This document shows positions 1-64,000 of a DNA stretch of 64,000 nt, piece after piece. Source of the stretch: Mesotoga sp. BH458_6_3_2_1 (GTDB taxonomy: Bacteria; Thermotogota; Thermotogae; Petrotogales; Kosmotogaceae); the NCBI RefSeq assembly GCF_003664995.1, contig NZ_JFHL01000013.1, positions 1-64,000 of the forward strand, written 5' to 3'. The stretch's first letter is position 1, and each line of letters starts with the position of its first letter. The notes beneath the pieces are model-generated. The model had not been told where the DNA came from. It saw only the letters and a list, made by a program, of their open reading frames with translations, and made no database searches. The position numbers and the translations under genes were made by a program.

Positions 1-215
1 AGGGCTTCTTTCCTAATCCACTCTTTCGTCGAGAAGTTCCTCAGACTTTCAATAAGCCTATCTATCTGGCCGCTGTTCTGAAGATCATCTACCCTCCCCA
101 GATTAACCAGAACTTTCTGTCTAGTCTTATTCCCCACTCGTATATTCTCTACGAGCTGCAGGTAACTCCTGGTGGAACCGTCCTTGTTTTTGAAGTGCTT
201 CAGTCTAAGAAACAT
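1..215 (-). CDS. Transposase, N-terminal part (IS1634/IS4-like), cut by window edge
   Basis: The first 71 codons of a minus-strand gene run off the left edge. The translation begins MFLRLKHFKNKDGS and continues with YLQLVENIRVGNKTRQKVL, then LVNLGRVDDL. This opening (a Lys-rich start, a YLQLVE-type segment, then VNLGR) is typical of IS1634-type transposases of the IS4 superfamily. The catalytic DDE residues would lie outside the window. The ATG follows a good -10/-35 pair at 225-254. It is the only mobile-element gene seen here. Whether the element is intact cannot be judged, and no terminal inverted repeat was identified with confidence. Confidence 0.75.
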   Translation of the reverse strand, partial: MFLRLKHFKNKDGSTRSYLQLVENIRVGNKTRQKVLVNLGRVDDLQNSGQIDRLIESLRNFSTKEWIRKEA

Positions 216-224
216 GGCACCTAT

Positions 225-254
225 ATTATATCACTAAAACTAACGACAAGTCAA
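225..254 (-). promoter_or_regulatory. Promoter of the transposase gene
   Basis: On the minus strand TTGACT (249-254) is separated by 18 bases from TATAAT (225-230). The start codon at 213-215 follows about 10 bases after the -10 box, so the message would be nearly leaderless. Confidence 0.6.
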
Positions 255-451
255 GTAATAACAAAGTGACAAGCAAACCCACATGGCACCGCATTTCAAA
301 AACGATTCCAGTGTCTACCACGAACTTATGCACCTTTCACAACTTATTCCTACCATTTATTCACTTTTGCTGTCAAAGTTGAGTCATTGCGGATGACATG
401 TTCATAGTAGTTTCGTTGCCAAATAGATTTCCCGGGCGTGCCGCGAAGCTC

Positions 452-509
452 GTTCGCTCGAACCGTTGCGGTTGCTTTGAAGCTCTCACGGGCGAACAGC
501 CGTTCGCCC
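452..509. repeat. REP-like palindrome group
   Basis: Three perfect short palindromes follow each other: GTTCG-CT-CGAAC (452-463), AACCG-TTG-CGGTT (461-473, sharing bases with the first) and GGGCGAAC-AGCC-GTTCGCCC (490-509). The last is followed by CTAC and resembles the common bacterial intergenic repeat of the form GTAGGGGCGA..TCGCCCCTAC. No coding potential is evident. It is probably a REP/MITE-type repeat, but copy number cannot be judged from this window. Confidence 0.55.
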
Positions 510-630
510 CTACAAAAGAACTGCATAATCGTCTGGAATTATAATCTGGTACCAGTCTATCGTAAGTCCCTCACTGCATCTTCCCGAAACAAATGTGCCT
601 TTGCGCAAATCAATCCTATTCGGTTTTCAT

Positions 631-678
631 AACCCGGTTTTGATAACCCGTTCTTGCTAACCCGCATCTTATAACCCG
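631..678. repeat. Tandem repeat, 14-base period with AACCCG core
   Basis: The hexamer AACCCG occurs at 631, 645, 659 and 673, exactly 14 bases apart. The eight intervening bases are only loosely conserved: each core is preceded by AT or CT and the previous core is followed by a pyrimidine-rich stretch. A poorer fifth copy may lie 14 bases upstream (617-622). Confidence 0.7.
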
Positions 679-712
679 ATATTCACGTTTTTCTTGTCGG
701 AGGACGGAGAAC

Positions 713-918
713 CGTTGACGGTCAACGTGGTTTCATAAGCGTTCAGCGGCTCTTTCGCCGCGCAGCGGACATTGCGACCTGGCGTGGTCTTCGCCAGCCT
801 TGCGTCCTGACATGGTTCTGTCAGCATTGCGACCGCCGATGTTTTTCGGCGCATTGCGTTCAATGTTTTATTCCAGCATCTCCTCCTGCCGAGGCAACCT
901 TGCGTTTTCCAGATGCTG
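713..918. repeat. Array of unlike hairpins joined by a conserved 9-base linker
   Basis: A linker of consensus C(A/C)TTGCG(A/T)(C/T) occurs at 770-778, 798-806, 825-833, 852-860 and 898-906. Between the first four copies lie perfect hairpins of unrelated sequence: CTGGCG/CGCCAG (779-797), CTGACA/TGTCAG (807-824) and CGCCGA/TCGGCG (834-851). Upstream lie CGTTGAC-G-GTCAACG (713-727) and GCGGC/GCCGC (746-761). Downstream, CAGCATCT/AGATGCTG (874-918) encloses TGCC-GA-GGCA (887-896) and the last linker. The stems differ in sequence but each is perfectly paired, which suggests selection for pairing. The 27-28 base spacing keeps open frames alive by chance; I do not consider this stretch protein-coding. 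Confidence 0.7.
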
Positions 919-949
919 TCTCTCATGCATTACTTCACCAAATCGATCT

Positions 950-958
950 TGGTATAAT
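950..958 (+). promoter_or_regulatory. Extended -10 promoter of the alpha/beta hydrolase gene
   Basis: TGG-TATAAT is an extended -10 box with TATAAT at 953-958. A poor -35 candidate (TTACTT, 930-935) lies 17 bases upstream. It sits directly downstream of the hairpin array and 55 bases before the chosen start. Confidence 0.55.
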
Positions 959-1012
959 CTAGAATCGCGTTACTGTCTGGATTTATGCGACTTCTTCTGG
1001 GGAGGTGCGATC

Positions 1013-2203
1013 TTGAAATCGAAAGTGGGTTACTCAACTGTCTATGCTATTCTCGGAATTCTCTTGGGAGCTCTTGCTCTTCTTAACTATCTCTTCCCGC
1101 TAAATCACATGCCCTCTCCAGACGGACCTCACAGCGTGGGGTTTCGTTCTTTCGAAGTGACGAATCCTGAACCGATAGGAGTTTCTGGAATCGATTACTC
1201 TGATTCCGCGAAGATACGTCTGGATATTTGGTATCCTGCAGATGGGGTTTCCGGTTATGAAAGAAAGGGTTGGATAAACAATGATCCGATTATCTTTGAA
1301 GGGTTCGAGGTTATGACCGGTTATCCAAAGGCTTTATTCGAACATCTATACAAAGTACGAACCAACTCATTCATAGGTGCACCGCCACTTATGGATTCGT
1401 CTAGTTGGCCTATTGTTATATTGCTTCTCGGTTGGTCGTCAATAAGTGAATTACATACCTCTCTGGCCGAGTCTTTGGCTAGCAGCGGATATCTTGTCGT
1501 AGGAATAGAGCATCCGGGCGCCTGTGCAGTAGTGACCTTTTCGGACGGTAGCGTCTATTATTTTTTGGGAAACGATCTTCTCGACGGATTGCTTGAAGGC
1601 ACTAGAGAGAATAAACTCAGGCTTCTGTCAGAGTATCTTTCTCGTGACATAGACTACGTAATTGAGTTTCTAAAAGAGATGAATGAAGATCCTCATTCAG
1701 ATTTCTTTGAAAGGTTGAATATGGAAGACATTGGTCTCTACGGCCATTCCGGAGGCGGGTGCGTCGCCATACGGTATTCGCTTTCAAACGAAGGAGTTCC
1801 GATGGTCTTGGCCGATCCTACCCTTGAGGGTTTCACCATTGAGGAACTGGGTTCAGGGCTTTCAAATCCAGTATTGCTGATGACTTCAAGCGAATGGGAA
1901 TCTGGCGTCAATGGCGGATTTCTTTCAAAGATTTCGGAAGCCTCGGCAAAACAGAACTATTACTTGAGTATAAGTGACATGAGACATGTAGACTTCGCAA
2001 TGGTCAGAAATCTCTCACCACTAACTTACTTCTTTGGCGAGACAGGAAAGTTCATGAACAACAAAGATGCGATGAATCGTCTTGACAGCGCGGTGAAGTT
2101 CTTCTTTGATAGTATTTTTTTCGGCAGAAGCGTTGAGGAACTTTTCAAGCTCTCGGATTCCGTGCCCGAATTCTCTTTAGATAAGATTAGTCTCTTCCAG
2201 TGA
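1013..2203 (+). CDS. Alpha/beta hydrolase, PAF-acetylhydrolase/dienelactone-hydrolase type
   Basis: A 396-residue predicted serine hydrolase. The TTG at 1013 is chosen because GGAGGTG stands at 1001-1007; the open frame extends further upstream, but that part lies over hairpin repeats and the promoter. An N-terminal hydrophobic segment (about residues 8-26) suggests a membrane anchor or signal. The nucleophile elbow is G-H-S-G-G-G with Ser246; Asp268 (ADPT) and His325 (MRHVDF) fit the Asp and His of a triad. This layout matches the platelet-activating-factor acetylhydrolase group, but the natural substrate cannot be named. The 3' end overlaps the convergent ispD by 17 bases. Confidence 0.8.
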   Translation: MKSKVGYSTVYAILGILLGALALLNYLFPLNHMPSPDGPHSVGFRSFEVTNPEPIGVSGIDYSDSAKIRLDIWYPADGVSGYERKGWINNDPIIFEGFEVMTGYPKALFEHLYKVRTNSFIGAPPLMDSSSWPIVILLLGWSSISELHTSLAESLASSGYLVVGIEHPGACAVVTFSDGSVYYFLGNDLLDGLLEGTRENKLRLLSEYLSRDIDYVIEFLKEMNEDPHSDFFERLNMEDIGLYGHSGGGCVAIRYSLSNEGVPMVLADPTLEGFTIEELGSGLSNPVLLMTSSEWESGVNGGFLSKISEASAKQNYYLSISDMRHVDFAMVRNLSPLTYFFGETGKFMNNKDAMNRLDSAVKFFFDSIFFGRSVEELFKLSDSVPEFSLDKISLFQ

Positions 2204-2891
2204 AGTTTGCTTCTCTTTCGATCATTAGTTCGGCCATCTCGAAATCGAGAGGCGTAGTTATCTTTGGGTTTGGAACGATCGAGTCAACAGTAAGCACTCT
2301 GCCACCAAACCCTACGAACAGCTGTGCATCATCAGTTGAGATATGAATTCCGTCTGTGACCGCTTTTCTGTGCGCCTGCAGGATTTCTTGAAACTTGAAG
2401 GTCTGTGGGGTCTCTGCCCGTCTAAGATTACTTCTATTTGGAACGTCGACCACCACTTCATCTTCCACCAGATATACCGTATCTGCTGTTTTTTCAGTTA
2501 CAACTACTCCCGTTCCAGGAGTGACAAGCCTAAGAATCTCCGGAATCTGCTTTTTCGAAAAGAAAGGTCTTGCTGCATCGTGAATCATCACTATATCTGG
2601 TTTGATTGTTTCGCAGAACAAAAGCCCGTTTTGAACGGACTCTTGCCTTGTCTCTCCTCCAGATACGACACTTACTGAGTCCATTCCTCTTTTCTCGAGA
2701 ATCTTCCTCGCCTGACCTAACCAGTCTTTGTGAACGACCAATACAATGAAATCAACAAAAGCAGATCCGTGAAATACTTCCACGGATCTGACGAATATCT
2801 CTTTTCCTGAAAGAGGCATAAACTGTTTTGGAAGAGAGGAATGCATTCTCAGCCCCAAACCGCCAGCTACTATTAGTGCCCCTGTTTTCAT
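2187..2891 (-). CDS. ispD: 2-C-methyl-D-erythritol 4-phosphate cytidylyltransferase IspD
   Basis: Transfers CMP from CTP to MEP, the third step of the non-mevalonate isoprenoid pathway in the cytosol. The 234-residue length is normal. The nucleotide-binding loop AGGLGLRM (residues 9-16) followed by PKQ (21-23) is typical of the family, as are GGETR (78-82) and HDAARP (104-109). It is the last gene of a five-gene minus-strand cluster and its ATG overlaps the upstream DUF1015 gene by four bases (ATGA), implying translational coupling. Isoprenoid precursors made here would feed undecaprenyl phosphate, the lipid carrier used by MraY and MurG at the other end of the window. Confidence 0.95.
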   Translation of the reverse strand: MKTGALIVAGGLGLRMHSSLPKQFMPLSGKEIFVRSVEVFHGSAFVDFIVLVVHKDWLGQARKILEKRGMDSVSVVSGGETRQESVQNGLLFCETIKPDIVMIHDAARPFFSKKQIPEILRLVTPGTGVVVTEKTADTVYLVEDEVVVDVPNRSNLRRAETPQTFKFQEILQAHRKAVTDGIHISTDDAQLFVGFGGRVLTVDSIVPNPKITTPLDFEMAELMIEREANFTGRD

Positions 2892-4129
2892 CTAAGTAAA
2901 TGAACCACAAGTCCACTGCGCAGTTTTGGCTCGAACCAGGTCGATTTCGGAGGCATTATCCTTCCCTGATCGGCGACGGCCAAAAGTTCCTCCATCGAAG
3001 TAGGGAACATCGAAAACGCAACTGCCCAGCCATTTGCTATTCTGTTTTCAAGAGCACTCAGACCCCTAATCCCGCCGACGAAATCGATCCTCGAATCCTT
3101 TCTGGGATTATCGATCCCAAGAAGAGGACTTAGAAGGTTCTTCTGAAGTATATCGACGTCCAGGCTTGAAACGGGGTCCTTCGCGTCAAACGTGCCTTCT
3201 CTTGCGGTGAGTCGGTACCACTTTCCCAAAAGGCACATTCCAAAGTCGTGTCTCTTCAGAGGTTTAAAAGGACTCTCCGGAGCATCTTCAACTTCAAAGG
3301 CAAATTCGACTCTCTCTAAGAACTCCGACTCGGACAGACCATTCAGATCCTGAACTACCCTGTTGTAGTCCATTATCTCAAGATGAGAATGGGGAAATGC
3401 TACTGCCATGAAGAAGTTGTACTCTTCATCTCCAGTATGCTCCAGGTTGGATTCCTTCAGTAAATCCCTCACTCTGGAAGAAGATGCTGCACGATGATGT
3501 CCATCGGCAATATACATGCACTCGATTTCTTCAAATGCGCTCCTCAGCTTCGCCACCTTTTCCTCTTCCCTGACGGCATACAGCCTATGTTCAACATCGT
3601 TTTCATCGATGACTCGCATTGAGAGAGGCAATTGCTTGCAGTACTCCTGCAAGAGATAATCAAGCTTTTCATCTGCTCTAAATGTGAGGAAGACCATTCC
3701 CGTATTTGCGTTGACAGTCTTTATATGATTCACCCTATCTTCTTCTTTGTCCTGTCTTGTGAGTTCATGCTTCTTGATGAGATCTTTCTGATACTCTTCC
3801 ACACTAGCTCCGCCGACTACTCCAATCTGTACATGATCTTTCATCTTTTGCCAGTAAACGTAATAAATCGGTTCCTCCTCCTGTACGAGGATTCCATCAT
3901 TCAGCATTCTTTCGAAGTTCTCTTTAGCCTTCAAATATACCGACTCGGCATAATGATCTGATTCCATTGGAAGATCAATCTCGGCTCTGATGACATGCAT
4001 GAAGCTCTCAGGGCTTCTCCCAATCTCTCTGGCTTCTTCAAACGATATCACATCATAAGGTGGGCAGTTGACCTTTTGCTCCATTCCATCAGCAGGTCTC
4101 ACCGCCCTAAAAGGTCTGAAATCAGACAA
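2888..4129 (-). CDS. DUF1015 family protein
   Basis: A 413-residue soluble protein of the DUF1015 family, whose function I do not know. The opening FRPFRAVRP and NCPPYDVIS, a central ADGHHRAASS segment (around residues 208-217), and the ending MPPKSTWFEPKLRSGLVVHLL are the conserved blocks of this family. The family is broadly distributed and sometimes described as a possible kinase or HPr-kinase-like protein, which I cannot confirm. It starts with TTG (4127-4129) behind GAGGAGGG, four bases after the ybeY stop, and overlaps ispD by four bases. Its placement between ybeY and ispD suggests a housekeeping gene co-expressed with RNA-maturation functions. Confidence 0.85.
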   Translation of the reverse strand: MSDFRPFRAVRPADGMEQKVNCPPYDVISFEEAREIGRSPESFMHVIRAEIDLPMESDHYAESVYLKAKENFERMLNDGILVQEEEPIYYVYWQKMKDHVQIGVVGGASVEEYQKDLIKKHELTRQDKEEDRVNHIKTVNANTGMVFLTFRADEKLDYLLQEYCKQLPLSMRVIDENDVEHRLYAVREEEKVAKLRSAFEEIECMYIADGHHRAASSSRVRDLLKESNLEHTGDEEYNFFMAVAFPHSHLEIMDYNRVVQDLNGLSESEFLERVEFAFEVEDAPESPFKPLKRHDFGMCLLGKWYRLTAREGTFDAKDPVSSLDVDILQKNLLSPLLGIDNPRKDSRIDFVGGIRGLSALENRIANGWAVAFSMFPTSMEELLAVADQGRIMPPKSTWFEPKLRSGLVVHLLR

Positions 4130-4132
4130 ACT

Positions 4133-4561
4133 CTATCCCTCCTCAACAAATCGCGTATAGTAATCTCTCTGGAGATCAAATATCTCTTCTCCTTCATCAT
4201 CATATCCATGGTGAGTATAACCTATAACATGCAGCACGCCGTGTATCAAGATATAGTAGAGTTCTTCTTCAAAGGAGTTATCAAACTCGGCAGCCTGCTC
4301 TGAGATTCTGTCGAGCGAAATTACTATATCACCGATCGTCTCTTCCTCCAAACCGTACTGAAAAGAAAGAACGTCTGTAGGTTCATTTTTGTGCCTGAAT
4401 TCCTTGTTTATTCTTTCAATTTCGGAATCATCTGTAAGCAGAATGTTCAATGTTCCAATATCTCTGTCTCCAAGCTCTGCGCTGATAACCTTATCCACGA
4501 TGCTAGTTATTTTGCTCTCTTCTATCTTCTTCAGTGTTTTGTTTTGGATCAGAATCTCCAC
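4133..4561 (-). CDS. ybeY: Endoribonuclease YbeY
   Basis: A 142-residue single-strand-specific RNase that matures the 16S rRNA 3' end and takes part in ribosome quality control. The zinc site is visible as HGVLHVIGYTHH, with His107, His111 and His117 in the family pattern H-x3-H-x5-H. The GTG start (4559-4561) lies inside the 3' end of the upstream HD-hydrolase gene, a 59-base overlap, and follows AAGGTGGTG. A phoH neighbour is the common genomic context of ybeY in bacteria, and here the two flank the HD phosphohydrolase. Confidence 0.95.
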   Translation of the reverse strand: MEILIQNKTLKKIEESKITSIVDKVISAELGDRDIGTLNILLTDDSEIERINKEFRHKNEPTDVLSFQYGLEEETIGDIVISLDRISEQAAEFDNSFEEELYYILIHGVLHVIGYTHHGYDDEGEEIFDLQRDYYTRFVEEG

Positions 4562-5996
4562 TGATCGACACCACCTTTTCAGTAGCCTCTTTCGGATACT
4601 CGATTCTCTGTTGATTCATGCTCATCAAAACTCTCGTGAAGGCTTCAATAATCTTTTCCAGATCATCCAGATCAAGACCACTCTGGTCAAGTTGTCTTTC
4701 ATTGTAGATACCGTTGACAACCTCTTCAACAAGCTCCTGGGTTTTTGCGGGAGTGGGCTTCTTTATGCTCTTGAACGCCGCCTCGACCGAATCGGCCAGC
4801 ATGATTATTCCAGACTCCTTAAACTGGGGCTTTGGCCCCGGGTACCTAAAATCATCGCTCCGCTCTTCTTGACCCAATGTCTTTGCCTTGTGAAAGAAGA
4901 ATTTCTTTATTCTTGTCCCGTGATGTTCTTTGATAACGTCCTCCAGAAGAAGCGGAAGCCTGTACTTTCTAGCCTGCTCAATGCCTTGTTTTACGTGTTC
5001 ATTTATCACAAGATTCGACATTGAAGGGGTAATATTATCGTGTGGATTCGTTCCTTCTTGCTGGTTTTCAGTAAAATACTGCGGTCGCTTCGATTTACCT
5101 ATGTCGTGAAAATACGAAGCAACTCTCGCTAGTATGGAGTTCGCTCCGATTCTCTCTGCAGCGGCCTCCGAAAGGTTAGCAAGTGATATACTGTGATAAT
5201 AGGTTCCAGGTGCGTATATCGATAAATTCTTCAGCAGTGGGTGAGAGAGATTCCCCAATTCTATGAGACCCGTGTTGGAGTAGATTCTGCTTGCGTATTC
5301 CAGATAGGGGACTATTCCAATAACGATTACCGAAGAGAGAATCGGATTGGCGAAAGCAATCAGCAGATCCACAGCATGTATAGGCTCTCCTTGGAGTATT
5401 ATTCTGATTGCGTTAATCGCTAGGAATATCAAACTAACTTCAAATCCAGCTCTGGCAATTTCGATTCTTCTCTCTATTGCCCTTGTTGTAAGCGCTGTCG
5501 CCAGCACTACTACTGACAACAAGATGAAAGTCTCAAGTGAGTTATCGAGATTGGCAGATGCAAGGAACGACATAAACAGCCCGCTGCCAATTCCTTCCTG
5601 ATAACCTATCAGTACGGTCACCATTGACACACTTAGAAATATAGGAGTCATCTCCGGCAATAATGCCTCATCTGCAAGTGAGGGCACGAAGGAGTTTACA
5701 AAAACCCCAAAAGCGACCACCGAAAAGAATGTTATCCTGTATGCCCTGTGAAGATTGAAGTACCTGTTACTCCTCACTGACCTTTCGGCAAAAATATACC
5801 AGAGGATCGCCGAGCCCACAAAATAGAGGAAGGGTTTTGAGGGAAGCGTAAGAAATGGCAACCGGTTCAACAGCGCAAGAAACACGGGAAAGACAACGAA
5901 ATTGGTGAGATCTTTGACATTCAGTAGTCTCTCTAGAGGGAACTGGACTTTGGGGATATCGCTATTCCTCGACCTTTTCTTCTCGTTCATACTCAT
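4503..5996 (-). CDS. 7TM-HD phosphohydrolase (PgpH/YqfF-like), short form
   Basis: A 497-residue membrane protein. About seven hydrophobic segments fill roughly residues 30-240. They are followed by a cytosolic HD domain with YYHSISLANLSE and FHDIGKSKRPQYF carrying the metal-binding His-Asp pair. In PgpH this type of domain hydrolyses cyclic di-AMP to pApA, so a c-di-AMP phosphodiesterase role is likely. The well-known homologues are about 700 residues long with a large N-terminal extracytoplasmic sensor domain, which is missing here. The C-terminal tail is charged and low in complexity. The gene overlaps phoH by 35 bases and ybeY by 59 bases; the three-gene order phoH-pgpH-ybeY recurs in Gram-positive bacteria. 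Confidence 0.88.
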   Translation of the reverse strand: MSMNEKKRSRNSDIPKVQFPLERLLNVKDLTNFVVFPVFLALLNRLPFLTLPSKPFLYFVGSAILWYIFAERSVRSNRYFNLHRAYRITFFSVVAFGVFVNSFVPSLADEALLPEMTPIFLSVSMVTVLIGYQEGIGSGLFMSFLASANLDNSLETFILLSVVVLATALTTRAIERRIEIARAGFEVSLIFLAINAIRIILQGEPIHAVDLLIAFANPILSSVIVIGIVPYLEYASRIYSNTGLIELGNLSHPLLKNLSIYAPGTYYHSISLANLSEAAAERIGANSILARVASYFHDIGKSKRPQYFTENQQEGTNPHDNITPSMSNLVINEHVKQGIEQARKYRLPLLLEDVIKEHHGTRIKKFFFHKAKTLGQEERSDDFRYPGPKPQFKESGIIMLADSVEAAFKSIKKPTPAKTQELVEEVVNGIYNERQLDQSGLDLDDLEKIIEAFTRVLMSMNQQRIEYPKEATEKVVSISGDSDPKQNTEEDRREQNN

Positions 5997-6939
5997 CGTA
6001 AGCCTTTATAATGTCTTTCACAAGGGGATTTCTCACTACATCCTGTTCTGTCAAGTAGGAAAACCCTACTGTAGAGATCGATCCCAAAACTTTCTGCACA
6101 ACAACTAGACCCGATCCCGAATCCCTGGGAAGGTCAATTTGAGTTATGTCCCCTGTAACAACCACCCTTGATCCAAAGCCTATCCTGGTAAGAAACATCT
6201 TCATTTGCTGATAAGTCGAATTTTGAGCCTCGTCAAGGATTATAAAAGAATTGTTTAGGGTCCTTCCCCTCATATATGCAAGAGGAACTACTTCGATTAT
6301 CGAGCTCTCTCTGTAGTAAGCGAGTTTCTCTGCAGGAATCATCTCCATAAGTGCATCGTAGAGAGGCCTTAAATAGGGGTCAACTTTGTCGAGAAGGGTC
6401 CCGGGAAGATAACCCAGCTTCTCACCAGCTTCAACGGCGGGTCGAGTCAGAATTATCCTCTGAACCTTGCCTGATTTCAGAAAATCAACCGCCATTGCCA
6501 CAGCCAAATAAGTCTTTCCAGTTCCGGCGGGACCGATAGAGAAGACTAGTTCCTTCTCCTTCATAATTTCCATATAATTCTTCTGCCCGATTGTTTTGGG
6601 CCTTATTCTATTAGAGAGTAAAGCTGTCTCCTTTACTTCGTTGTAAACCCCCTTGAAACTCTCTCCATCTTCGTCGTGCTGCAGGTGTTGATCAACAATA
6701 TACTCGAACTCCCTCCACTCTACAAGATGGCCGTCTCTGTTCATTTGAACTAGTTCATCTACAATCTTTCCGGCTATGTCAATTCCAGTACCGTCTTCGC
6801 CTTTTATCCAGATCTCATCACCTATAATAGAAATCCTTACATCAAGTTTTTTTTGAATGAACTTTGCTTTTCGATCGTACTCTCCGAAAAGCTCGGCGAC
6901 TTCAACCCCCATGGGAAGACTGAGCTTTCGTACCGCCAA
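5962..6939 (-). CDS. phoH: PhoH family ATPase
   Basis: A 325-residue cytosolic P-loop ATPase of the PhoH/PhoL type, related to the helicase fold and often linked to RNA metabolism. The Walker A motif GPAGTGKT is at 136-143 and Walker B ILDEAQN around 234-240. The start is TTG (6937-6939), supported by AGGAGGTG at 6945-6952. It is the first gene of the cluster running to ispD. The stop codon lies inside the following HD-hydrolase gene. The biochemical role of PhoH proteins remains uncertain; an RNA-handling function alongside YbeY is an inference from context. Confidence 0.92.
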   Translation of the reverse strand: MAVRKLSLPMGVEVAELFGEYDRKAKFIQKKLDVRISIIGDEIWIKGEDGTGIDIAGKIVDELVQMNRDGHLVEWREFEYIVDQHLQHDEDGESFKGVYNEVKETALLSNRIRPKTIGQKNYMEIMKEKELVFSIGPAGTGKTYLAVAMAVDFLKSGKVQRIILTRPAVEAGEKLGYLPGTLLDKVDPYLRPLYDALMEMIPAEKLAYYRESSIIEVVPLAYMRGRTLNNSFIILDEAQNSTYQQMKMFLTRIGFGSRVVVTGDITQIDLPRDSGSGLVVVQKVLGSISTVGFSYLTEQDVVRNPLVKDIIKAYDEYEREEKVEE

Positions 6940-6961
6940 AAGAACACCTCCTACTCCAGAG

Positions 6962-6967
6962 ATTATA
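6962..6967 (-). promoter_or_regulatory. -10 box of the phoH-ispD cluster
   Basis: TATAAT on the minus strand lies about 23 bases before the phoH start codon. I found no convincing -35 hexamer at 16-18 bases, so this promoter is tentative. Confidence 0.4.
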
Positions 6968-7009
6968 CATTAATATTCCGAGATAAGGAGGAATTCACGG
7001 ATCGGTAAC

Positions 7010-8326
7010 TCACTCATCATCGTCGTTTGGAGTAAGTGCCTTTGCAGAGCTATTTAGCTCTGCAAGCAGATCTCTGATTCTTCTTGTTGTGAGGCCAAAT
7101 TCCCTGGCAATCTCATTAATGTCATTTTTCAGGACCTCTGAACGTTGCAGTAAGAGCTCTTGTGAAACGCTCTTGTAGACTTCCTGAAGAAAATCTTTGT
7201 AACTTGTACCATTTACCATTCTAGCAACTATTGCCTCCTCGGCCAGAACCTTGACGTTCTTCGACATGGAGGAATTGACGGAAGCTTGAACAACATCATT
7301 CACCGCCAGATACTCCTCAATCATGTTGATAAGTTCTCTCACATTTCCGGGATAATTATATGATAGGAATCTCTCCTTCAGGTCCTGCGGGATATTCTCA
7401 AACTTCACGAGATATCCCTTTTTCTCAAGAATTTGATCGAAGATCAGTGAGATATCGCTCTTCCTTTCTCTCAAAGGCGGGAGATCTATCTTCACAGCCG
7501 AGAGTCTGTATCTTAAATCATTTCTCATAGCCGAATCGTCGTACCTGTTGGTTGCAGTTATGAAGCGGACATCCACCTTTATTGGCCTGGTCGCACCTAT
7601 TTTGAAGAACTCCCGGTTCTCTGTTATTGCAAGTATCTTGGCCTGCAGGTTCAGCGGCATGTCTCCAATTTCATCTAGAAAAAGAGTTCCGTTATTTGCC
7701 TGTTCAATAAGACCAACTTTTTCGGAAGTCGCTCCGGTGAAGGCCCCCTTCTTGTACCCAAAGATCTCGCTCTCCAGTAAGTTCTCAGGTATCGCGGCGC
7801 AGTTTATCGAATAGAATGGCCTGGAACCTCTGGGAGAGAGCTTAGCTATTACTTCTGCAAGTAGATTCTTTCCCGATCCAGTTTCTCCGAGAATCATTAT
7901 TGAACCGTCGTAAAACATGGAGAGAACAAGCATTTTCTTCATTTGAATGACTCTGCTGCTATTCCCAATCATCTTATCTAGATGGTCATTGACATTCGAG
8001 ATGATTTCTTGCACTATCTGCCTCGGACTCTTGTAACTGCTTACCACTCTATAATATCCCTTGAATTCCTGCAGTTCTTCAGAATAGCCCCTAATAATAA
8101 ATGCCCTAATCGGGTTGTTGTTAATCAGAATTATGTTCGTAAATGCAAAGATCCAGTCATTAAGAACATCTTTGCTGTACTTGCTCGCGTCTATGAAAAG
8201 AATAGTCGGCATTTCCTTACCCAGACCGACCAGATAATCGAAATCAACGTCAAATAGACTCTCAAAATACTTTTCACACTGCATTGATTCAAGATTTTCG
8301 CCTACCATAATGGTTCTGTAAAGCAA
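7010..8326 (-). CDS. Sigma-54-interacting AAA+ transcription activator
   Basis: A 438-residue enhancer-binding-protein homologue. The central AAA+ domain has Walker A GETGSGKN (147-154), the sigma-54 contact loop GAFTGA (194-199) and Walker B LFLDEIGD (around 215-222). The N-terminal ~115 residues look receiver-like (ILFIDAS, Asp46 in the strand where a phosphoacceptor would sit) but lack the usual acidic cluster. The C-terminal ~40 residues (EIAREFGLTTRRIRDLLAEL) form a Fis-type helix-turn-helix. The TTG start is preferred because GGGGGGTGT lies just upstream; the ATG six codons later has no ribosome site. It is a single-gene unit and its target is unknown. Confidence 0.88.
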   Translation of the reverse strand: MLYRTIMVGENLESMQCEKYFESLFDVDFDYLVGLGKEMPTILFIDASKYSKDVLNDWIFAFTNIILINNNPIRAFIIRGYSEELQEFKGYYRVVSSYKSPRQIVQEIISNVNDHLDKMIGNSSRVIQMKKMLVLSMFYDGSIMILGETGSGKNLLAEVIAKLSPRGSRPFYSINCAAIPENLLESEIFGYKKGAFTGATSEKVGLIEQANNGTLFLDEIGDMPLNLQAKILAITENREFFKIGATRPIKVDVRFITATNRYDDSAMRNDLRYRLSAVKIDLPPLRERKSDISLIFDQILEKKGYLVKFENIPQDLKERFLSYNYPGNVRELINMIEEYLAVNDVVQASVNSSMSKNVKVLAEEAIVARMVNGTSYKDFLQEVYKSVSQELLLQRSEVLKNDINEIAREFGLTTRRIRDLLAELNSSAKALTPNDDDE

Positions 8327-8468
8327 AACTACACCCCCCGGGTTTTCGTGAAGCCTCTGTGATTATACAATGCGCCGTTGTGCTCAAGGAAGCAAAAGAG
8401 TGTGCTGGGTCACTTCGACGTCAAAGATAAAGCGAAGCACTTCTCTCTTTAACACAAGGTTGATGCGA

Positions 8469-8474
8469 TATAAT
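8469..8474 (+). promoter_or_regulatory. -10 box of the phosphohexomutase gene
   Basis: TATAAT stands 23 bases before the ATG and just upstream of AAGGAGG (8486-8492). The -35 position reads TCTTTA and is poor. Confidence 0.45.
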
Positions 8475-8497
8475 TATAAGAAAATAAGGAGGTAAAA

Positions 8498-10225
8498 ATG
8501 GATTATAAAACCAGTTACCATAGATGGCTTGATAGCCCAGTAATCGATGAGGCTACCCGTAGAGAATTACTTTCAATCGCAGAAAATGAAACCGAAATAA
8601 AGGAACGATTCTACAAGGAGCTGGAGTTCGGCACTGCCGGGCTTCGAGGAAAACTAGGTGCCGGTGACAACCGAATGAACAAATATACCGTCGCCAGGGC
8701 TACACAGGGTCTGGCGAATCTCATTCTCTCGGGAGATCCAGAATACAGGAGAAGAGGCGTGGTAATTGCTCATGATTCTAGACATATGTCTCGAGCATTT
8801 GCCGAGATCGCGGCATCGGTGCTTACTGGAAACGAAATCAAGGTTTATTTGTTTGATGACATAAGACCTACACCTTTGCTCTCCTTTTCGGTTCTACAGC
8901 TCTCGACAATATCTGGAATCATGATTACAGCCAGCCACAATCCAAAAGAGTACAATGGCTATAAGCTTTACTGGGAGGACGGGGCCCAGGTTCTCTCCGA
9001 TATTGCAGATCGGGTCTATGAAGAAATGCGAAGTACAGAGCTTTTCCTCGGACCAAAGATGATTGAACTTGATGAAGCTCGTACTAAAGGCCTGCTAGTT
9101 GAAGTAGGAGAGGAGCTTGACGATCTCTACATATCGAAGGTATTGTCCCTAACACTGAGAGACTCGGAAGAAGAACTGGACAAATCAATCAGAATAGTCT
9201 ACACGCCTTTGAATGGGACTGGAAATGTTCCCGTGCGCCGTGTCCTGCGTGAACGAGGCTTCAAAAATGTATTTGTTGTTCCGGAGCAGGAGGAACCAGA
9301 TCCCGATTTTTCGACGATCGGTTATCCAAATCCCGAAGACTTGAAGGCATTTACACTTGCCAGAGAGGTTGGGCAGGAGAAGCGGGCCGACATTCTCCTG
9401 GCAACCGACCCGGACGCCGATAGGCTTGCAGTAATGGTGAGGGAGAATGGCGATTTTGTTCCCTTAAACGGCAATCAAACTGGCGCGCTCATTGTTAACT
9501 ACCTCCTTCTCTCCATGAAAGAGAAATCCTCTATGCCCGAGGATGGATTTATCGTGAAATCCATTGTTACAGGTGACATGGCCAAAACCATTGCGGACAG
9601 CTACGGAGTGAAAACTTATGAGGCTCTCACTGGGTTCAAGAATATCTGCGGTAAAGCCCTCGAAGTAGAAGAGAGGAGAGAGGGCAAATTCATCTTCGGC
9701 TACGAAGAAAGCATTGGATATGTTGCGGGCAATTTCGTGAGAGACAAGGATGCAGTTTCTTCATCAATGCTTCTTTGCGAAATGGCAGCTTACTTCCTGA
9801 GGAGAGGAAAGACCTTGCTGAACGTTCTTGAAGAGCTTTTCGTCAAATACGGAGTATTTGCTGAAAAGCAGATCTCCATGGTTCTAGAAGGTGTTGCGGG
9901 ACAAAAGCGAGTGAGGAAAATAATGAAAGAATATCGAAAGGAATACCCAACTGCAATCGGCGATTCAAAGATTGTGAGATACATAGACTTTTTCAGTGCA
10001 ACCGACAATGACATTCTCAGCGGAAGAACTGTCGAAACAGGGGTTCCTACATCAGACGTTATCAAGTTTCAGTTCGACGACGGCTCATGGTATGCAATAA
10101 GGCCTTCCGGGACCGAACCGAAACTCAAGATATACATCTATACTGGAGCGAAGGATAGAGACGAAGCCTTTGCCAAATTAGCATACATAGAGAAGTCAGT
10201 GCTTGGCAAGATACAATCCATATAG
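8498..10225 (+). CDS. Alpha-D-phosphohexomutase (phosphoglucomutase/phosphomannomutase, PgcA-like)
   Basis: Interconverts hexose 1-phosphates and 6-phosphates, linking glycogen and sugar-nucleotide synthesis with glycolysis. The 575-residue length fits the long PgcA/PGM2 group. The phosphoserine loop TASHNP (144-149, Ser146), the metal loop DPDADR (304-309) and the phosphate-binding loop PSGTEP (536-541) are all intact. A strong AAGGAGG site precedes the ATG. It is the first gene of a short plus-strand unit with a small membrane protein. Whether glucose or mannose phosphate is preferred cannot be read from the sequence; the GH57 branching enzyme at 20199 makes a role in glucan metabolism plausible. 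Confidence 0.93.
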   Translation: MDYKTSYHRWLDSPVIDEATRRELLSIAENETEIKERFYKELEFGTAGLRGKLGAGDNRMNKYTVARATQGLANLILSGDPEYRRRGVVIAHDSRHMSRAFAEIAASVLTGNEIKVYLFDDIRPTPLLSFSVLQLSTISGIMITASHNPKEYNGYKLYWEDGAQVLSDIADRVYEEMRSTELFLGPKMIELDEARTKGLLVEVGEELDDLYISKVLSLTLRDSEEELDKSIRIVYTPLNGTGNVPVRRVLRERGFKNVFVVPEQEEPDPDFSTIGYPNPEDLKAFTLAREVGQEKRADILLATDPDADRLAVMVRENGDFVPLNGNQTGALIVNYLLLSMKEKSSMPEDGFIVKSIVTGDMAKTIADSYGVKTYEALTGFKNICGKALEVEERREGKFIFGYEESIGYVAGNFVRDKDAVSSSMLLCEMAAYFLRRGKTLLNVLEELFVKYGVFAEKQISMVLEGVAGQKRVRKIMKEYRKEYPTAIGDSKIVRYIDFFSATDNDILSGRTVETGVPTSDVIKFQFDDGSWYAIRPSGTEPKLKIYIYTGAKDRDEAFAKLAYIEKSVLGKIQSI

Positions 10226-10258
10226 TGAACTTTTTTCTCTTTGACCGGAGGCGGCAAC

Positions 10259-11026
10259 TTGAGAATTTCTAGGAATCTGGTAATGATCACCCTGGCCATA
10301 TGGACCTTTTCATACATACTCGGAGTTATTCTCACTGAGCGTTTTGTTACAGATCAAAGCGGATATCTATTTTCAGCTGTTTCTAGGAGTCTTTTGTGGC
10401 CAATTCTGATTGTAAGTCACTTTCTCTTCCTCAGAAAGATTGAAAGGGCGGATTTTGATTATGTATGGCTTCTATCTCTCTATGCCATGTTCACCGGCTG
10501 GATACTCTTCTCCGTCGGAGGCGTTAAAGGCCTATCTCTGATTCTTTCGATTCCGATCGTTTTTCTTTCGGGTCAGTTTTTTAGACTGGGTAGAACCAGC
10601 TACGGTGATGTTATCAAGCACATTAAATCAGGCTATCTGGGAAGTCTTTCCTTTTCGTTCAGTCTTGTAATTCTGCTCACCAGTCTTTCATTCTTCTATT
10701 CCAAAGAAACGGCCTCAATTCTTTTGCTGTTTCTACTGATAATTCCTGCCTCACTTCTCACTCATTTCAGAGCAGACTTTTTTTCAGGAATCATCTTCGC
10801 CTGGTTCTCTTTTGCAATAGGTTTTATCAATATTGGATTTGCCAATCACGTTGCAGTGGCGGGGTTTTCACTTGGACCGATCTTTCTGCTCCTCGCAATC
10901 TTCTCCTGTATTCTCGCAAGTGAAGATCCGTCAAAAAGGGTCTTTGCCACCGTCAATCCGCGTGAGCCAGTAGATGAAGCCAGTCTTAGAATTGAGACCG
11001 ATCCAGATGAATCTAGATTGAAATAG
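10259..11026 (+). CDS. Hypothetical polytopic membrane protein
   Basis: A 255-residue protein of unknown function with about seven or eight hydrophobic segments and a hydrophilic C-terminal tail of some 30 residues. I chose the TTG at 10259 because CGGAGG (10246-10251) is correctly spaced; an upstream in-frame TTG at 10241 would include that site in the coding sequence. It follows the phosphohexomutase by 33 bases and is probably co-transcribed with it. Its 3' end overlaps the convergent PhzF-like gene by 14 bases. No recognisable family motif was found. Confidence 0.75.
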   Translation: MRISRNLVMITLAIWTFSYILGVILTERFVTDQSGYLFSAVSRSLLWPILIVSHFLFLRKIERADFDYVWLLSLYAMFTGWILFSVGGVKGLSLILSIPIVFLSGQFFRLGRTSYGDVIKHIKSGYLGSLSFSFSLVILLTSLSFFYSKETASILLLFLLIIPASLLTHFRADFFSGIIFAWFSFAIGFINIGFANHVAVAGFSLGPIFLLLAIFSCILASEDPSKRVFATVNPREPVDEASLRIETDPDESRLK

Positions 11027-11816
11027 TGCCTCTTATTACAGTGACGGCCTTTCCAAGAATAAGAATCCTGCTATTTGGAAGCAGCTCGAGATCGAGTTCT
11101 CCTCTTCTGGAGGAGAGCTGACAGGCTCTGAGGTTTTTTCTCCCGAGTTTCTCGGACCAGAACGGTCCGAGAACCGTATGTGCCGAACCGGTAACCGGGT
11201 CTTCGTCGATTCCCACCCAGGGAGCGAAGTATCTCGAGTAGAAGTCGAACTTTTCGTCACCGGGCGAAGAGACGATCAGTCCCTTCACCGTGTATCCAAA
11301 ATCACGGTTCTGAAGAAGACTGAAGTCAAACGACAAGTCCTCAAGTTTCGATTTCGAGGAGATTATGTAAAGCAGTTTTTCGGTAAGACTGGAGTAGTAG
11401 CACTCACCTTCCACACCAGTAATCCTCCCAAGCATTTCATCGATTCTAACTCTGTAAGGGTTATCAGAAGGGAAATTCATCTCTATCTTCCCATCAACGT
11501 ACCTAACCCCCAGTTTCCCACTTAGTGTTTCGTAAGAGATCTCACCCTTGACTCCAAGCTCGGTGAAGTGTATCCAGGCAGTGGCAAGCGTCGCATGGCC
11601 GCACATCTTCACTTCAACCTTCGGTGTGAACCATCTCAAGCCATAAGTGTTTTTCTCGTCACCCGGTCTTACAAATGCGGTTTCCGAAAGATTCATTTCC
11701 GATGCTATTCTAGGATATAGTCTCTCATCGATCTCCTCATCAAGGAGACAGACCCCAGCGGGATTCCCGCCAAATGGAACCGCCGTAAATGAATCAACCT
11801 GGTATATCTTGAGCAT
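11013..11816 (-). CDS. PhzF family isomerase-like protein
   Basis: A 267-residue protein of the PhzF (diaminopimelate-epimerase-fold) family. It opens MLKIYQVDSFTAVPFGGNPAGV, has MNLSETAFV with the Glu that acts as general acid/base in PhzF, then the block MCGHATLATAW and, towards the C-terminus, DEDPVTGSAH. The ATG at 11814-11816 is preferred because AAGGGAGTGG lies just upstream; the longer open frame has no such site. PhzF itself acts in phenazine synthesis, but most homologues in other bacteria have unknown substrates, so no pathway is assigned. It stands alone on the minus strand, convergent with the membrane-protein gene. Confidence 0.9.
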   Translation of the reverse strand: MLKIYQVDSFTAVPFGGNPAGVCLLDEEIDERLYPRIASEMNLSETAFVRPGDEKNTYGLRWFTPKVEVKMCGHATLATAWIHFTELGVKGEISYETLSGKLGVRYVDGKIEMNFPSDNPYRVRIDEMLGRITGVEGECYYSSLTEKLLYIISSKSKLEDLSFDFSLLQNRDFGYTVKGLIVSSPGDEKFDFYSRYFAPWVGIDEDPVTGSAHTVLGPFWSEKLGRKNLRACQLSSRRGELDLELLPNSRILILGKAVTVIRGTISI

Positions 11817-11941
11817 CCAACCACTCCCTTCTAAAAGATTATACGTCAATTGTTAAACTAAAGATAACCAAGTTCAGCCCTGAATGGCGATCCACCAGAA
11901 TATTTCTCCCACATTCATGTGCACCGAGGGGTGTTTAATGA

Positions 11942-11947
11942 TACAAT
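11942..11947 (+). promoter_or_regulatory. -10 box of the feo unit
   Basis: TACAAT lies just before, and at the edge of, the palindromic operator at 11949-11971. The -35 region is poorly conserved, as often seen for regulated promoters. Confidence 0.45.
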
Positions 11948-11948
11948 C

Positions 11949-11971
11949 TTATTGAGACAAATTCTCAATAA
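11949..11971 (+). promoter_or_regulatory. Fur-family operator upstream of feoA
   Basis: A perfect 9-base inverted repeat, TTATTGAGA-CAAAT-TCTCAATAA, lies between the -10 box and the feoA start. Read as a 7-1-7 Fur box it is TGAGACA-A-ATTCTCA (11953-11967), one base from the classic TGAGAAT-N-ATTCTCA. Its position over the transcription start fits repression by an iron-loaded Fur-type regulator. The regulator gene is not in this window. Confidence 0.75.
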
Positions 11972-11982
11972 GGGTGATGTTG

Positions 11983-12429
11983 ATGGTCGTTCCTCTGTCA
12001 AGAATGTGTGAAGGAGAAAAGGGCAAGATAAGAAAACTGGAGCTTCCTCCTCTTACAAGAGAGAGACTGTGTGGTCTCGGTTTCGTAAGTGGTGAAGAGA
12101 TCCAGCTGGTAAAAGTGGCCCCCTTCGGAGACCCAAAAGTATTCAGAATAAAGGGAACAGACATTACCCTGAGAGAGGACATTTCGATGTGGATTCTTGT
12201 CGAAACCTCCTCCGTGCCGCTTTCATATGCTACAAATGGAGAATACTTCGTAAGTATCATTAATGGTGGAATGGGCTTCAGGGAGAGACTGCGGATGGTT
12301 GGAGTAGAAGTAGGCAAGAAAATCACTGTTACCGGCAATATCGGAAAGAGAATCGAGATAAACGCAAATGGTATCCGTTCCGCACTTTCGCGAGGCCAGG
12401 CAATGAGAATCATAGTTAGGGAGAGATAA
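11983..12429 (+). CDS. feoA: FeoA-like protein with two tandem FeoA domains
   Basis: A 148-residue cytosolic partner of the FeoB ferrous-iron transporter. FeoA is usually a single SH3-like domain of about 75-85 residues. Here two copies are fused: the first contains RLCGLGFVSGEEIQLVKVAPF, the second FRERLRMVGVEVGKKITVTGN. Each ends in a segment resembling the usual small-domain close (GTDITLREDI; NGIRSALSRGQAMRIIV). The start is chosen at ATG 11983 with AAGGGTGA at 11970-11977; GTG 11974 and ATG 11977 are in frame but would overlap that site. feoB follows after eight bases, so the two are co-transcribed behind the Fur-like box. Confidence 0.88.
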   Translation: MVVPLSRMCEGEKGKIRKLELPPLTRERLCGLGFVSGEEIQLVKVAPFGDPKVFRIKGTDITLREDISMWILVETSSVPLSYATNGEYFVSIINGGMGFRERLRMVGVEVGKKITVTGNIGKRIEINANGIRSALSRGQAMRIIVRER

Positions 12430-12437
12430 ATTCAGTC

Positions 12438-14387
12438 GTGGAAAATCATAGAGACGGAATCGAGTCAAGAAAATCTACAATAGCACTTCTAGGAAACCCA
12501 AATGTTGGGAAAACAAGTATATTTAACGCTCTTACAGGTTCAAGACAAATAGTTGCAAATTGGCCCGGCGTAACCGTTGAAAAGAGAGCCGGAGTAATGA
12601 AGCATCACAATCACACCGTAGATGTTATTGATCTGCCAGGCACTTACACTCTCGGTGCCACTAGTCTCGATGAAAAAATAGCTAGGGATTTCCTTGTGAA
12701 TGAGAAGCCCGGTGTCGCAATGGTCATAGGTGACGCCGTCAATTTAGAAAGAAGTCTCTATCTTCTTCTTCAAGTGCTTGAGCTTCGCGGAGATGTTGTC
12801 CTTGCAGTAAACGCAGTCGACGAAGCGAGAAAAGCAGGCTTTGAGATCGACAGAAACGAGCTTTCGAAACAGCTTGGCATTCCGGTTGTCGTTACCTCGG
12901 CAGTCACAGGCGAGGGTATCGAAGAGTTGAAGAATACTCTTGTGAAGAGCACCAAGAGCGGTAGCCACGTCCACTATCTTTTCTCTGATGAAGTGGAAGC
13001 TCAGCTCAGGGATCTATCCGAGAGAATAAGGGGGAAACCTTCTCTGGCCGGGATTGACGAACGTTGGCTTTCGATAAAGCTCCTGGAAAGGGACGACGAA
13101 GTTCAAAAAATAACGGGAATAACTCTGGACTACGACTTCTCTGTGGAGATCGCTGAAACTCGTTACAAATATATAAAGAGAATCCTTTCCACATCAGTAA
13201 AAGGTAAAGAAAAGATAGGCTGGAATTTTTCCGAAGCAATAGATCACGTTATGACTCACAGATTTCTTGGGATTTTAATTTTCCTTGCGGTTATGTACAT
13301 CATTTTCCAGCTGACCTTTACTATCTCAGGACCGTTATCGATTATGATTGAAGAACTGCTCGGAGGCCTCGGTCGCGCACTTGGTGGCTTAATCGGCATA
13401 GATTGGCTTCGTTCTCTCGTTGTTGAGGGAATAATTGGAGGCGTCGGAGCCGTCTTGGTTTTCGTGCCTAACATTTTCATTCTTTTCCTGGCGCTTGGAA
13501 TTCTTGAAGAGACCGGCTATTTGCCTAGAGCAGCCTTTGTTATTGATAGAATAATGTACGCAATGAAACTCAGCGGGCGTTCCTTCATATCTATGCTCCT
13601 TGGATTTGGATGCAATGTCTCATCTATTATGTCGACAAGATCGATCTCCGAACCAAAAGAGCGAATAGTAACCATTCTTGTTTCACCTTTTATCTCTTGT
13701 AGCGCGAGGCTTCCCGTCTATGTTTTGATTGCAGGCACTTTCTTCGGCGCAAGAGCCGGTGTAGTGATTTTCTTCCTGTACGTTTTGAGCATTGTTATAA
13801 CGGTCCTTTCCGCGCTGCTGATCAACAAGCTCTTCTTCAAGGGTGAGCCCTCCACATTGATAATGGAGCTTCCACGTTACAGAAAACCGAGGCTCAGTTC
13901 AATAATTCTCTATACCTGGAACAAGGGGCGTCACTTTCTCGAAAAGGCCGGTACGATAATACTTGGCGCCTCTGTTGTGATATGGGTTCTCAGTTACTTT
14001 CCCTCAGAAGGGACCGGGAGTTTCGCAGCTATGATCGGGAAATCACTTGAACCGCTATTCATACCCCTGGGTTACACGTGGGAAATGATAACCAGTTTGG
14101 TTTTCGGAATAGCAGCAAAGGAAGTCATCGTTTCATCGCTCACAACGTTCTTCGGAAATCCAAGCGTTACGGGAACCTCTCTTGGCGTTATAAGAACGTT
14201 GATTACACCCGAAGTAGCTTTGAGTTTTCTTGTTTTTGTACTTCTGTACGTTCCATGCATGCCAACACTTGCAGTGATAAAGAATGAAACCGGAAGCTAC
14301 AAGTATGTATTCTTCTCCGTCTTCTACAGTCTTGCAGTTGCTTATATCGTTGCACTAATCGTAAGATTGGTTGGGGGACTACTATGA
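12438..14387 (+). CDS. feoB: Ferrous iron transport protein FeoB
   Basis: A 649-residue GTPase-coupled inner-membrane Fe(II) transporter. The N-terminal G domain has G1 GNPNVGKTS (19-27), G3 DLPG (65-68) and G4 NAVD (125-128). The membrane part shows the two Gate repeats, including a LGFGCNVSSIMSTRS segment with the conserved Cys, and a second SPFISCSARLPVYVL block. It is shorter than the E. coli protein (773 residues), mainly in the linker after the G domain and at the C-terminus. The GTG start lies eight bases after the feoA stop. The last four bases overlap the next gene. Expression should follow iron limitation through the upstream operator. Confidence 0.95.
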   Translation: MENHRDGIESRKSTIALLGNPNVGKTSIFNALTGSRQIVANWPGVTVEKRAGVMKHHNHTVDVIDLPGTYTLGATSLDEKIARDFLVNEKPGVAMVIGDAVNLERSLYLLLQVLELRGDVVLAVNAVDEARKAGFEIDRNELSKQLGIPVVVTSAVTGEGIEELKNTLVKSTKSGSHVHYLFSDEVEAQLRDLSERIRGKPSLAGIDERWLSIKLLERDDEVQKITGITLDYDFSVEIAETRYKYIKRILSTSVKGKEKIGWNFSEAIDHVMTHRFLGILIFLAVMYIIFQLTFTISGPLSIMIEELLGGLGRALGGLIGIDWLRSLVVEGIIGGVGAVLVFVPNIFILFLALGILEETGYLPRAAFVIDRIMYAMKLSGRSFISMLLGFGCNVSSIMSTRSISEPKERIVTILVSPFISCSARLPVYVLIAGTFFGARAGVVIFFLYVLSIVITVLSALLINKLFFKGEPSTLIMELPRYRKPRLSSIILYTWNKGRHFLEKAGTIILGASVVIWVLSYFPSEGTGSFAAMIGKSLEPLFIPLGYTWEMITSLVFGIAAKEVIVSSLTTFFGNPSVTGTSLGVIRTLITPEVALSFLVFVLLYVPCMPTLAVIKNETGSYKYVFFSVFYSLAVAYIVALIVRLVGGLL

Positions 14388-14779
14388 GAGGAAGGTCGAT
14401 AACATTCTGGCTCATATTCGGTGGAGTACTCTTTGCAGCTCTCGCGATGAACTCATTCTATGGATTGCTTTTGACTGATCACGATCCGTTTCTTGCCATC
14501 ATCATTGGCATAAACTCCGCTATCTACTTTTTCGGAATTGCCGAGAAGAAAAGCGATGTCAGAAAACGGTATTCGCATCTGTTGGTTGGAAGTTTCTTCG
14601 CCTATGTGCTCTCAATATACCAGGTTCTTGTGGTGTTTAGTGTCTGGCTGGAGGGGTTACTGATCTCAAGTTGCCTATTGACTATCGAAGCATTGAACCT
14701 CCCTCTCATTATATCCGGCTTTGCAATATCCTTTCTTTTTGACTTCGCAAAGAAGCAAATCGAGACAAACAATTTCTAA
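14384..14779 (+). CDS. Small membrane protein in the feo unit
   Basis: A 131-residue protein of unknown function with about four hydrophobic segments and a short hydrophilic, basic C-terminus. Its ATG overlaps the feoB stop by four bases, which indicates coupled translation and a link to iron uptake. It does not resemble FeoC, which is a small soluble winged-helix protein. No family motif was recognised, so accessory or structural roles in the transporter are only a possibility drawn from position. Confidence 0.75.
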   Translation: MRGRSITFWLIFGGVLFAALAMNSFYGLLLTDHDPFLAIIIGINSAIYFFGIAEKKSDVRKRYSHLLVGSFFAYVLSIYQVLVVFSVWLEGLLISSCLLTIEALNLPLIISGFAISFLFDFAKKQIETNNF

Positions 14780-14856
14780 GAATTCGCCTTGTGGAAACTC
14801 TCAAACACTATTTGAGCTTAATATGGTAATATGATTTGTGTTGTGGAGGTGATTGC

Positions 14857-15462
14857 ATGGCACTCGTTTACGTGGTCGATGACGAGCTGAATGTCAGGCG
14901 AATTGTCAAAAAGACCATGGAGAACGAAGACAACGAAGTCCATACTTTCGTTACAGCTGAGGAAGCCCTGGAAGAAATAGAGAAGCGGAAGCCAGACCTC
15001 CTATTTACTGATTTGAGTTTGCCTTCAATGAATGGAATTCAATTTCTCAAAGAACTGAAGAATAGAGCTTACTCAATACCCGTAATAGTTGTCTCCTCGG
15101 ATACATCTCCCGAATCGATGAGAAGTGCATTCAAAGCAGGTATAGTTGATTTCCTGACAAAGCCTTTTACGCCCCAGGAAATCAGAGATGCTTTCGAACT
15201 TGCCCTCAGAGAAGAAGACAGCATATACAAGCGCGCACGAGAAATAAGAAGGTTGATCGAAGAAGGCGAGACGGGTAGTGCGGAATCGCTAATGAGCGAA
15301 CTGTTCTCAGATTTTCCCGGCTCTCCGTTTCCACACTTTCTTTACGCTCTGCTGGTGGCAAAGGAAAAACCCAAAATAGCTATTAAACACCTTAAAGCCT
15401 CGCTTTCGCTTGATGAAGATTTTAAGGAAGCTTCAGACGAACTGAAGAAACTGGAGGAGTAG
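14857..15462 (+). CDS. Response regulator, receiver domain with helical C-terminal extension
   Basis: A 201-residue protein. The receiver domain carries the acidic pair Asp8-Asp9, the phosphoacceptor Asp52 (FTDLSLPS) and Lys102 (LTKPF). The C-terminal ~80 residues have no DNA-binding motif; they read as a pair of helical hairpins (SLMSELFSDFPGSPFPHFLYALLVA...) resembling a TPR-type unit, suggesting output through protein contact. The ATG at 14857 follows GGAGGTGA (14845-14852); the longer open frame would run through this site. It is three bases from the trk genes, so it may report on or regulate potassium uptake. No histidine kinase lies nearby. Confidence 0.88.
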   Translation: MALVYVVDDELNVRRIVKKTMENEDNEVHTFVTAEEALEEIEKRKPDLLFTDLSLPSMNGIQFLKELKNRAYSIPVIVVSSDTSPESMRSAFKAGIVDFLTKPFTPQEIRDAFELALREEDSIYKRAREIRRLIEEGETGSAESLMSELFSDFPGSPFPHFLYALLVAKEKPKIAIKHLKASLSLDEDFKEASDELKKLEE

Positions 15463-15464
15463 GA

Positions 15465-15917
15465 ATGCCTTTCATGAAGGGTGCGATCAAGAAAGACGAG
15501 TACTATGTTGTTATCTTCGGATGTGGAAGGCTGGGATCTAGAATGGCCAACTGGCTCTCATCAATGGGCTGCAGTGTGGTTGTCGTGGATAGGAACGAAT
15601 CTTCTTTCGACGCACTATCTTATGAATTCACTGGGTTCAATATACTCGGGGACGCGACAGAACTTGATGTTCTGAAGGAAGCCAAGCTCGACAAGGCCGA
15701 TGTAGCTTTGGTACTTACCACAGATGACAACACGAATTTGATGATCTCGATGTCAGCAAAGGAGTATTTCGAAGTTCCCCGGGTTGTTGCGAGAGCTTAT
15801 GATCCAAATAACATCCAGATGTTCTCGGACTTTGGAATAGAAGTGATCTGCCCGACTCTGTTGGCCGTTGAAAACGTCAAGAATGCGCTCTACTTCATCA
15901 GCGGTGATGAAAAATGA
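15465..15917 (+). CDS. TrkA-type RCK subunit, N domain only
   Basis: A 150-residue cytosolic nucleotide-binding (RCK_N) protein. The Rossmann motif is FGCGRLGSRMAN near residue 20, followed by the acidic VVVDRNE at the end of the second strand. The C-terminal TrkA-C ligand-binding domain is absent. The Thermotoga maritima proteins known as TM1088A and TM1088B show the same split of a tandem TrkA into two polypeptides, as far as I recall. The ATG stands three bases after the response-regulator stop and overlaps the next gene by four bases. It most likely gates the TrkH channel at 16574. Confidence 0.88.
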   Translation: MPFMKGAIKKDEYYVVIFGCGRLGSRMANWLSSMGCSVVVVDRNESSFDALSYEFTGFNILGDATELDVLKEAKLDKADVALVLTTDDNTNLMISMSAKEYFEVPRVVARAYDPNNIQMFSDFGIEVICPTLLAVENVKNALYFISGDEK

Positions 15918-16573
15918 AAATCGTGCTGATCGGTGGAGAGAAGATAGCCTACCATCTGGCCAGAAGGTTCTTGAGCAAAGGTCATAACGTGATGATAGTG
16001 AACAAGAATGAGAGGTTCTGCGACGAAATGGCTAAGAAGCTCCGAGCAGTCATCGTTAGGGGCGATGGAAGCAAGAGATACGTTTTGGAGCAACTTGAGC
16101 TTGACCGGTCAGACCTCTTTGTAGCCTTAACGCCGTACGATCAGGACAATCTAGTTGCTTGTCTTACGGCCTCGAGAGTGTATGGAATAGAGAGACCGGT
16201 TGCCATGGTAAATGACCCGGACAACAAGGCCGTTTTCGAGAAGATGGGTATTAAGAGCGTTGTCAGTCCGACCGAAATCCTCGGAGTGGCTCTTGAAGAC
16301 AGTCTCTTCAGAGAACATATCACGAACTTGCTCCCCTCATCTGAAAAGGTATCAATTCTCAGAATAGAAATGACTGAGAAGTCTCCCATTCTTGGAGAAG
16401 CGATCAAAGACATTCCGCTTCCAAACGAAAGCGTCATAGGGGCAATAATCAGGGACGACGAAGTAGTTATACCGAGGGGAAACACTGTGATTGAAATGGG
16501 TGATGTTCTTCTAGTGTTAAGTAGCCCAACGGTCCAATCTTCTGTATTCGAAACTCTTCTAGGAGAGGTGTAG
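15914..16573 (+). CDS. TrkA-type RCK subunit with TrkA-C domain
   Basis: A 219-residue second RCK protein. The N domain begins MKIVLIGGEKIAYHLARRF, a degenerate dinucleotide motif (GGEKIA in place of G-x-G-x-x-G) followed by VNKNE. This suggests altered or lost NAD(H)/ATP binding at this site. A TrkA-C-like domain occupies about residues 135-219 (IEMTEKSPILGEAIKDIPL...). Together with the previous gene it would rebuild a heteromeric gating ring on TrkH. The start overlaps the previous gene by four bases and the stop is immediately followed by trkH. Confidence 0.88.
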   Translation: MKIVLIGGEKIAYHLARRFLSKGHNVMIVNKNERFCDEMAKKLRAVIVRGDGSKRYVLEQLELDRSDLFVALTPYDQDNLVACLTASRVYGIERPVAMVNDPDNKAVFEKMGIKSVVSPTEILGVALEDSLFREHITNLLPSSEKVSILRIEMTEKSPILGEAIKDIPLPNESVIGAIIRDDEVVIPRGNTVIEMGDVLLVLSSPTVQSSVFETLLGEV

Positions 16574-18058
16574 ATGTTTCAAAATCTTTTGAAACAGAGA
16601 TATAGACTTGTCTTTGGATACCTCGGGAATCTCTTTGTATTCTTTCCCATTGTTTTGTTGATCCCTTTACTATATTGCATCGGGAATCCCGGTGTCTTCG
16701 TCGAGAGTCTCGCCTTTATAACCACAGCTGTGCTGAGCTTTGCCATGGGGCTGATGCTTAAGCTGACTATGAGAGTACGTCCCGGGTCACCGATAACCGT
16801 TCAGGAAGGGGCGATAGTGGTCCTTTTTTCATGGGTGATAGCTATTCTCCTGTCCGCTCTCCCGTTTATCATTGGCGGTCATCTGAATTTCACCCAGGCA
16901 GTATTTGAATCGACCAGCGGCTGGACCACCACAGGTTTGACCCTGGTAGATGTAAAAACGCTTCCCGAAACCTTCCTTCTTTGGAGAAGCATTATGCAGT
17001 ATCTCGGAGGTGCCGGTATTGCGATTATAATGATGTCTGCAATTCTTGGACCGGCAGGGCTTGGCCTCTACAAAGCCGAAGGACGGATGGACAATTTAGT
17101 TCCTAATATCAAAAGCTCAACGAGAACAATCGCGGTGATATACGGTTCATACGCTCTGGCTGGAGTAATAATGTACAGATTAGCAGGCATGAGTTTCTTC
17201 GATGCGGTTAACCACTCATTGACCGCTCTGGCAACGGGAGGATTTTCGACCAGAACTGGGTCTATCGGAGAATTCAACAGTATTTCAATTGAAATCATAA
17301 CTATCGTCCTTATGTTGCTTGGAGCTACTGGATTTGGAATTCATTACACGCTCTGGAAGAAGAATTTCAGAGCTTTTTGGAACAACGGTGAACCCAAGCT
17401 GATGTTCATTATTCTCGCACTTTTCACTCCACTATTGATGACTGGAACTCTAGCTGTGTTTTACTCTTCGGGAGCAGAACAATTCCGACACAGTCTTTTT
17501 CAGGCTGTGTCTGCGCTCACTGGCACGGGCTTCTCCACCGTTGACTTTGTGCCCTGGAACCACTACGGAATCTATTTGATTGTTCTGCTTATGATATTCG
17601 GGGGAGATCTTGATTCAACCTCGGGTGGTCTTAAGCAGTACAGATTGTTCGCCCTAATCAAAATACTCTGGTTGGAAATAAGAAGGTATTTCCTTCCGAA
17701 GGATGCGATCCTGAAGCAAGAGATATGGAAAGGCGAAACTCGAAGATACATAGACAACTCTCTTGTGAAAGAGATTCTACTCGTCTTCTCTCTGTACTTC
17801 TTGACCTATGCCGTAGGTACTGGAGTACTGATGTCATATGGTCATTCGATGGCTTTTTCGGCCTTCGAATACGCTTCGGCTTTGAGTACCGTGGGGCTCT
17901 CGGTAGGGATAACAGTCCCGGGCGCACCCACAGGAATCATCTGGACCGAGACAATTGGAATGTTTCTTGGAAGACTCGAGTTTCTAGTTGTCATATATGC
18001 TATAACTAAGTTGTTGAGAGACGGAAAGATTCTATTTAGAAGACGGAGGAATGCATAA
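16574..18058 (+). CDS. trkH: Potassium uptake channel subunit TrkH/KtrB
   Basis: A 494-residue inner-membrane K+ translocating subunit. It has the four-fold M1-P-M2 layout of the family, with selectivity-filter-like turns: STSGWTTTGLTL (first), TALATGGFSTRTG (second), SALTGTGFST (third) and ASALSTVGLSVG (fourth). The 494-residue length and the extended N-terminus resemble TrkH. It is the last gene of the response regulator/TrkA/TrkA/TrkH unit, all with zero to four-base junctions. K+ uptake is the expected role; the driving ion (H+ or Na+) cannot be told from sequence. Confidence 0.92.
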   Translation: MFQNLLKQRYRLVFGYLGNLFVFFPIVLLIPLLYCIGNPGVFVESLAFITTAVLSFAMGLMLKLTMRVRPGSPITVQEGAIVVLFSWVIAILLSALPFIIGGHLNFTQAVFESTSGWTTTGLTLVDVKTLPETFLLWRSIMQYLGGAGIAIIMMSAILGPAGLGLYKAEGRMDNLVPNIKSSTRTIAVIYGSYALAGVIMYRLAGMSFFDAVNHSLTALATGGFSTRTGSIGEFNSISIEIITIVLMLLGATGFGIHYTLWKKNFRAFWNNGEPKLMFIILALFTPLLMTGTLAVFYSSGAEQFRHSLFQAVSALTGTGFSTVDFVPWNHYGIYLIVLLMIFGGDLDSTSGGLKQYRLFALIKILWLEIRRYFLPKDAILKQEIWKGETRRYIDNSLVKEILLVFSLYFLTYAVGTGVLMSYGHSMAFSAFEYASALSTVGLSVGITVPGAPTGIIWTETIGMFLGRLEFLVVIYAITKLLRDGKILFRRRRNA

Positions 18059-18062
18059 AGTC

Positions 18063-19325
18063 ATGATTAGCAGAATAAAAGGAACTCAGGATATTGCCTT
18101 TGAAGATATTGATTACTGGCACTTCGCCGAAGAGATAATCAGGAATATCTCTCATAAGTACGCATTCACTGAAATTCGAACCCCCATCTTCGAAGCGACC
18201 GAGCTTTTCAAGAGGAGCGTTGGCGAATCTACGGATGTCGTTCAGAAAGAGATGTACACATTTGAGGACAAAGGCGGCAGATCGATAACTCTGAGACCTG
18301 AAGGAACTGCAAGTGTCGCGAGAGCTTTCATTGAGAATTCCTTCATAAATCTTGGGTCACCTGTCAAACTCTTCTACAGCGGTCCGATGTTCCGTTATGA
18401 GAAGCCTCAGGCGGGAAGGTTGCGCCAGTTTCATCAGTTCGGTGCCGAGATACTGGGTTCAGAGAGCCCTCTGGCCGACTTCGAGATAATCGAGATGGCC
18501 TACAGCTTTCTCAAAGAACTGAAGATCAACAATGCGAAGCTTTTCATAAACTCAATCGGTTGCCCTGCTTGTAGAGAGGATTACAAGACCGCCCTCAAAG
18601 AATATTATAGCGACAAACTTGCCGGGATGTGTCCCGATTGTCAGCGCAGATATGAGACGAATGTTCTTAGGTTGCTAGACTGTAAGATCGATAAGGGACT
18701 GGTGCAGGGAGCTCCGGGAATTTTGGATTACCTTGATAGCGATTGCAGAAGTCATTTCGAGGAACTACAGTGGTATCTGGAAAGAGCCGGAATTGATTAT
18801 GAAGTAGATCAGTTTCTTGTGCGCGGACTTGACTACTACACTCGAACTGCCTTTGAGATACGATCTTCTTCGCTCGGGAGCCAGGACCAACTGGTAGGTG
18901 GAGGACGTTACGACGGTCTGGTCGAATACATAGGAGGCAAGAGCTGCCCTGCAGTCGGTTTTGCAATAGGCCTTGAGAGAATTGTAATGCTTCTCAAATC
19001 CGAAAACGTGAGAATCAATGGACCCGAAACTTCTGAAGTGGCTATTCTGACTTTCGGAAGAGAGGAAAGCGTGAGGGGATTTGACTACGCCAAAAGGCTC
19101 CGCAAGATGGGTGTATCGACGTTCGTTGATGTGATGGAGAGAAATATGCGCAACAAGATGAAACATGCGTCAAGAATAGGGGCTAAGATTTCTCTTCTGA
19201 TTGGAAAGGAAGAAATCGAAAGAGACATAGTGACAATTAAAGTGATGAATGATGGTTCTCAGTTCCAAGTTGATAGTGATTATATGGCAGATTATGTAGT
19301 AGATAAGTTAAGAGATATTTCGTAA
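18063..19325 (+). CDS. hisS: Histidyl-tRNA synthetase
   Basis: A 420-residue class II synthetase that charges tRNA-His. Motif 2 (MFRYEKPQAGRLRQFHQFG), the histidine-binding HisA block (LVRGLDYYTRTAFE), the VGGGRYDGL block and motif 3 (GFAIGLERI) are intact. The C-terminal anticodon-binding domain follows from about residue 325. The ATG at 18063 gives the family-typical MISRIKGTQD start; an in-frame ATG at 18051 lies directly on the GGAGG (18045-18049) and overlaps the trkH stop. A weak hairpin (AGAGA/TCTCT, 19357-19375) may end the transcript. Confidence 0.95.
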   Translation: MISRIKGTQDIAFEDIDYWHFAEEIIRNISHKYAFTEIRTPIFEATELFKRSVGESTDVVQKEMYTFEDKGGRSITLRPEGTASVARAFIENSFINLGSPVKLFYSGPMFRYEKPQAGRLRQFHQFGAEILGSESPLADFEIIEMAYSFLKELKINNAKLFINSIGCPACREDYKTALKEYYSDKLAGMCPDCQRRYETNVLRLLDCKIDKGLVQGAPGILDYLDSDCRSHFEELQWYLERAGIDYEVDQFLVRGLDYYTRTAFEIRSSSLGSQDQLVGGGRYDGLVEYIGGKSCPAVGFAIGLERIVMLLKSENVRINGPETSEVAILTFGREESVRGFDYAKRLRKMGVSTFVDVMERNMRNKMKHASRIGAKISLLIGKEEIERDIVTIKVMNDGSQFQVDSDYMADYVVDKLRDIS

Positions 19326-19391
19326 AACTGGTAACTTAAGTTGTCTGAGAAAGGAAAGAGATAATAATCGTCTCTATTTACCTATAATCCC

Positions 19392-19421
19392 TTGATTTAT
19401 CTTCCTGGAGTGTGATATGAT
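19392..19421 (+). promoter_or_regulatory. Promoter of the DUF4912-GH57 unit
   Basis: TTGATT (19392-19397) and TATGAT (19416-19421) are separated by 18 bases. The leader to the ATG at 19460 is about 32 bases and contains CCAGGAGG just before the start. Confidence 0.6.
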
Positions 19422-19459
19422 CTACTTGAGTAGGAAATCATGCCCAGGAGGTTTTTGCT

Positions 19460-20194
19460 ATGAACAACGAAGAAATACAGTCCTTTCTAAGTAACGACCC
19501 GACGATTCAAGACCTTCGTCGTTATGCGAAGATGATGGGAATCAATCTAAAAAGAACAATGCGTAAGAAGGATATTGCTCGTGCTCTGAAGAAATTCGCT
19601 CAGAAAAACAATCAGTACTCTAGCAGCGTTACAGTTAAGAGCCCCTCTGAGATTCTTCGTCCTTCAAAACCCGTCGATGCCCGAATTCCTTCATCTTACT
19701 CTCGCGACTTTGTCTCGATTCACCCTATTAATCCCTATTGGGTGTACGTAATGTGGGATCTATCGGAATGGACGGCCAGAAACCTCGAGAATTCTTCATC
19801 AAAGGTTCTTGTGAGAGTCAGTGATATCACCAACATAATCTACGATGGAAAAAACGCTCACAGATTCAGAGAAGCAGAGATCTCGGTAGATGCCGGTAAC
19901 TGGTACTTCCAGGTCGATTTTCCAGATGCAGATTATATCGCCGAGATTGGCTACTATATTGACGGACATTTCAAGAGCGTATTGAAGTCCAGAATTGCGA
20001 GAACTCCCAGAAACTCGCCAAAATTCACAGACCATGAAATCTGGGTAGATTTGAAGAAGGGGTCGAGAAGAGAAGAAAAGGCTTCTCACGAGAAATTCAC
20101 TTTCGGGAAGCACGCTAAGTCTTCCGGACCATCCGATAATCCCTCTTCCGATGAGTTCATAAAGACCATCTCGAAGAGCAAGAGTGGAAGGTGA
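19460..20194 (+). CDS. DUF4912 domain protein with N-terminal SAP/Rho-N-like motif
   Basis: A 244-residue protein. Residues about 15-45 (IQDLRRYAKMMGINLKRTMR, then KKDIARALKKF) resemble the SAP or Rho-N-terminal helix-extended-loop-helix fold that binds nucleic acid. The DUF4912 domain follows (around 75-195), with YVMWDLSEW and VRVSDIT blocks like a beta-sandwich sugar-binding fold. The C-terminal tail is Ser/Lys-rich. It lies directly before the GH57 branching enzyme, five bases between stop and start. A carbohydrate-related partner role is inferred from this pairing; the true function is not known to me. Confidence 0.85.
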   Translation: MNNEEIQSFLSNDPTIQDLRRYAKMMGINLKRTMRKKDIARALKKFAQKNNQYSSSVTVKSPSEILRPSKPVDARIPSSYSRDFVSIHPINPYWVYVMWDLSEWTARNLENSSSKVLVRVSDITNIIYDGKNAHRFREAEISVDAGNWYFQVDFPDADYIAEIGYYIDGHFKSVLKSRIARTPRNSPKFTDHEIWVDLKKGSRREEKASHEKFTFGKHAKSSGPSDNPSSDEFIKTISKSKSGR

Positions 20195-20198
20195 TTGT

Positions 20199-21803
20199 AT
20201 GGGAAAGGGAAGATTCATTCTCATGCTCCACGCACATCTGCCATTCATTAATCATCCCGATTTTCCAAGCTTCATGGAAGAGAGATGGTTGTTCGAGGCG
20301 ATTACAGAAACCTATATTCCGCTCTTGCAAGGTTTCAGAAGACTGAAGAGAGATGGAGTGAATTTCAAAGTAACAATGAGTATAACTCCGCCTCTAATGG
20401 AGATGTTCGCCAACAAAGACCTGCAGAAGAAATATCTCAATTATCTGAGTTCGTCGATCGAACTTGCTGGAAACGAAATTTCCAGGACCGTTTCGGAACA
20501 TCCAGCCGCCAATAGGCTGGCAACACATTATCTTCGGGAACTCGAAGAGATAAGGGCCGTCTACAATGAATGCAATGGAGACCTTGTCGGAGAATTCGCC
20601 CAACTTCAGGAAACCGGAGAGCTCGAAATTGTTACCTGTAACGCTACACACGGCTTTCTGCCCTTGATGACGAATTTCCCCGAAGCGATAAACGCTCAAA
20701 TTGAAATAGGTGTTGACTCATACAAGAAACACACAGGAAGAGAACCTAGAGGAATTTGGCTCGCAGAGTGCGGCTACGTTCCAGGCTTTGATTCTTACCT
20801 GAGAGAGCATGGCCTTTCTTTCTTCTTCGTGGATTCTCACAGTCTATGGTACGGTGATCCCGCTCCGAGGTATGGGGTATACAGACCGGTGGTCACTCCG
20901 GAAAACGTCTTTGCCTTTGCAAGAGACCCCGAATCGAGCCAGCAGGTGTGGAGTGCCGAGGTAGGCTACCCTGGAGACGCGAGGTACCGGGAATTTTACA
21001 GGGACGTGGGTTTCGACCGTGAGGAAGACTATATCAGACCGTACATAGATCCTAGCGGAGAGCGGTGCAATACCGGAATAAAGTATTACAAAATTACCGG
21101 TAAAGATGTTTCTCTAAACGAAAAAGGCTATTATGACATCGAAGATGCCAGAAGGGCAACTGTCGAGCATGCAAAAGATTTCGCCAACAGGAAAAGAGAG
21201 CAGATAAGAAGGCTTTCTTCTCAGTTCGATGGAGAAGAACCCGTAATTGTTGCGCCATTTGACGCGGAGCTATTCGGCCACTGGTGGTACGAAGGTCCCC
21301 TCTTCATCGAGGAGCTATTCAGAGAACTAAACGGGGATATTACGGTTGTACCTTCGACCCCGCCAGAAGTTATCAAATCGATGGAGCAGGCTCAGGTAGT
21401 TACTCCAAACATCTCCACCTGGGGAGCCAACGGTTACAACGAGGTTTGGCTCAACGGAAGGAACGACTGGATTTACAGACACCTGGACGAGGGCGCCAAG
21501 AGAATGATTGAACTGGCTAGAAAGTATGACAGAACTGACGACAGTCTGAAGATAAGGGCTTTGAACCAGATGGCAAGAGAGCTTCTTCTCGCTCAATCAA
21601 GCGATTGGGCATTCATAATAACTACCAACACAACTGTGGAATACGCAGTCAATAGGACCAAGACCCATATTGACAGGTTGCTCTCGTTGCACAGTGAAAT
21701 CGAAAACAACTCTATTGATGAAGAAAAACTGAAGACACTTGAATGGGTTGATTCTATATTTCCGAGTATAGACTTCAGAGTCTACGCAAAGCAGGTTGGT
21801 TAG
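20199..21803 (+). CDS. GH57 family 1,4-alpha-glucan branching enzyme
   Basis: A 534-residue glycoside hydrolase of family 57, expected to cut alpha-1,4 glucan and rejoin it by alpha-1,6 bonds during glycogen synthesis. Conserved region 1 is HAHLPF (11-16). Region 3 has WLAECGYVPG with Glu190 as the likely nucleophile, and region 4 has PFDAELFGHWW with Asp355 as acid/base. The C-terminal helical domain typical of branching enzymes is present. The ATG at 20199 follows GGAAGGTGA; the extra in-frame codons upstream overlap the DUF4912 gene. Amylase activity cannot be excluded, but the overall length fits the branching subgroup. Confidence 0.92.
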   Translation: MGKGRFILMLHAHLPFINHPDFPSFMEERWLFEAITETYIPLLQGFRRLKRDGVNFKVTMSITPPLMEMFANKDLQKKYLNYLSSSIELAGNEISRTVSEHPAANRLATHYLRELEEIRAVYNECNGDLVGEFAQLQETGELEIVTCNATHGFLPLMTNFPEAINAQIEIGVDSYKKHTGREPRGIWLAECGYVPGFDSYLREHGLSFFFVDSHSLWYGDPAPRYGVYRPVVTPENVFAFARDPESSQQVWSAEVGYPGDARYREFYRDVGFDREEDYIRPYIDPSGERCNTGIKYYKITGKDVSLNEKGYYDIEDARRATVEHAKDFANRKREQIRRLSSQFDGEEPVIVAPFDAELFGHWWYEGPLFIEELFRELNGDITVVPSTPPEVIKSMEQAQVVTPNISTWGANGYNEVWLNGRNDWIYRHLDEGAKRMIELARKYDRTDDSLKIRALNQMARELLLAQSSDWAFIITTNTTVEYAVNRTKTHIDRLLSLHSEIENNSIDEEKLKTLEWVDSIFPSIDFRVYAKQVG

Positions 21804-21836
21804 TTAAATCTGCCGTTTTTCTTGACATTGCGCCAA

Positions 21837-21865
21837 TTACAAGAGCATACTTGCTATGGTATAAT
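21837..21865 (+). promoter_or_regulatory. Promoter of the parvulin-type foldase gene
   Basis: TTACAA (21837-21842), 17 bases, then TATAAT (21860-21865), which also has a TGG extended -10. Confidence 0.65.
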
Positions 21866-21875
21866 TCGTGAAGCC

Positions 21876-21897
21876 GGGGGAGGCATAAACCTCCCCC
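21876..21897 (+). promoter_or_regulatory. Stem-loop at the expected 5' end of the foldase mRNA
   Basis: GGGGGAGG-CATAAA-CCTCCCCC is a perfect 8-base-pair stem whose first base lies 11 bases after the -10 box. It is not followed by a T-run, so it is not an intrinsic terminator. It would cap the 5' end of the transcript. Confidence 0.6.
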
Positions 21898-21942
21898 TAT
21901 TGGTTGTAGAGTATTAGGTGCTTGGAGGGAGTTGAAAAGTAA

Positions 21943-24141
21943 ATGCCAAACAGGAAATCGAGAGGAAATTCTAATTTCATGAAATCTATTCAGCGGCCGG
22001 TTGTCTGGGCAGTGGCCATACTCTTTGGAGTTGGAATAATCTGGTGGTCCGTTGCGCAGTATCTGGGAGGGGGCTCCCAGGGTAATCAACAGAATGCCGG
22101 CTCCGAAATTTCTTTCAGTGAAAGTGTGGGCGGTCTCACGAAGGACGGCACACCGCTCTCAGATTCTAACTACTGGATCACCTATTCAGAGTATGAAACG
22201 TCAGTACGCGATACGCTTACGAACCTAAGGAGTCAGGGGTACAATCTCGATCCATATTTTGATACGGAAAACTATCCCAGCGAGATGGGAATTAGATACG
22301 ATATTTTCCAGTCACTTGTAGACCAGAAGACGCTACTTCTGTACGCGACTGAGAATGAGGTTCTCCCGACTACGGAGCAGGTAGATTCCGAAACCAAGAG
22401 AGTCGTAGATCAATACGTTGCCGACGAAGAGACAAAATCTGCGATTATCTATCAGTATGGTTCGGTTGATGCCTTTACTGAGTTAATAAGGGACTACGTG
22501 GCGACACAACTGCTCACAACAAATGTGACGAACAAAGCTATCCCCGACATGAATGAAAGATTCCAGAAATACGTTGAGGAGAACCTGGAGGATCTGAAGC
22601 TAAATTACGAACGAGTCGATGCCAACCATATTCTGGTCACAGATGAAGCGAGCGCGTTAGAGATTAAGACAATGATTGATAACGGAGAGATTTCATTCAC
22701 CGATGCAGCGACAAGCTTCTCAATCGATACAGGTACCGCAGTCAATGGCGGTGCTTTGGGCGAGTTCAGTAGAGGACAGATGGTTAAGGAGTTTGAAGAC
22801 GCGTCTTTTGATGCAACACCCGGTGTTGTAGTCGGACCTGTCGAATCACAGTTTGGCTATCACCTTATACTCGTGAACAGCAAAACCACTTTCGACAGTT
22901 TTGAGGAGTTCGCCAGTACATCTTCTTATCAATCAGAGCTCACCCAGTTCGAAAACGAAGAGTTCAACGCATGGATTTCCGAATACAGGGACAAGAGCAA
23001 TTTGTCGCAAGAGATAAATGACCCCGATCTGCAAATGTACGCTAGATATGACGAGGCGATGGCAGATCCAGAAAAAGCCTCCGAGCTTCTTGAAGAGCTT
23101 GAAAGAGACTACTTTGATGAATCTGGGAACATACTTGTCGGAGAGTCTTTCCTTCCTGTTGTCTTCTACACTGAGCTTGCTGAAAGCGAGATAGGAAATC
23201 TCAGGAATCAGACACTTGACCTTGAGGATCTCCAGGATCTTCTTTTAGCGCTCCCGGCAACGGCGACATCCATGTCGGCTGAGCAAATCGAGATCGAGCT
23301 TGAGACGATTCCTTCAACAGAGACAGAGATTAGAGGTATTCTCCTTGAAGCAAAAAGAGCCAGAGAGTACATCAGCGAATTTGGTGTCGAGAGTCTTGAA
23401 GAGGTCGAAGAAATGCTTACCGAGAAACGCAAGACTTTCGATGACAAGAACTTGCGGTTCGAGAATTCCGTTAAATACCTGTATTCTGTAATGCCCAATT
23501 CGACTAGGGTCGTAAACTACATGTACCAGGTTGACGGTGACAATCCTGAGGTAGCCTACATGTACAACGAGAATTCTTACAACATGAATGTGAGGCCGCT
23601 ACTGGAAAGCCCCGAGCTGCTTGACAGTTACCTTCAATACTATGGTCAGTATTTCGGTGCTCAGGCGAGGTCGCTTCTAATTGACTCGCCGGTTCAAAGC
23701 ATAGAGAGCGATCTCAATCAGAAAGTCATTAATTCTACTGAAGCGGCAACCGATCTTAAGATCAGCGCTCTGTATCTACTTGTCGATATTTACGAGAAAA
23801 TGGCCGTATCACAGGAGAACGAGCAGATGATGCAGATCTACCTCATGAGTGAAAAGCATTATCTCGAAAAGCTCCTGGAACTCTACCCTGAGGACGAGAC
23901 AATTGGATCGCTAATCGAGACAATCGAATTCCAGATTTCCGAGCTGAATGCTCAAGCCAGCGCCGACGCGACTCAGACGGACGAAGCAACGGACGTTGAC
24001 ATGCCTCTCGACACAGGTCTAGACACCGAAATCGGCTCAGACGGACTGAATGTTCCATTTGAAAACGAGACACCTTCACCAATAGGAGATGTCGATCTGG
24101 ACGTAAGTTTCGAGAGTGAGGCTAGCGGGACAGTTAACTAG
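21943..24141 (+). CDS. Membrane-anchored parvulin-type peptidyl-prolyl isomerase (SurA/PrsA-like)
   Basis: A 732-residue exported foldase. One hydrophobic segment (about 19-40) anchors it with the rest outside. A SurA_N-like helical region precedes a rotamase domain at about 226-312, with DANHILV, GGALGEFSRGQMV and ESQFGYHLILV. After this comes a long helical, acidic region (about 340-670) and a disordered Asp/Thr-rich tail. The length is well above PrsA (about 290) or SurA (about 430), due to the C-terminal extension. The likely role is folding of secreted or sheath-like envelope proteins. It stands alone behind its own promoter and ends at a terminator shared with tRNA-Gln. Confidence 0.88.
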   Translation: MPNRKSRGNSNFMKSIQRPVVWAVAILFGVGIIWWSVAQYLGGGSQGNQQNAGSEISFSESVGGLTKDGTPLSDSNYWITYSEYETSVRDTLTNLRSQGYNLDPYFDTENYPSEMGIRYDIFQSLVDQKTLLLYATENEVLPTTEQVDSETKRVVDQYVADEETKSAIIYQYGSVDAFTELIRDYVATQLLTTNVTNKAIPDMNERFQKYVEENLEDLKLNYERVDANHILVTDEASALEIKTMIDNGEISFTDAATSFSIDTGTAVNGGALGEFSRGQMVKEFEDASFDATPGVVVGPVESQFGYHLILVNSKTTFDSFEEFASTSSYQSELTQFENEEFNAWISEYRDKSNLSQEINDPDLQMYARYDEAMADPEKASELLEELERDYFDESGNILVGESFLPVVFYTELAESEIGNLRNQTLDLEDLQDLLLALPATATSMSAEQIEIELETIPSTETEIRGILLEAKRAREYISEFGVESLEEVEEMLTEKRKTFDDKNLRFENSVKYLYSVMPNSTRVVNYMYQVDGDNPEVAYMYNENSYNMNVRPLLESPELLDSYLQYYGQYFGAQARSLLIDSPVQSIESDLNQKVINSTEAATDLKISALYLLVDIYEKMAVSQENEQMMQIYLMSEKHYLEKLLELYPEDETIGSLIETIEFQISELNAQASADATQTDEATDVDMPLDTGLDTEIGSDGLNVPFENETPSPIGDVDLDVSFESEASGTVN

Positions 24142-24149
24142 TCACGAAA

Positions 24150-24171
24150 AAGGGTGGCGAAAGCCACCCTT
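24150..24171 (-). terminator. Terminator of tRNA-Gln, possibly bidirectional
   Basis: AAGGGTGGC-GAAA-GCCACCCTT forms a 9-base-pair stem. On the minus strand it is followed by TTTTTCG, giving a standard intrinsic terminator for the tRNA. On the plus strand the T-run is poor, but it may still help end the foldase transcript. Confidence 0.8.
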
Positions 24172-24174
24172 CTC

Positions 24175-24250
24175 TGGCTGGGGCGGCAGGATTCGAACCT
24201 ACGGATGTCAGAGCCAAAATCTGATGCCTTACCAACTTGGCTACGCCCCA
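24175..24250 (-). tRNA. tRNA-Gln (TTG)
   Basis: 76 bases with full cloverleaf: TGGGGCG/CGCCCCA acceptor stem, anticodon arm CAGAT-TTTGGC.. with anticodon TTG, and the T-loop GGTTCGAATCC. The 3' CCA is encoded (24175-24177). Confidence 0.95.
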
Positions 24251-24260
24251 CAGCAAATAG

Positions 24261-24289
24261 ATTCTAACATCGACTATTTGTGGTGTCAA
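24261..24289 (-). promoter_or_regulatory. Promoter of tRNA-Gln
   Basis: On the minus strand TTGACA (24284-24289), 17 bases, TAGAAT (24261-24266), ending 11 bases before the tRNA. Confidence 0.8.
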
Positions 24290-24306
24290 TGATTTGGAGT
24301 GATTCT

Positions 24307-25971
24307 ATGGCTAACCACGAGATTTTCGTAAAGGAATTAGGTAAGAAGATTCCGGTAACCGAAGAGACTACCTTCTATGAACTTTCCAAAATGTGTGACA
24401 GCTTCCACAGAGCTCCAATAATGGCCGCAAAATCTGGCAATTCTCTTATAGAGCTTTGTAGAAAAGTCAACGGTGAGCAGGAAATCGAGTTCATTGATCT
24501 CTTTTCGATCGACGGGATGAGAATCTACACGAGGGGAACTCTCTTTATTCTCTTTATTGCGATCAGGGAGCTATTCGGAACTGCCCAGCTAAACGTTCAC
24601 CACTCAAGGGGCCCTGGTCTTGTGTGTGACATCGAAGGGGTCGAAATCTCTCCTGAAAACTTGAAGAGGATTGAGACGAGGATGAAAGAACTTGTCGAAG
24701 AGGATGCAGTTTTCGAGAAAGGGACCCTTGGTAAGTTCGAGGCGATAAGGTCATTTGAAGAAGACGGGCAGATAGATAAGGCTCTGCTTTTCAAATACAG
24801 GAAAAAGTCCACTGTCAATATCTACAGGTGCAAGGGATACTTGAATTATTTCTACGGTTACATGCCTTTTTCAACCGGCACAGTGAAGAAGTTTGCGCTG
24901 ATCCCTTACGGAGATTACTTTATTCTCAATCTTCCCGGTACGAGAGAACCCGTTAAACTACCGGAATTTGTAGACCAGCCTAAGATTTCCAGCGTCTTTC
25001 TTGAGCACGAGAGATGGGGAAAGATCCTCGGTGTGAAGACTGTGGGAGAACTGAACGAAATAATATGCAGGGGACCGAAGGAAATCAGAGAGATAGTGAA
25101 CATTGCGGAGTCCCTTCATGAGAAGAAAATCGCAGCGATTGCAGATCGCATTTCCGAACACAGGGAGCCTAGCCTTATACTAATCGCTGGACCCTCAAGC
25201 TCGGGCAAAACGACCTTTTCTCAGAGACTGATGCTTCATCTGAAGGTCCTGGGCATGAAACCTGTCCAGATATCTGTGGACGACTATTTTGTAGATAGAG
25301 AAAAGACTCCAAAGGATGAGAACGGAAACTATGATTTCGAATCGATATATGCTCTAAACATTGATCTTTTCAACGAACAGATTTCGCAACTTCTCAATGG
25401 AAAAGAGGTATTGCTTCCAAGGTTCGATTTTATCCTGGGAAAGAGCGGATTTCACGACACACCGATCAAAATCACCGAGGGCCAACCTGTAATAATCGAA
25501 GGAATACACGGTTTGAATGAGTTGCTAAGCAGATCGGTCCCTCGCGAAAGAAAATTCAAGATCTACGTCAGCGCTCTTACTCAGATGAACCTCGACAATC
25601 TGAACAGAATACCAACTACAGACGTCAGACTGCTGCGCAGGATTGTGCGTGACAACAGGTTTAGAGGGCACTCTGCGCTTGACACAATAAGAATGTGGTC
25701 CAGCGTGAGGAGAGGAGAGGACAAGTACATATTCCCCTTCCAGGAAGAGGCAGACGTAATGTTTAATTCCGCGATTGTTTACGAGCTGGCTGCGTTGAAG
25801 GGATTTGCGGAACCTTTACTTGTTCAGATAGATGATTCAGTACCCGAGTATCTCGAAGCAAAGAGGCTTTTGAGGTTCATAGATTACCTGCTACCTATGA
25901 CAAATCTGGAAGATATTCCAAGAACTTCAATAATTAAGGAGTTCATAGGTGGAAGTGTGTTCAGTTCCTGA
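24307..25971 (+). CDS. Uridine-kinase-like protein with N-terminal TGS/ThrRS-like domain
   Basis: A 554-residue protein. The N-terminal half resembles the TGS and threonyl-tRNA-synthetase second additional domain (HHSRGPGLVCDIEG; YRCKGYLNYFYGY). The C-terminal half is a phosphoribulokinase/uridine-kinase P-loop domain with Walker A GPSSSGKTT (295-303), VDDYFVDREKTP and IEGIHGLN. This fusion is found in many anaerobes and is often annotated as a nucleoside kinase. ATG 24307 is chosen over an upstream in-frame ATG because GGAGTGA lies in front and because the earlier start would fall in the tRNA-Gln promoter region. The substrate is not certain. Confidence 0.85.
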   Translation: MANHEIFVKELGKKIPVTEETTFYELSKMCDSFHRAPIMAAKSGNSLIELCRKVNGEQEIEFIDLFSIDGMRIYTRGTLFILFIAIRELFGTAQLNVHHSRGPGLVCDIEGVEISPENLKRIETRMKELVEEDAVFEKGTLGKFEAIRSFEEDGQIDKALLFKYRKKSTVNIYRCKGYLNYFYGYMPFSTGTVKKFALIPYGDYFILNLPGTREPVKLPEFVDQPKISSVFLEHERWGKILGVKTVGELNEIICRGPKEIREIVNIAESLHEKKIAAIADRISEHREPSLILIAGPSSSGKTTFSQRLMLHLKVLGMKPVQISVDDYFVDREKTPKDENGNYDFESIYALNIDLFNEQISQLLNGKEVLLPRFDFILGKSGFHDTPIKITEGQPVIIEGIHGLNELLSRSVPRERKFKIYVSALTQMNLDNLNRIPTTDVRLLRRIVRDNRFRGHSALDTIRMWSSVRRGEDKYIFPFQEEADVMFNSAIVYELAALKGFAEPLLVQIDDSVPEYLEAKRLLRFIDYLLPMTNLEDIPRTSIIKEFIGGSVFSS

Positions 25972-25983
25972 AGAGGTGGGGGC

Positions 25984-26259
25984 ATGCAAGGAGTAGACGT
26001 AGAGACCAGAAAGGCGGTCCTAAACAGACTGAAAAGAATCGAGGGCCAGATCAGAGGCTTGCAGAAAATGGTTGAAAACGACAGGGTTTGCGGAGACATC
26101 CTTACCCAGGTTTCGGCCGTGAACTCCGCTTTGTCAAGAGTATCCGAGATGATTGTCAAGGGCTACGCGAGAAAATGCGTTATCGAAGCTAATGAGTCTG
26201 GACAGATCGAGGAGCTTGACAATCTCATTGAAAACATAATTAAGCTCAGAGGAGTCTAG
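25984..26259 (+). CDS. CsoR/FrmR/CstR family transcriptional regulator
   Basis: A 91-residue all-helical DUF156 repressor that usually binds operator DNA as a tetramer until its cysteines sense metal or sulfur species. The helix RLKRIEGQIRGLQKMVEND is diagnostic. With standard CsoR numbering, Cys36 and Cys65 are kept, but the copper ligand His61 is Tyr61 (GYARKC). Without His61 a Cu(I) site of CsoR type is unlikely, and a two-cysteine sensor as in CstR (persulfide) is possible. It lies 12 bases after the kinase gene behind GAGGTGGGGG and is followed directly by trmI. No transporter, rhodanese or other expected target is nearby. Confidence 0.88.
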   Translation: MQGVDVETRKAVLNRLKRIEGQIRGLQKMVENDRVCGDILTQVSAVNSALSRVSEMIVKGYARKCVIEANESGQIEELDNLIENIIKLRGV

Positions 26260-27054
26260 ATGATCGAATACGGTGACAACGTACTGATTCTGCTCGAAGA
26301 TGAGGAAACGAGGTACTTCTCTGAGGTGAAGAAGGGCGGCATTCTCAAAACGCATTTTGGAAATCTCATTATGGATTCCCTGGTTGGAAAGGAATTCGGA
26401 GAGAGAATAAACCTAGGTCTTCGAAATGCTTACCTTATCAAACCATCTATGATCGACGGGATTTTTTCTCTGAAAAGATCTACTCAGATAGTTTATCCAA
26501 AGGATATGGCATTCATCTTATTGACCCTGGACATAAAACCGGGAGATGTAGTCTACGAAGCCGGAACCGGAACCGGCGTGATGACTTCAATTTTGTCCCG
26601 GCAGGTGGGCGAATCGGGCAAGGTCGTATCCTTTGAGAAAAGATCGGATTTTCTTGAGAAGGCTAAGAAAAATGTCAGCCGTCTGGGCTTCATCGAAAGG
26701 GTATCCTTCGTAGCAGGGGAGATCGCTGAATGCGATATAAGGCAAAGGGCTGACGCCTTCTTTCTCGATGTACCGGAACCTTCTACTTCTCTTGAAACTT
26801 CGATAATGATTCTCAAGGGAAGTGGACGAATTTGTGTAATCTGTCCTACAACCAACCAGGTTCAGGAAACGATAGAAATTCTCAGAAATCTCGGAGTTAT
26901 TGATATTCAGGTGTGGGAGATAATGGCCAGGAACTACAAGACAAATCCCGAGAGGTTTCGACCGGAAGACAGAATGATTGGTCATACAACATACCTGGTG
27001 TTCGGCATAAAAGCTGAAGGGAGGAAGTTTAATGTCAAGAGGGAAAGCCCTTAA
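26260..27054 (+). CDS. trmI: tRNA (adenine-58-N1)-methyltransferase TrmI
   Basis: A 264-residue SAM-dependent enzyme that makes m1A58 in the T-loop of tRNAs, a modification linked to thermal stability in thermophiles. The N-terminal beta domain precedes the Rossmann domain with SAM loop AGTGTGVMTS (101-110) and FFLDVPEP for the catalytic Asp region. The gene abuts the CsoR-family stop and overlaps ctpA by 23 bases. Residue length matches the bacterial homotetrameric form. Confidence 0.92.
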   Translation: MIEYGDNVLILLEDEETRYFSEVKKGGILKTHFGNLIMDSLVGKEFGERINLGLRNAYLIKPSMIDGIFSLKRSTQIVYPKDMAFILLTLDIKPGDVVYEAGTGTGVMTSILSRQVGESGKVVSFEKRSDFLEKAKKNVSRLGFIERVSFVAGEIAECDIRQRADAFFLDVPEPSTSLETSIMILKGSGRICVICPTTNQVQETIEILRNLGVIDIQVWEIMARNYKTNPERFRPEDRMIGHTTYLVFGIKAEGRKFNVKRESP

Positions 27055-28270
27055 GATAGTTGCGTCGATTTCAGTACTGGTCTCAGTATTTTTTCTAGGG
27101 GCGTTTACGTCCATGACGGAAGATGAGGTTTTCGAGAAATTCAGTCCTGTATTTCAGATACTCAGCTACATAGATCGCAACTATTACGATATTGAAAAGG
27201 TAGATTATGACGCGATTTTAAATGAGACTCTGACAGGAACAATGCGTGGCCTTGACGATCCTTTTGCATGGTATTTCGACCCTGTCCAGACAAAGGAAAA
27301 CGAACTGGATACAACCTCAAAATACGGTGGAATAGGGTCTACCGTTCAGTATAATATTGAATTCGACTGTCTTGAAGTAGTGGCGCCTATGGCTGGGAGC
27401 CCTTCTGAGAAGGTCGGTTTGAAGACGGGCGATTTGATTCTCACAATAGACGATGTCCCCGTATCTGATGTCGGTTACTACGGCGCCGTCAACATGTTGA
27501 GAGGCGACCCCGGTACTGATGTGATGCTGGAGGTCTATAGAGAGTCCGTCTCAGAACCCTTCTTCGTGGAAATTACAAGGGCGTTTATAGAAATTAGGAG
27601 CGTGAAGAGCGAACTGCTAACTGTCGAAGACTTAGAAATCTCTTACATACAGATAACAGGCTTCAACGCACCCACTTACGATGAATTCCAGGATGCTCTA
27701 AACCTTAGCAGAAACAGCAAGGCCTACATAATTGATCTCCGAAACAATCCAGGCGGACTTCTGCAAAGTGTTCTGAACATCTCGTCACTCATGCTGCCCA
27801 AAGGGCAGAGAGTGATAACGATAAGGTACAGAGATGGGCAAGAAGAGGTATACAACTCCTGGGGATCAAGATACAACACCTACTTCGCCGATAAACCAAT
27901 TGTGGTCCTTGTCAATGATGGAAGTGCTTCAGCTTCAGAGATATTGACTGGTGCTCTGAAGGATCACGGACTTGCAACGGTTATTGGTACCAAGACCTTC
28001 GGAAAGGCCGCCGTTCAAACTGTATTCAATCTTTCAAACGGTGGAGAAATCTGGCTCCCCACTGCCCACTATTTCACTCCAGATGGAAATGATATCCATC
28101 TTCAGGGGATAGAACCTGATATCGTTGTAGAGCCCGGAGAAGACGTCCCCGGAGAAGATGGACGAGAGCTGACACTGTCGAAGGCATCAGTAGATGTCGA
28201 AAATGACCTTCAGCTATCAAAAGCTCTGGAGACGATACTTGAGCAATTAGGAGCGAAGACTGAGAATTGA
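27032..28270 (+). CDS. Carboxyl-terminal processing protease (S41 family, CtpA-like)
   Basis: A 412-residue exported or membrane-anchored serine protease. A hydrophobic N-terminal segment (about 5-27) is followed by a PDZ domain (GSPSEKVGLKTGDLILTID) and the S41 core. The SASASE block places the nucleophile at Ser300 and the base at Lys325 (TFGKAAV), 25 residues apart as in plant CtpA. It probably trims or degrades envelope proteins. The ATG follows GGGAGGAAG and overlaps trmI. The next gene begins at its stop, suggesting a partner. Confidence 0.92.
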   Translation: MSRGKALKIVASISVLVSVFFLGAFTSMTEDEVFEKFSPVFQILSYIDRNYYDIEKVDYDAILNETLTGTMRGLDDPFAWYFDPVQTKENELDTTSKYGGIGSTVQYNIEFDCLEVVAPMAGSPSEKVGLKTGDLILTIDDVPVSDVGYYGAVNMLRGDPGTDVMLEVYRESVSEPFFVEITRAFIEIRSVKSELLTVEDLEISYIQITGFNAPTYDEFQDALNLSRNSKAYIIDLRNNPGGLLQSVLNISSLMLPKGQRVITIRYRDGQEEVYNSWGSRYNTYFADKPIVVLVNDGSASASEILTGALKDHGLATVIGTKTFGKAAVQTVFNLSNGGEIWLPTAHYFTPDGNDIHLQGIEPDIVVEPGEDVPGEDGRELTLSKASVDVENDLQLSKALETILEQLGAKTEN

Positions 28271-28941
28271 AGATCGCAAGTCTGCCAATCATAATCTCGC
28301 TGATTGCTCTAGTTTGCGGGCTTTTAGTCATAGTCTATGTCAATTTTGAAGCTATTCAGAATGTCGGGAGACGCAGTGCAGCTCCCGACTTCTTTCTTAG
28401 GAATAGATTCTTGCCCGTTCTCGAGGGTTTCAAAGACCATCTTGAGGCCGTGAGAGAATTCAGTTCAGTGCTTGAACAACTCGAGAGGGAAAGAGTTGGT
28501 CCCTGGATTATGTCGACTGAAAACGGTGTCAGGACATTTATATCTCCCTATTCCGAGGTCTTCTCGAAACTGCAGACTTTGTTTGTTATAGAGACTGGTA
28601 AGAAGGGCGTCAGAGAAAGAGAGACTGTTGACATCTTAGGAAACACAGTGACAAAATGGGAGTCTATTGACTACGGAATCTTCATACTAAGCTACGTCCC
28701 GGGCTACACATTAGTAATGGAGTCTGACTATAACTCTTTCCTGGAAGACGGTTTTGAATTTGACCGCGTGCACTTCATAAACGCTTTCAGCCCGGGAAGG
28801 TTCGTCTCGGATGTTTTCTCAGGTGCAGGACCGGTTGTAGTCCTTAGAGAAGGTACTTCTGTTAGTCAATTGTTCCTGCAGACAGTAGAACGCTATTCAA
28901 TACCTTTTCTTCCCGTCAGGCATTTCCTGATAAGAAAATGA
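28267..28941 (+). CDS. Hypothetical protein with N-terminal membrane anchor
   Basis: A 224-residue protein of unknown function. One hydrophobic segment (about 5-26) is followed by a soluble domain with no motif I recognise. The TTG start overlaps the ctpA stop (TTGA), so the two are likely translated together, and an AGGAG lies about 13 bases upstream. Both are predicted to be anchored with the main domain outside the cytoplasm. An adaptor or substrate role for the protease is possible but rests on position alone. Confidence 0.7.
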   Translation: MKIASLPIIISLIALVCGLLVIVYVNFEAIQNVGRRSAAPDFFLRNRFLPVLEGFKDHLEAVREFSSVLEQLERERVGPWIMSTENGVRTFISPYSEVFSKLQTLFVIETGKKGVRERETVDILGNTVTKWESIDYGIFILSYVPGYTLVMESDYNSFLEDGFEFDRVHFINAFSPGRFVSDVFSGAGPVVVLREGTSVSQLFLQTVERYSIPFLPVRHFLIRK

Positions 28942-28988
28942 GGATCTGACAAACGCCGATTCAAAATACATGCAAGCCGTACGAAAGT

Positions 28989-28997
28989 TGGTATACT
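28989..28997 (+). promoter_or_regulatory. Extended -10 promoter of the MMPL exporter unit
   Basis: TGG-TATACT (TATACT at 28992-28997) is an extended -10 box about 50 bases before the TTG start. No good -35 box is seen. Confidence 0.5.
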
Positions 28998-29048
28998 AGA
29001 GTTGGCTCTTCTATGGACAAGGGATAATTGACGGTGAGTGATGATTAG

Positions 29049-31460
29049 TTGCAGAGATTGAGCGAGTTCGTAATAAAACACCGCGCGGCAGTAATAGTGT
29101 TTTTCTTCATCCTTGGTGCATTCGGTGCCTATCTTTCGATGAAGCTTAGCGTTGATTCAGATCTGCTAAAGATACTTCCGCAGGACGATCCGATTGTGAA
29201 GCAGTACAATCGCTTCATTAGCGGTGACACATCTGGAGGTGTCACCTACGTAGTTCTTCAAACGCAGGACAAGACAGAGAAGGGAAAAGAAAATCTGGCG
29301 GCTGTTGCAAGAGAAATCTACGATCGAGCGGCTGAATTTAAGAACATCGAATCCTTCGTGAGATTTGATCTCATGTCGGATCTCGGACCGCTGGGACTGC
29401 TAATGGTCGACCCGGCCGAACTTGCTTCGATGAGAAACCGTGACCAAGATCTCACAAGGACAGTGCAGATGCTTGTCAACCATGATTTTTCTGCCATTCG
29501 CAGCCTAGGACAGATGCTAATTGGATTTGAAGAACTTAAGACTCTCGTCGGTGATGACTCGACTGAAGATGATTTCTTAAACTTCGTAAGAATACCTGAG
29601 TCTGTTCCAGTAAATGATCCAATGGTTCTGGTGATGGGCATCAGGCTAGATGGACCTTCCTCAGACGTTTCGTATGTGAAAAGAGTTATACCGGGCTTGA
29701 GGGAGTGGGTAACTGAGATTTCCAAGTCATACGGTGTTTCCTATGGAATGGCAGGAGACCACTTTGGGACCTATGACTCGCACAAGCAAGTTAACGATGA
29801 CTTCATTCTCACCACAATACTCTCACTGACTGGAATCTCTCTTCTCTTCTTTTTTGCGTACTCGAGTCTGAAGATCACTCTGTGCGTCTTTTCTTCTCTG
29901 GCAATCTCTATGTTCATTACGCTTGGCCTTTCATATATGATCTTCGGTTCGTTGAATATTATCACCACTTTCGTAACGGCCATAACCCTTGGACTGGGAA
30001 TTGACTACGGAATTCACATGATCACGAGATTATCGGACGGAGCTACAAGAGAAAAGGATCCGGTATCCCTTCTTCATAACTCTTACAAAGCGCTCATAAA
30101 ACCTCTATCCGCAAGTATGATCACGACTGCGCTGGTTTTCGCGATTCTTGCTGTTATCAACTCACCAGCGATTAGGGAACTGGGGATTCTCTCCGCAATC
30201 GGTATTGTCGTCTTCTTTATCGTAATGACAGTCTATCTCCCGGCAATTTCGATCAAGACCGTAATGAATCCGGGAAAGAAGGCAAACATTCATCTGCTAG
30301 ACAGATTCTTCCTGAGAATAGCGAAGGTAATATTGAGATTCGGCATCGTTTTCGGAGGAGTTGTCTTCATGCTTATCCTTATGCTCAGCTATCTTGGTCT
30401 GAACAATATCAGAAGCTTTTCCTATACTCCACCCGGATTAATGTCAACAGACTCAGAACAAATCGCAGTTCCCACCCTAATTGAAAGAACCTTCGGTGGA
30501 AGCATTATAAACACAGTGCCATTTATACTTCCAGATATTGATTCTCTAAGAAGGGCGCATGAGGAAATCGATCACAACCCGAACTTCAAGAGCTCCTTCT
30601 CAATACTCTCTGTTATCGAAGGAGGAGAGGGAGATTACATTAACCAGATGCAGCAAGTTACAAGGGAAATCGATGCGCTGAGAAACTCACCGTTAATTGA
30701 GGCCGTCTTCAAGAAAGCAAATTATTATGACTTCGTTGTAGAACTGCTTGACAAAGCGGAATCCATCGAAAGCTCGAATGATCTTATTGACCTTGCAACC
30801 GAGATAATACCGGAAAGCCTGAGGGATCAGCTTCTCTATAAGGCTGCCAATGGTGAGACGTATTTCGTTCTGAACTCCGAACCATCATCGACAATCTATA
30901 GAAACAATGTTATCAAGATTATTTACGACAGTCTCAGTCCTGAACTCAGAGATTCTTTCGGAGGATATCCCAAGGTCTTCCATTACCTGATGGACCTTGT
31001 GAGAATCGTCTCCCTTCCGATATGTCTGATTGCCTTCGTAGCAATCTTTGTCGTCGTTTCTATCGAAAGAAAGTCCGTTATAGATGGCCTCAAGACATTC
31101 GTTCTAATGGTTGGAATTCTGATGTCGATGTTCGGTTTGATGGAATTGATGGGAATTGAAACGACTTTTGTCACTGTAATCTCTGCACCGTTGATAATTG
31201 GAATTGGTGTAGACTCACTTGTTTACGTTATACATAGTTCTAGGGATAAGAAGAACGCAGAGCTGGCCAGAACCTTCAAATCAATAACCATGTCTTCGGC
31301 AACGACCATGCTAACCTTTTTCTCGTTCATTTTTGCAAGGGGAAAACTCCTGAGCACATTCGGCATAAGCCTCGGTTTTGGGGTTCTTGCCGCACTTGTT
31401 GTTGCAACCTTTCTAGTTCCTGTGCTACCATGGAACAGCAAAAAGAAGATCGGAGGTTGA
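29049..31460 (+). CDS. RND-superfamily (MMPL/HAE3-type) transporter
   Basis: An 803-residue membrane protein with the duplicated RND plan: one TM helix, a large external domain (about 40-250), five or six TM helices (about 255-450), a second external domain (about 450-640) and a final TM set. The TM4 block ITLGLGIDYGIHMI and its counterpart LIIGIGVDSLVYVI are typical of MMPL/patched-like RND proteins. These export lipids or hydrophobic compounds using proton flow. No membrane-fusion or outer-membrane partner is adjacent. The TTG at 29049 has a GGTGAGTGA about 12 bases upstream. Confidence 0.9.
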   Translation: MQRLSEFVIKHRAAVIVFFFILGAFGAYLSMKLSVDSDLLKILPQDDPIVKQYNRFISGDTSGGVTYVVLQTQDKTEKGKENLAAVAREIYDRAAEFKNIESFVRFDLMSDLGPLGLLMVDPAELASMRNRDQDLTRTVQMLVNHDFSAIRSLGQMLIGFEELKTLVGDDSTEDDFLNFVRIPESVPVNDPMVLVMGIRLDGPSSDVSYVKRVIPGLREWVTEISKSYGVSYGMAGDHFGTYDSHKQVNDDFILTTILSLTGISLLFFFAYSSLKITLCVFSSLAISMFITLGLSYMIFGSLNIITTFVTAITLGLGIDYGIHMITRLSDGATREKDPVSLLHNSYKALIKPLSASMITTALVFAILAVINSPAIRELGILSAIGIVVFFIVMTVYLPAISIKTVMNPGKKANIHLLDRFFLRIAKVILRFGIVFGGVVFMLILMLSYLGLNNIRSFSYTPPGLMSTDSEQIAVPTLIERTFGGSIINTVPFILPDIDSLRRAHEEIDHNPNFKSSFSILSVIEGGEGDYINQMQQVTREIDALRNSPLIEAVFKKANYYDFVVELLDKAESIESSNDLIDLATEIIPESLRDQLLYKAANGETYFVLNSEPSSTIYRNNVIKIIYDSLSPELRDSFGGYPKVFHYLMDLVRIVSLPICLIAFVAIFVVVSIERKSVIDGLKTFVLMVGILMSMFGLMELMGIETTFVTVISAPLIIGIGVDSLVYVIHSSRDKKNAELARTFKSITMSSATTMLTFFSFIFARGKLLSTFGISLGFGVLAALVVATFLVPVLPWNSKKKIGG

Positions 31461-31463
31461 GAT

Positions 31464-32081
31464 ATGCCATTACATCTTCTGGTGGCTTACTATGTAGTTG
31501 ATCATGCGTTTGTAAATAATCGAAAGCTTGCAAAGATGGACGATAAGAAGTTCTGGATGCATTTCATCTGGGTCGTTCTGATCTTCCTTGCCTTTACTTT
31601 CGATGTTTTTCTATCGAGTCCTCTTGGAATACTTTTACTGATACTTTCTATCGGCCTGACAGTTACTGCTGACATGGGCCGCAAGAGGTTGTCAAACCCT
31701 TTGATCGAAGTCATTGCGTTCTTCCTGCTGCTTTTTTTCACCTTACTGGGAAGAAGCTTCCTTGTTGAATCATTTGTAACTGTGGAGTTTTCCTGGTATC
31801 TTATGGGAATGCTTATGGTAACCGTAGGTGTCACGTACTTTCTTCGAGGGACCATACTTTCGGAAGAGGCTACCGACTCAATTGGAATCGCTGAGAGAAT
31901 GTCCATATTTATCTTCATTCTTGCAAATCACTGGACTTGGGCGATTATTTCCGTTGTGGCCGGATTGGCTTTCCGTGCAGTGTTTTCTAAGGACAGCAAG
32001 AAGGAGTGGATCATCAGCCCAGTTGTAGGAATAGTTATCTCCTTTCTCTGGCAACTGTTAATGAGGAGTCTCCTGGCTTGA
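31464..32081 (+). CDS. Hypothetical polytopic membrane protein
   Basis: A 205-residue protein with about six or seven hydrophobic segments; the first ~35 residues are amphipathic and include HHxx-free but charged sequence (NNRKLAKMDDKKFW). No family was recognised. It starts three bases after the transporter stop behind CGGAGG and shares its final bases with the phosphatase gene, so the three form one unit. It could assist the exporter, but there is no direct evidence. Confidence 0.75.
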   Translation: MPLHLLVAYYVVDHAFVNNRKLAKMDDKKFWMHFIWVVLIFLAFTFDVFLSSPLGILLLILSIGLTVTADMGRKRLSNPLIEVIAFFLLLFFTLLGRSFLVESFVTVEFSWYLMGMLMVTVGVTYFLRGTILSEEATDSIGIAERMSIFIFILANHWTWAIISVVAGLAFRAVFSKDSKKEWIISPVVGIVISFLWQLLMRSLLA

Positions 32082-32698
32082 CCTATGCGATTGGAGATAT
32101 TCACGGTTGTCTGTCGCCGCTGAAGAAACTCATCAAAGCAATCAAGCTGAAAGATGACGACACCCTTGTCTTTATTGGAGATTATGTAGATCGTGGTCCC
32201 AATCCCAGAGGGGTCCTAGACTTCCTAATTGCACTTTCAGTTAACCATCGCTGCAATTTCATCAGAGGAAACCATGAACAGATGTTCCTCGATTACTTGA
32301 GAGGCGCCGAGGGGTCCACAATATGGGCATACAACGGTATGGAAACGACAATCAGGAGTTACGGCAGCATCAGGTCGGTTCCCGATTATCATATCGAATT
32401 TCTAAATGAAACTCTCTTATACTACGAAAAGAGCAAGTTCCTCTTTGTGCACGCTGGGGTACGGCCTGGCATCCCGCTAAAAAAGCAGAGTCCAAATGAT
32501 CTTATGTGGATTAGAGAGCCCTTTCTCAGGAGTTCCAATCCACTGAAGAATCGCACGGTGATCTACGGCCATACTCCTCTGATAAGTGGTCCTCTCGTTC
32601 AAGAAGGAAAGATCGGGATCGACACCGGATGTGTTTACGGCGGCTACCTTACCGCTTACAGGGTTGAAGACAACTTCTTTTTGTCGGAAAGGTCATGA
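32078..32698 (+). CDS. PPP-family metallophosphoesterase (bacterial serine/threonine phosphatase-like)
   Basis: A 206-residue enzyme with the complete PPP signature: GDIHG near the N-terminus, GDYVDRGPN, GNHE, then HAG and YGHTP carrying the last metal-binding histidines. The TTG at 32078 overlaps the stop of the upstream gene (TTGA) and follows GAGGAG (32063-32068); it gives the usual MTYAIGDIHGC opening. Bacterial members remove phosphate from Ser/Thr/Tyr or act on dinucleoside polyphosphates (ApaH-like). The short length favours the PrpA/PrpE-type group. Substrate unknown. Confidence 0.9.
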   Translation: MTYAIGDIHGCLSPLKKLIKAIKLKDDDTLVFIGDYVDRGPNPRGVLDFLIALSVNHRCNFIRGNHEQMFLDYLRGAEGSTIWAYNGMETTIRSYGSIRSVPDYHIEFLNETLLYYEKSKFLFVHAGVRPGIPLKKQSPNDLMWIREPFLRSSNPLKNRTVIYGHTPLISGPLVQEGKIGIDTGCVYGGYLTAYRVEDNFFLSERS

Positions 32699-32726
32699 TC
32701 TGATCTCACCTACTCAGAATTAAAAA

Positions 32727-32750
32727 GAGCGGAAGATTTCTCTTCCGCTC
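32727..32750 (-). terminator. Terminator of gdhA
   Basis: GAGCGGAAGA-TTTC-TCTTCCGCTC, a perfect 10-base-pair stem, followed on the minus strand by TTTTTAATT. It may also serve the convergent phosphatase unit, although the plus-strand T-run is missing. Confidence 0.9.
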
Positions 32751-32771
32751 CGTAAAACGACTTCTAATATT

Positions 32772-34025
32772 TCAGGGATAAATGCCTCTCAGTTTTGTAG
32801 CATGTGCAACTTTCTCAATAGAATCAACGTAAGCAGCCGTTCTCATGTCGATGTTGTACTTATTCATTGTAGATGCTACCGAACCGAACGCCTCTCTCAT
32901 GATCTTGTGGAGAGCTCTCCTCACGTCTTCAACATCCCAGAAGTAGTGCTGCAGTCCCTGAACCCACTCGAAGTAGGAGACCGTAACTCCACCGGCATTA
33001 GCGAGGAAGTCGGGCACAACAAAAGTGTTTTTCGCCAGAACGATATCTTCCGCATCCGGGGTCATAGGACCATTTGCACCCTCAACAATTATCTTGGCTC
33101 TGATATTCCTTGCATTCTTCTCAGTTATCGCATTCTCGAGAGCCGCAGGAACAAGGATGTCAACATCGAGCCCGAGAAGATCTTCATTGCTTATCTTCTG
33201 ACCCTTTGGATAACCGTCGATTACTCCGTTGTTCTGATCTCTGTATGCCATAAGATCGTCAATATCGAAACCGTCAGGATTGTATAGTCCACCTGAAACG
33301 TCACTAATGCCCACAAGCTTCGAACCCATCTCTTCTGATATCAGTTTCGCAGCGAAAGAACCAACGTTGCCGAATCCTTGAACGGCTACCCTTGATTCCT
33401 TTGGATCCATATCTTTGTACTTCAGCGCCTCTTCGGCAACTACCCTGACTCCTCGGCCGGTAGCTTCCGTTCTCCCCTTGGAACCTCCAATTTCTAGAGG
33501 TTTTCCGGTGACTATCCCTAGGACGGAATGACCGACATTCATGGAGTAAGTGTCCATGTACCAGGCCATTATCTGGGCGTTAGTGTTCACATCCGGCGCA
33601 GGAATGTCTTCTCCTTCACCTATTATTATCTGGATCTCGGAGAAGTATCTTCTAGAAAGTCTTTCAATCTCGCTTATAGAGAGCTCCTGAGGATTGACGC
33701 AGACGCCACCTTTTCCGCCTCCGTATGGAATGCCAACCACGGCACATTTCCACGTCATCCAGAAAGCAAGAGCCTTCACTTCATCAAGAGTAACGTTCTG
33801 GTGGTACCTAACGCCGCCCTTTGCTGGACCTCTCGCGATATTATGCTGCACCCTGTGTCCCGTGAAAACCCTGATCTCTCCGTTGTCCATTCTGACAGGG
33901 AAATTGACCGTGAGTTCTCTCTTCGGAAAAGACAAGACTTGTCTCATGCTCTGGCTAAGATCCATTACATCGGCAGCTTTATTGAATTGCTTCAGTGCAT
34001 TTTCAAACAGACTATTTTCTGCCAC
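32772..34025 (-). CDS. gdhA: Glutamate dehydrogenase
   Basis: A 417-residue cytosolic enzyme interconverting glutamate with 2-oxoglutarate plus ammonia. The catalytic Lys regions (ARGPAKGGVRYH and GIPYGGGKGGV) and the nucleotide motif GFGNVGSFAA are clear. The size fits the hexameric NAD(P)-dependent type of thermophiles. GTG 34023-34025 is chosen because GAGGAGGT lies seven to eight bases upstream; the extra 24 in-frame codons would include that site. It is a single-gene unit with its own terminator. The cofactor preference is not assigned. Confidence 0.95.
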   Translation of the reverse strand: MAENSLFENALKQFNKAADVMDLSQSMRQVLSFPKRELTVNFPVRMDNGEIRVFTGHRVQHNIARGPAKGGVRYHQNVTLDEVKALAFWMTWKCAVVGIPYGGGKGGVCVNPQELSISEIERLSRRYFSEIQIIIGEGEDIPAPDVNTNAQIMAWYMDTYSMNVGHSVLGIVTGKPLEIGGSKGRTEATGRGVRVVAEEALKYKDMDPKESRVAVQGFGNVGSFAAKLISEEMGSKLVGISDVSGGLYNPDGFDIDDLMAYRDQNNGVIDGYPKGQKISNEDLLGLDVDILVPAALENAITEKNARNIRAKIIVEGANGPMTPDAEDIVLAKNTFVVPDFLANAGGVTVSYFEWVQGLQHYFWDVEDVRRALHKIMREAFGSVASTMNKYNIDMRTAAYVDSIEKVAHATKLRGIYP

Positions 34026-34190
34026 AAGATTACCTCCTCGAAAATTGGTGTCATTCACTTGAATTTTATGACCGGATTGAATACTTCTCAAACCCAAGCA
34101 AAGGCAAAAGACAGCATTTACGACTAATTAGCGAATCCTAAGTAGCCTTTTCGGTGTTAGTATCCGTTATGCTAATTACCAATAAAAAAG

Positions 34191-34206
34191 GCGAGGATAA
34201 CCTCGC
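34191..34206 (-). terminator. Terminator of tRNA-Arg
   Basis: GCGAGG-ATAA-CCTCGC, followed on the minus strand by CTTTTTTATT, three bases beyond the tRNA end. Confidence 0.85.
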
Positions 34207-34208
34207 TC

Positions 34209-34283
34209 TGGTACCCCCAGAAGGAATCGAACCTTCATTTGCGGATTAGGAATCCGCCGTTCTATCCGTTGAACTATAGGGGC
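34209..34283 (-). tRNA. tRNA-Arg (CCT)
   Basis: 75 bases including encoded CCA. Acceptor stem GCCCCTA/TGGGGGT, anticodon loop TTCCTAA with anticodon CCT between GCGGA and TCCGC, T-arm AAGGTTCGATTCCTT. Confidence 0.95.
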
Positions 34284-34294
34284 ACAATGAGCAA

Positions 34295-34323
34295 ATTATA
34301 GCATCACGTTTCTTCCTTTTCAA
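34295..34323 (-). promoter_or_regulatory. Promoter of tRNA-Arg
   Basis: On the minus strand TTGAAA (34318-34323), 17 bases, TATAAT (34295-34300). Confidence 0.8.
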
Positions 34324-34331
34324 TCACGTTC

Positions 34332-34340
34332 TGATAAAAT
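34332..34340 (+). promoter_or_regulatory. Extended -10 promoter of psuG
   Basis: TGA-TAAAAT, with TAAAAT at 34335-34340, is an extended -10 box with a weak -35. Transcription would begin near 34347, giving a leader of about 125 bases. Confidence 0.45.
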
Positions 34341-34354
34341 TGATTCAGTCAGGG

Positions 34355-34462
34355 AGCAGGAAAGCTGCTTCGGAGATCAATTTCACTTTAGGTTGATTAT
34401 CGTCATACCGATGATTTCGAAGTGAAAACCAATGCTTTCCGGTATCTCTAATTCATGAGAGG
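34355..34462 (+). ncRNA. Candidate structured leader (riboswitch-like) upstream of psuG
   Basis: A nested set of helices can be drawn: GGAAAGC (34359-34365) with GCTTTCC (34434-34440), TTTCACTT (34381-34388) with AAGTGAAA (34420-34427), and ATTATCG (34396-34402) with CGATGAT (34409-34415, one G-U pair). A local hairpin AGCAG-GAAAG-CTGCT (34355-34369) competes with, or forms a pseudoknot through, the first helix. ATCTC (34444-34448) can pair with GAGAT (34373-34377), while TCTC (34445-34448) can pair with GAGA of the ribosome-site region (34457-34460). I do not recognise it as a known riboswitch class. Pairings are by eye only. Confidence 0.4.
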
Positions 34463-34471
34463 TGAACCTAG

Positions 34472-35329
34472 TTGAACAAAGACGTTGCACTAGAATCTAC
34501 TGTCATAGCTCATGGTCTTCCTAAAGGAATAAACTTCGAGACTGCCCTGAACATGGAGAGAGCCGTAAGGGAAAACGGAGGCACTCCGAGGACTATCGGA
34601 ATACTAGGTGGAGAGATAGTTGTCGGTCTCACAAATGAACAGATAAGGAAACTTGGTACGGCATCGAATGTCTTGAAAGTCGGTACTGCTGAGATCGCCT
34701 ATGCGACAGCAATGAAGAGAGACGCAGCAACGACGGTAAGCGCCACTATGGCAATTTCGAGAATTAGCGGAATCTCAGTTTTTGCCACCGGAGGAATTGG
34801 CGGAGTTCATAGGGACATCGACTGGGATGTGTCTCAAGACATAATTGAACTTTCGAGAACGAGAATGATAGTGGTCTCTGCAGGCGTCAAGAGCATACTG
34901 GACGTTCCGAAAACGCTTGAGTTTCTCGAAACCTTTGGAGTAACGATAGTAGGTTACCGAACCGATTCCTTCCCCCTTTTCCACTGCTCGAAAAGCCCAT
35001 ACAAAATCAACTTGACGATAAGTACGCCTGAAGAGGCCGCTCAGATTCTGAAAGAAAAGGAGAGACTAGGAATTGAAGGAGGAGTGCTGGTCGCAAACCC
35101 AATACCAGAAGAAGATTCAATGGACTTTGATGAACTCAGAACCCTTATAGAATCGGCTCTTAAATCTGCAGAGACGAATGGCATTTCCGGAAAGGCGCTT
35201 ACTCCATATCTTCTTGGCAGGCTGGCAGAGCTCTCAAGTGGCAAGACACTCGATGCGAATATTTCCTTGTTGATAAACAACGCCGCTCTGGGAGGTCGAA
35301 TCGCCGGTAGTCTGGGAGCAGAACAATGA
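34472..35329 (+). CDS. psuG: Pseudouridine-5'-phosphate glycosidase
   Basis: A 285-residue cytosolic enzyme that splits pseudouridine 5'-phosphate into uracil and ribose 5-phosphate (reversible), using manganese. The family (IndA/PsuG) blocks are present: ALESTVIAHGLP at the N-terminus, TIGILGGEIVVGL, ATTVSATM, FATGGIGGVHR, and VISAG-like VVSAGVKSILDV, then the substrate region GYRTDSFPLF. The TTG start follows GAGGTGA (34459-34465). The usual partner kinase PsuK is not adjacent. The following amidohydrolase overlaps by four bases, forming a two-gene unit that may be controlled by the leader. Confidence 0.93.
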   Translation: MNKDVALESTVIAHGLPKGINFETALNMERAVRENGGTPRTIGILGGEIVVGLTNEQIRKLGTASNVLKVGTAEIAYATAMKRDAATTVSATMAISRISGISVFATGGIGGVHRDIDWDVSQDIIELSRTRMIVVSAGVKSILDVPKTLEFLETFGVTIVGYRTDSFPLFHCSKSPYKINLTISTPEEAAQILKEKERLGIEGGVLVANPIPEEDSMDFDELRTLIESALKSAETNGISGKALTPYLLGRLAELSSGKTLDANISLLINNAALGGRIAGSLGAEQ

Positions 35330-36756
35330 CAGATTACTCGCTGAAAGGCGGCCTGGCTTATTCGGTGGAAGATGGAAAATACCTCCGAAGAGACTTATAC
35401 ATAAGTACGGGAGTTCTCTCCCCGACTCCCTCCGAAGGGGCACTGGAAATAGACATTACCGGAAAGTTCGTTTACCCGGGATTTGTAGATTCTCACGCTC
35501 ACCTCATAGGTACGGGAAGAAAGAGTCTCGAAGTAAACCTAGAGGACTGCAATTCAATTGAATCACTTGCAGAAAGACTGGAAGTCGATCGTGAAGTGGT
35601 GCGGGCGCGCGGTTGGGATCAAGAAGTGCTCGGTTTCATGCCTGTAAGGGAGGTACTTGATTCCATCACAACGAGGCCCGTGATACTGACCAGAAGGTGC
35701 GGTCACATCGCCACTGTAAATTCGCCTTTGATCAAGCTCTTCAGTCTTGAAGGGCTTCACGGACTGGACGGATCCGATATCGAGCTCGGACTCCTGAAGG
35801 AGCGAGCCCTGGAGGAACTTGATCGTAAGATCAAACTGTCACCCGGAGAAGTGGAAAGGGCAATTCACGCAGGAACGCAAGCCTTCCTCAAGTACGGAGT
35901 AACAGCTGTTCACAGCGACGATTATCACGGAATCGATTACGAACTGCTTATGCAAAGCCTCTCCAGTACAACTAATATGAGGATTTACGAGAAGTTCTGT
36001 GTATCAAAAGAAGAACAACTTGACTTGATCAAGCTTGGGCAGCAATTCGAAACCCCTTTCTTCAATCTTAGAGCCGCAAAGCTGTATCTTGACGGCTCCC
36101 TCGGTGCACGAACAGCGGCGATGATCTCACCTTATCACGATTCCCCTGCCGAAAGGGGAGTCTTATATATGACCGCCGATGAGTTAAGAGTAATTGTTAA
36201 GAAAGCCGACAGAGAGGGAATCCAGGTTTGCGTCCATGTGATAGGGGATCGGGCGCTTGAAGAGGCTTTGAAAGCCTTCGAAGGTTCGGTAAGCGAGTCG
36301 TTGAAGCACAGATTGATTCATGTCCAAATTGCTTCTGAAGAACAAATAAAACGGATGGCAGATCAAAAGCTAACGGCCTCGATTCAGCCGATATTTGCTG
36401 ATTCCGACAGAATCATCGCACCTGAGAGATTCGGTCCGCTCCGCATGAAAGACGCCTACCCATTCGGAAAGCTGAGAGACATGGGAGTGACACTCGCAAT
36501 ATCAACCGACTCCCCTGTTGAGGGCACTTCAGTGATTCGCAATCTCACTTCGGCCGACAGATTTTTTTCAAGAAGAGATAGCATCCAGATGTACAGTTCA
36601 AATGGACATATTCTCGCAAACAACACCGATTCAATTTCCCTCAAATATGGGGATAGGGCAGACCTATTTGTAATAAATGTCGACTTACTGAAGGCAACTC
36701 AAGATACTCCCGCAGAAATGACCTTTGTTGACGGGAGGTTGGTTTACAGACTTTGA
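35326..36756 (+). CDS. Amidohydrolase family 3 protein (YtcJ-like)
   Basis: A 476-residue metal-dependent hydrolase. GFVDSHAHL carries the first two metal His; a conserved LDGSLGARTA block, HVIGDRALEEAL and STDSPVEG supply the remaining expected residues. The catalytic barrel is framed by the small beta domain formed from the two ends (GKFVYPG; GDRADLFVINVD). The ATG overlaps the psuG stop (ATGA), suggesting coupled use; a role downstream of uracil release is conceivable but members of this family have very varied substrates. No signal peptide is seen. Confidence 0.88.
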   Translation: MTDYSLKGGLAYSVEDGKYLRRDLYISTGVLSPTPSEGALEIDITGKFVYPGFVDSHAHLIGTGRKSLEVNLEDCNSIESLAERLEVDREVVRARGWDQEVLGFMPVREVLDSITTRPVILTRRCGHIATVNSPLIKLFSLEGLHGLDGSDIELGLLKERALEELDRKIKLSPGEVERAIHAGTQAFLKYGVTAVHSDDYHGIDYELLMQSLSSTTNMRIYEKFCVSKEEQLDLIKLGQQFETPFFNLRAAKLYLDGSLGARTAAMISPYHDSPAERGVLYMTADELRVIVKKADREGIQVCVHVIGDRALEEALKAFEGSVSESLKHRLIHVQIASEEQIKRMADQKLTASIQPIFADSDRIIAPERFGPLRMKDAYPFGKLRDMGVTLAISTDSPVEGTSVIRNLTSADRFFSRRDSIQMYSSNGHILANNTDSISLKYGDRADLFVINVDLLKATQDTPAEMTFVDGRLVYRL

Positions 36757-36898
36757 ACAAAAACGGGCTCCGGAATCAAAGTCCGTATTCTACATAAATA
36801 ATTCTTCATCTTTATTTACGATTAGTCACTTATATGTTAAATTTAAGCAAACTATCTTGAAGAATAGCAGTAAAACTGCTAGAATTAGTACAGAAAAA

Positions 36899-36915
36899 GG
36901 CGGCATATAGCCGCC
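36899..36915 (-). terminator. Terminator of the CAT-anticodon tRNA
   Basis: GGCGGC-ATATA-GCCGCC followed on the minus strand by TTTTTCTG, just after the tRNA. Confidence 0.85.
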
Positions 36916-36920
36916 ATGTC

Positions 36921-36998
36921 TGGTGGGCTCGGGTGGAGTCGAACCACCGACCGCCCGGTTATGAGCCGGAAGCTCTAACCAAACTGAGCTACGAGCCC
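36921..36998 (-). tRNA. tRNA with CAT anticodon (elongator Met or Ile2)
   Basis: 78 bases including encoded CCA. Acceptor stem GGGCTCG/CGAGCCC, D-arm AGCTCAGTTTGGTTAGAGC, anticodon loop CTCATAA, T-arm GGTGGTTCGACTCCACC. The loop CTCATAA with a GGCTCATAACCG context resembles tRNA-Ile2, in which C34 is changed to lysidine by TilS, but an elongator Met tRNA is also possible. It is not an initiator: the D-arm and the first acceptor pair are of elongator type. Confidence 0.93.
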
Positions 36999-37011
36999 AG
37001 GCACAGAATTG

Positions 37012-37040
37012 ATTATAATATTCCTCATGGCTTGTGTCAA
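37012..37040 (-). promoter_or_regulatory. Consensus promoter of the CAT-anticodon tRNA
   Basis: On the minus strand TTGACA (37035-37040), 17 bases, TATAAT (37012-37017): a perfect match to the housekeeping sigma consensus. Confidence 0.9.
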
Positions 37041-37060
37041 GAGGTTCAGGAGATGGTCCA

Positions 37061-37234
37061 ATGCTAAACAGCAGCTCTGTGGGTCTTCAGATATCTGCAG
37101 ATCCGGTTCAGGAAATGACTGTGAAGTATCCTCGAGTTCTTGTGATAAAAGCCGCATTTTCTCTTTTGAAAGACGGAAAGGCGATTGAACATAGAGATCT
37201 GGAGAAAACACTGCAGACCTTGCTATCGGGATAA
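37061..37234 (+). CDS. Small hypothetical protein
   Basis: A possible 57-residue protein. The ATG at 37061 follows AGGAG (37048-37052) with good spacing, whereas the open frame itself runs further upstream into the tRNA promoter. The sequence has a plausible amphipathic helix (YPRVLVIKAAFSLLKDG) and ordinary composition. It is squeezed between the tRNA promoter and the convergent mnmG and has no visible promoter of its own. I do not recognise a family; it may be real or chance. Confidence 0.45.
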   Translation: MLNSSSVGLQISADPVQEMTVKYPRVLVIKAAFSLLKDGKAIEHRDLEKTLQTLLSG

Positions 37235-37255
37235 GATTCGAACTTGGCTTTGAAC

Positions 37256-39142
37256 TTACGATTTCTTCTTGCGTTTGATGTGAAATGAAAGATTCATTAT
37301 GTCGGAGGGTGTCAAGCCCGGGATCCTCGTTGCCTGACCTATAGAAGCAGGTCTGGTCTTTTTCAGTTTCTCTCTTCCTTCGGTTGAAAGATTGGAAACT
37401 TTATCATAATCGAGATCTGCGGGAATAAGATCCTCATCGATTTCTTCAAGTCTCCGGACCTCCTCCTTAAGCCTTTCTACATAACCGCGGTATTTGATCT
37501 CTATCTCCACCTGTTCGATCACATCATCATCGAGAATCGGTTCGGGATCATATACCGAGATATCTCTGTAACAGACGCCAGCCCTCTTCATCAATGCTGA
37601 AAACTTCGTGGCAAAATCCAGTCTTGTGCTTCCCTTGCTCAGCAGCATCTGATTCAGACCTTCGGACGGCCTAACCGTCGTCTTGTCAAGCCTGTCAAGC
37701 TGCGCTTTTATCTCCAGTGTCGATCTGACCACTTTTTCTCTAAACCACTTTGGAATCAGGCCATATCTCCAACCATACTCCGAGAGCCTAATGTGAGCGT
37801 TATCATGCCTTAGAAGCAATCTATATTCTGCCCTGGATGTGAGCAATCTATAAGGTTCATCAACTCCTTTAGTTACAAGGTCGTCGATCATGACACCAAT
37901 ATAAGCTTCTGAGCGGCCGAGAACGAGCTGCTTCTCTCCCATCAATTTCGCAGATGCATTTATGCCTGCTATCAGCCCCTGTCCTGCCGCCTCTTCATAG
38001 CCACTGGTACCATTCACCTGACCGGCGAAATAAAGATTCTCGACCCGTTTGCTCTCAAGTGTGGAAAAGAGCTGAGTCGGATCTATATAATCGTATTCCA
38101 CTGCATAAGCAGGCCTGACTATCTCAGCTCTCTCAAGTCCCGGGATCGTCCTTATCATCTCCAGCTGAGTTTCATAGGGAAGGCTTGTGGAAAGGCCATT
38201 CAAATAGCATTCGTCACTCAGGGCGCTTTCAGGTTCGATGAAAAGCTGGTGGCTTTCTTTAGAAGAGAATTTGATTACTTTGTCCTCTATTGAGGGACAG
38301 TATCGCGGCCCTCTGGAATCGATAAGTTTAACATCACCATATAGCGGAGAGAAGTGAAGATCTCTCCTGATGATGTCATGAGTTCTTTCATTTGTCCTGG
38401 TGATCCAGCACGGATGCTCGTCGCCAAGAACGAATGGCTCAGAGAAATACGAGAAGGCCAGCGGACTCTCGGCTGTTCCCTGACGTTCCATCCTGCTGAA
38501 ATCGATGGACCTACCCGCGATTCTTGCGGGAGTACCGGTTTTGAAGCGTCTCACTTCGAATCCTATCGACTTAAGAGAATTAGTCAATTCTGTGGCGGGG
38601 AACTCGCCCAGCCGGCCGGCCGGGAATTCATGCGGCCCAATGAATATCTTCCCACCCAAGAATGTGCCGGAAGAGAGTATCACTGAGCGGGCAGAATATC
38701 TGAGCCCGAAGTGAGTCACTACACTCGTAACACGACCCTTCTCGGTTTCAATAGCCTTCACGATTCCACTCTGCAACTGGAGGTTTTCCTGCATTTCCAG
38801 CGCTCTTTTCATAATCTGGCTGTATCTGTTCTTGTCCACCTGCGCTCTCAACGCCCTAACGGCAGCTCCTTTACTGGTGTTAAGAACCCGAATGTTGAGT
38901 GATGCCCGATCGGTCGATTTTGCCATCTCTCCGCCAAGAACGTCGACCTCTCTCACAACAACCCCTTTCGCCGGACCTCCCATTGCCGGATTGCACGGAG
39001 TCCATCCAACGGTATCAAGGTTGATATTTAGAACAAGTGTTCTCATACCCATCCTGGCACTGACAAGAGCAGCTTCAATTCCTGCATGGCCGGCACCTAT
39101 GACAATTATGTCGAATTCGTAATCTCTTTTATTTGATCGCAT
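37256..39142 (-). CDS. mnmG: tRNA uridine-5-carboxymethylaminomethyl synthesis enzyme MnmG (GidA)
   Basis: A 628-residue FAD enzyme that, with MnmE, adds the carboxymethylaminomethyl group to U34 of certain tRNAs. The FAD loop [11 protein letters not shown] (around 16-26), [11 protein letters not shown] with the catalytic Cys region, and the second conserved block [16 protein letters not shown] are intact, as is the C-terminal helical domain needed to bind MnmE. It is a single-gene unit on the minus strand; the ATG at 39140-39142 follows GAGTGAT. mnmE is not in this window. Confidence 0.96.
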
Positions 39143-39190
39143 AACATCACTCCTCTATCATTGTATTGTACACAGAGAGGAGGCACTAAA

Positions 39191-40585
39191 TTGAGAAAAG
39201 TCTGTTTCGTTGATACTACGATGAGGGACGCTCATCAGTCACTTCTGGCCACAAGGGTCACAACTAGCGAATTAGCGAAGATTGCCCCTCTTGTCGATCA
39301 AGTGGGTTACCATGCCGTTGAAGTCTGGGGTGGAGCGACCTTCGACTCCTGCGTGAGATACCTTGATGAAGATCCCTGGGAACGACTCGATGTCCTTAAG
39401 GAGAAATTCAAAAAGACGAAGCTTCAAATGCTTCTCAGGGGACAGAATCTACTGGGTTACAGGAACTACGCGGACGATGTTGTGGAACTCTTCGTGAAGA
39501 CTATGTCAAAACATGGCATAGATGTCGTAAGAATCTTCGATGCTCTCAACGACTTCAGAAATCTCGAACAATCAGCAAAAGCAATTAAGGCAAGTGGGAT
39601 GCATCTCCAGGTGGCAATGTCATACACAACCAGCCCCGTTCACAATATCGACTATTTCGTGGAGATATCCGATGAAGCCGTGGAGCTTGGCGCAGACTCC
39701 CTTTGCATAAAGGACATGGCCGGCCTCTTGAAACCTGGAACGGCAACCACGCTTGTGAACGAGATTAAGAAGAGACATCCAATCCCTCTGGAAGTGCATT
39801 CTCATTTCACTACGGGAATCGCAGACATGACTTATCTAAAGAGTGCAGAGGCCGGAGCTGATATTCTCGATACCGCGACCTCTTCAATGGGATTTGGAAC
39901 TTCACAGCCCGGTGTTGAAAGTATCTGGACGGCTTTGCACGATGTCGGGCTTGCAGATCGACCCGACTATCCGCTCCTGAAAGAGATAAACGACTACTTT
40001 GCCGGTGTTAGGAGAAACCACAGTGGTACCGACGCTGGCTTCACGATAAACACCTCAGTATTGGAGAATCAGATTCCCGGAGGAATGTACTCCAATCTGA
40101 TCAATCAGCTTAAATCACAGAATATGAGTGACAAATTCGAAGAGGTTCTTGATGAGGTACCGAGAGTCCGCGCCGATCTCGGATATCCCCCACTAGTAAC
40201 TCCAACGTCTCAGATAGTAGGTGTTCAGGCAGTCTTAAATGTGATGAACAAAGAGAGATACAAAACCATAACGAAAGAAGTCGAGAGATATATAAAGGGC
40301 TTCTACGGCTCTCCACCTGCAGAAATTGAGAAATCCTTGAAATCCCGTGTCATGGGAGTCGAAGAGTCGATTTCACACAGACCTGGCGACACTCTCGATC
40401 TCGAAGTGGAAAAGGGCAGGAGCGAGCTAGGTCTTTTGGCACAAAATGATGAAGACCTTCTGATCTACCTACTTCTTGGCGAGGTTGGGAAGAAATTCCT
40501 CGCTCAAAGATACCAAAACTCATTACGGGTCGACTTTGACGTTGCGAAAGACTTCAAAGAGGGAATAACTGTATATCCGGTTTGA
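39191..40585 (+). CDS. Carboxyltransferase subunit (OadA/pyruvate carboxylase subunit B-like)
   Basis: A 464-residue TIM-barrel carboxyltransferase. DTTMRDAHQSLLATR near the N-terminus, GGATFDSCVRYL and CIKDMAGLLKP with the metal and carboxybiotin site residues are typical of oxaloacetate decarboxylase alpha, pyruvate carboxylase B and transcarboxylase 5S subunits. The C-terminal biotinyl domain (with an MKM motif) is absent, so biotin must come from a separate carrier. No beta, gamma or biotin carboxylase subunit lies nearby. TTG 39191 is chosen for its GAGAGGAGG ribosome site; it diverges from mnmG. The reaction direction cannot be told. Confidence 0.88.
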   Translation: MRKVCFVDTTMRDAHQSLLATRVTTSELAKIAPLVDQVGYHAVEVWGGATFDSCVRYLDEDPWERLDVLKEKFKKTKLQMLLRGQNLLGYRNYADDVVELFVKTMSKHGIDVVRIFDALNDFRNLEQSAKAIKASGMHLQVAMSYTTSPVHNIDYFVEISDEAVELGADSLCIKDMAGLLKPGTATTLVNEIKKRHPIPLEVHSHFTTGIADMTYLKSAEAGADILDTATSSMGFGTSQPGVESIWTALHDVGLADRPDYPLLKEINDYFAGVRRNHSGTDAGFTINTSVLENQIPGGMYSNLINQLKSQNMSDKFEEVLDEVPRVRADLGYPPLVTPTSQIVGVQAVLNVMNKERYKTITKEVERYIKGFYGSPPAEIEKSLKSRVMGVEESISHRPGDTLDLEVEKGRSELGLLAQNDEDLLIYLLLGEVGKKFLAQRYQNSLRVDFDVAKDFKEGITVYPV

Positions 40586-40657
40586 TTTGTAGTATTAACA
40601 ATATTTACCTGAGCTGACGCACCTTTAGAGCTATTGGCGGAACATTAACAAGGATTG

Positions 40658-40691
40658 GACGCCTTCACGAGGAATGAAGGCGTCTTTTTAT
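40658..40691 (+). terminator. Terminator of the carboxyltransferase gene
   Basis: GACGCCTTCA-CGAGGAA-TGAAGGCGTC, a 10-base-pair stem, followed by TTTTTATT. Confidence 0.92.
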
Positions 40692-40713
40692 TCCGTAGCA
40701 GCAGTAACACAGC

Positions 40714-40742
40714 TTAAATAAAACGGAACTTTCTGATACAAT
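40714..40742 (+). promoter_or_regulatory. Promoter of the maltose-type ABC transporter
   Basis: TTAAAT (40714-40719), 17 bases, TACAAT (40737-40742), 44 bases before the ATG, which follows AAAGGAGG. Confidence 0.5.
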
Positions 40743-40786
40743 TTATTCAGGGAGTACCCCTATTCTACTAAAGGAGGGTTCTAAAG

Positions 40787-41977
40787 ATGAGAAAGCTTAC
40801 AGCTGTTCTTGTTTTGCTAATTGTGATGTTGTCGTTTGTAAGCGCAAAACTGGTAATTTGGTCCTCGGAAAATCAGATTCCGGCACTTGAGAAGCTCGCC
40901 GCCGATTTCGAAAGCGACTATGGCATCCAAGTGGAGATTCAGCAGGTAAATTTTGGAGACATAAAGTCTAAGTTCCTCACAGCGGCTCCTGCCGGAGAGG
41001 GTCCCGATATTATTGTCGGTGCCCACGATTGGGTCGGGGAGCTTGCGATCAACGGTCTTATAGAACCAATTCCATTTCTTCCCGAGGCCGATCAATATTA
41101 CGATGTTGCACTAGATGCATTTAGCTACGGTGGAAACCTCTACGGTGTCCCCTATACTGTTGAAGCGATTGCAATCATCTACAACAAGGATCTAGTATTT
41201 GAAGCACCGAAAACAATCTCAGAGCTCGAAGAACTGGCTTTCGAAGCTTCAGACGATGAAGTCGTGGGCTTGATCTACGCAGTTGGAGATTTCTATCACT
41301 CTGCTCCTTTCATACTGGGAAGAGGCGGCTATATCTTCAAGGAAACCGCTGCGGGCCTTGATGTAACCGATATTGGCCTGAACAATGAGGGCGCGGTTGC
41401 GGGCGGAAACCTAATAAAGTCTTGGTTCGACGAAGGTCTAATCCCTGGCGGTCCAAATTACAACCTTATGGACTCTTTGTTCAAAGACGGACTGGCCGCA
41501 TTCATCGTTAACGGTATATGGGCGACCCCAAGCTACCGTGATACAGGTATCGACTACGCTATTCTTCCTTTCAGCGAAATCACATTCGATGACGGTACAA
41601 CTCCGAGACCATTCGTCGGAGTACAGGGCTTCATGATAAACTCGAAGTCTTCAAGCAAACTTGAAGCCACTGAGTTCGTAGTAAACTACATAGGGAGCTT
41701 CGACGGTCAGTACGGCATGTTCCTCGGGGAAAGAAGGGGAACTGCAAGGGCAGACGTCTTCTCCTTCATTGAAGCCGACGCAGGTCCAGAGCTTTATGAC
41801 GTTCTTCAGTTCTCTAAGAGCGCTTCCGTAGGAACCCCAATGCCTAACGTGCCCGAGATGGCTAGCGTATGGGGAGCCATGGCAGACGCACTCGGACTTG
41901 TAATCAACGGACAGGATACCGTGGAAAATGCTTTCAATTCGGCAGTTGAGAAGATAAAGACCACTATAGGAAACTAA
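40787..41977 (+). CDS. malE: Maltose/maltodextrin ABC transporter substrate-binding protein
   Basis: A 396-residue extracytoplasmic binding protein (family 1 cluster). A classic signal peptide ends in FVSA with cleavage before Lys (about residue 20); no lipobox Cys is present, so it may be soluble in the toga/periplasmic space. The body has the maltose-binding hallmarks LVIWSSENQIPALEKLA, GEGPDIIVGAHDWVGELA and PYTVEAIAIIYNKDL, with aromatic and acidic residues suited to sugar stacking. Strong RBS AAAGGAGG. It is followed by an intercistronic hairpin and then malF and malG. Maltose or maltodextrin is likely but not proved. Confidence 0.93.
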   Translation: MRKLTAVLVLLIVMLSFVSAKLVIWSSENQIPALEKLAADFESDYGIQVEIQQVNFGDIKSKFLTAAPAGEGPDIIVGAHDWVGELAINGLIEPIPFLPEADQYYDVALDAFSYGGNLYGVPYTVEAIAIIYNKDLVFEAPKTISELEELAFEASDDEVVGLIYAVGDFYHSAPFILGRGGYIFKETAAGLDVTDIGLNNEGAVAGGNLIKSWFDEGLIPGGPNYNLMDSLFKDGLAAFIVNGIWATPSYRDTGIDYAILPFSEITFDDGTTPRPFVGVQGFMINSKSSSKLEATEFVVNYIGSFDGQYGMFLGERRGTARADVFSFIEADAGPELYDVLQFSKSASVGTPMPNVPEMASVWGAMADALGLVINGQDTVENAFNSAVEKIKTTIGN

Positions 41978-42025
41978 CTAGTATTACTTTTCGTATAGTT
42001 CGCATCTCTAAACTTGGTTAGGCTG

Positions 42026-42047
42026 AGCGCGGGTTACCTCCCGCGCT
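42026..42047 (+). promoter_or_regulatory. Intercistronic stem-loop between malE and malF
   Basis: AGCGCGGG-TTACCT-CCCGCGCT, an 8-base-pair stem, followed by TTGG rather than a T-run. It may protect the malE 3' end and reduce read-through, giving an excess of binding protein over permease. Confidence 0.6.
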
Positions 42048-42075
42048 TTGGTTCTAATTGCCTGGAGGGATTACC

Positions 42076-43818
42076 TTGAGTGTAAGGCGATTTGTAATCT
42101 TTCTCTTTCTTCTCGCCATTCTTGCAATATTCAATGCCTTTTCTTTGTGGAGCATATATCTGCTGTACGCCGATGGAAATTTTGGTTTGATGGTCACTAT
42201 GGTCGTCTTGACCTTGCTCATCGACATAATCGCTTTGAATCCGAAGGGTTATCCGTACAGATACATGATTCCCGCTATGATCCTACTCTTCATCCTCACC
42301 CTATATCCGATGTATTACACATTCAGAACTGCCTTCACAAATTACGGGACCGGACATCTCTTCACCAGGCAACAGTCGATTCAGAAACTTCTCAGTGATT
42401 ACTTCTACATCCCTGAGAATCCAGAGGAATTCGAGTTCTCGATTTATATTGAACTCGATAACTACAATCCGACAGACAGATTCATCACTTTGCTCAATTC
42501 CAAGGAAAACGGGAGCCTGTTTGCCGCTCCGCGTCCCCAGGCAATCAGTAGAGACGCCGAGGGCAACATATCGCTTGCGACAGCCAAGATGTATGAGGTA
42601 AGCGGGGACAGCTTCTCGATTGGGAGCGTCAACTACACTCTATCAAGATCCCCAGACGACAGGATACTCGCAATCCGGGCAGATTCCGGTGAGCGGTTCA
42701 TATACTTCTATTCTCCTCAGGACAGTTCTACGAGGCCAAACGCATCATTCTATTTCAGTGAAATAAGAGGAATTTGGCTGCGAAATGCGGAGTTCACTGA
42801 CAGTGAGGGGAATCAAGTAAGGCTGTTCCCAAACTCTCTCTACACTACCTTTGCAACAACGGAAAGGAAATACGCTTTGAGGGCCGAAACGACCTTCTCG
42901 GCTGGAAGAGCCGTTCAGGAGACCGTTGTGTATAACAGACAGACAGAGAGAACTCTCGTTGAAGAAGGTGGGTTCTTCTACGATATAGACGAAAACGGCA
43001 ATGAGTTCGCCGTTGAGGGATACATATCGGATGTCGGCTTCTGGAATTTCGTGAGGATGTTCCAAGACCCCAAGATAAGCGGTCCGTTCTTTCAGGTCTT
43101 TGGTTGGACCTTCACCTGGGCGGGTTTGAGTGTGCTCTTCTCATTCACAATTGGGCTCGCTCTAGCTATTACGCTAAACGATCGAAGACTGAAGGGGAAA
43201 AAAATATACAGAACACTGCTAATAATTCCCTGGGCCGTACCCGCGTTCATTTCCGCTCTGGTATGGCGCAACGGTTTCTTCAACGAGACCTATGGTGTGC
43301 TGAACAGGTTCATAGTCCAGGGGCTATTCGGGATGGAACCCATAAAGTGGTTGAACGATGCCTTCTGGGCGAAAGTCTCTGTCTTGCTGGTCAACACCTG
43401 GCTGGGATTTCCTTACATGATGACTGTTAGCCTGGGAGCTCTTCAGAGCATACCGGAAGAGTTTTATGAGGCTTCCTCGATAGATGGTGCAACGAAATTC
43501 CAGCGATTCAGAAAGATCACCTTCCCCCTGCTTATGGTTACCATTGCTCCTTTACTTGTTGGTAGCTTCGCATTCAACTTCAACAACTTCACGGGAATCT
43601 ATCTTGTTACGCAGGGTGGTCCGGCCATTGTGGGAGCTTCGACACCGGCGGGAGCAACGGATATCCTGATCTCATACACATTCAAGCTGGCCTTTGAGGG
43701 GAGAGGTCAGGATTTCGGTTTTGCAAGCGCTATCTCAATAATCATATTCATAATCGTAGCAGGCTTCAGCTGGATAAACTTCAAACTATCCGGTTCCTTT
43801 GAAGAGGTGAGCAGATAA
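42076..43818 (+). CDS. malF: Maltose ABC transporter permease MalF
   Basis: A 580-residue inner-membrane subunit. About eight TM helices are expected; three lie in the first ~90 residues, then a large extracytoplasmic P2-like domain (about 95-330) precedes the permease core. The coupling-helix EAA motif is YEASSIDGATKFQRFRKITFP around residues 470-490. TTG 42076 is chosen over an earlier in-frame TTG because CTGGAGGGA (42062-42070) would otherwise be coding. The TAA stop overlaps the malG ATG. The ATPase that should energise it is not encoded here. Confidence 0.93.
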   Translation: MSVRRFVIFLFLLAILAIFNAFSLWSIYLLYADGNFGLMVTMVVLTLLIDIIALNPKGYPYRYMIPAMILLFILTLYPMYYTFRTAFTNYGTGHLFTRQQSIQKLLSDYFYIPENPEEFEFSIYIELDNYNPTDRFITLLNSKENGSLFAAPRPQAISRDAEGNISLATAKMYEVSGDSFSIGSVNYTLSRSPDDRILAIRADSGERFIYFYSPQDSSTRPNASFYFSEIRGIWLRNAEFTDSEGNQVRLFPNSLYTTFATTERKYALRAETTFSAGRAVQETVVYNRQTERTLVEEGGFFYDIDENGNEFAVEGYISDVGFWNFVRMFQDPKISGPFFQVFGWTFTWAGLSVLFSFTIGLALAITLNDRRLKGKKIYRTLLIIPWAVPAFISALVWRNGFFNETYGVLNRFIVQGLFGMEPIKWLNDAFWAKVSVLLVNTWLGFPYMMTVSLGALQSIPEEFYEASSIDGATKFQRFRKITFPLLMVTIAPLLVGSFAFNFNNFTGIYLVTQGGPAIVGASTPAGATDILISYTFKLAFEGRGQDFGFASAISIIIFIIVAGFSWINFKLSGSFEEVSR

Positions 43819-46589
43819 TGGCCGTTGAGAGAGGGAAATATTGGCTAAGACACATCGTCTTGATCGTCATCGTTGTGGTGGTCCTCTTCCCAATGGTCTG
43901 GCTCGTAAGCACATCGATAAGGAGAGATCAGGCAGCATTCTCATCGAACCTCTTCTCCAGCAGGGTTACTTTCCAGCACTACAGAAATCTCCTCTTTCCA
44001 GAGAGAAGTGTGGGAAGGTTAATTCTCGATCTGCAAAGCGCCACATACGCCACCGGAGATTACAGGGGAAGAAGTCAGGAGGACCTGAAGAAAACTGTGG
44101 AGAGGTATCTCGCCAAGTTCGACTCACTAATGGATGAAAGTGTTGACAAGGTTGCTGCAGTCGAAGAAGGCACGACCTCTATAGAGAATGCATTGATAGA
44201 TAAGGAAAGCAAAATCATTGAGGAAATGAACGAACTGAGACTCAAAGACAAGAACCTTTTCGAAGAAAGGCTGAAAGAGATCGGCGATGTCGGTGAAGTT
44301 AAGACAGCATATGCGATCGGCGAAATCCTTCAAACGACGTCCCCATCTCTGGAGGGGGACTATCGATTCTATCTGGATTTGCTTGGTGAGAGAGCAGCCC
44401 CGATCTCTGATTCTCTTGAAAGATACAGGGAACTCTATGATGAAGTCTTTGTTCACAGGAACGAGACACTGAGCGCAATCGAGACTCTCGAGTTTGAGAA
44501 TAAAGTCGAAGTAGTCCATTCCCTGGAGTCAATTCAAAACTACATATCTCTCTCTGAAATAGATTACTCGGAATGGAGAAAGGTTGAATGGCTAAGAGTA
44601 ATAAACAGATATCTCAGGGACGTTGAATCATCGCTGCCAGAAGACAGGGCCGCTGAGTTGAGTCGAACTAGAACAAGTCTCTACGATTCTTTCAAGTCGG
44701 CAGGTGAGGCTTGGGAAGCTGCAACAGCGGCTGCTGAAAGCGTATCTGAGGAGTTGTCCTCTCTTGCAGGAGAAGCTTTTGGAGCAAAATACTATGAATA
44801 CATCGAGGCAAACGAAAGGCTGTCGGTTGTGGAGAGCAAAATAGAGTCGGCTAAAAAGTCACTTGTCGTCTCAGAATCTGCATTGGCAGAGCTGGAAGAC
44901 TCGCTGCAGGTTGCCATGCCTACACTGGTATCGGAAACGAGAAAGCTGTCTGCTTTGATTCTTCCACTGCAAATCGTAATCTCGAAGGGTATCGAAAACC
45001 GAACAGCCGTCACAGAAGCTAAACTCACGGCTTCATTGAATGAGGTTATTTTTGCAAGGGAGACCATCGATACTGTTCAAGGACAGTTATCGGAAATGGA
45101 GAATGTCCGGGAACTGTCGGCAGTTCTTTCCGAACTGTCAGGAGAAATGGCCTGGTTCTCAGACAACAGAGAAACTCTTTCAAGCGCCTCAGGAAACTCT
45201 GAAGTCTCAAATGGGATAGATGTAATAAATACCGCTCTTTCGAATCTCTCGCGTATCCTTCCGGTACTAAAGGCTAGTGTCTCGGAGTACGTTGAAGTCT
45301 CAGAAAACACAACAGAACTCAGGGCGGAACTGAAATCTTTGGAAGAGGAAAGCGAGCTTCTCGATGAAAAGATCTCCTCACTTCAGGAAGAAGCAGACAT
45401 AGCAGAGGATGAATACGCAAAGGCTCTGGAAGCGATAAACGTAAGAACGGCCATGTTGTCTGTGGAAGAGGAGATCAACTCGCTGGATGAAGCCAGAGAT
45501 TATGTACTGAGTCTCACAGATGTTTTGAATGACTATTTCAAAATAAGGTCTTCAAACCGCTACAGGGCACTTGCCTGGTACGATGATTTTGCCAGGGCTA
45601 ACGTGGAGGCAAAAGAGGGAACAGACCTGTTGAATCAGCTGATTTCCAGCATGAGGTCTATGAAGTATGAACTCGCTTTGAAGGTAAACAACTACATAGA
45701 TCTTAGATTTCTCGGAACTTCAGTAACGCTGGAAGACTTCGGAAAGATGCAGGAGACGTACAATTCCCTCTTTCAACAAGTAAACGCCAAATACCAGCGT
45801 GCCTCCAGGCTTATATCCGATCTGATCGAGAAACCTGCCTCTTATTCATCTTCATACTCCGAAGATTTGAGAGAGATAGACAAGGCCCTTTTCAGAACCA
45901 ATCAGATCTGGGCTCAAAAGGAGAGTACCTACTTTTATTTTGTCAGATGGCTGTTGAATTCGGTAATCGTTGCTCTGTCCGTGTCGCTCATCAGCGTCGC
46001 TGTTGCCTCTCTTGCAGCCTATCCGTTCAGCAGGATGCGATTCCGTGGAAGAAAACAGGGGCTACTCGGTCTGCTGTTGATCCAGATGTTCCCGACGATA
46101 ATGTTCATGGTTGCACTATACGCATTGCTACAGTTCATGGGGAGCGTGATTCCCTTCCTGGGGCTTAACACACTCGGTGGGCTAATTTTCGCTTATTCCG
46201 GCGGAATAGCCTTCAACATCTGGCTGATCAAGGGGTATTATGACACAATCTCAAACTCGCTCGAAGAGGCCGCAATGATCGATGGGGCCACAAAATTCCA
46301 GGCCTTTTCAAAGGTGATTTTGCCGCTTGCCAGACCGATTCTGGCTGTTGTGGCTATTCTTACATTTATGAACATCTTCAACGAGTATTTGATTGCCAGG
46401 ATACTCCTCCAGGATATGAACAAATGGACTTACGCGGTAGGGCTCTGGCAGTTTTCGGGAAGATTCGAGACAAGCTGGGGTCCATTCACTGCAGCGGCTC
46501 TCATCGGGGCAGTTCCGATGGTGATCTTCTTCCTGGTGTTACAGGATTACATCGTTGGAGGGCTTACACAAGGAGGAGTGAAAGAGTAG
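43818..46589 (+). CDS. malG: MalG-type permease with ~630-residue helical extracytoplasmic insertion
   Basis: A 923-residue protein, against about 280-300 for ordinary MalG. The first TM helix (about 11-32) and the RRDQAAFSSNLF segment are normal MalG. From about residue 65 to 700 an insertion rich in Glu, Ser, Leu and Ala follows, with heptad-like coiled-coil stretches (e.g. LKSLEEESELLDEKISSLQ). The remaining five TM helices then begin (WLLNSVIVALSVS) with a normal EAA motif, EEAAMIDGATKFQAFSKVI. The reading frame is unbroken, so this is a true insertion. From memory, MalG of Thermotoga maritima is also unusually long (about 830). Confidence 0.9.
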   Translation: MAVERGKYWLRHIVLIVIVVVVLFPMVWLVSTSIRRDQAAFSSNLFSSRVTFQHYRNLLFPERSVGRLILDLQSATYATGDYRGRSQEDLKKTVERYLAKFDSLMDESVDKVAAVEEGTTSIENALIDKESKIIEEMNELRLKDKNLFEERLKEIGDVGEVKTAYAIGEILQTTSPSLEGDYRFYLDLLGERAAPISDSLERYRELYDEVFVHRNETLSAIETLEFENKVEVVHSLESIQNYISLSEIDYSEWRKVEWLRVINRYLRDVESSLPEDRAAELSRTRTSLYDSFKSAGEAWEAATAAAESVSEELSSLAGEAFGAKYYEYIEANERLSVVESKIESAKKSLVVSESALAELEDSLQVAMPTLVSETRKLSALILPLQIVISKGIENRTAVTEAKLTASLNEVIFARETIDTVQGQLSEMENVRELSAVLSELSGEMAWFSDNRETLSSASGNSEVSNGIDVINTALSNLSRILPVLKASVSEYVEVSENTTELRAELKSLEEESELLDEKISSLQEEADIAEDEYAKALEAINVRTAMLSVEEEINSLDEARDYVLSLTDVLNDYFKIRSSNRYRALAWYDDFARANVEAKEGTDLLNQLISSMRSMKYELALKVNNYIDLRFLGTSVTLEDFGKMQETYNSLFQQVNAKYQRASRLISDLIEKPASYSSSYSEDLREIDKALFRTNQIWAQKESTYFYFVRWLLNSVIVALSVSLISVAVASLAAYPFSRMRFRGRKQGLLGLLLIQMFPTIMFMVALYALLQFMGSVIPFLGLNTLGGLIFAYSGGIAFNIWLIKGYYDTISNSLEEAAMIDGATKFQAFSKVILPLARPILAVVAILTFMNIFNEYLIARILLQDMNKWTYAVGLWQFSGRFETSWGPFTAAALIGAVPMVIFFLVLQDYIVGGLTQGGVKE

Positions 46590-46646
46590 TTTCACTCGAC
46601 GTGTTCTTCCCTGCAGACATATAATGAATCAGCAATGACGAATTCT

Positions 46647-46684
46647 GAGCCCTTTCCGGCTGTAAGGCCGGAATCGGGCTCTTT
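46647..46684 (+). terminator. Likely terminator of the mal unit
   Basis: A two-part stem: GAGCCC (46647-46652) and TCCGGC (46655-46660) pair with GCCGGA (46667-46672) and GGGCTC (46676-46681) around the loop TGTAAG, followed by TTTC. The T-run is short. Confidence 0.55.
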
Positions 46685-46864
46685 CACAAGAGCAGTTTCG
46701 AAGACAAGTGCTGGTTCTGCGTTTGTCTGTAAAAAAGCCGAGGCAGAGATCGTATATAATTGTAGAAATGATTATGAACCCAAGCCAATATTGATTTTCG
46801 GAAACAAGCATTTCTTAACGAGTCTCGCCTTGCTTTGGTGTGCAAAGAGTGGAAGGAGTTTCCA

Positions 46865-48049
46865 ATGGAGTTCATCTATCCACGATACGACAATAATTCT
46901 ATAGTAAACCTATCGGCGGCTATTCTTAAGCATTTCGGTGCTGAGATACCCTCAGGGGTGAAGGGGTACTCTTTCACTGAGAACGGACTGAGTCTTGAAG
47001 GAATAGAGAAGCTTGCCGTGTTCGTCGTAGATGCAGTCGGTTACTTCAATCTCTTGAAAGTGCTTGAGAGCAACCGCTTCAAATACTTCACCAGAGAGGA
47101 CGTGAGAATGCTTACATCAGTCTTTCCTTCGACCACTTCGAGCGCTCTCACCTCGATATTCACAGCATCGGTACCGGGAGAACACGGAATACTGGGTTAC
47201 CTGCAAAATATACCTGAGTACGGCGGGCTTGTTAATATGATCGAATTGACTCCTTACACTCAGGACAGAGACAATCTAACCAGACTGGGCTTCGATCCTC
47301 TTAAGTACAATCAGAGACCAACCGTCTTTGAATCTCTTAAAGAAGTGGGAGTAAGAGGATACCACCTTACTTCGAAGAGCTTCGTGAACACAGGCTTGAC
47401 GAGGATGCATTCGCGCGGAGGTATAGCACGGGGCGTTCACGGCCTCGGCGATATGTTTGAAGAGTTAGATGGCATTCTTTCATCGGAAGAAGGTTCAAAC
47501 TTGACCATCGTCTACTGGGGACTTATCGACACATACGGGCACAGATACGGACCAAACTCCCTGTCGTATATTTCAGAGACCGCACTACTGCTCTCCGCAA
47601 TTGAAAGGTTTTTCCAAGAGAGGGTTCAACAAAACACGGCTTTCTTAATCACGGCCGATCACGGTCAGCTTGAGACCCCCTGGGAACACGAGATCTGGTG
47701 GTCAAAGTTCGATCCTGTCTTTGAGGAGATGTACTCGATGCCCGGAGGCGAGCAACGGATGTCTTACATCTATTCTCTCGACAGAGAAAGGACCAGGATG
47801 AAGATGGAAGAGGAGTTTGGAGACTATGTAGAGATTATAGAACCATCGGGAATAAATGAGATTAAGCTCTTTGGAAAACCTCTGACTAATACTCTCAGAA
47901 AGAGAAGAGGTGAGTTGATAACTATCTCTAAGGGCGATTATTCGTTGTGTTTCAAATACACCGGGCAGGAACACTCTCTCAAAGGGAGGCACGGGGGACT
48001 GACTCCTGAGGAAATGTTTGTTCCACTGATTCTTCTGAGAAAAGACTAA
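46865..48049 (+). CDS. Alkaline-phosphatase-superfamily phosphodiesterase/nucleotide pyrophosphatase-like enzyme
   Basis: A 394-residue metal-dependent hydrolase. The first metal site is VVDAVGYF; the nucleophile is the Thr in FPSTTSSALTSIF; HGILGY, DTYGHRYGP and TADHGQ complete the site, as in nucleotide pyrophosphatase/phosphodiesterase family members. No signal peptide is seen. ATG 46865 is chosen since AAGGAG lies at 46853-46858; the ten upstream in-frame codons have no ribosome site. A TATAAT at 46755-46760 may be its -10 box. It is a single-gene unit that converges on tsaB. Substrate unknown. Confidence 0.85.
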   Translation: MEFIYPRYDNNSIVNLSAAILKHFGAEIPSGVKGYSFTENGLSLEGIEKLAVFVVDAVGYFNLLKVLESNRFKYFTREDVRMLTSVFPSTTSSALTSIFTASVPGEHGILGYLQNIPEYGGLVNMIELTPYTQDRDNLTRLGFDPLKYNQRPTVFESLKEVGVRGYHLTSKSFVNTGLTRMHSRGGIARGVHGLGDMFEELDGILSSEEGSNLTIVYWGLIDTYGHRYGPNSLSYISETALLLSAIERFFQERVQQNTAFLITADHGQLETPWEHEIWWSKFDPVFEEMYSMPGGEQRMSYIYSLDRERTRMKMEEEFGDYVEIIEPSGINEIKLFGKPLTNTLRKRRGELITISKGDYSLCFKYTGQEHSLKGRHGGLTPEEMFVPLILLRKD

Positions 48050-48051
48050 TG

Positions 48052-48702
48052 TTATCCTTCGGACTTCTTCTCCCAGTTTATCTCGGCTATTGACTTCTGA
48101 AGATATATCGGCTCCAAACTGGAGTACTTTATTGTATCCCCGCCAGAGAACTTCTCGACCGCAACGTCCCTCATTACAGAGGGATCGCAACGCTCCACAT
48201 GACTAATTCTGAAGCCGTCAAATTCAGGATCCATATCGCCATCTAGGAAGAGCTCGATCTCTGAAGCATCGATTCGGGATACGAGTTCTGCGGTACTTGT
48301 GAAACTCGTCGCTCCAAACGGAATTCCCTTTCTGTACTCTCTCCAGTAATAGTGCCCCTCTCTTCCACGTCTCAAGACAACGAATCTCTCGCTATCGATC
48401 GGCCTTGCAAGAATGTCAAGAGAGTTGAACTGGACGGTGGGAAGATCAAAGGGAAAGGCCATTCCTTTTGCCGTTGAGATACCGACCCTCAGTCCCGTTA
48501 GCGAACCGGGCCCTACCCCAACTCCAATAAAATCGAGTTCCGAGGCCTTGAGATTCAAGTTGTCTATTGACTGTTTAATAATTACGGCCAGCATCGAGCC
48601 GTATCTGTCGACCTCTTGCGCTTTTATATCAATAACTGCCCTGCCATTACTGACAGAGAGAAGAAGGGTTCTTGAAGAAGTGTCGAAACATATGTACCTC
48701 AT
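48052..48702 (-). CDS. tsaB: tRNA threonylcarbamoyladenosine biosynthesis protein TsaB
   Basis: A 216-residue partner of TsaD and TsaE in forming t6A37 of ANN-decoding tRNAs. The ASKHA-fold start (MRYICFDTSSRTLLLSV) and the block FIGVGVGPGSLTGLRVG followed by GMAFPFDLP are characteristic. It lacks the metal-binding His pair of TsaD, as expected for TsaB. It is the last gene of the hrcA-grpE-dnaJ-yitT-tsaB run, nine bases after yitT, so heat-shock read-through is possible. Confidence 0.92.
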   Translation of the reverse strand: MRYICFDTSSRTLLLSVSNGRAVIDIKAQEVDRYGSMLAVIIKQSIDNLNLKASELDFIGVGVGPGSLTGLRVGISTAKGMAFPFDLPTVQFNSLDILARPIDSERFVVLRRGREGHYYWREYRKGIPFGATSFTSTAELVSRIDASEIELFLDGDMDPEFDGFRISHVERCDPSVMRDVAVEKFSGGDTIKYSSLEPIYLQKSIAEINWEKKSEG

Positions 48703-48711
48703 CGCATCTCC

Positions 48712-49569
48712 TCAATTGAGATTCTTGAAGCCCTCACCGAAGACTTCAGAATTGTTTACAATTATCACAAAGGCCCGTTTGTCTGTAGCTTTCACAATGT
48801 GCCTCAACTGTCCGATCTCTCTCCGCCTTATCGAAACCATAAGGACCGGCCTCTCCTCGCCGGAGAAACCACCGGTGGCCTTAAGCATTGTCGTACCGCG
48901 CTCCATCTCTTTGATGATTCGATTCTTGATCGCTTCACTTTCCTTGCTTATCACAAAGGCCGTCCTGGTGTTCCCCACACCCTCGATTATTCCGTCTATT
49001 GTCTTGCTAGTGGTGAAAATCGTGATAATTCCGTACATAGCCGCAATTGGGCCGAACACAACGACCGCAAGCATGGTTATTAACGAATCGCTTATCAGTA
49101 GACCCGTACCGGTACTGAAGCCCAGATACTTGGAGAATATCATGGCAAGGATATCCGTACCACCGGTCGAGGCCCCTCGCCAGAGAACCAAACCCATTCC
49201 CGCGCCTGCAATTACACCGCCGTAGATTGCCACTAGAAGAAACCCATCTTGAGTCGTAGAGGCATCGAAAACGGGGAATTTCATTCTCTGAAGGATATCG
49301 ACACTCAAGGACATTAGAACCGCAGAGTATATTGACTTTATTCCAAAACCCACTCCCAGAATCACGAAGGCAAGAAGAAAGAGAGCGATGTTGTACACAA
49401 ACATCTGGGCGCCCACCCAGAGTCCAAAGACCCTGAAAACAATTATTGCCAGCCCACTAACCCCACCGGCAATGATGTTGTTTGGGATCATGAATGACAC
49501 TATTGATACTGCGGTCAGTACTGATCCGACCGTGATCAGAAAGTAATCAAGAAAAGTCTTCCTGCTCAA
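48712..49569 (-). CDS. YitT family membrane protein (DUF161/DUF2179)
   Basis: A 285-residue membrane protein with five or six hydrophobic segments (about 10-180; GGVSGLAIIVFR and LWRGASTGGTDILA are typical YitT blocks) and a C-terminal cytosolic DUF2179 domain (about 190-285) with RGTTMLKATGGFSGEERPVLM. Function unknown; the family is common in Firmicutes and Thermotogota. It begins one base after dnaJ ends, from TTG 49567-49569 with GAGGG upstream, making it part of the heat-shock unit. Confidence 0.88.
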   Translation of the reverse strand: MSRKTFLDYFLITVGSVLTAVSIVSFMIPNNIIAGGVSGLAIIVFRVFGLWVGAQMFVYNIALFLLAFVILGVGFGIKSIYSAVLMSLSVDILQRMKFPVFDASTTQDGFLLVAIYGGVIAGAGMGLVLWRGASTGGTDILAMIFSKYLGFSTGTGLLISDSLITMLAVVVFGPIAAMYGIITIFTTSKTIDGIIEGVGNTRTAFVISKESEAIKNRIIKEMERGTTMLKATGGFSGEERPVLMVSIRRREIGQLRHIVKATDKRAFVIIVNNSEVFGEGFKNLN

Positions 49570-49570
49570 T

Positions 49571-50698
49571 TCAATCTACAACCCTCGAATTCTTGAGCTT
49601 TGCAATTTGCTGTAGAAGTTTCTTCTCCTTGCTTGAAGGTTTGCCAATATTGACTCTTACAGTTACCAGGAGATCTCCGCGCCTACCTCCAGATACACTG
49701 GGAACGCCGAGATTCTTCATTCTGAAGACCGTGTTGGGACTTGTCCCCGCCGGGACTTTTAGGGTCTCCGTTCCTCCCTCGGGAAGCTGAACCTCTGACG
49801 TGGTACCCAGAGCCGCTTCAACATAGTCTATCTCTTTGCTGACATAAAGATCATTCCCGCTACGCCTAAATTCTGTGGGCATTTCGACCCTCACACTGAC
49901 GTAAAGATCGCCATACGGGCCTCCATTCTGTCCTGCATTCCCATGACCACCAATCCTTAGGGTTGCACCATTTTCAACACCGGCGGGAATAGTCACACTG
50001 ACCTTGTGTCTCTCCTTCTCAAAGCCTCTTCCACCGCAAACACCACATCGCTTGTCTATTATTCTTCCTGAACCATTGCAGGTGTTGCAGGCATGAGTAT
50101 TGCTGAACATACCAAAGAATGATCTATGCTCTTCCTTCACGTAACCGCTGCCGTTACACGTAGGACAGGTTCTATAACTTGTGCCACCCTCTGCACCCGT
50201 TCCGTTACAGCTTTGACAGACCTTGTTCCTGTCGTACTCGAGAACTACTTTCTTCCCCAGGATTACGTCTCTCAGCTCAATAACGACCGACGCGTGAATA
50301 TCCTCTCCCCTGACCGCTCTCGGACCCTGAGATCTGCTCGTAGCACCGGATCTGTTTCCTCCAAAGAAAACGTCGAAGACATCCTGGAAATCCCCAAAGA
50401 TGTCATCGAAACTCCCTCCGGCATTACCCGGAGTCCTCCCCGAACCGCGGCTGAAGGAAGAGGGGTCGCCAACATATCCGAAACGGTCGAACATTGCCCT
50501 CTTTTCCTTGTCGGAGAGAACCTCATACGCCTCCTGGATTTCTTTGAACTTCGATTCTGCATCCTTCTTACTGGATCCCTTATAGGCGTCAGGATGCCAT
50601 TCCTTGACCAGTTTCCTGTAGGCCTTTCTTATATCTTCATCGGAAGCGTTTCGAGAGACTCCGAGAATCTCATAATAATCTTTTCTTGACTGAGCCAT
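49571..50698 (-). CDS. dnaJ: Chaperone DnaJ
   Basis: A 375-residue co-chaperone that stimulates DnaK ATPase and hands over unfolded clients. The J domain (about 7-75) has the HPD triad (KEWHPDAYKG), followed by a Gly/Phe-rich linker, four CxxCxGxG zinc repeats (CQSCNGTG, CPTCNGSG, CNTCNGSG, CGVCGGRG at about 150-220) and the C-terminal substrate domains. Full domain order of a type I DnaJ. dnaK is not in this window. It lies 21 bases after grpE. Confidence 0.96.
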   Translation of the reverse strand: MAQSRKDYYEILGVSRNASDEDIRKAYRKLVKEWHPDAYKGSSKKDAESKFKEIQEAYEVLSDKEKRAMFDRFGYVGDPSSFSRGSGRTPGNAGGSFDDIFGDFQDVFDVFFGGNRSGATSRSQGPRAVRGEDIHASVVIELRDVILGKKVVLEYDRNKVCQSCNGTGAEGGTSYRTCPTCNGSGYVKEEHRSFFGMFSNTHACNTCNGSGRIIDKRCGVCGGRGFEKERHKVSVTIPAGVENGATLRIGGHGNAGQNGGPYGDLYVSVRVEMPTEFRRSGNDLYVSKEIDYVEAALGTTSEVQLPEGGTETLKVPAGTSPNTVFRMKNLGVPSVSGGRRGDLLVTVRVNIGKPSSKEKKLLQQIAKLKNSRVVD

Positions 50699-50719
50699 CT
50701 ATATCACCACCGAAGGCTC

Positions 50720-51370
50720 TCATTCGAACTCGGAAGAGTTGTTTACGGCAACAACGACTCTAGCAGGCTTGAGAACCTTACCATTCAATTTATATCCGCT
50801 TTTCACAACACCAAACACGGCCATGTCCGGAACCTCTTCTGAAGAAACGGTCCCCTCGACCTCATGGGAAAAGGGGTCAAAGGGCTTACCGATCTCGGGG
50901 ATTATTAGGGAGAGCCCTTCGTCAAACATTAGCCGCTCGATAGATTTGTGAATCAATCTGATACCCGAGACTAGACCCTCGCTTGAATCTTCTGTGTTTT
51001 CCAGGGCACGTCCAAGATTATCGTATACATCTATTAGTTTGAGAATCGTCCTCTCTTTGTGTCTCTTTGAATTCTCTTCAGACTCTCGAATCAGGGCATT
51101 TCTGTAGTTGATGAATTCCGCTCTAAGTCTCGCATTCTCTTCCTTAAGAGCTCTTATCTCATTCTTCAAAACTTCTGACTCGTCTATCTCTGACTCTTCT
51201 ACAGAGGCATTTGGCTTTTCATCGCTCACTTCTTGGGCATCCTTCATTCCTTCTATTTCTGACTCTTCGCGGACTTCGGATTCCTGTATCTTGTTCTCTC
51301 CAAGTCTTTCTTTCTCATCGAATTCCTTTCTGATTTCTTCAAGATTCTTCTCGTCTCTGTCTTGCATCAT
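50720..51370 (-). CDS. grpE: Nucleotide exchange factor GrpE
   Basis: A 216-residue exchange factor for DnaK. A long Glu/Lys-rich N-terminal coil (about 1-95) is followed by the core FINYRNALIRESEENSKR and the conserved LIDVYDNLGRALEN and FDPFSHEVEGTV segments, ending in the small beta domain with GYKLNGKVLKPARVVVA. The N-terminal extension is longer and more acidic than in E. coli (197 residues). It starts 12 bases after the hrcA stop and is part of the same transcript. Confidence 0.95.
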   Translation of the reverse strand: MMQDRDEKNLEEIRKEFDEKERLGENKIQESEVREESEIEGMKDAQEVSDEKPNASVEESEIDESEVLKNEIRALKEENARLRAEFINYRNALIRESEENSKRHKERTILKLIDVYDNLGRALENTEDSSEGLVSGIRLIHKSIERLMFDEGLSLIIPEIGKPFDPFSHEVEGTVSSEEVPDMAVFGVVKSGYKLNGKVLKPARVVVAVNNSSEFE

Positions 51371-51382
51371 ATTGCTTTCCTC

Positions 51383-52426
51383 CTATCTATTCGAAAAAAC
51401 CTCTGATAATCTATTTATTGAAAAGCTCAAGTACGCGTTTATCTTCTCGTAGTAGGTCAGCTTTGGCGAAATAATGAAGACATATCCTATCTTCTCATTC
51501 TTTCTTGTATATGGGGAGGCAAATACTGCGAAGTTCTTTAGTTCATCCCTTCCAACTTCATCGCCTATGAAGACCCTGTAATCATCAAATTCACCAAAGG
51601 AACTCAGCAACAACTCAAGATTCCTCGGATTTTCGACAGATTTTACCAGCCCAGAGATATCTGAAGAATCTAGATGGTCGTTCGAAATAATGAACTCGAG
51701 GCCGTACTTGTAGTACTTCTCTTCGTCTTCCTTCTCAAAAATGCTCTGTAAGAAGTGTATAATATCCTGCAATCTTCTGTCGTGCCACTGGTCGTATCTA
51801 AGCTCGACATTCTTGATTCCCTTTCTTATCTCACCGATCGTCTTTCCCACAACGGCCATATTTACGTACTTCTGAAAACTCGAAATATCGAAATCGCTGG
51901 TTCCCACAAAGACAGTAGTATTGAGGCTGACTCCAAGATCGGTGACTATTGACACATTGAGGTAGCCATCGGTTATCTTCGAAATCGCTACGCTGTTAAC
52001 AAGTAAGCTATCAAACTTGGGTTTCTCAATCACCACGAATCCCGACACGGCACGGGCAAGTATCCTTGTCATCCCCTGCAAGAGATGCTCCACATCACCG
52101 ACAATGCTTGTCTGTCTTATAGCTATCGCAACATTGCTTTCCTGAAGATCATCCGTGATAGTCCTTACCGAATCAAGGTAGAACCTAAACCCCTTGTCCG
52201 TCAGAACACGGCCCGCAGAGGTGTGCGGCTGGTATATGTATCCGAGAAACTCGAGTTTTCTCATATCATTTCTTACTGTTGCAGAACTGAACTTGAGATT
52301 AGAGTGCTCCAGAACCTGCTTAGAACTCACAGGTTTTCCAGAAGAGATGTATTCTCTAGAAACGCAGTATAGCACCCTTATCTGCCTGGGATTCAGTTCT
52401 GGGCCACCTGTTCGTTTTTTCGACAC
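51383..52426 (-). CDS. hrcA: Heat-inducible transcription repressor HrcA
   Basis: A 347-residue repressor that binds CIRCE operators and is held active by GroEL. The winged helix opens with LNPRQIRVLYCVSREYISSG and contains SSATVRNDMRKLEFLGYI (recognition helix), then QPHTSAGRVLTDKGFRFY; the GAF-like dimer domain follows. The GTG start (52424-52426) touches the CIRCE at 52427-52453, whose second arm and spacer provide GGGAGGGAG as ribosome site. It thus regulates its own transcript, which continues into grpE and dnaJ. Confidence 0.95.
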   Translation of the reverse strand: MSKKRTGGPELNPRQIRVLYCVSREYISSGKPVSSKQVLEHSNLKFSSATVRNDMRKLEFLGYIYQPHTSAGRVLTDKGFRFYLDSVRTITDDLQESNVAIAIRQTSIVGDVEHLLQGMTRILARAVSGFVVIEKPKFDSLLVNSVAISKITDGYLNVSIVTDLGVSLNTTVFVGTSDFDISSFQKYVNMAVVGKTIGEIRKGIKNVELRYDQWHDRRLQDIIHFLQSIFEKEDEEKYYKYGLEFIISNDHLDSSDISGLVKSVENPRNLELLLSSFGEFDDYRVFIGDEVGRDELKNFAVFASPYTRKNEKIGYVFIISPKLTYYEKINAYLSFSINRLSEVFSNR

Positions 52427-52453
52427 TTAGCACTCCCTCCCATAGACTGCTAA
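52427..52453 (-). promoter_or_regulatory. CIRCE operator
   Basis: TTAGCACTC-N9-GACTGCTAA matches the consensus TTAGCACTC-N9-GAGTGCTAA in 17 of 18 arm bases. It lies between the hrcA -10 box and start codon. On the transcript strand the ribosome site GGGAGGGAG lies across the spacer and arm. Confidence 0.95.
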
Positions 52454-52456
52454 TAA

Positions 52457-52485
52457 ATGTTACCATATGCCGCCTCTGTTGTCAA
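52457..52485 (-). promoter_or_regulatory. Promoter of hrcA-grpE-dnaJ
   Basis: On the minus strand TTGACA (52480-52485), 17 bases, TAACAT (52457-52462), with the CIRCE three bases downstream. Confidence 0.85.
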
Positions 52486-52507
52486 CTTCAGAGACCGATG
52501 ATACAAT
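52479..52507 (+). promoter_or_regulatory. Promoter of the mur cluster
   Basis: TTGTCA (52479-52484), 17 bases, TACAAT (52502-52507), 26 bases before the murE ATG. The -35 hexamer overlaps the divergent hrcA -35 in five of six positions. Confidence 0.75.
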
Positions 52508-52533
52508 CAATAAGAGCGAAAGGGGTGTGATCA

Positions 52534-54030
52534 ATGAGGTTATCTCAGGTCATAGAACTCCTCGGCAACAGTGTTCTTCAGGTGGTGAATCCCGGCAACA
52601 TCGATCCGGAATTTGATCATATTGAGAGTGACTCAAGGGTTCTTAGAGAGAAAAACCTCTTCATATGCATCAAGGGCACGAGTTTCGATTCACATCTGAT
52701 TGCGAGGGAACTTCAGAGGAAGGGCGCGGTCGCTTTGATTGCGGAAATGCCGATAGAAGACGAGGAAGTGAGTGTTCCTGTTGTTTATGTTAAGAGTTCT
52801 CGTTTTGTAGAGGCATTGCTTACCATGGAAGAGTACAGCCATCCTTACAGAAAGCTAACCACTATCGGTGTAACTGGCACAAACGGGAAGACAACCATCA
52901 CGACCCTGATCTACCATGTTCTCTCTTCATTTGAAAGAAAGGCATCATTGATAGGCACCGTAAGAAATGTTGTGGGTGAAAGTATATATTCGAACCCAAA
53001 AAACACGACTCCCGGGCCCGTTGAACTGGCGAAACTTCTCCAGCTTTCCGCCAAGATGAAGAGCGAGTATTTCATAATGGAGGTCTCTTCTCACTCGCTT
53101 TCAATGAACAGGGTAGAGGGAATGCGCTTCGATGTTGGAATAATAAGCAACGTGACCAGAGATCACCTGGATTTTCACCCCACCTTTGACGACTACTACA
53201 GGTCTAAAATGAGGATGTTCTCTTTGTTGAAGGCAAATGGTATCGCCATCGCAAATGGTGACAAGGTGAACATTGCAGACATCCACATTGCCAGAAACAG
53301 AATCACTACTTACGGTTTTGGCGATGAGTCGGATTACAGGATCGAGAATCTGGATATTTCGCGAACGGGAATGGATTTTACGATACAAACTCCTTACGGC
53401 TCCTCGCACAGAATATATTCGAGACTGATTGGAGAACACAATGCTTACAACATTGCGGCCGCCATTGCCGCTCTAAATTCACTTAATTACGACCTTGATC
53501 ACATAGCAAAAGCAATCTCCTCTTTTGGAGGCGTCCCTGGAAGATTCGAGTTTGTCGAGGAAGCAACTAAATACGGCTTCGATGTTGTAATTGACTTCGC
53601 GCATACGCCAGACGCTATGGAAAAACTTCTGAAAACTGCCAGAAGGCTGACTCCGGGAAGGCTAATTCTTGTCTTTGGAGCCGGTGGTTCGGCCGACAAA
53701 GGAAAGCGGCCGTTGATGGCAGGGGTCTCTTCGAAATTCAGTGACGTGGTTATTCTAACTTCCGACGATCCAAAGCTTGATGACCCTGTAGAAATTCTCC
53801 AGGATCTTGAAAGCGGTGTGGACAAGTTCAAGCCGTATCTGGTCATTCCCGACAGACGGGAGGCAATATCAGTTGCACTTACGCTGGCGAACCGCCAGGA
53901 TATGGTTTTGATAGCCGGACGCGGTCATGAAGACTTTCAGATTCTACGCGACAGAAAGGTTCCCTTCAACGACAAACTTGTAGTGAAGGACATACTTGAG
54001 AGTAAGTTCCGGAGGCACATTAAGAAGTGA
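52534..54030 (+). CDS. murE: UDP-N-acetylmuramoyl-tripeptide synthetase MurE
   Basis: A 498-residue Mur ligase adding the third stem-peptide residue to UDP-MurNAc-L-Ala-D-Glu. The ATP loop is GVTGTNGKTT; GPVELAKLLQLS and DFAHTPDAMEKLL are family blocks. The amino-acid-selecting motif, DNPR in meso-diaminopimelate enzymes, reads DDPK (LTSDDPKLDDP). Thermotoga MurE, with DDPR, is known to add L- and D-lysine, so a lysine-type substrate is plausible. ATG 52534 follows AAAGGGGTG. The stop overlaps murF (GTGA). Confidence 0.95.
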   Translation: MRLSQVIELLGNSVLQVVNPGNIDPEFDHIESDSRVLREKNLFICIKGTSFDSHLIARELQRKGAVALIAEMPIEDEEVSVPVVYVKSSRFVEALLTMEEYSHPYRKLTTIGVTGTNGKTTITTLIYHVLSSFERKASLIGTVRNVVGESIYSNPKNTTPGPVELAKLLQLSAKMKSEYFIMEVSSHSLSMNRVEGMRFDVGIISNVTRDHLDFHPTFDDYYRSKMRMFSLLKANGIAIANGDKVNIADIHIARNRITTYGFGDESDYRIENLDISRTGMDFTIQTPYGSSHRIYSRLIGEHNAYNIAAAIAALNSLNYDLDHIAKAISSFGGVPGRFEFVEEATKYGFDVVIDFAHTPDAMEKLLKTARRLTPGRLILVFGAGGSADKGKRPLMAGVSSKFSDVVILTSDDPKLDDPVEILQDLESGVDKFKPYLVIPDRREAISVALTLANRQDMVLIAGRGHEDFQILRDRKVPFNDKLVVKDILESKFRRHIKK

Positions 54031-55352
54031 CACCGAAATCGGCGGTTGAAGAGTTTTTGATTCACACAGAAGAGAGACCGATAGTAATTGATTCAAGAAG
54101 AGTGTCGGACGGTGATGTCTTCGTGGGGCTGGAGGGCGAACGTGTGGACGGTAACGACTTCGTTGACGAAGCCCTTTCGGCAGGAGCTTTCCTGGTCTTC
54201 GCTAATAGGTCATCTGCAAGCAGTAGAGTAATAACGGTTGACGATACTAAAGAACTATTGATGGAAGCGGCGAGAAAAGTCCTGTCTCGAGCAAAACTCA
54301 AGAGCAGGATCGGAATCACTGGTTCCAACGGGAAGACCACAACGAAGGAGATAACGGCGCATCTTCTTTCAAAACTTGGAAAGACCTTCAAAACGGCCGG
54401 TAACTTGAACACTGAAATTGGGCTGCCTTTGTCGCTACTCGAAAACAGGAGAAGGCTCCTCTCATCTCAATATGGAGTCTTCGAATTCGGGACAAGTGCT
54501 AGGGGAGACATAAAGAGACTTGTCGATCTGGTGGAACCAGATCTTTGCGTACTTCTCAACGTCGGAACTGCTCATGTGGGGAACTTCAAACACCCAGAAG
54601 AACTGCTGCTGGAGAAGCTCTCAATATTCGATTCGAGAAGGCTTTCCAAAGCAATACTGGGAGGGTGTGATGAAAGGCTTAGAGAGTTTGCCGCCAGCTT
54701 AACGGTCGAGAAAGCCCTCTTTGGAAGAAGTGACGCCGACTTTTCCATAATTGACTTCTCATACGACGGGTGCGACACGATGCTACACTTCGACTGTCAA
54801 GGTGATCGTTTTGCCAGACTAAAAGGCGTTTGGAGCTATGGCCAGCTAATGGATCTTGGTGCCGCTTATCTTGTGACACTGTTTGCGGGCCTCCCCGAGC
54901 CTTCTATCTTCCTTAATGACTTCAGATTACCTTTCAAGGACAGATTTTCTGTCGAGACTCTCCATGGAATCACCCTGATAAGTGATTTCTACAATAGCAG
55001 CCTCGAATCCTGGGAATCGGCATTGCTATCGATTGAGAAACTCCGGCACTTAAGGAAGATCGCGGTTGCAGGTTCAATACTAGAACAGGGTAAAGAGGAG
55101 ACGCGAACTCATGAGAAACTTGGAAAGCTCTTGAAGAGTTTCGACAAAACGGTCCTGTTCAATCAGGACAAAGCAATCGAAGGGGCTTCAAAGAATATTG
55201 AGCCTTCCCTGGTGAGCAGCGAAATTAAGGAAGTGGCTTCCTGGCTACAAAGAAACGTCATGCCAGGAGATCTGATCTTCTTCAAAGCCTCAAGAGCAGT
55301 AGCTCTGGAGAGAGTTTACGAATCATTTCTGGAGCTGATTCGAAATGCCTAA
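54027..55352 (+). CDS. murF: UDP-MurNAc-tripeptide D-alanyl-D-alanine ligase MurF
   Basis: A 441-residue Mur ligase that adds D-Ala-D-Ala to complete the pentapeptide precursor. ATP loop GITGSNGKTTTKE, then FEFGTSARGDIKRL and LNVGTAHVGNF, which are typical MurF blocks; the C-terminal domain has SDFYNSSLESWESAL in place of the common DDYNANP-like block. The start is GTG 54027 with GGAGG at 54011-54015 and overlaps murE by four bases. D-Ala-D-Ala ligase is not in the window. Confidence 0.94.
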   Translation: MTPKSAVEEFLIHTEERPIVIDSRRVSDGDVFVGLEGERVDGNDFVDEALSAGAFLVFANRSSASSRVITVDDTKELLMEAARKVLSRAKLKSRIGITGSNGKTTTKEITAHLLSKLGKTFKTAGNLNTEIGLPLSLLENRRRLLSSQYGVFEFGTSARGDIKRLVDLVEPDLCVLLNVGTAHVGNFKHPEELLLEKLSIFDSRRLSKAILGGCDERLREFAASLTVEKALFGRSDADFSIIDFSYDGCDTMLHFDCQGDRFARLKGVWSYGQLMDLGAAYLVTLFAGLPEPSIFLNDFRLPFKDRFSVETLHGITLISDFYNSSLESWESALLSIEKLRHLRKIAVAGSILEQGKEETRTHEKLGKLLKSFDKTVLFNQDKAIEGASKNIEPSLVSSEIKEVASWLQRNVMPGDLIFFKASRAVALERVYESFLELIRNA

Positions 55353-56271
55353 AGAAGCCTTCTCCTTTCTTCTGACCTTCCTGTTGAGCGCACTTGCCAT
55401 CGAACCCTTCAAGAGATACCAGCGAAGGAAGAGGATCGGTCAATATATTCGAGAGGAAGGGCCGGATCTTCACAATTACAAAACCGGAACGCCCACGGCG
55501 GCGGGGATCATTCTCCTTCCCATCGCGCTCGCTGTAGCTTTGATCTTTTCCTTCAGAGTCGAGATCCTGATCGTGATACTCTCCGGCGTGCTCTTTGGCA
55601 TTATTGGACTTGTAGACGACCTTTCGAAGATCGTTAAGAAGAACGCGTCTGGCCTGAGCGGCAGAAAGAAACTACTGCTGCAGTTGTTGTCGGCCTCTAT
55701 AATTGTCTTTCTTATCCAGCTTGTCAATCCGCACACTTACATGGCGCTTCCGCTTCTCGGGAAGATTGACTTCGGTTTTGCCTACTATCCTATCTCGGCA
55801 GTAATAATAGCTGGAATGAGCAATGCAGTTAACCTCTCTGATGGAGTTGACGGACTTGCCGGTTCGATGTTTATTTTCTCACTTGCTCCGATGCTCATGC
55901 TTCCTGTCTGGCAAAACGGAATAATCGCACCGATTTGCGGTGCTCTCGCAGGGTTTCTATGGCACAACTGGTTTCCAGCCACTGTTTTTATGGGAGATAC
56001 CGGATCGATAGGATTGGGTGGAATGATAGCTGTCATGTTTTCCGTGGACGGCCGGGAAGGCTATCTCCTCTTCTTTGGCATGATGTTCCTTGTCGAGATG
56101 TTCAGCGTCATCATCCAAGTTTTTTCCTTTAAAATCTTTGGAAAGAGGGTGTTCAAAATGTCTCCCATACACCATCACTTCGAACTTTCAAACTGGAAAG
56201 AAAGTAAAATTGCCTTCAGATTTTCGTTGATCGCTTTCATTGGAGCAGTCTTTGGACTGCTCACCTGGTAG
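55345..56271 (+). CDS. mraY: Phospho-N-acetylmuramoyl-pentapeptide transferase MraY
   Basis: A 308-residue polytopic membrane enzyme that transfers the pentapeptide-MurNAc-phosphate to undecaprenyl phosphate, giving lipid I. About ten TM helices. Catalytic aspartates lie in GLVDDLSKI and NLSDGVDGLAG, and the cytosolic PIHHHFEL loop carries the histidine cluster. GTPTAAG near the N-terminus is also conserved. Slightly shorter than the usual 320-360 residues. It overlaps murF by eight bases. Confidence 0.95.
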   Translation: MPKEAFSFLLTFLLSALAIEPFKRYQRRKRIGQYIREEGPDLHNYKTGTPTAAGIILLPIALAVALIFSFRVEILIVILSGVLFGIIGLVDDLSKIVKKNASGLSGRKKLLLQLLSASIIVFLIQLVNPHTYMALPLLGKIDFGFAYYPISAVIIAGMSNAVNLSDGVDGLAGSMFIFSLAPMLMLPVWQNGIIAPICGALAGFLWHNWFPATVFMGDTGSIGLGGMIAVMFSVDGREGYLLFFGMMFLVEMFSVIIQVFSFKIFGKRVFKMSPIHHHFELSNWKESKIAFRFSLIAFIGAVFGLLTW

Positions 56272-56280
56272 GTGCGTTTG

Positions 56281-57606
56281 ATGCTGAAAGGTAAGATCGG
56301 GTTCGTGGGATTCGGGATATCTAATCAGAAGCTCCTAACTACTTTTGTTGAACAAAGGGATCCACTAGCTCTGTTTGTTTCCGACAGTGGCACTATAGTG
56401 CCAGAAGCAAAGACGCTCATGAAAGAACATTCTATAGAATTTGAAGAGGATGGGCATACAGATAAGCTGTATGAGTGCGATTCTTTCATCGTTTCACCCG
56501 GCGTTTCACCCTTTTCCGAAGTTGGCAGTAGAATAATCAACTCGGGCAAGTACTTTACGACCGAGCTTGAAGTCTCTCTAGACAGACTGTGGTCGAAGCC
56601 CAGGGGAACCGTGATAGGTATTACCGGAACAAATGGAAAATCTACAACCGTAACTATGTTAAACCACATCATCTCCGGAAAGAGACGAAAGGTCTTTCAG
56701 GGAGGAAATCTGGGAGATCCTCTTGCCGGAATTGCAGGCGAAGACTTCGATTACTACGTTCTCGAAGTCAGTTCATTTCAGCTTAGATGGTTTGCAGAGG
56801 AGCAGAAGCGTTTTCATCTCTCTGCGATCATAAATCTGGGAGAAGACCATCTCGACTACCATAAAGGCATCGATGATTACTTCAAATCCAAGCTCCGGCT
56901 TGCAAAAATGACCGAGGGTGTGACTCTTCTTCCAGAGAGAATTCTAGATAGTCATAAAGAGTCTCTTGCCGGCTGCAAGCTTCGATTGTTTTCGATGTCG
57001 GACTCGGGAGACGATACTTTCGACAGGGAAAACTTGAGAATCTCCGGTGCAGAGTTCAAGACGGCAGATCTTCCATACCTCGGTCTACATAACTTCGAGA
57101 ATACACTGGTAGTTCTGATGATCTCACAACTCATCGGCCTATCGGCCGAAGATGTTTTCCAAGAGCTGAAAAGCTACTCTTTTCTCTCTCACAGGCTCGA
57201 GCTAGTAAGAGAGTTTGAAGGTGTGAAGTACTACGACGATTCGAAGGCGACCAACGCCCACGCAGTCAGTGCCGCTCTGAGAAATTTCGAACTGTCGAAA
57301 ACAATTCTGATTCTCGGGGGTCAGGAGAAAGATGAGACATATGTCGAGTTGATCGAACAGTTAGGTCAACTGAAACACGTTGTCATGATGGGAACCTCAA
57401 TGAGGACATTATCTGCTAAACTTCAAATGAGGGGAATCCCCTTTTCTGATGCGGGGAACATGGCCGACGCAGTTTCCATAAGCAAACGGATTTCCCAAGA
57501 CGGCGATTGCGTGGTTCTGAGCCCGGCAGGGTCTAGCTTCGATCTTTACAGGAATTACGGAGAGAGAGGTAATCATTTCAGAGAGATTGTAAACGCATTG
57601 GAGTGA
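56281..57606 (+). CDS. murD: UDP-N-acetylmuramoylalanine-D-glutamate ligase MurD
   Basis: A 441-residue Mur ligase adding D-Glu to UDP-MurNAc-L-Ala. The N-terminal Rossmann-like domain begins GKIGFVGFGISNQ; the ATP loop is GITGTNGKSTTVTML; YYDDSKATNAHAV is the typical C-terminal block, and VVLSPAGSSFDLY the closing one. ATG 56281 is favoured with AGGTG six bases upstream; a GTG at 56272 directly after the mraY stop is in frame and is an alternative giving three extra residues. Confidence 0.95.
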   Translation: MLKGKIGFVGFGISNQKLLTTFVEQRDPLALFVSDSGTIVPEAKTLMKEHSIEFEEDGHTDKLYECDSFIVSPGVSPFSEVGSRIINSGKYFTTELEVSLDRLWSKPRGTVIGITGTNGKSTTVTMLNHIISGKRRKVFQGGNLGDPLAGIAGEDFDYYVLEVSSFQLRWFAEEQKRFHLSAIINLGEDHLDYHKGIDDYFKSKLRLAKMTEGVTLLPERILDSHKESLAGCKLRLFSMSDSGDDTFDRENLRISGAEFKTADLPYLGLHNFENTLVVLMISQLIGLSAEDVFQELKSYSFLSHRLELVREFEGVKYYDDSKATNAHAVSAALRNFELSKTILILGGQEKDETYVELIEQLGQLKHVVMMGTSMRTLSAKLQMRGIPFSDAGNMADAVSISKRISQDGDCVVLSPAGSSFDLYRNYGERGNHFREIVNALE

Positions 57607-57608
57607 TC

Positions 57609-58718
57609 ATGAAGAGAACGTATCTAATGCTGGCGCTGTATTCAAGTGTCTTCATTATATTTGGACTAGTCTTCATTTACAGCGCCGGAATAAGCATGGA
57701 GGCGAGGCATCCCGGAGTAACTGCTTCTGAGTTTCTTGAGAGGCAGCTGATTGCCTTTGCTATAGGGCTCGCGGGTGCGCTGATAATTATTTATATGAAG
57801 GGCTCCTGGCACTTCAAGAGAGCCTTCACAGTTTACTATCCACTTACGCTAATACTGCTTGTCGCCGTTCTCTTTTTTGCCGACAGGGGTGGTTCACACA
57901 GGTGGATAGATATCGGAAGCTTTTCTCTCCAGATTTCGGAGTTTGCAAAGATCTCTCTGTTGATCGTACTCGCTAAATACTTCGGAGGACTTAAGAAGAG
58001 AAATTTTCTTAACACTTTCCTGATTCCGCTTGGAATTCTTGCTCCACTTGCAATGCTCGTCTTCATCGAACCGGACCTCTCGACCACGGGCATCATGGTT
58101 GCGATAACACTTGTAATGATGATAATCGGCGGGATCAAAATGCGATACATAGGTCTTGCGTTGATCTTCGTAGTTATTCTGCTTCTTGTTCTCTACAGCG
58201 GTGGATTCATAGAAGAATATCAGATTCAGAGAATAACTTCATTTTTGTCCTCCTTTACTGGCGAGGAACATGAACAGGTTTCGTACTCGCTGATGGCAAT
58301 CTCTTCCGGCGGACTCACAGGCAAGGGGCTTGGAATGGGGCTGGTCAAGTACTACCTTCCGGTTAGTTACTCCGACTTCATATTTGCAGTCATTGGAGAG
58401 GAGCTCGGCCTAATTGGCCTGCTTGTGCTGATGCTTGCATATGTGGGCTTCATAAGGGAGCTCATCGTCGCTGGACTGAGGGGCTCGACCGCTCTCGAAG
58501 GCAAACTCTACATAGTCGGATTCGCTCTTTACATAATGATCCAGGCAACCATCAACATAGCTGTCAATCTCGGCCTTTTCCCGGCAACCGGTGTTACCCT
58601 GCCATTTGTAAGCTCCGGCGGTTCTTCGATCATGTCCTTGATGATCGGATACGGTCTGGTCTTCTCCATACTCATCGAATCGGAAGAAGAAAAGGAAAAA
58701 GAGAATGCAAAAGCTTAA
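57609..58718 (+). CDS. ftsW: SEDS-family protein FtsW
   Basis: A 369-residue membrane protein with about ten TM helices, the septal peptidoglycan polymerase of the divisome. HRWIDIGSFSLQISEFAKI, EPDLSTTGIMVAITL and the C-terminal GVTLPFVSSGGSSIMSLM blocks are diagnostic of FtsW/RodA. Its place between murD and murG favours FtsW over RodA. ATG 57609 follows GGAGTGATC overlapping the murD stop. It overlaps murG by 14 bases. Confidence 0.92.
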   Translation: MKRTYLMLALYSSVFIIFGLVFIYSAGISMEARHPGVTASEFLERQLIAFAIGLAGALIIIYMKGSWHFKRAFTVYYPLTLILLVAVLFFADRGGSHRWIDIGSFSLQISEFAKISLLIVLAKYFGGLKKRNFLNTFLIPLGILAPLAMLVFIEPDLSTTGIMVAITLVMMIIGGIKMRYIGLALIFVVILLLVLYSGGFIEEYQIQRITSFLSSFTGEEHEQVSYSLMAISSGGLTGKGLGMGLVKYYLPVSYSDFIFAVIGEELGLIGLLVLMLAYVGFIRELIVAGLRGSTALEGKLYIVGFALYIMIQATINIAVNLGLFPATGVTLPFVSSGGSSIMSLMIGYGLVFSILIESEEEKEKENAKA

Positions 58719-59775
58719 GGTAGCTTTTTGCGGCGGTGGAACCGGTGGTCATTACTATCCTGCCGTCTCGATCTTGCAGGAGCTAAAAAGGCTAAGGGAA
58801 ATCGATCTTCTGTACTTCACTGTCTCTGGAAAGATAGACGACAGGAGCGTTGGAAAGGACTTTCCGGAGGCAAAGATAGTCCCTCTGGAGCTGACGGGTC
58901 TTAAGAGGCCTCTGTACAGCCCGGCGAATGCGGGGATACTCTTTTCTCACTTAAAGACCGAGAGATCGGTAAGAGAACGCCTGGCCGAATTCTCACCGGA
59001 TTTCCTGTTTTCGACGGGAGGCTATGTTTCCTATCCAGTTGTCAAAGCCTCGCATAAACTGGGGATACCTGTGTACATTCACGAACAGAATTCAGTAGTG
59101 GGAATAGCAAATAAGAGTCTTGCGAGGTATGCAAGGCTATTGTTCATATCATTTGAGGAGAGCCGTAGTAAGCTCGAAATCCCGGCAGAAAGGATCATAT
59201 TATCGGGTAACCCGGTGAGAGAGGCAAAATCAACGAAGAGTGAAGTAATGAAGAGATTCAATCTGGCAGAGGAAAGTCCTTTCATAGTCGTGCTGGGTGG
59301 AAGTCTTGGATCGGAAGTGGTAAATAGCGTTCTAGAAAAGTTTTACAGCGAAATTGAAGGGAGCGGTGACAGATTAACTTTCCTCCATTCTACAGGTGAC
59401 GATAACTGGGCCCTCTCTCTTAATAGATTCCCATTTGTTCGCTCATTTTCTTATATAGAGGACCTCACAGACGCAATAGCCTGCGCCGATCTTGTCGTGT
59501 CAAGGGGAGGAGCAACTACTATCGCAGAGCTACAGTATTTTGGAAGAAAGGGTATAATAATACCGTGGCCCGGTGCCGCAGAAAATCACCAATTTCACAA
59601 CGCTCGCTCGCTGGAAAGAGTTGGATTGGGTTATGTTATACTGGAAGAGAATTTGACCTCCACAGCTTTGAGCATTGCAATAAGAGAAATGTTGCAAAGA
59701 GAGACCTGTTACAAACCTCCAAGAAGACCAGTTGAAATTATTTTGGATAATATACTCCGGGAGGAATCGATTTGA
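58705..59775 (+). CDS. murG: UDP-GlcNAc:undecaprenyl-PP-MurNAc-pentapeptide GlcNAc transferase MurG
   Basis: A 356-residue peripheral-membrane GT-B enzyme that turns lipid I into lipid II. The N-terminal glycine loop GGGTGGHYYPA, the second loop VLGGSLGSEVVN, and the donor-sugar block SRGGATTIAELQYFG followed by PWPGAAENHQ are all present. It overlaps ftsW by 14 bases and murC by four bases. Confidence 0.96.
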   Translation: MQKLKVAFCGGGTGGHYYPAVSILQELKRLREIDLLYFTVSGKIDDRSVGKDFPEAKIVPLELTGLKRPLYSPANAGILFSHLKTERSVRERLAEFSPDFLFSTGGYVSYPVVKASHKLGIPVYIHEQNSVVGIANKSLARYARLLFISFEESRSKLEIPAERIILSGNPVREAKSTKSEVMKRFNLAEESPFIVVLGGSLGSEVVNSVLEKFYSEIEGSGDRLTFLHSTGDDNWALSLNRFPFVRSFSYIEDLTDAIACADLVVSRGGATTIAELQYFGRKGIIIPWPGAAENHQFHNARSLERVGLGYVILEENLTSTALSIAIREMLQRETCYKPPRRPVEIILDNILREESI

Positions 59776-61115
59776 AATATCATTTTATTGGCATTGGCGG
59801 AATTGGAATGAGCGGTCTGGCAATGCACTTAGCATCTGAGGGTAACCAGGTTTACGGATCGAATTACGAAGAAAACGAAAGGGTAGACTACCTTCGCTCG
59901 AAAGGCATAAATATCTTCATTGGCCATTCTTATGAGAACTTCGAAAAACCCGATGTGGTGGTGAGAACCACTGCCATTAAGCAGGGAAACCCGGAGCTGG
60001 TTAGGGCTATGTCGGAAGGTGTACCTACTATATACAGAATGGAGCTGCTCAAGAACCTTCTTTCGAGAAACACTTCTCTTTGTGTAACCGGGACCGATGG
60101 AAAGACGACTACTACAGCTATGATTTCAAAAATTCTTGTCGACTCCGGAAGAGACCCCACGGTTTTGCTTGGTGGAATAAATCCTCTCTTGAGCGATGGA
60201 AACTACAGAAAGGGCGAGGGTCTTATCGTAAGTGAGCTGGATGAGAGCGACGGTTTCTTTGCTTCATTTAAGCCAGACTACGCGATAATCACCAACGTAC
60301 GGGGCGATCACCTCGAACACTACGATAACTCGTTCGACAATCTCAAGAATCACTTCAAGTACTTTGCCAGAGGAGTCGAAAATATGTTGGTTACGAATGC
60401 CGATGATTCTGTTTCTGAAAGGATTTTCAAAGGCTCTCTAACCTTCGGAAGAGACAGAGGCGATTATCGCTTCTCCGACAGAGCGACGGGAATAATGAAT
60501 CAGACTTTCAGGTGCTGGAAGGGAGATACCGATCTCGGACTCTTCAAGCTCATGATTCCAGGTGAATACAACGCTTACAATGCAACTGCAGCAGTTGCTC
60601 TTGCACACGAAATGGGAGTTCCAATTGAATCGATAAAGAACTCCTTGGAGTCATATAGGTCGGTTGACAGAAGGTTCACTTTTAGGGGTCTCGATGATTT
60701 CAGAAACCTCTTTTTCTTTGATGACTACGCTCATACTCCGGACGAAATAAGCAGTACCATTCGAGGCGCTCGCGAATTCTTCCCCGGTAAGAACGTTGTA
60801 GTGGTCTTTCAGCCACATAGATATTCGAGATTGGTCAGGGAAAACGGTCGGTTTGCGATGTCACTTAAGGATGCAACCGAGGTCTGTGTATACAAGCTCT
60901 ACGAAGCTTATGAAAAGGGGCAGTATGCAATAGACGAGACAGAGGTCTTGAAAGGTTTGAGTAGCTACGGTGTTCCGGCTGTACATGCCGTAAACTACTC
61001 GGAGATACTCGAATGGCTGGAAAAGAAAAGAGATGCCGTCATCCTCTTTCTCGGCGCGGGCGACATCACCGAAGCGTCAAAAATGAGCGCTCTCAAACTT
61101 TGCGAAGCACATTAG
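59772..61115 (+). CDS. murC: UDP-N-acetylmuramate-L-alanine ligase MurC
   Basis: A 447-residue Mur ligase that adds L-Ala, the first residue of the stem peptide. FIGIGGIGMSGLAMHL opens the UDP domain; the ATP loop is VTGTDGKTTTTAM; FDDYAHTPDEISSTI and FQPHRYSR are the MurC-specific C-terminal blocks. The TTG start at 59772 follows GGGAGGAA and overlaps the murG stop. It is the last gene of the cluster and its end overlaps the convergent radical SAM gene by 23 bases. murB, ftsQ, ftsA and ftsZ are not here. Confidence 0.95.
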   Translation: MKYHFIGIGGIGMSGLAMHLASEGNQVYGSNYEENERVDYLRSKGINIFIGHSYENFEKPDVVVRTTAIKQGNPELVRAMSEGVPTIYRMELLKNLLSRNTSLCVTGTDGKTTTTAMISKILVDSGRDPTVLLGGINPLLSDGNYRKGEGLIVSELDESDGFFASFKPDYAIITNVRGDHLEHYDNSFDNLKNHFKYFARGVENMLVTNADDSVSERIFKGSLTFGRDRGDYRFSDRATGIMNQTFRCWKGDTDLGLFKLMIPGEYNAYNATAAVALAHEMGVPIESIKNSLESYRSVDRRFTFRGLDDFRNLFFFDDYAHTPDEISSTIRGAREFFPGKNVVVVFQPHRYSRLVRENGRFAMSLKDATEVCVYKLYEAYEKGQYAIDETEVLKGLSSYGVPAVHAVNYSEILEWLEKKRDAVILFLGAGDITEASKMSALKLCEAH

Positions 61116-62871
61116 AGACGTTTAGAGTCTGACAGACGGCGCAGCCGGTACAGCCTTCCCACCTGCAGTCTCCGGTAGTCTCTTCCCGTAGTGCCTTTTC
61201 GTATTCTTCAATTAGAAACTCCTTAGAGATTCCAGTGGAAATGTGTTCCCATGGAAGCTCTTCATGTGTATCGTAGCCTCTCATATAATCATCTACATCG
61301 ATTTCCTCAGCCCGAAAGGCTTCGTGCCATATTGCGGCATCAAACTCCTCGTTCCATTCGTCGAAGATTGCGCCCAATCTGTAGGCCTTCAATATCGCTT
61401 TGCCGACCTCTCTGTTCCCTCTGCTGAGAACACCTTCGATTGTACTGCTAGATGGATCGTGACTGCTAAGCTGGATCCCTCTTCCAGAAAGCCTCTTAAG
61501 AATGCCAAGTCTTCTTGCCGCTTCAACTTCGCCTATCTGTTGTGCAAACTGGAACGGTGTGTGAGCCTTTGGAATGAAGATTGCGGCCGAAACTGAGACT
61601 TCTCTGAAACCAACGGCTTTGACCCGCCTCGCCAACCTGACTATCTCTTCAAGATCCTCATCTCTTTCGGTCGGAAGTCCTATCATGAAATAGAGTTTGA
61701 CTCTCTGCCAGCCGTTATTCCTCGCCGCTTTAACGGTAGACATAAGATCGTCTTCCGATACGTTCTTGTTGATCACGTTTCTCAGTCTTTGAGAACCTGC
61801 CTCGGGTGCGAAAGTCAAACCGGTCTTCCTTATCGAAGCTATCTTAGAAGCGATCTCCACTCCGAAAGAATCTATGCGCGTGCTCGGCAGAGAGAGGGCG
61901 ACCCTTTGGGGTTGGAGCAAAGGCAATATCTCTTCAGTTAAGAGATCTATGGAAGAGTGATCCATAGTCGACAACGAGAGAAAGGAGATTTCTTCATACC
62001 CAGTCTGCTCCAGGACCTTCCGCACAGACCGTCTTATTTCCTCCACTCCACGCTCCCTGACAGGCCTGTAGATCATTCCCGCCTGGCAGAATCTGCACCC
62101 GCGATTGCAGCCGCGCATTACCTCAAACACCGCTCTATCGTGGACTGTTCGCATGTATGGAACGAGAGGATTGCTGTCCATCTCGTAGTCTGAAAGATCT
62201 CCAATTACAGCCTTAACTGTCGCCTTCTTCCCTACTGAGGGCACGTAGACTCCCTGAACTTGCGAAAGCAACTGGAGTAGCTCGCTTCTTCTCCCGGATT
62301 TCAAAAGGTAGATGTTTTCCTTCACCACGTTGCAAAGAATCGGGGTTACTGCCTCTCCATCGCCAATTACGAAGGCGTCGAAGTAGTCGGCCATAGGCTC
62401 GGGATTTGTCGAGCAAGGCCCGCCGCCCAGCACTATGGGTTCGGTAGTTCTCTCTTTCTGGAGAAGGGGAATATCTGCAAGATCGAGAACTGCGAGAACA
62501 TTGCTGTAGCAAAGTTCGTACTGAAGAGTTATTCCCAGGATATCGAAGTCGATTGCCGGGGTGTATGTCTCCAAAGAAAAAAGAGGGATCTCGGCGTCGC
62601 GCATTTCACCTATCATATCCTTCCAGGGAAGATACGCTCTTTCAGCATAGAACCCATCGACTACGTTGAGTTCTTTATAAAGTATCTTGAGCCCCAGATG
62701 GGACATACCGACTTCATATGTATCGGGAAAGGCAAGAAGAATCCTCAACTTCTCTGCGGGATTCTTCATTACCCTGTTCAGCTCCTTGCCGATATAGCGA
62801 CTGGGTTTGCTGACTCTGTTGAGGACTCCCGAAGAGACGAGCCACTTCCTCATTCGCTCTGGACTGTTCAT
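61093..62871 (-). CDS. B12-binding-type radical SAM protein (TIGR03960-like)
   Basis: A 592-residue radical SAM protein. The N-terminal ~210 residues form a cobalamin-binding-like domain (LAFPDTYEVGMSHLGLKIL); the cluster motif is GCNRGCRFCQAG, with the three Cys of C-x3-C-x2-C at about 255-262. The C-terminus ends with another Cys cluster (CRWEGCTGCAVC) that could hold a second iron-sulfur centre. It resembles the uncharacterised TIGR03960 group, which is often joined to a TIGR03936 (DUF2344) domain; that part is absent here. The ATG overlaps the M42 peptidase stop (ATGA). Reaction unknown. Confidence 0.85.
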   Translation of the reverse strand: MNSPERMRKWLVSSGVLNRVSKPSRYIGKELNRVMKNPAEKLRILLAFPDTYEVGMSHLGLKILYKELNVVDGFYAERAYLPWKDMIGEMRDAEIPLFSLETYTPAIDFDILGITLQYELCYSNVLAVLDLADIPLLQKERTTEPIVLGGGPCSTNPEPMADYFDAFVIGDGEAVTPILCNVVKENIYLLKSGRRSELLQLLSQVQGVYVPSVGKKATVKAVIGDLSDYEMDSNPLVPYMRTVHDRAVFEVMRGCNRGCRFCQAGMIYRPVRERGVEEIRRSVRKVLEQTGYEEISFLSLSTMDHSSIDLLTEEILPLLQPQRVALSLPSTRIDSFGVEIASKIASIRKTGLTFAPEAGSQRLRNVINKNVSEDDLMSTVKAARNNGWQRVKLYFMIGLPTERDEDLEEIVRLARRVKAVGFREVSVSAAIFIPKAHTPFQFAQQIGEVEAARRLGILKRLSGRGIQLSSHDPSSSTIEGVLSRGNREVGKAILKAYRLGAIFDEWNEEFDAAIWHEAFRAEEIDVDDYMRGYDTHEELPWEHISTGISKEFLIEEYEKALREETTGDCRWEGCTGCAVCQTLNVSNVLRKV

Positions 62872-63869
62872 CAGAGCGTAAATTCAGTTGAAAGAAGAAA
62901 CATCAATCTCAGCAGATTGTCGTAATCTTCCATAGAAATGTATTCTGTCTCGGAATGAAGATACTTCACCGCAAGCGCCAGAGGAACCATCTTTGTTCCC
63001 TTCTGCTGGAAGGGAATTCCGTCGGTGCCTCCACCAGTAACTCCTACCTGCAGTGGGATTTCCTTCTCTTTTGCAAATTCCATAAGGCTCTTTCCAAGAC
63101 CGTAATCACCGAGCGATGAGGTGTCCGACATTCTTAAGACGGCCCCGTTCCCAGGCTTGACGTCCCCTGTCAGTCTCGAGCAGCAGGCGAAGGAATCGAC
63201 CGGGAAAAATAGGTCCGGTTTCAGCTTCTCTGAGAGCGCTCTCGCTCCAATCAAACCTATCTCTTCCTGCACCGTCCAGGCAAGAACGACTCTCCTGTTT
63301 AGGTTTACCTTGACCAACATATCGAGAAGATCGAGCAGAGCGAGACAGCCCGATCTATCGTCAAGAGATCTCACGGCCACGAATTTGTCGTTCAATATTG
63401 AAATCTGTTTTCTGAATACTGCATAATCAAGTACGTCAATTCCAATTCCGGAGGTTTCATCTCTGGAAGATGTCCCAACGTCGATGACAAGATTTTGCCA
63501 CGAAAGATCTGCCTTTTCTCGGAGGTGTGGAGGTGTCATTCCAATGACTCCGTCTATCGATTCTCCCGAAGACGTGATGACGTCGAGATGTCTACCTACT
63601 AGAAGCTCGTCGGCGATTCCCCCAACCTTTTTGAAGTTGAGAGATCCATCGGAATTAATCCCTGTAACGAGCAGGCCAATCTCATCCATGTGGGCAGCAA
63701 AGGCGATTGTCGATTCTCCGCTTCCGGCTTCAACCATAACATTTCCAAGATCATCTACAAAGGCCTCAACGCCTTCGGGAAGCATCTCGATTATCTTGGC
63801 CCTTATCATCTCTTCTCTTCCGGTCATACCCGGAACAAAAACCACGTCTGTCAGTCTGTCTAGATTCAT
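62871..63869 (-). CDS. M42 family metallopeptidase
   Basis: A 332-residue cytosolic dinuclear aminopeptidase of the M42 (TET/FrvX/glutamyl aminopeptidase) family, forming large self-compartmented dodecamers in known members. Metal and catalytic residues: His60 and Asp62 in AAHMDEIGLL, VRSLDDRSGC, WTVQEEIGLIGA with the general base Glu, PVDSF, and the final metal His in YLHSETEYI. ATG 63867-63869 follows GGAGGTG; a TATAAT on the minus strand at 63888-63893 may be its -10 box. The remaining 107 bases to the right edge show no gene. Confidence 0.93.
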   Translation of the reverse strand: MNLDRLTDVVFVPGMTGREEMIRAKIIEMLPEGVEAFVDDLGNVMVEAGSGESTIAFAAHMDEIGLLVTGINSDGSLNFKKVGGIADELLVGRHLDVITSSGESIDGVIGMTPPHLREKADLSWQNLVIDVGTSSRDETSGIGIDVLDYAVFRKQISILNDKFVAVRSLDDRSGCLALLDLLDMLVKVNLNRRVVLAWTVQEEIGLIGARALSEKLKPDLFFPVDSFACCSRLTGDVKPGNGAVLRMSDTSSLGDYGLGKSLMEFAKEKEIPLQVGVTGGGTDGIPFQQKGTKMVPLALAVKYLHSETEYISMEDYDNLLRLMFLLSTEFTL

Positions 63870-64000
63870 GAAAACACCTCCTCACCAATTATAGCCTAAG
63901 TCCAAGAAGTTAGGAAGTTGGACTCACAAAGAGGTTCAGGACAGTTATAATCGTAATAGCGAAGTCTGAATACAGAAGATAATTGGTCAATCAAGATCAT

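Follow-up and report, generated by a model that had tools for sequence, protein, structure and literature searches.

The window, by which we mean the whole 64,000-nt stretch of DNA analysed, holds a single linker-hairpin array as found with the covariance model R1. The array lies in an island at ~490–910 made up, in order, of a GGGCGAAC palindrome, four AACCCG boxes, a GGAGAACCGTTGACGG module, a CCGC-GCA-GCGG hairpin and the linker-hairpin units themselves, the stems of which are perfect over 6 bp. A PAF-acetylhydrolase-like gene, used here as the anchor for finding orthologous loci, follows outside the element. At its left end (1–215) the contig begins inside a minus-strand open frame resembling a transposase fragment, with no Pfam match. 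The features of the locus are as follows:

490–509, no strand assigned: palindrome GGGCGAAC-AGCC-GTTCGCCC, of another repeat family of the islands; an exact match (0 expected by chance) that recurs beside other arrays
631–678, plus strand: four AACCCG boxes with a 14-bp period (3 pattern matches vs 0.01 expected)
699–727, plus strand: GGAGGACGGAGAACCGTTGACGGTCAACG module, recurrent in islands at many loci
758–768, plus strand: short hairpin CCGC-GCA-GCGG with a C-GNA-G tip, opening the array (from the sequence)
770–778, plus strand: linker 1, CATTGCGAC (from the sequence and the genome pattern, as are linkers 2 and 3)
779–797, plus strand: hairpin 1, stem CTGGCG, loop TGGTCTT; 36 units with this stem type; part of the model R1 match
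798–806, plus strand: linker 2, CCTTGCGTC
807–824, plus strand: hairpin 2, stem CTGACA, loop TGGTTC; a rare stem type with 2 perfect units in the set
825–833, plus strand: linker 3, CATTGCGAC
834–851, plus strand: hairpin 3, stem CGCCGA, loop TGTTTT; the commonest stem type (56 units); model R1 match
852–865, plus strand: linker 4, CATTGCGTT, and following bases, able to form a CATTG-CGTT-CAATG hairpin (from the sequence and a DNA fold)
886–897, plus strand: decayed short hairpin CTGCCGAGGCAA; CTGCC-GAA-GGCAG is intact at the same place in genomes G012 and G013
898–906, plus strand: linker 5, CCTTGCGTT (from the sequence); CATTGTGTC in G012 and CATTGCGCC in G013
1013–2203, plus strand: PAF-acetylhydrolase-like gene (Pfam PF03403, E 2.8e-10)

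The linkers that the first-pass annotation had placed at 770, 798, 825, 852 and 898 and its perfect hairpins at 779–797, 807–824 and 834–851 were confirmed exactly, as was the alternation of the two, although the hairpin that opens the array at 758–768 had been overlooked. In the region of linkers 4 and 5, the segment before the fifth linker proved to be a decayed hairpin copy (886–897, above), and the outer pairing of 874–881 with 911–918 is present in the window, but G012 and G013 lack it at their orthologous loci. The hairpins had been said to share no sequence, which is incorrect: all have 6-bp stems with the loops TGGTCTT, TGGTTC or TGTTTT, and the same stem types are met many times over. 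Nor is the array tied to the hydrolase, being one of many intergenic islands. The AACCCG module, which combines 6 constant with 8 variable bases and has no hairpin, is often found to the left of arrays elsewhere; AACCCG boxes also occur at many loci (L019, L026, L031, L361) as a second constant/variable array type.

Distribution and structure of the repeat family

The pattern CMTTGCGWY-N18-20-CMTTGCG matched 102 times in the 3.23-Mb genome from which the window comes, compared with 0 for the reversed control, and was found in 7 of 10 genomes of the genus. A one-unit covariance model, with which at most 150 candidates per genome were scored so that high counts are lower bounds, gave at least 114, at least 126, 80, 47, 29, 23 and 10 matches in the seven array-bearing genomes and 0–1 in the other three. 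Across a phylum scan of 103 genomes arrays were confined to Mesotoga; a single array assigned to another genus (G015) lies on a 3.2-kb contig and perhaps reflects a binning error or transfer. Searches for the exact pattern in wider species genomes and viral contigs gave only chance-like matches, near relatives possibly lying outside these scans, and among the 181 wider matches listed none had a 6-bp stem, the best reaching 5 pairs. Phage and plasmid collections held no match to the arrays, and the Rfam search found only tRNAs. In the literature searched, Mesotoga repeats were represented only by palindrome counts (PMC12306157) and the CGTC-3 REPs (PMC3733652).

Similar arrays fill related genomes, so the refutation that the first-pass annotation had set for itself does not apply. 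The arrays are not coding: of 129 array clusters, 0 were found to overlap a predicted gene, the gene calls for this and for the orientation counts below being made with a simple codon score. A protein-coding repeat was ruled out by the same count and by the 27/28-bp units, which break frame. In genome G008, GC skew sampled along the chromosome gave no usable origin/terminus signal for replication-strand bias; array positions there recur at a 76,303-bp offset between ~1.82–1.85 Mb and 1.90–1.92 Mb of contig C1, which suggests a ~76-kb tandem duplication or an assembly duplicate. In G012 (contig C8, 36000–66000; L054, L055) ~30 T-class units, nearly all on one strand, are concentrated within 30 kb among small genes that by eye look mobile, namely a toxin-antitoxin-like pair and four-helix-bundle-like genes.

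The genus consensus of the hairpin unit is a 6-bp stem with a TGNTYT(T) loop. Among 359 units with distinct context, all six pairs were formed in 234, and the stems fall into about ten types that recur genome-wide, most of them one base pair away from another type, with both sides of the pair changed. When the 75 distinct hairpins were compared, stem cells were paired in 94% of cases vs 58% after shuffling, 153 stem cells were changed on both sides, and covariation was 0.796 vs 0.177 for the shuffled set, falling to 0.18 or less once the pairing was slid by 1–3 columns. Because kinship of the copies inflates such counts, we give weight to how many stem types there are and to the control with slid pairing. 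Stem entropy reached up to 1.9 bits, whereas that of the nearly invariant linkers was near 0 except at two two-letter positions, and the loops keep their G and T positions. The single-stranded parts, linker and loop, are the ones conserved, as would be expected if something recognised them.

The array is one class within a mosaic, and within each island all classes lie on the same strand. In the class with the sister linker CMTCACTTC, short hairpins are found alongside some of the stems already described, and the pattern of this linker matched 135, 88 and 83 times in three array-bearing genomes and not at all in the three array-free ones; short hairpins predominate in the class of the third linker, ACTGGC, which is present in the array-free G009 too. 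The short hairpins end in C-GNA-G or C-GNNA-G tips, which follow the rule of ultra-stable DNA mini-hairpins (PMC4686876). In the S class the closing pair was C-G in 95 of 95 cases, GNA was found in 60 of 65 triloops and GNNA in all 30 tetraloops, with the middle loop bases free to vary across distinct units; as the loop rule derives from related copies, the independent cases are fewer than these counts. The C-GNA-G tip is enriched in intergenic DNA and was seen in 52% of intergenic vs 4% of coding hairpins with a 3-nt loop (stems of at least 5 bp), and a GNA-type hairpin stands immediately before 120 of 163 T-class arrays.

Turnover at orthologous loci

For 40 locus pairs, in which an array lies beside the same gene in both genomes, orientation was the same in 33 and reversed in 6. 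Hairpin content differed in nearly all pairs compared, even where the flanking genes were 90–96% identical, the exceptions being L019/L361 and L002/L359. As orientation agrees but content differs, loci and strand persist whilst units are replaced, gained or lost. At the hydrolase locus one stem is swapped at an aligned position in G013 (hairpin 2, CTGACA to CCGGC), the sister linker class is found in G012, and G007 has a different array. Another locus bears different arrays in G000, G008 and G012 and is array-free in G007 and G011; a second anchor gene, belonging to a large paralogous family, was left out of the ortholog comparison. The genome from which the window comes has several arrays that are almost identical to one another, with their units in the same order. 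At L038 (G000, contig C11, 20009–20571) a 157–184-bp cassette holding a whole array is present in three to four copies in tandem, which differ by loss of one hairpin unit; this shows directly that cassettes are duplicated and units lost.

Folding level and the origin of paired stems

On balance, the array is probably one representative of an intergenic, non-coding mosaic repeat, specific to the genus and REP/BIME-like at the level of single-stranded DNA. Its units, each a constant linker plus a stem-loop, are strung head to tail on one strand, and the written strand would fold as single-stranded DNA, for example during replication or repair. Units could be exchanged between arrays via the constant linkers, by recombination or gene conversion, with the copying of multi-hairpin cassettes adding to the shuffling. 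Stems may stay paired because only foldable units would be substrates for a putative factor reading linker, loop and shape, or else because one arm may be corrected from the other by hairpin-templated repair. The first-pass annotation had suggested selection for structure together with recognition of the linker, and this gains partial support, pairing being kept while stem sequence changes and linker and loop are conserved; the replication slippage that it also proposed is one of two candidate explanations for the paired stems. A bolder version, which we consider unlikely, is that these are dispersed elements of a new kind, an interchangeable hairpin alphabet on constant single-stranded linkers that dedicated non-HUH machinery would recognise and shuffle as folded single-stranded DNA, rewriting the order between close species while locus and strand persist.

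The most serious competitor, though we consider it unlikely, is neutral renewal, in which replication template switching (quasipalindrome correction) would copy arm to arm and slippage or recombination at the linkers would shuffle the units, with neither a factor nor a function. The 234 perfect stems and the stem types, mostly separated by one-base-pair steps on both sides, fit this, and a single template-switching event has been proposed both to generate perfect stems and to preserve them (PMC8794818); no G-U intermediates are required. Reverse-complemented loops, the footprint of hairpin-spanning switches, were however seen in 0 of 289 units, although correction of an arm only would leave none, and neutral renewal leaves unexplained both the fixed linkers and loop positions amid varying stems and the C-GNA-G rule. 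Recognition of folded single-stranded DNA by a putative factor is the better fit to the fixed linkers and loop ends. With several hundred short stems whose sequence changes while pairing is kept, apparently at the DNA level, the arrays form a natural data set on which a long-standing question becomes testable, namely whether compensated stem changes come from selection for folding or from arm-to-arm repair.

Less probable still is an RNA-level element, in which the arrays would be transcribed and do their work as structured RNA, be it as mRNA stabilisers, as attenuators or as sites for RNA-binding proteins. Strong covariation would suit it, both strands fold as RNA better than shuffles (z −1.98 and −2.48), and the gene upstream shares the orientation of the array somewhat more often than not (44 vs 26, by codon-score gene calls), an excess that transcription of the element might likewise produce. 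Selection on RNA from either strand would be expected to permit G-U and so skew the mismatches, but over the outer five pairs G.T and A.C mismatches were about equal (22 vs 17). The tetraloops of the short hairpins are mostly GNYA, not GNRA, the tetraloop favoured in RNA; the downstream gene is not fixed in orientation (58 opposite, 51 same); Rfam returned no match to the arrays; and closely related species differ in how many hairpins a locus has and in their order. The balanced mismatches, the C-GNA-G and C-GNNA-G tips of the short hairpins, the unfixed downstream orientation and the GNYA tetraloops lead us to favour folded single-stranded DNA as the form in which the arrays would act, favoured rather than proven since GNNA loops can fold in RNA too. 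Folded as DNA, the window array does better than its shuffles only moderately (z −1.9 and −2.7). The arrays are also a warning that covariation alone is not proof of RNA.

That these are classical REPs moved by a Y1 (HUH) transposase, or RAYT, is very improbable: the arrays are indeed intergenic, palindromic, of high copy number and in tandem groups, in single-stranded DNA the motif that a RAYT recognises is short and lies 5′ of a hairpin (PMC8266576) and the window's own genome has two Y1 genes, but the GTAG tag is lacking, the stem is unlike the described CGTC-REP, Y1 is absent from the array-bearing G007, G008 (a single 2.97-Mb chromosome contig), G013 and G014 and present in the array-free G006 and G009, and a T-class linker lies within ~1.5 kb of only three of 13 Y1 loci (L016, L328 and the broken L329). 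For the arrays no mobilising enzyme was found, and no target-site duplication or sharp insertion unit was established. A separate palindrome, GGGGACTGAC..GTCTGTCCCC, lies near several Y1 genes (L016, at ~980 and 1907; L323; L326; L328) and may be the true REP of these transposases.

Comparison with known repeat systems

The alternation of constant and variable parts recalls CRISPR arrays and integron attC sites, the latter of which function as folded single strands. In a CRISPR array, constant repeats are separated by unique spacers; here the constant part has 9 nt, the variable part can pair with itself and recurs genome-wide as about ten stem types, the sites are dispersed in their hundreds, and no attC-like cassette layout was seen. 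The tips of the short hairpins resemble ultra-stable mini-hairpins of the d(GCGAAGC) type (PMC4686876), a rule that the long-loop T-class hairpins do not obey. Those mini-hairpins are known from oligonucleotides, and the literature searched describes no genomic repeat family of them. The arrays suggest that this DNA-specific structure, familiar from test-tube work, is used at scale in a genome.

The closest likeness is to REP/BIME elements (E. coli Y, Z1 and Z2; the GTAG superfamily), which are likewise short intergenic palindromes of high copy number in mosaic groups with linkers, the hairpin being recognised together with a short adjoining motif. As short, high-copy, mainly intergenic palindromes (102 copies; 0 of 129 clusters in genes) and as mosaics of hairpins and linkers in tandem groups, the arrays match what is said of REPs and BIMEs respectively. 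BIMEs, however, pair a REP with an inverted REP, whereas the linkers and GNA loops of an island all lie on one strand; the arrays further differ in that a constant linker separates every hairpin from the next and one loop is shared by about ten interchangeable stems. In place of a terminal GTAG, or CGTC with an 8–9-bp stem starting with A-T, they have the linker CMTTGCGWC and a 6-bp stem starting with C-G, the bases just before the stem being CGTC in many linkers, CGAC in others and CTTC in the sister class. The CGTC-3 REPs of Mesotoga prima and Kosmotoga olearia (PMC3733652) are also intergenic palindromes of the same organisms, but their 9-bp stems start with A-T pairs; a palindrome fitting their description, ATCCCGTA..TACGGGAT, adjoins arrays as a separate module. 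REPs moved by a RAYT need an accompanying Y1, a link broken here by the four array-bearing genomes that lack one. Since tests for the tag, for alternating orientation and for a link to RAYT all came out negative, the arrays are not members of REP/BIME as those families are defined, and constitute a real, well-supported family that is REP/BIME-like in its behaviour.
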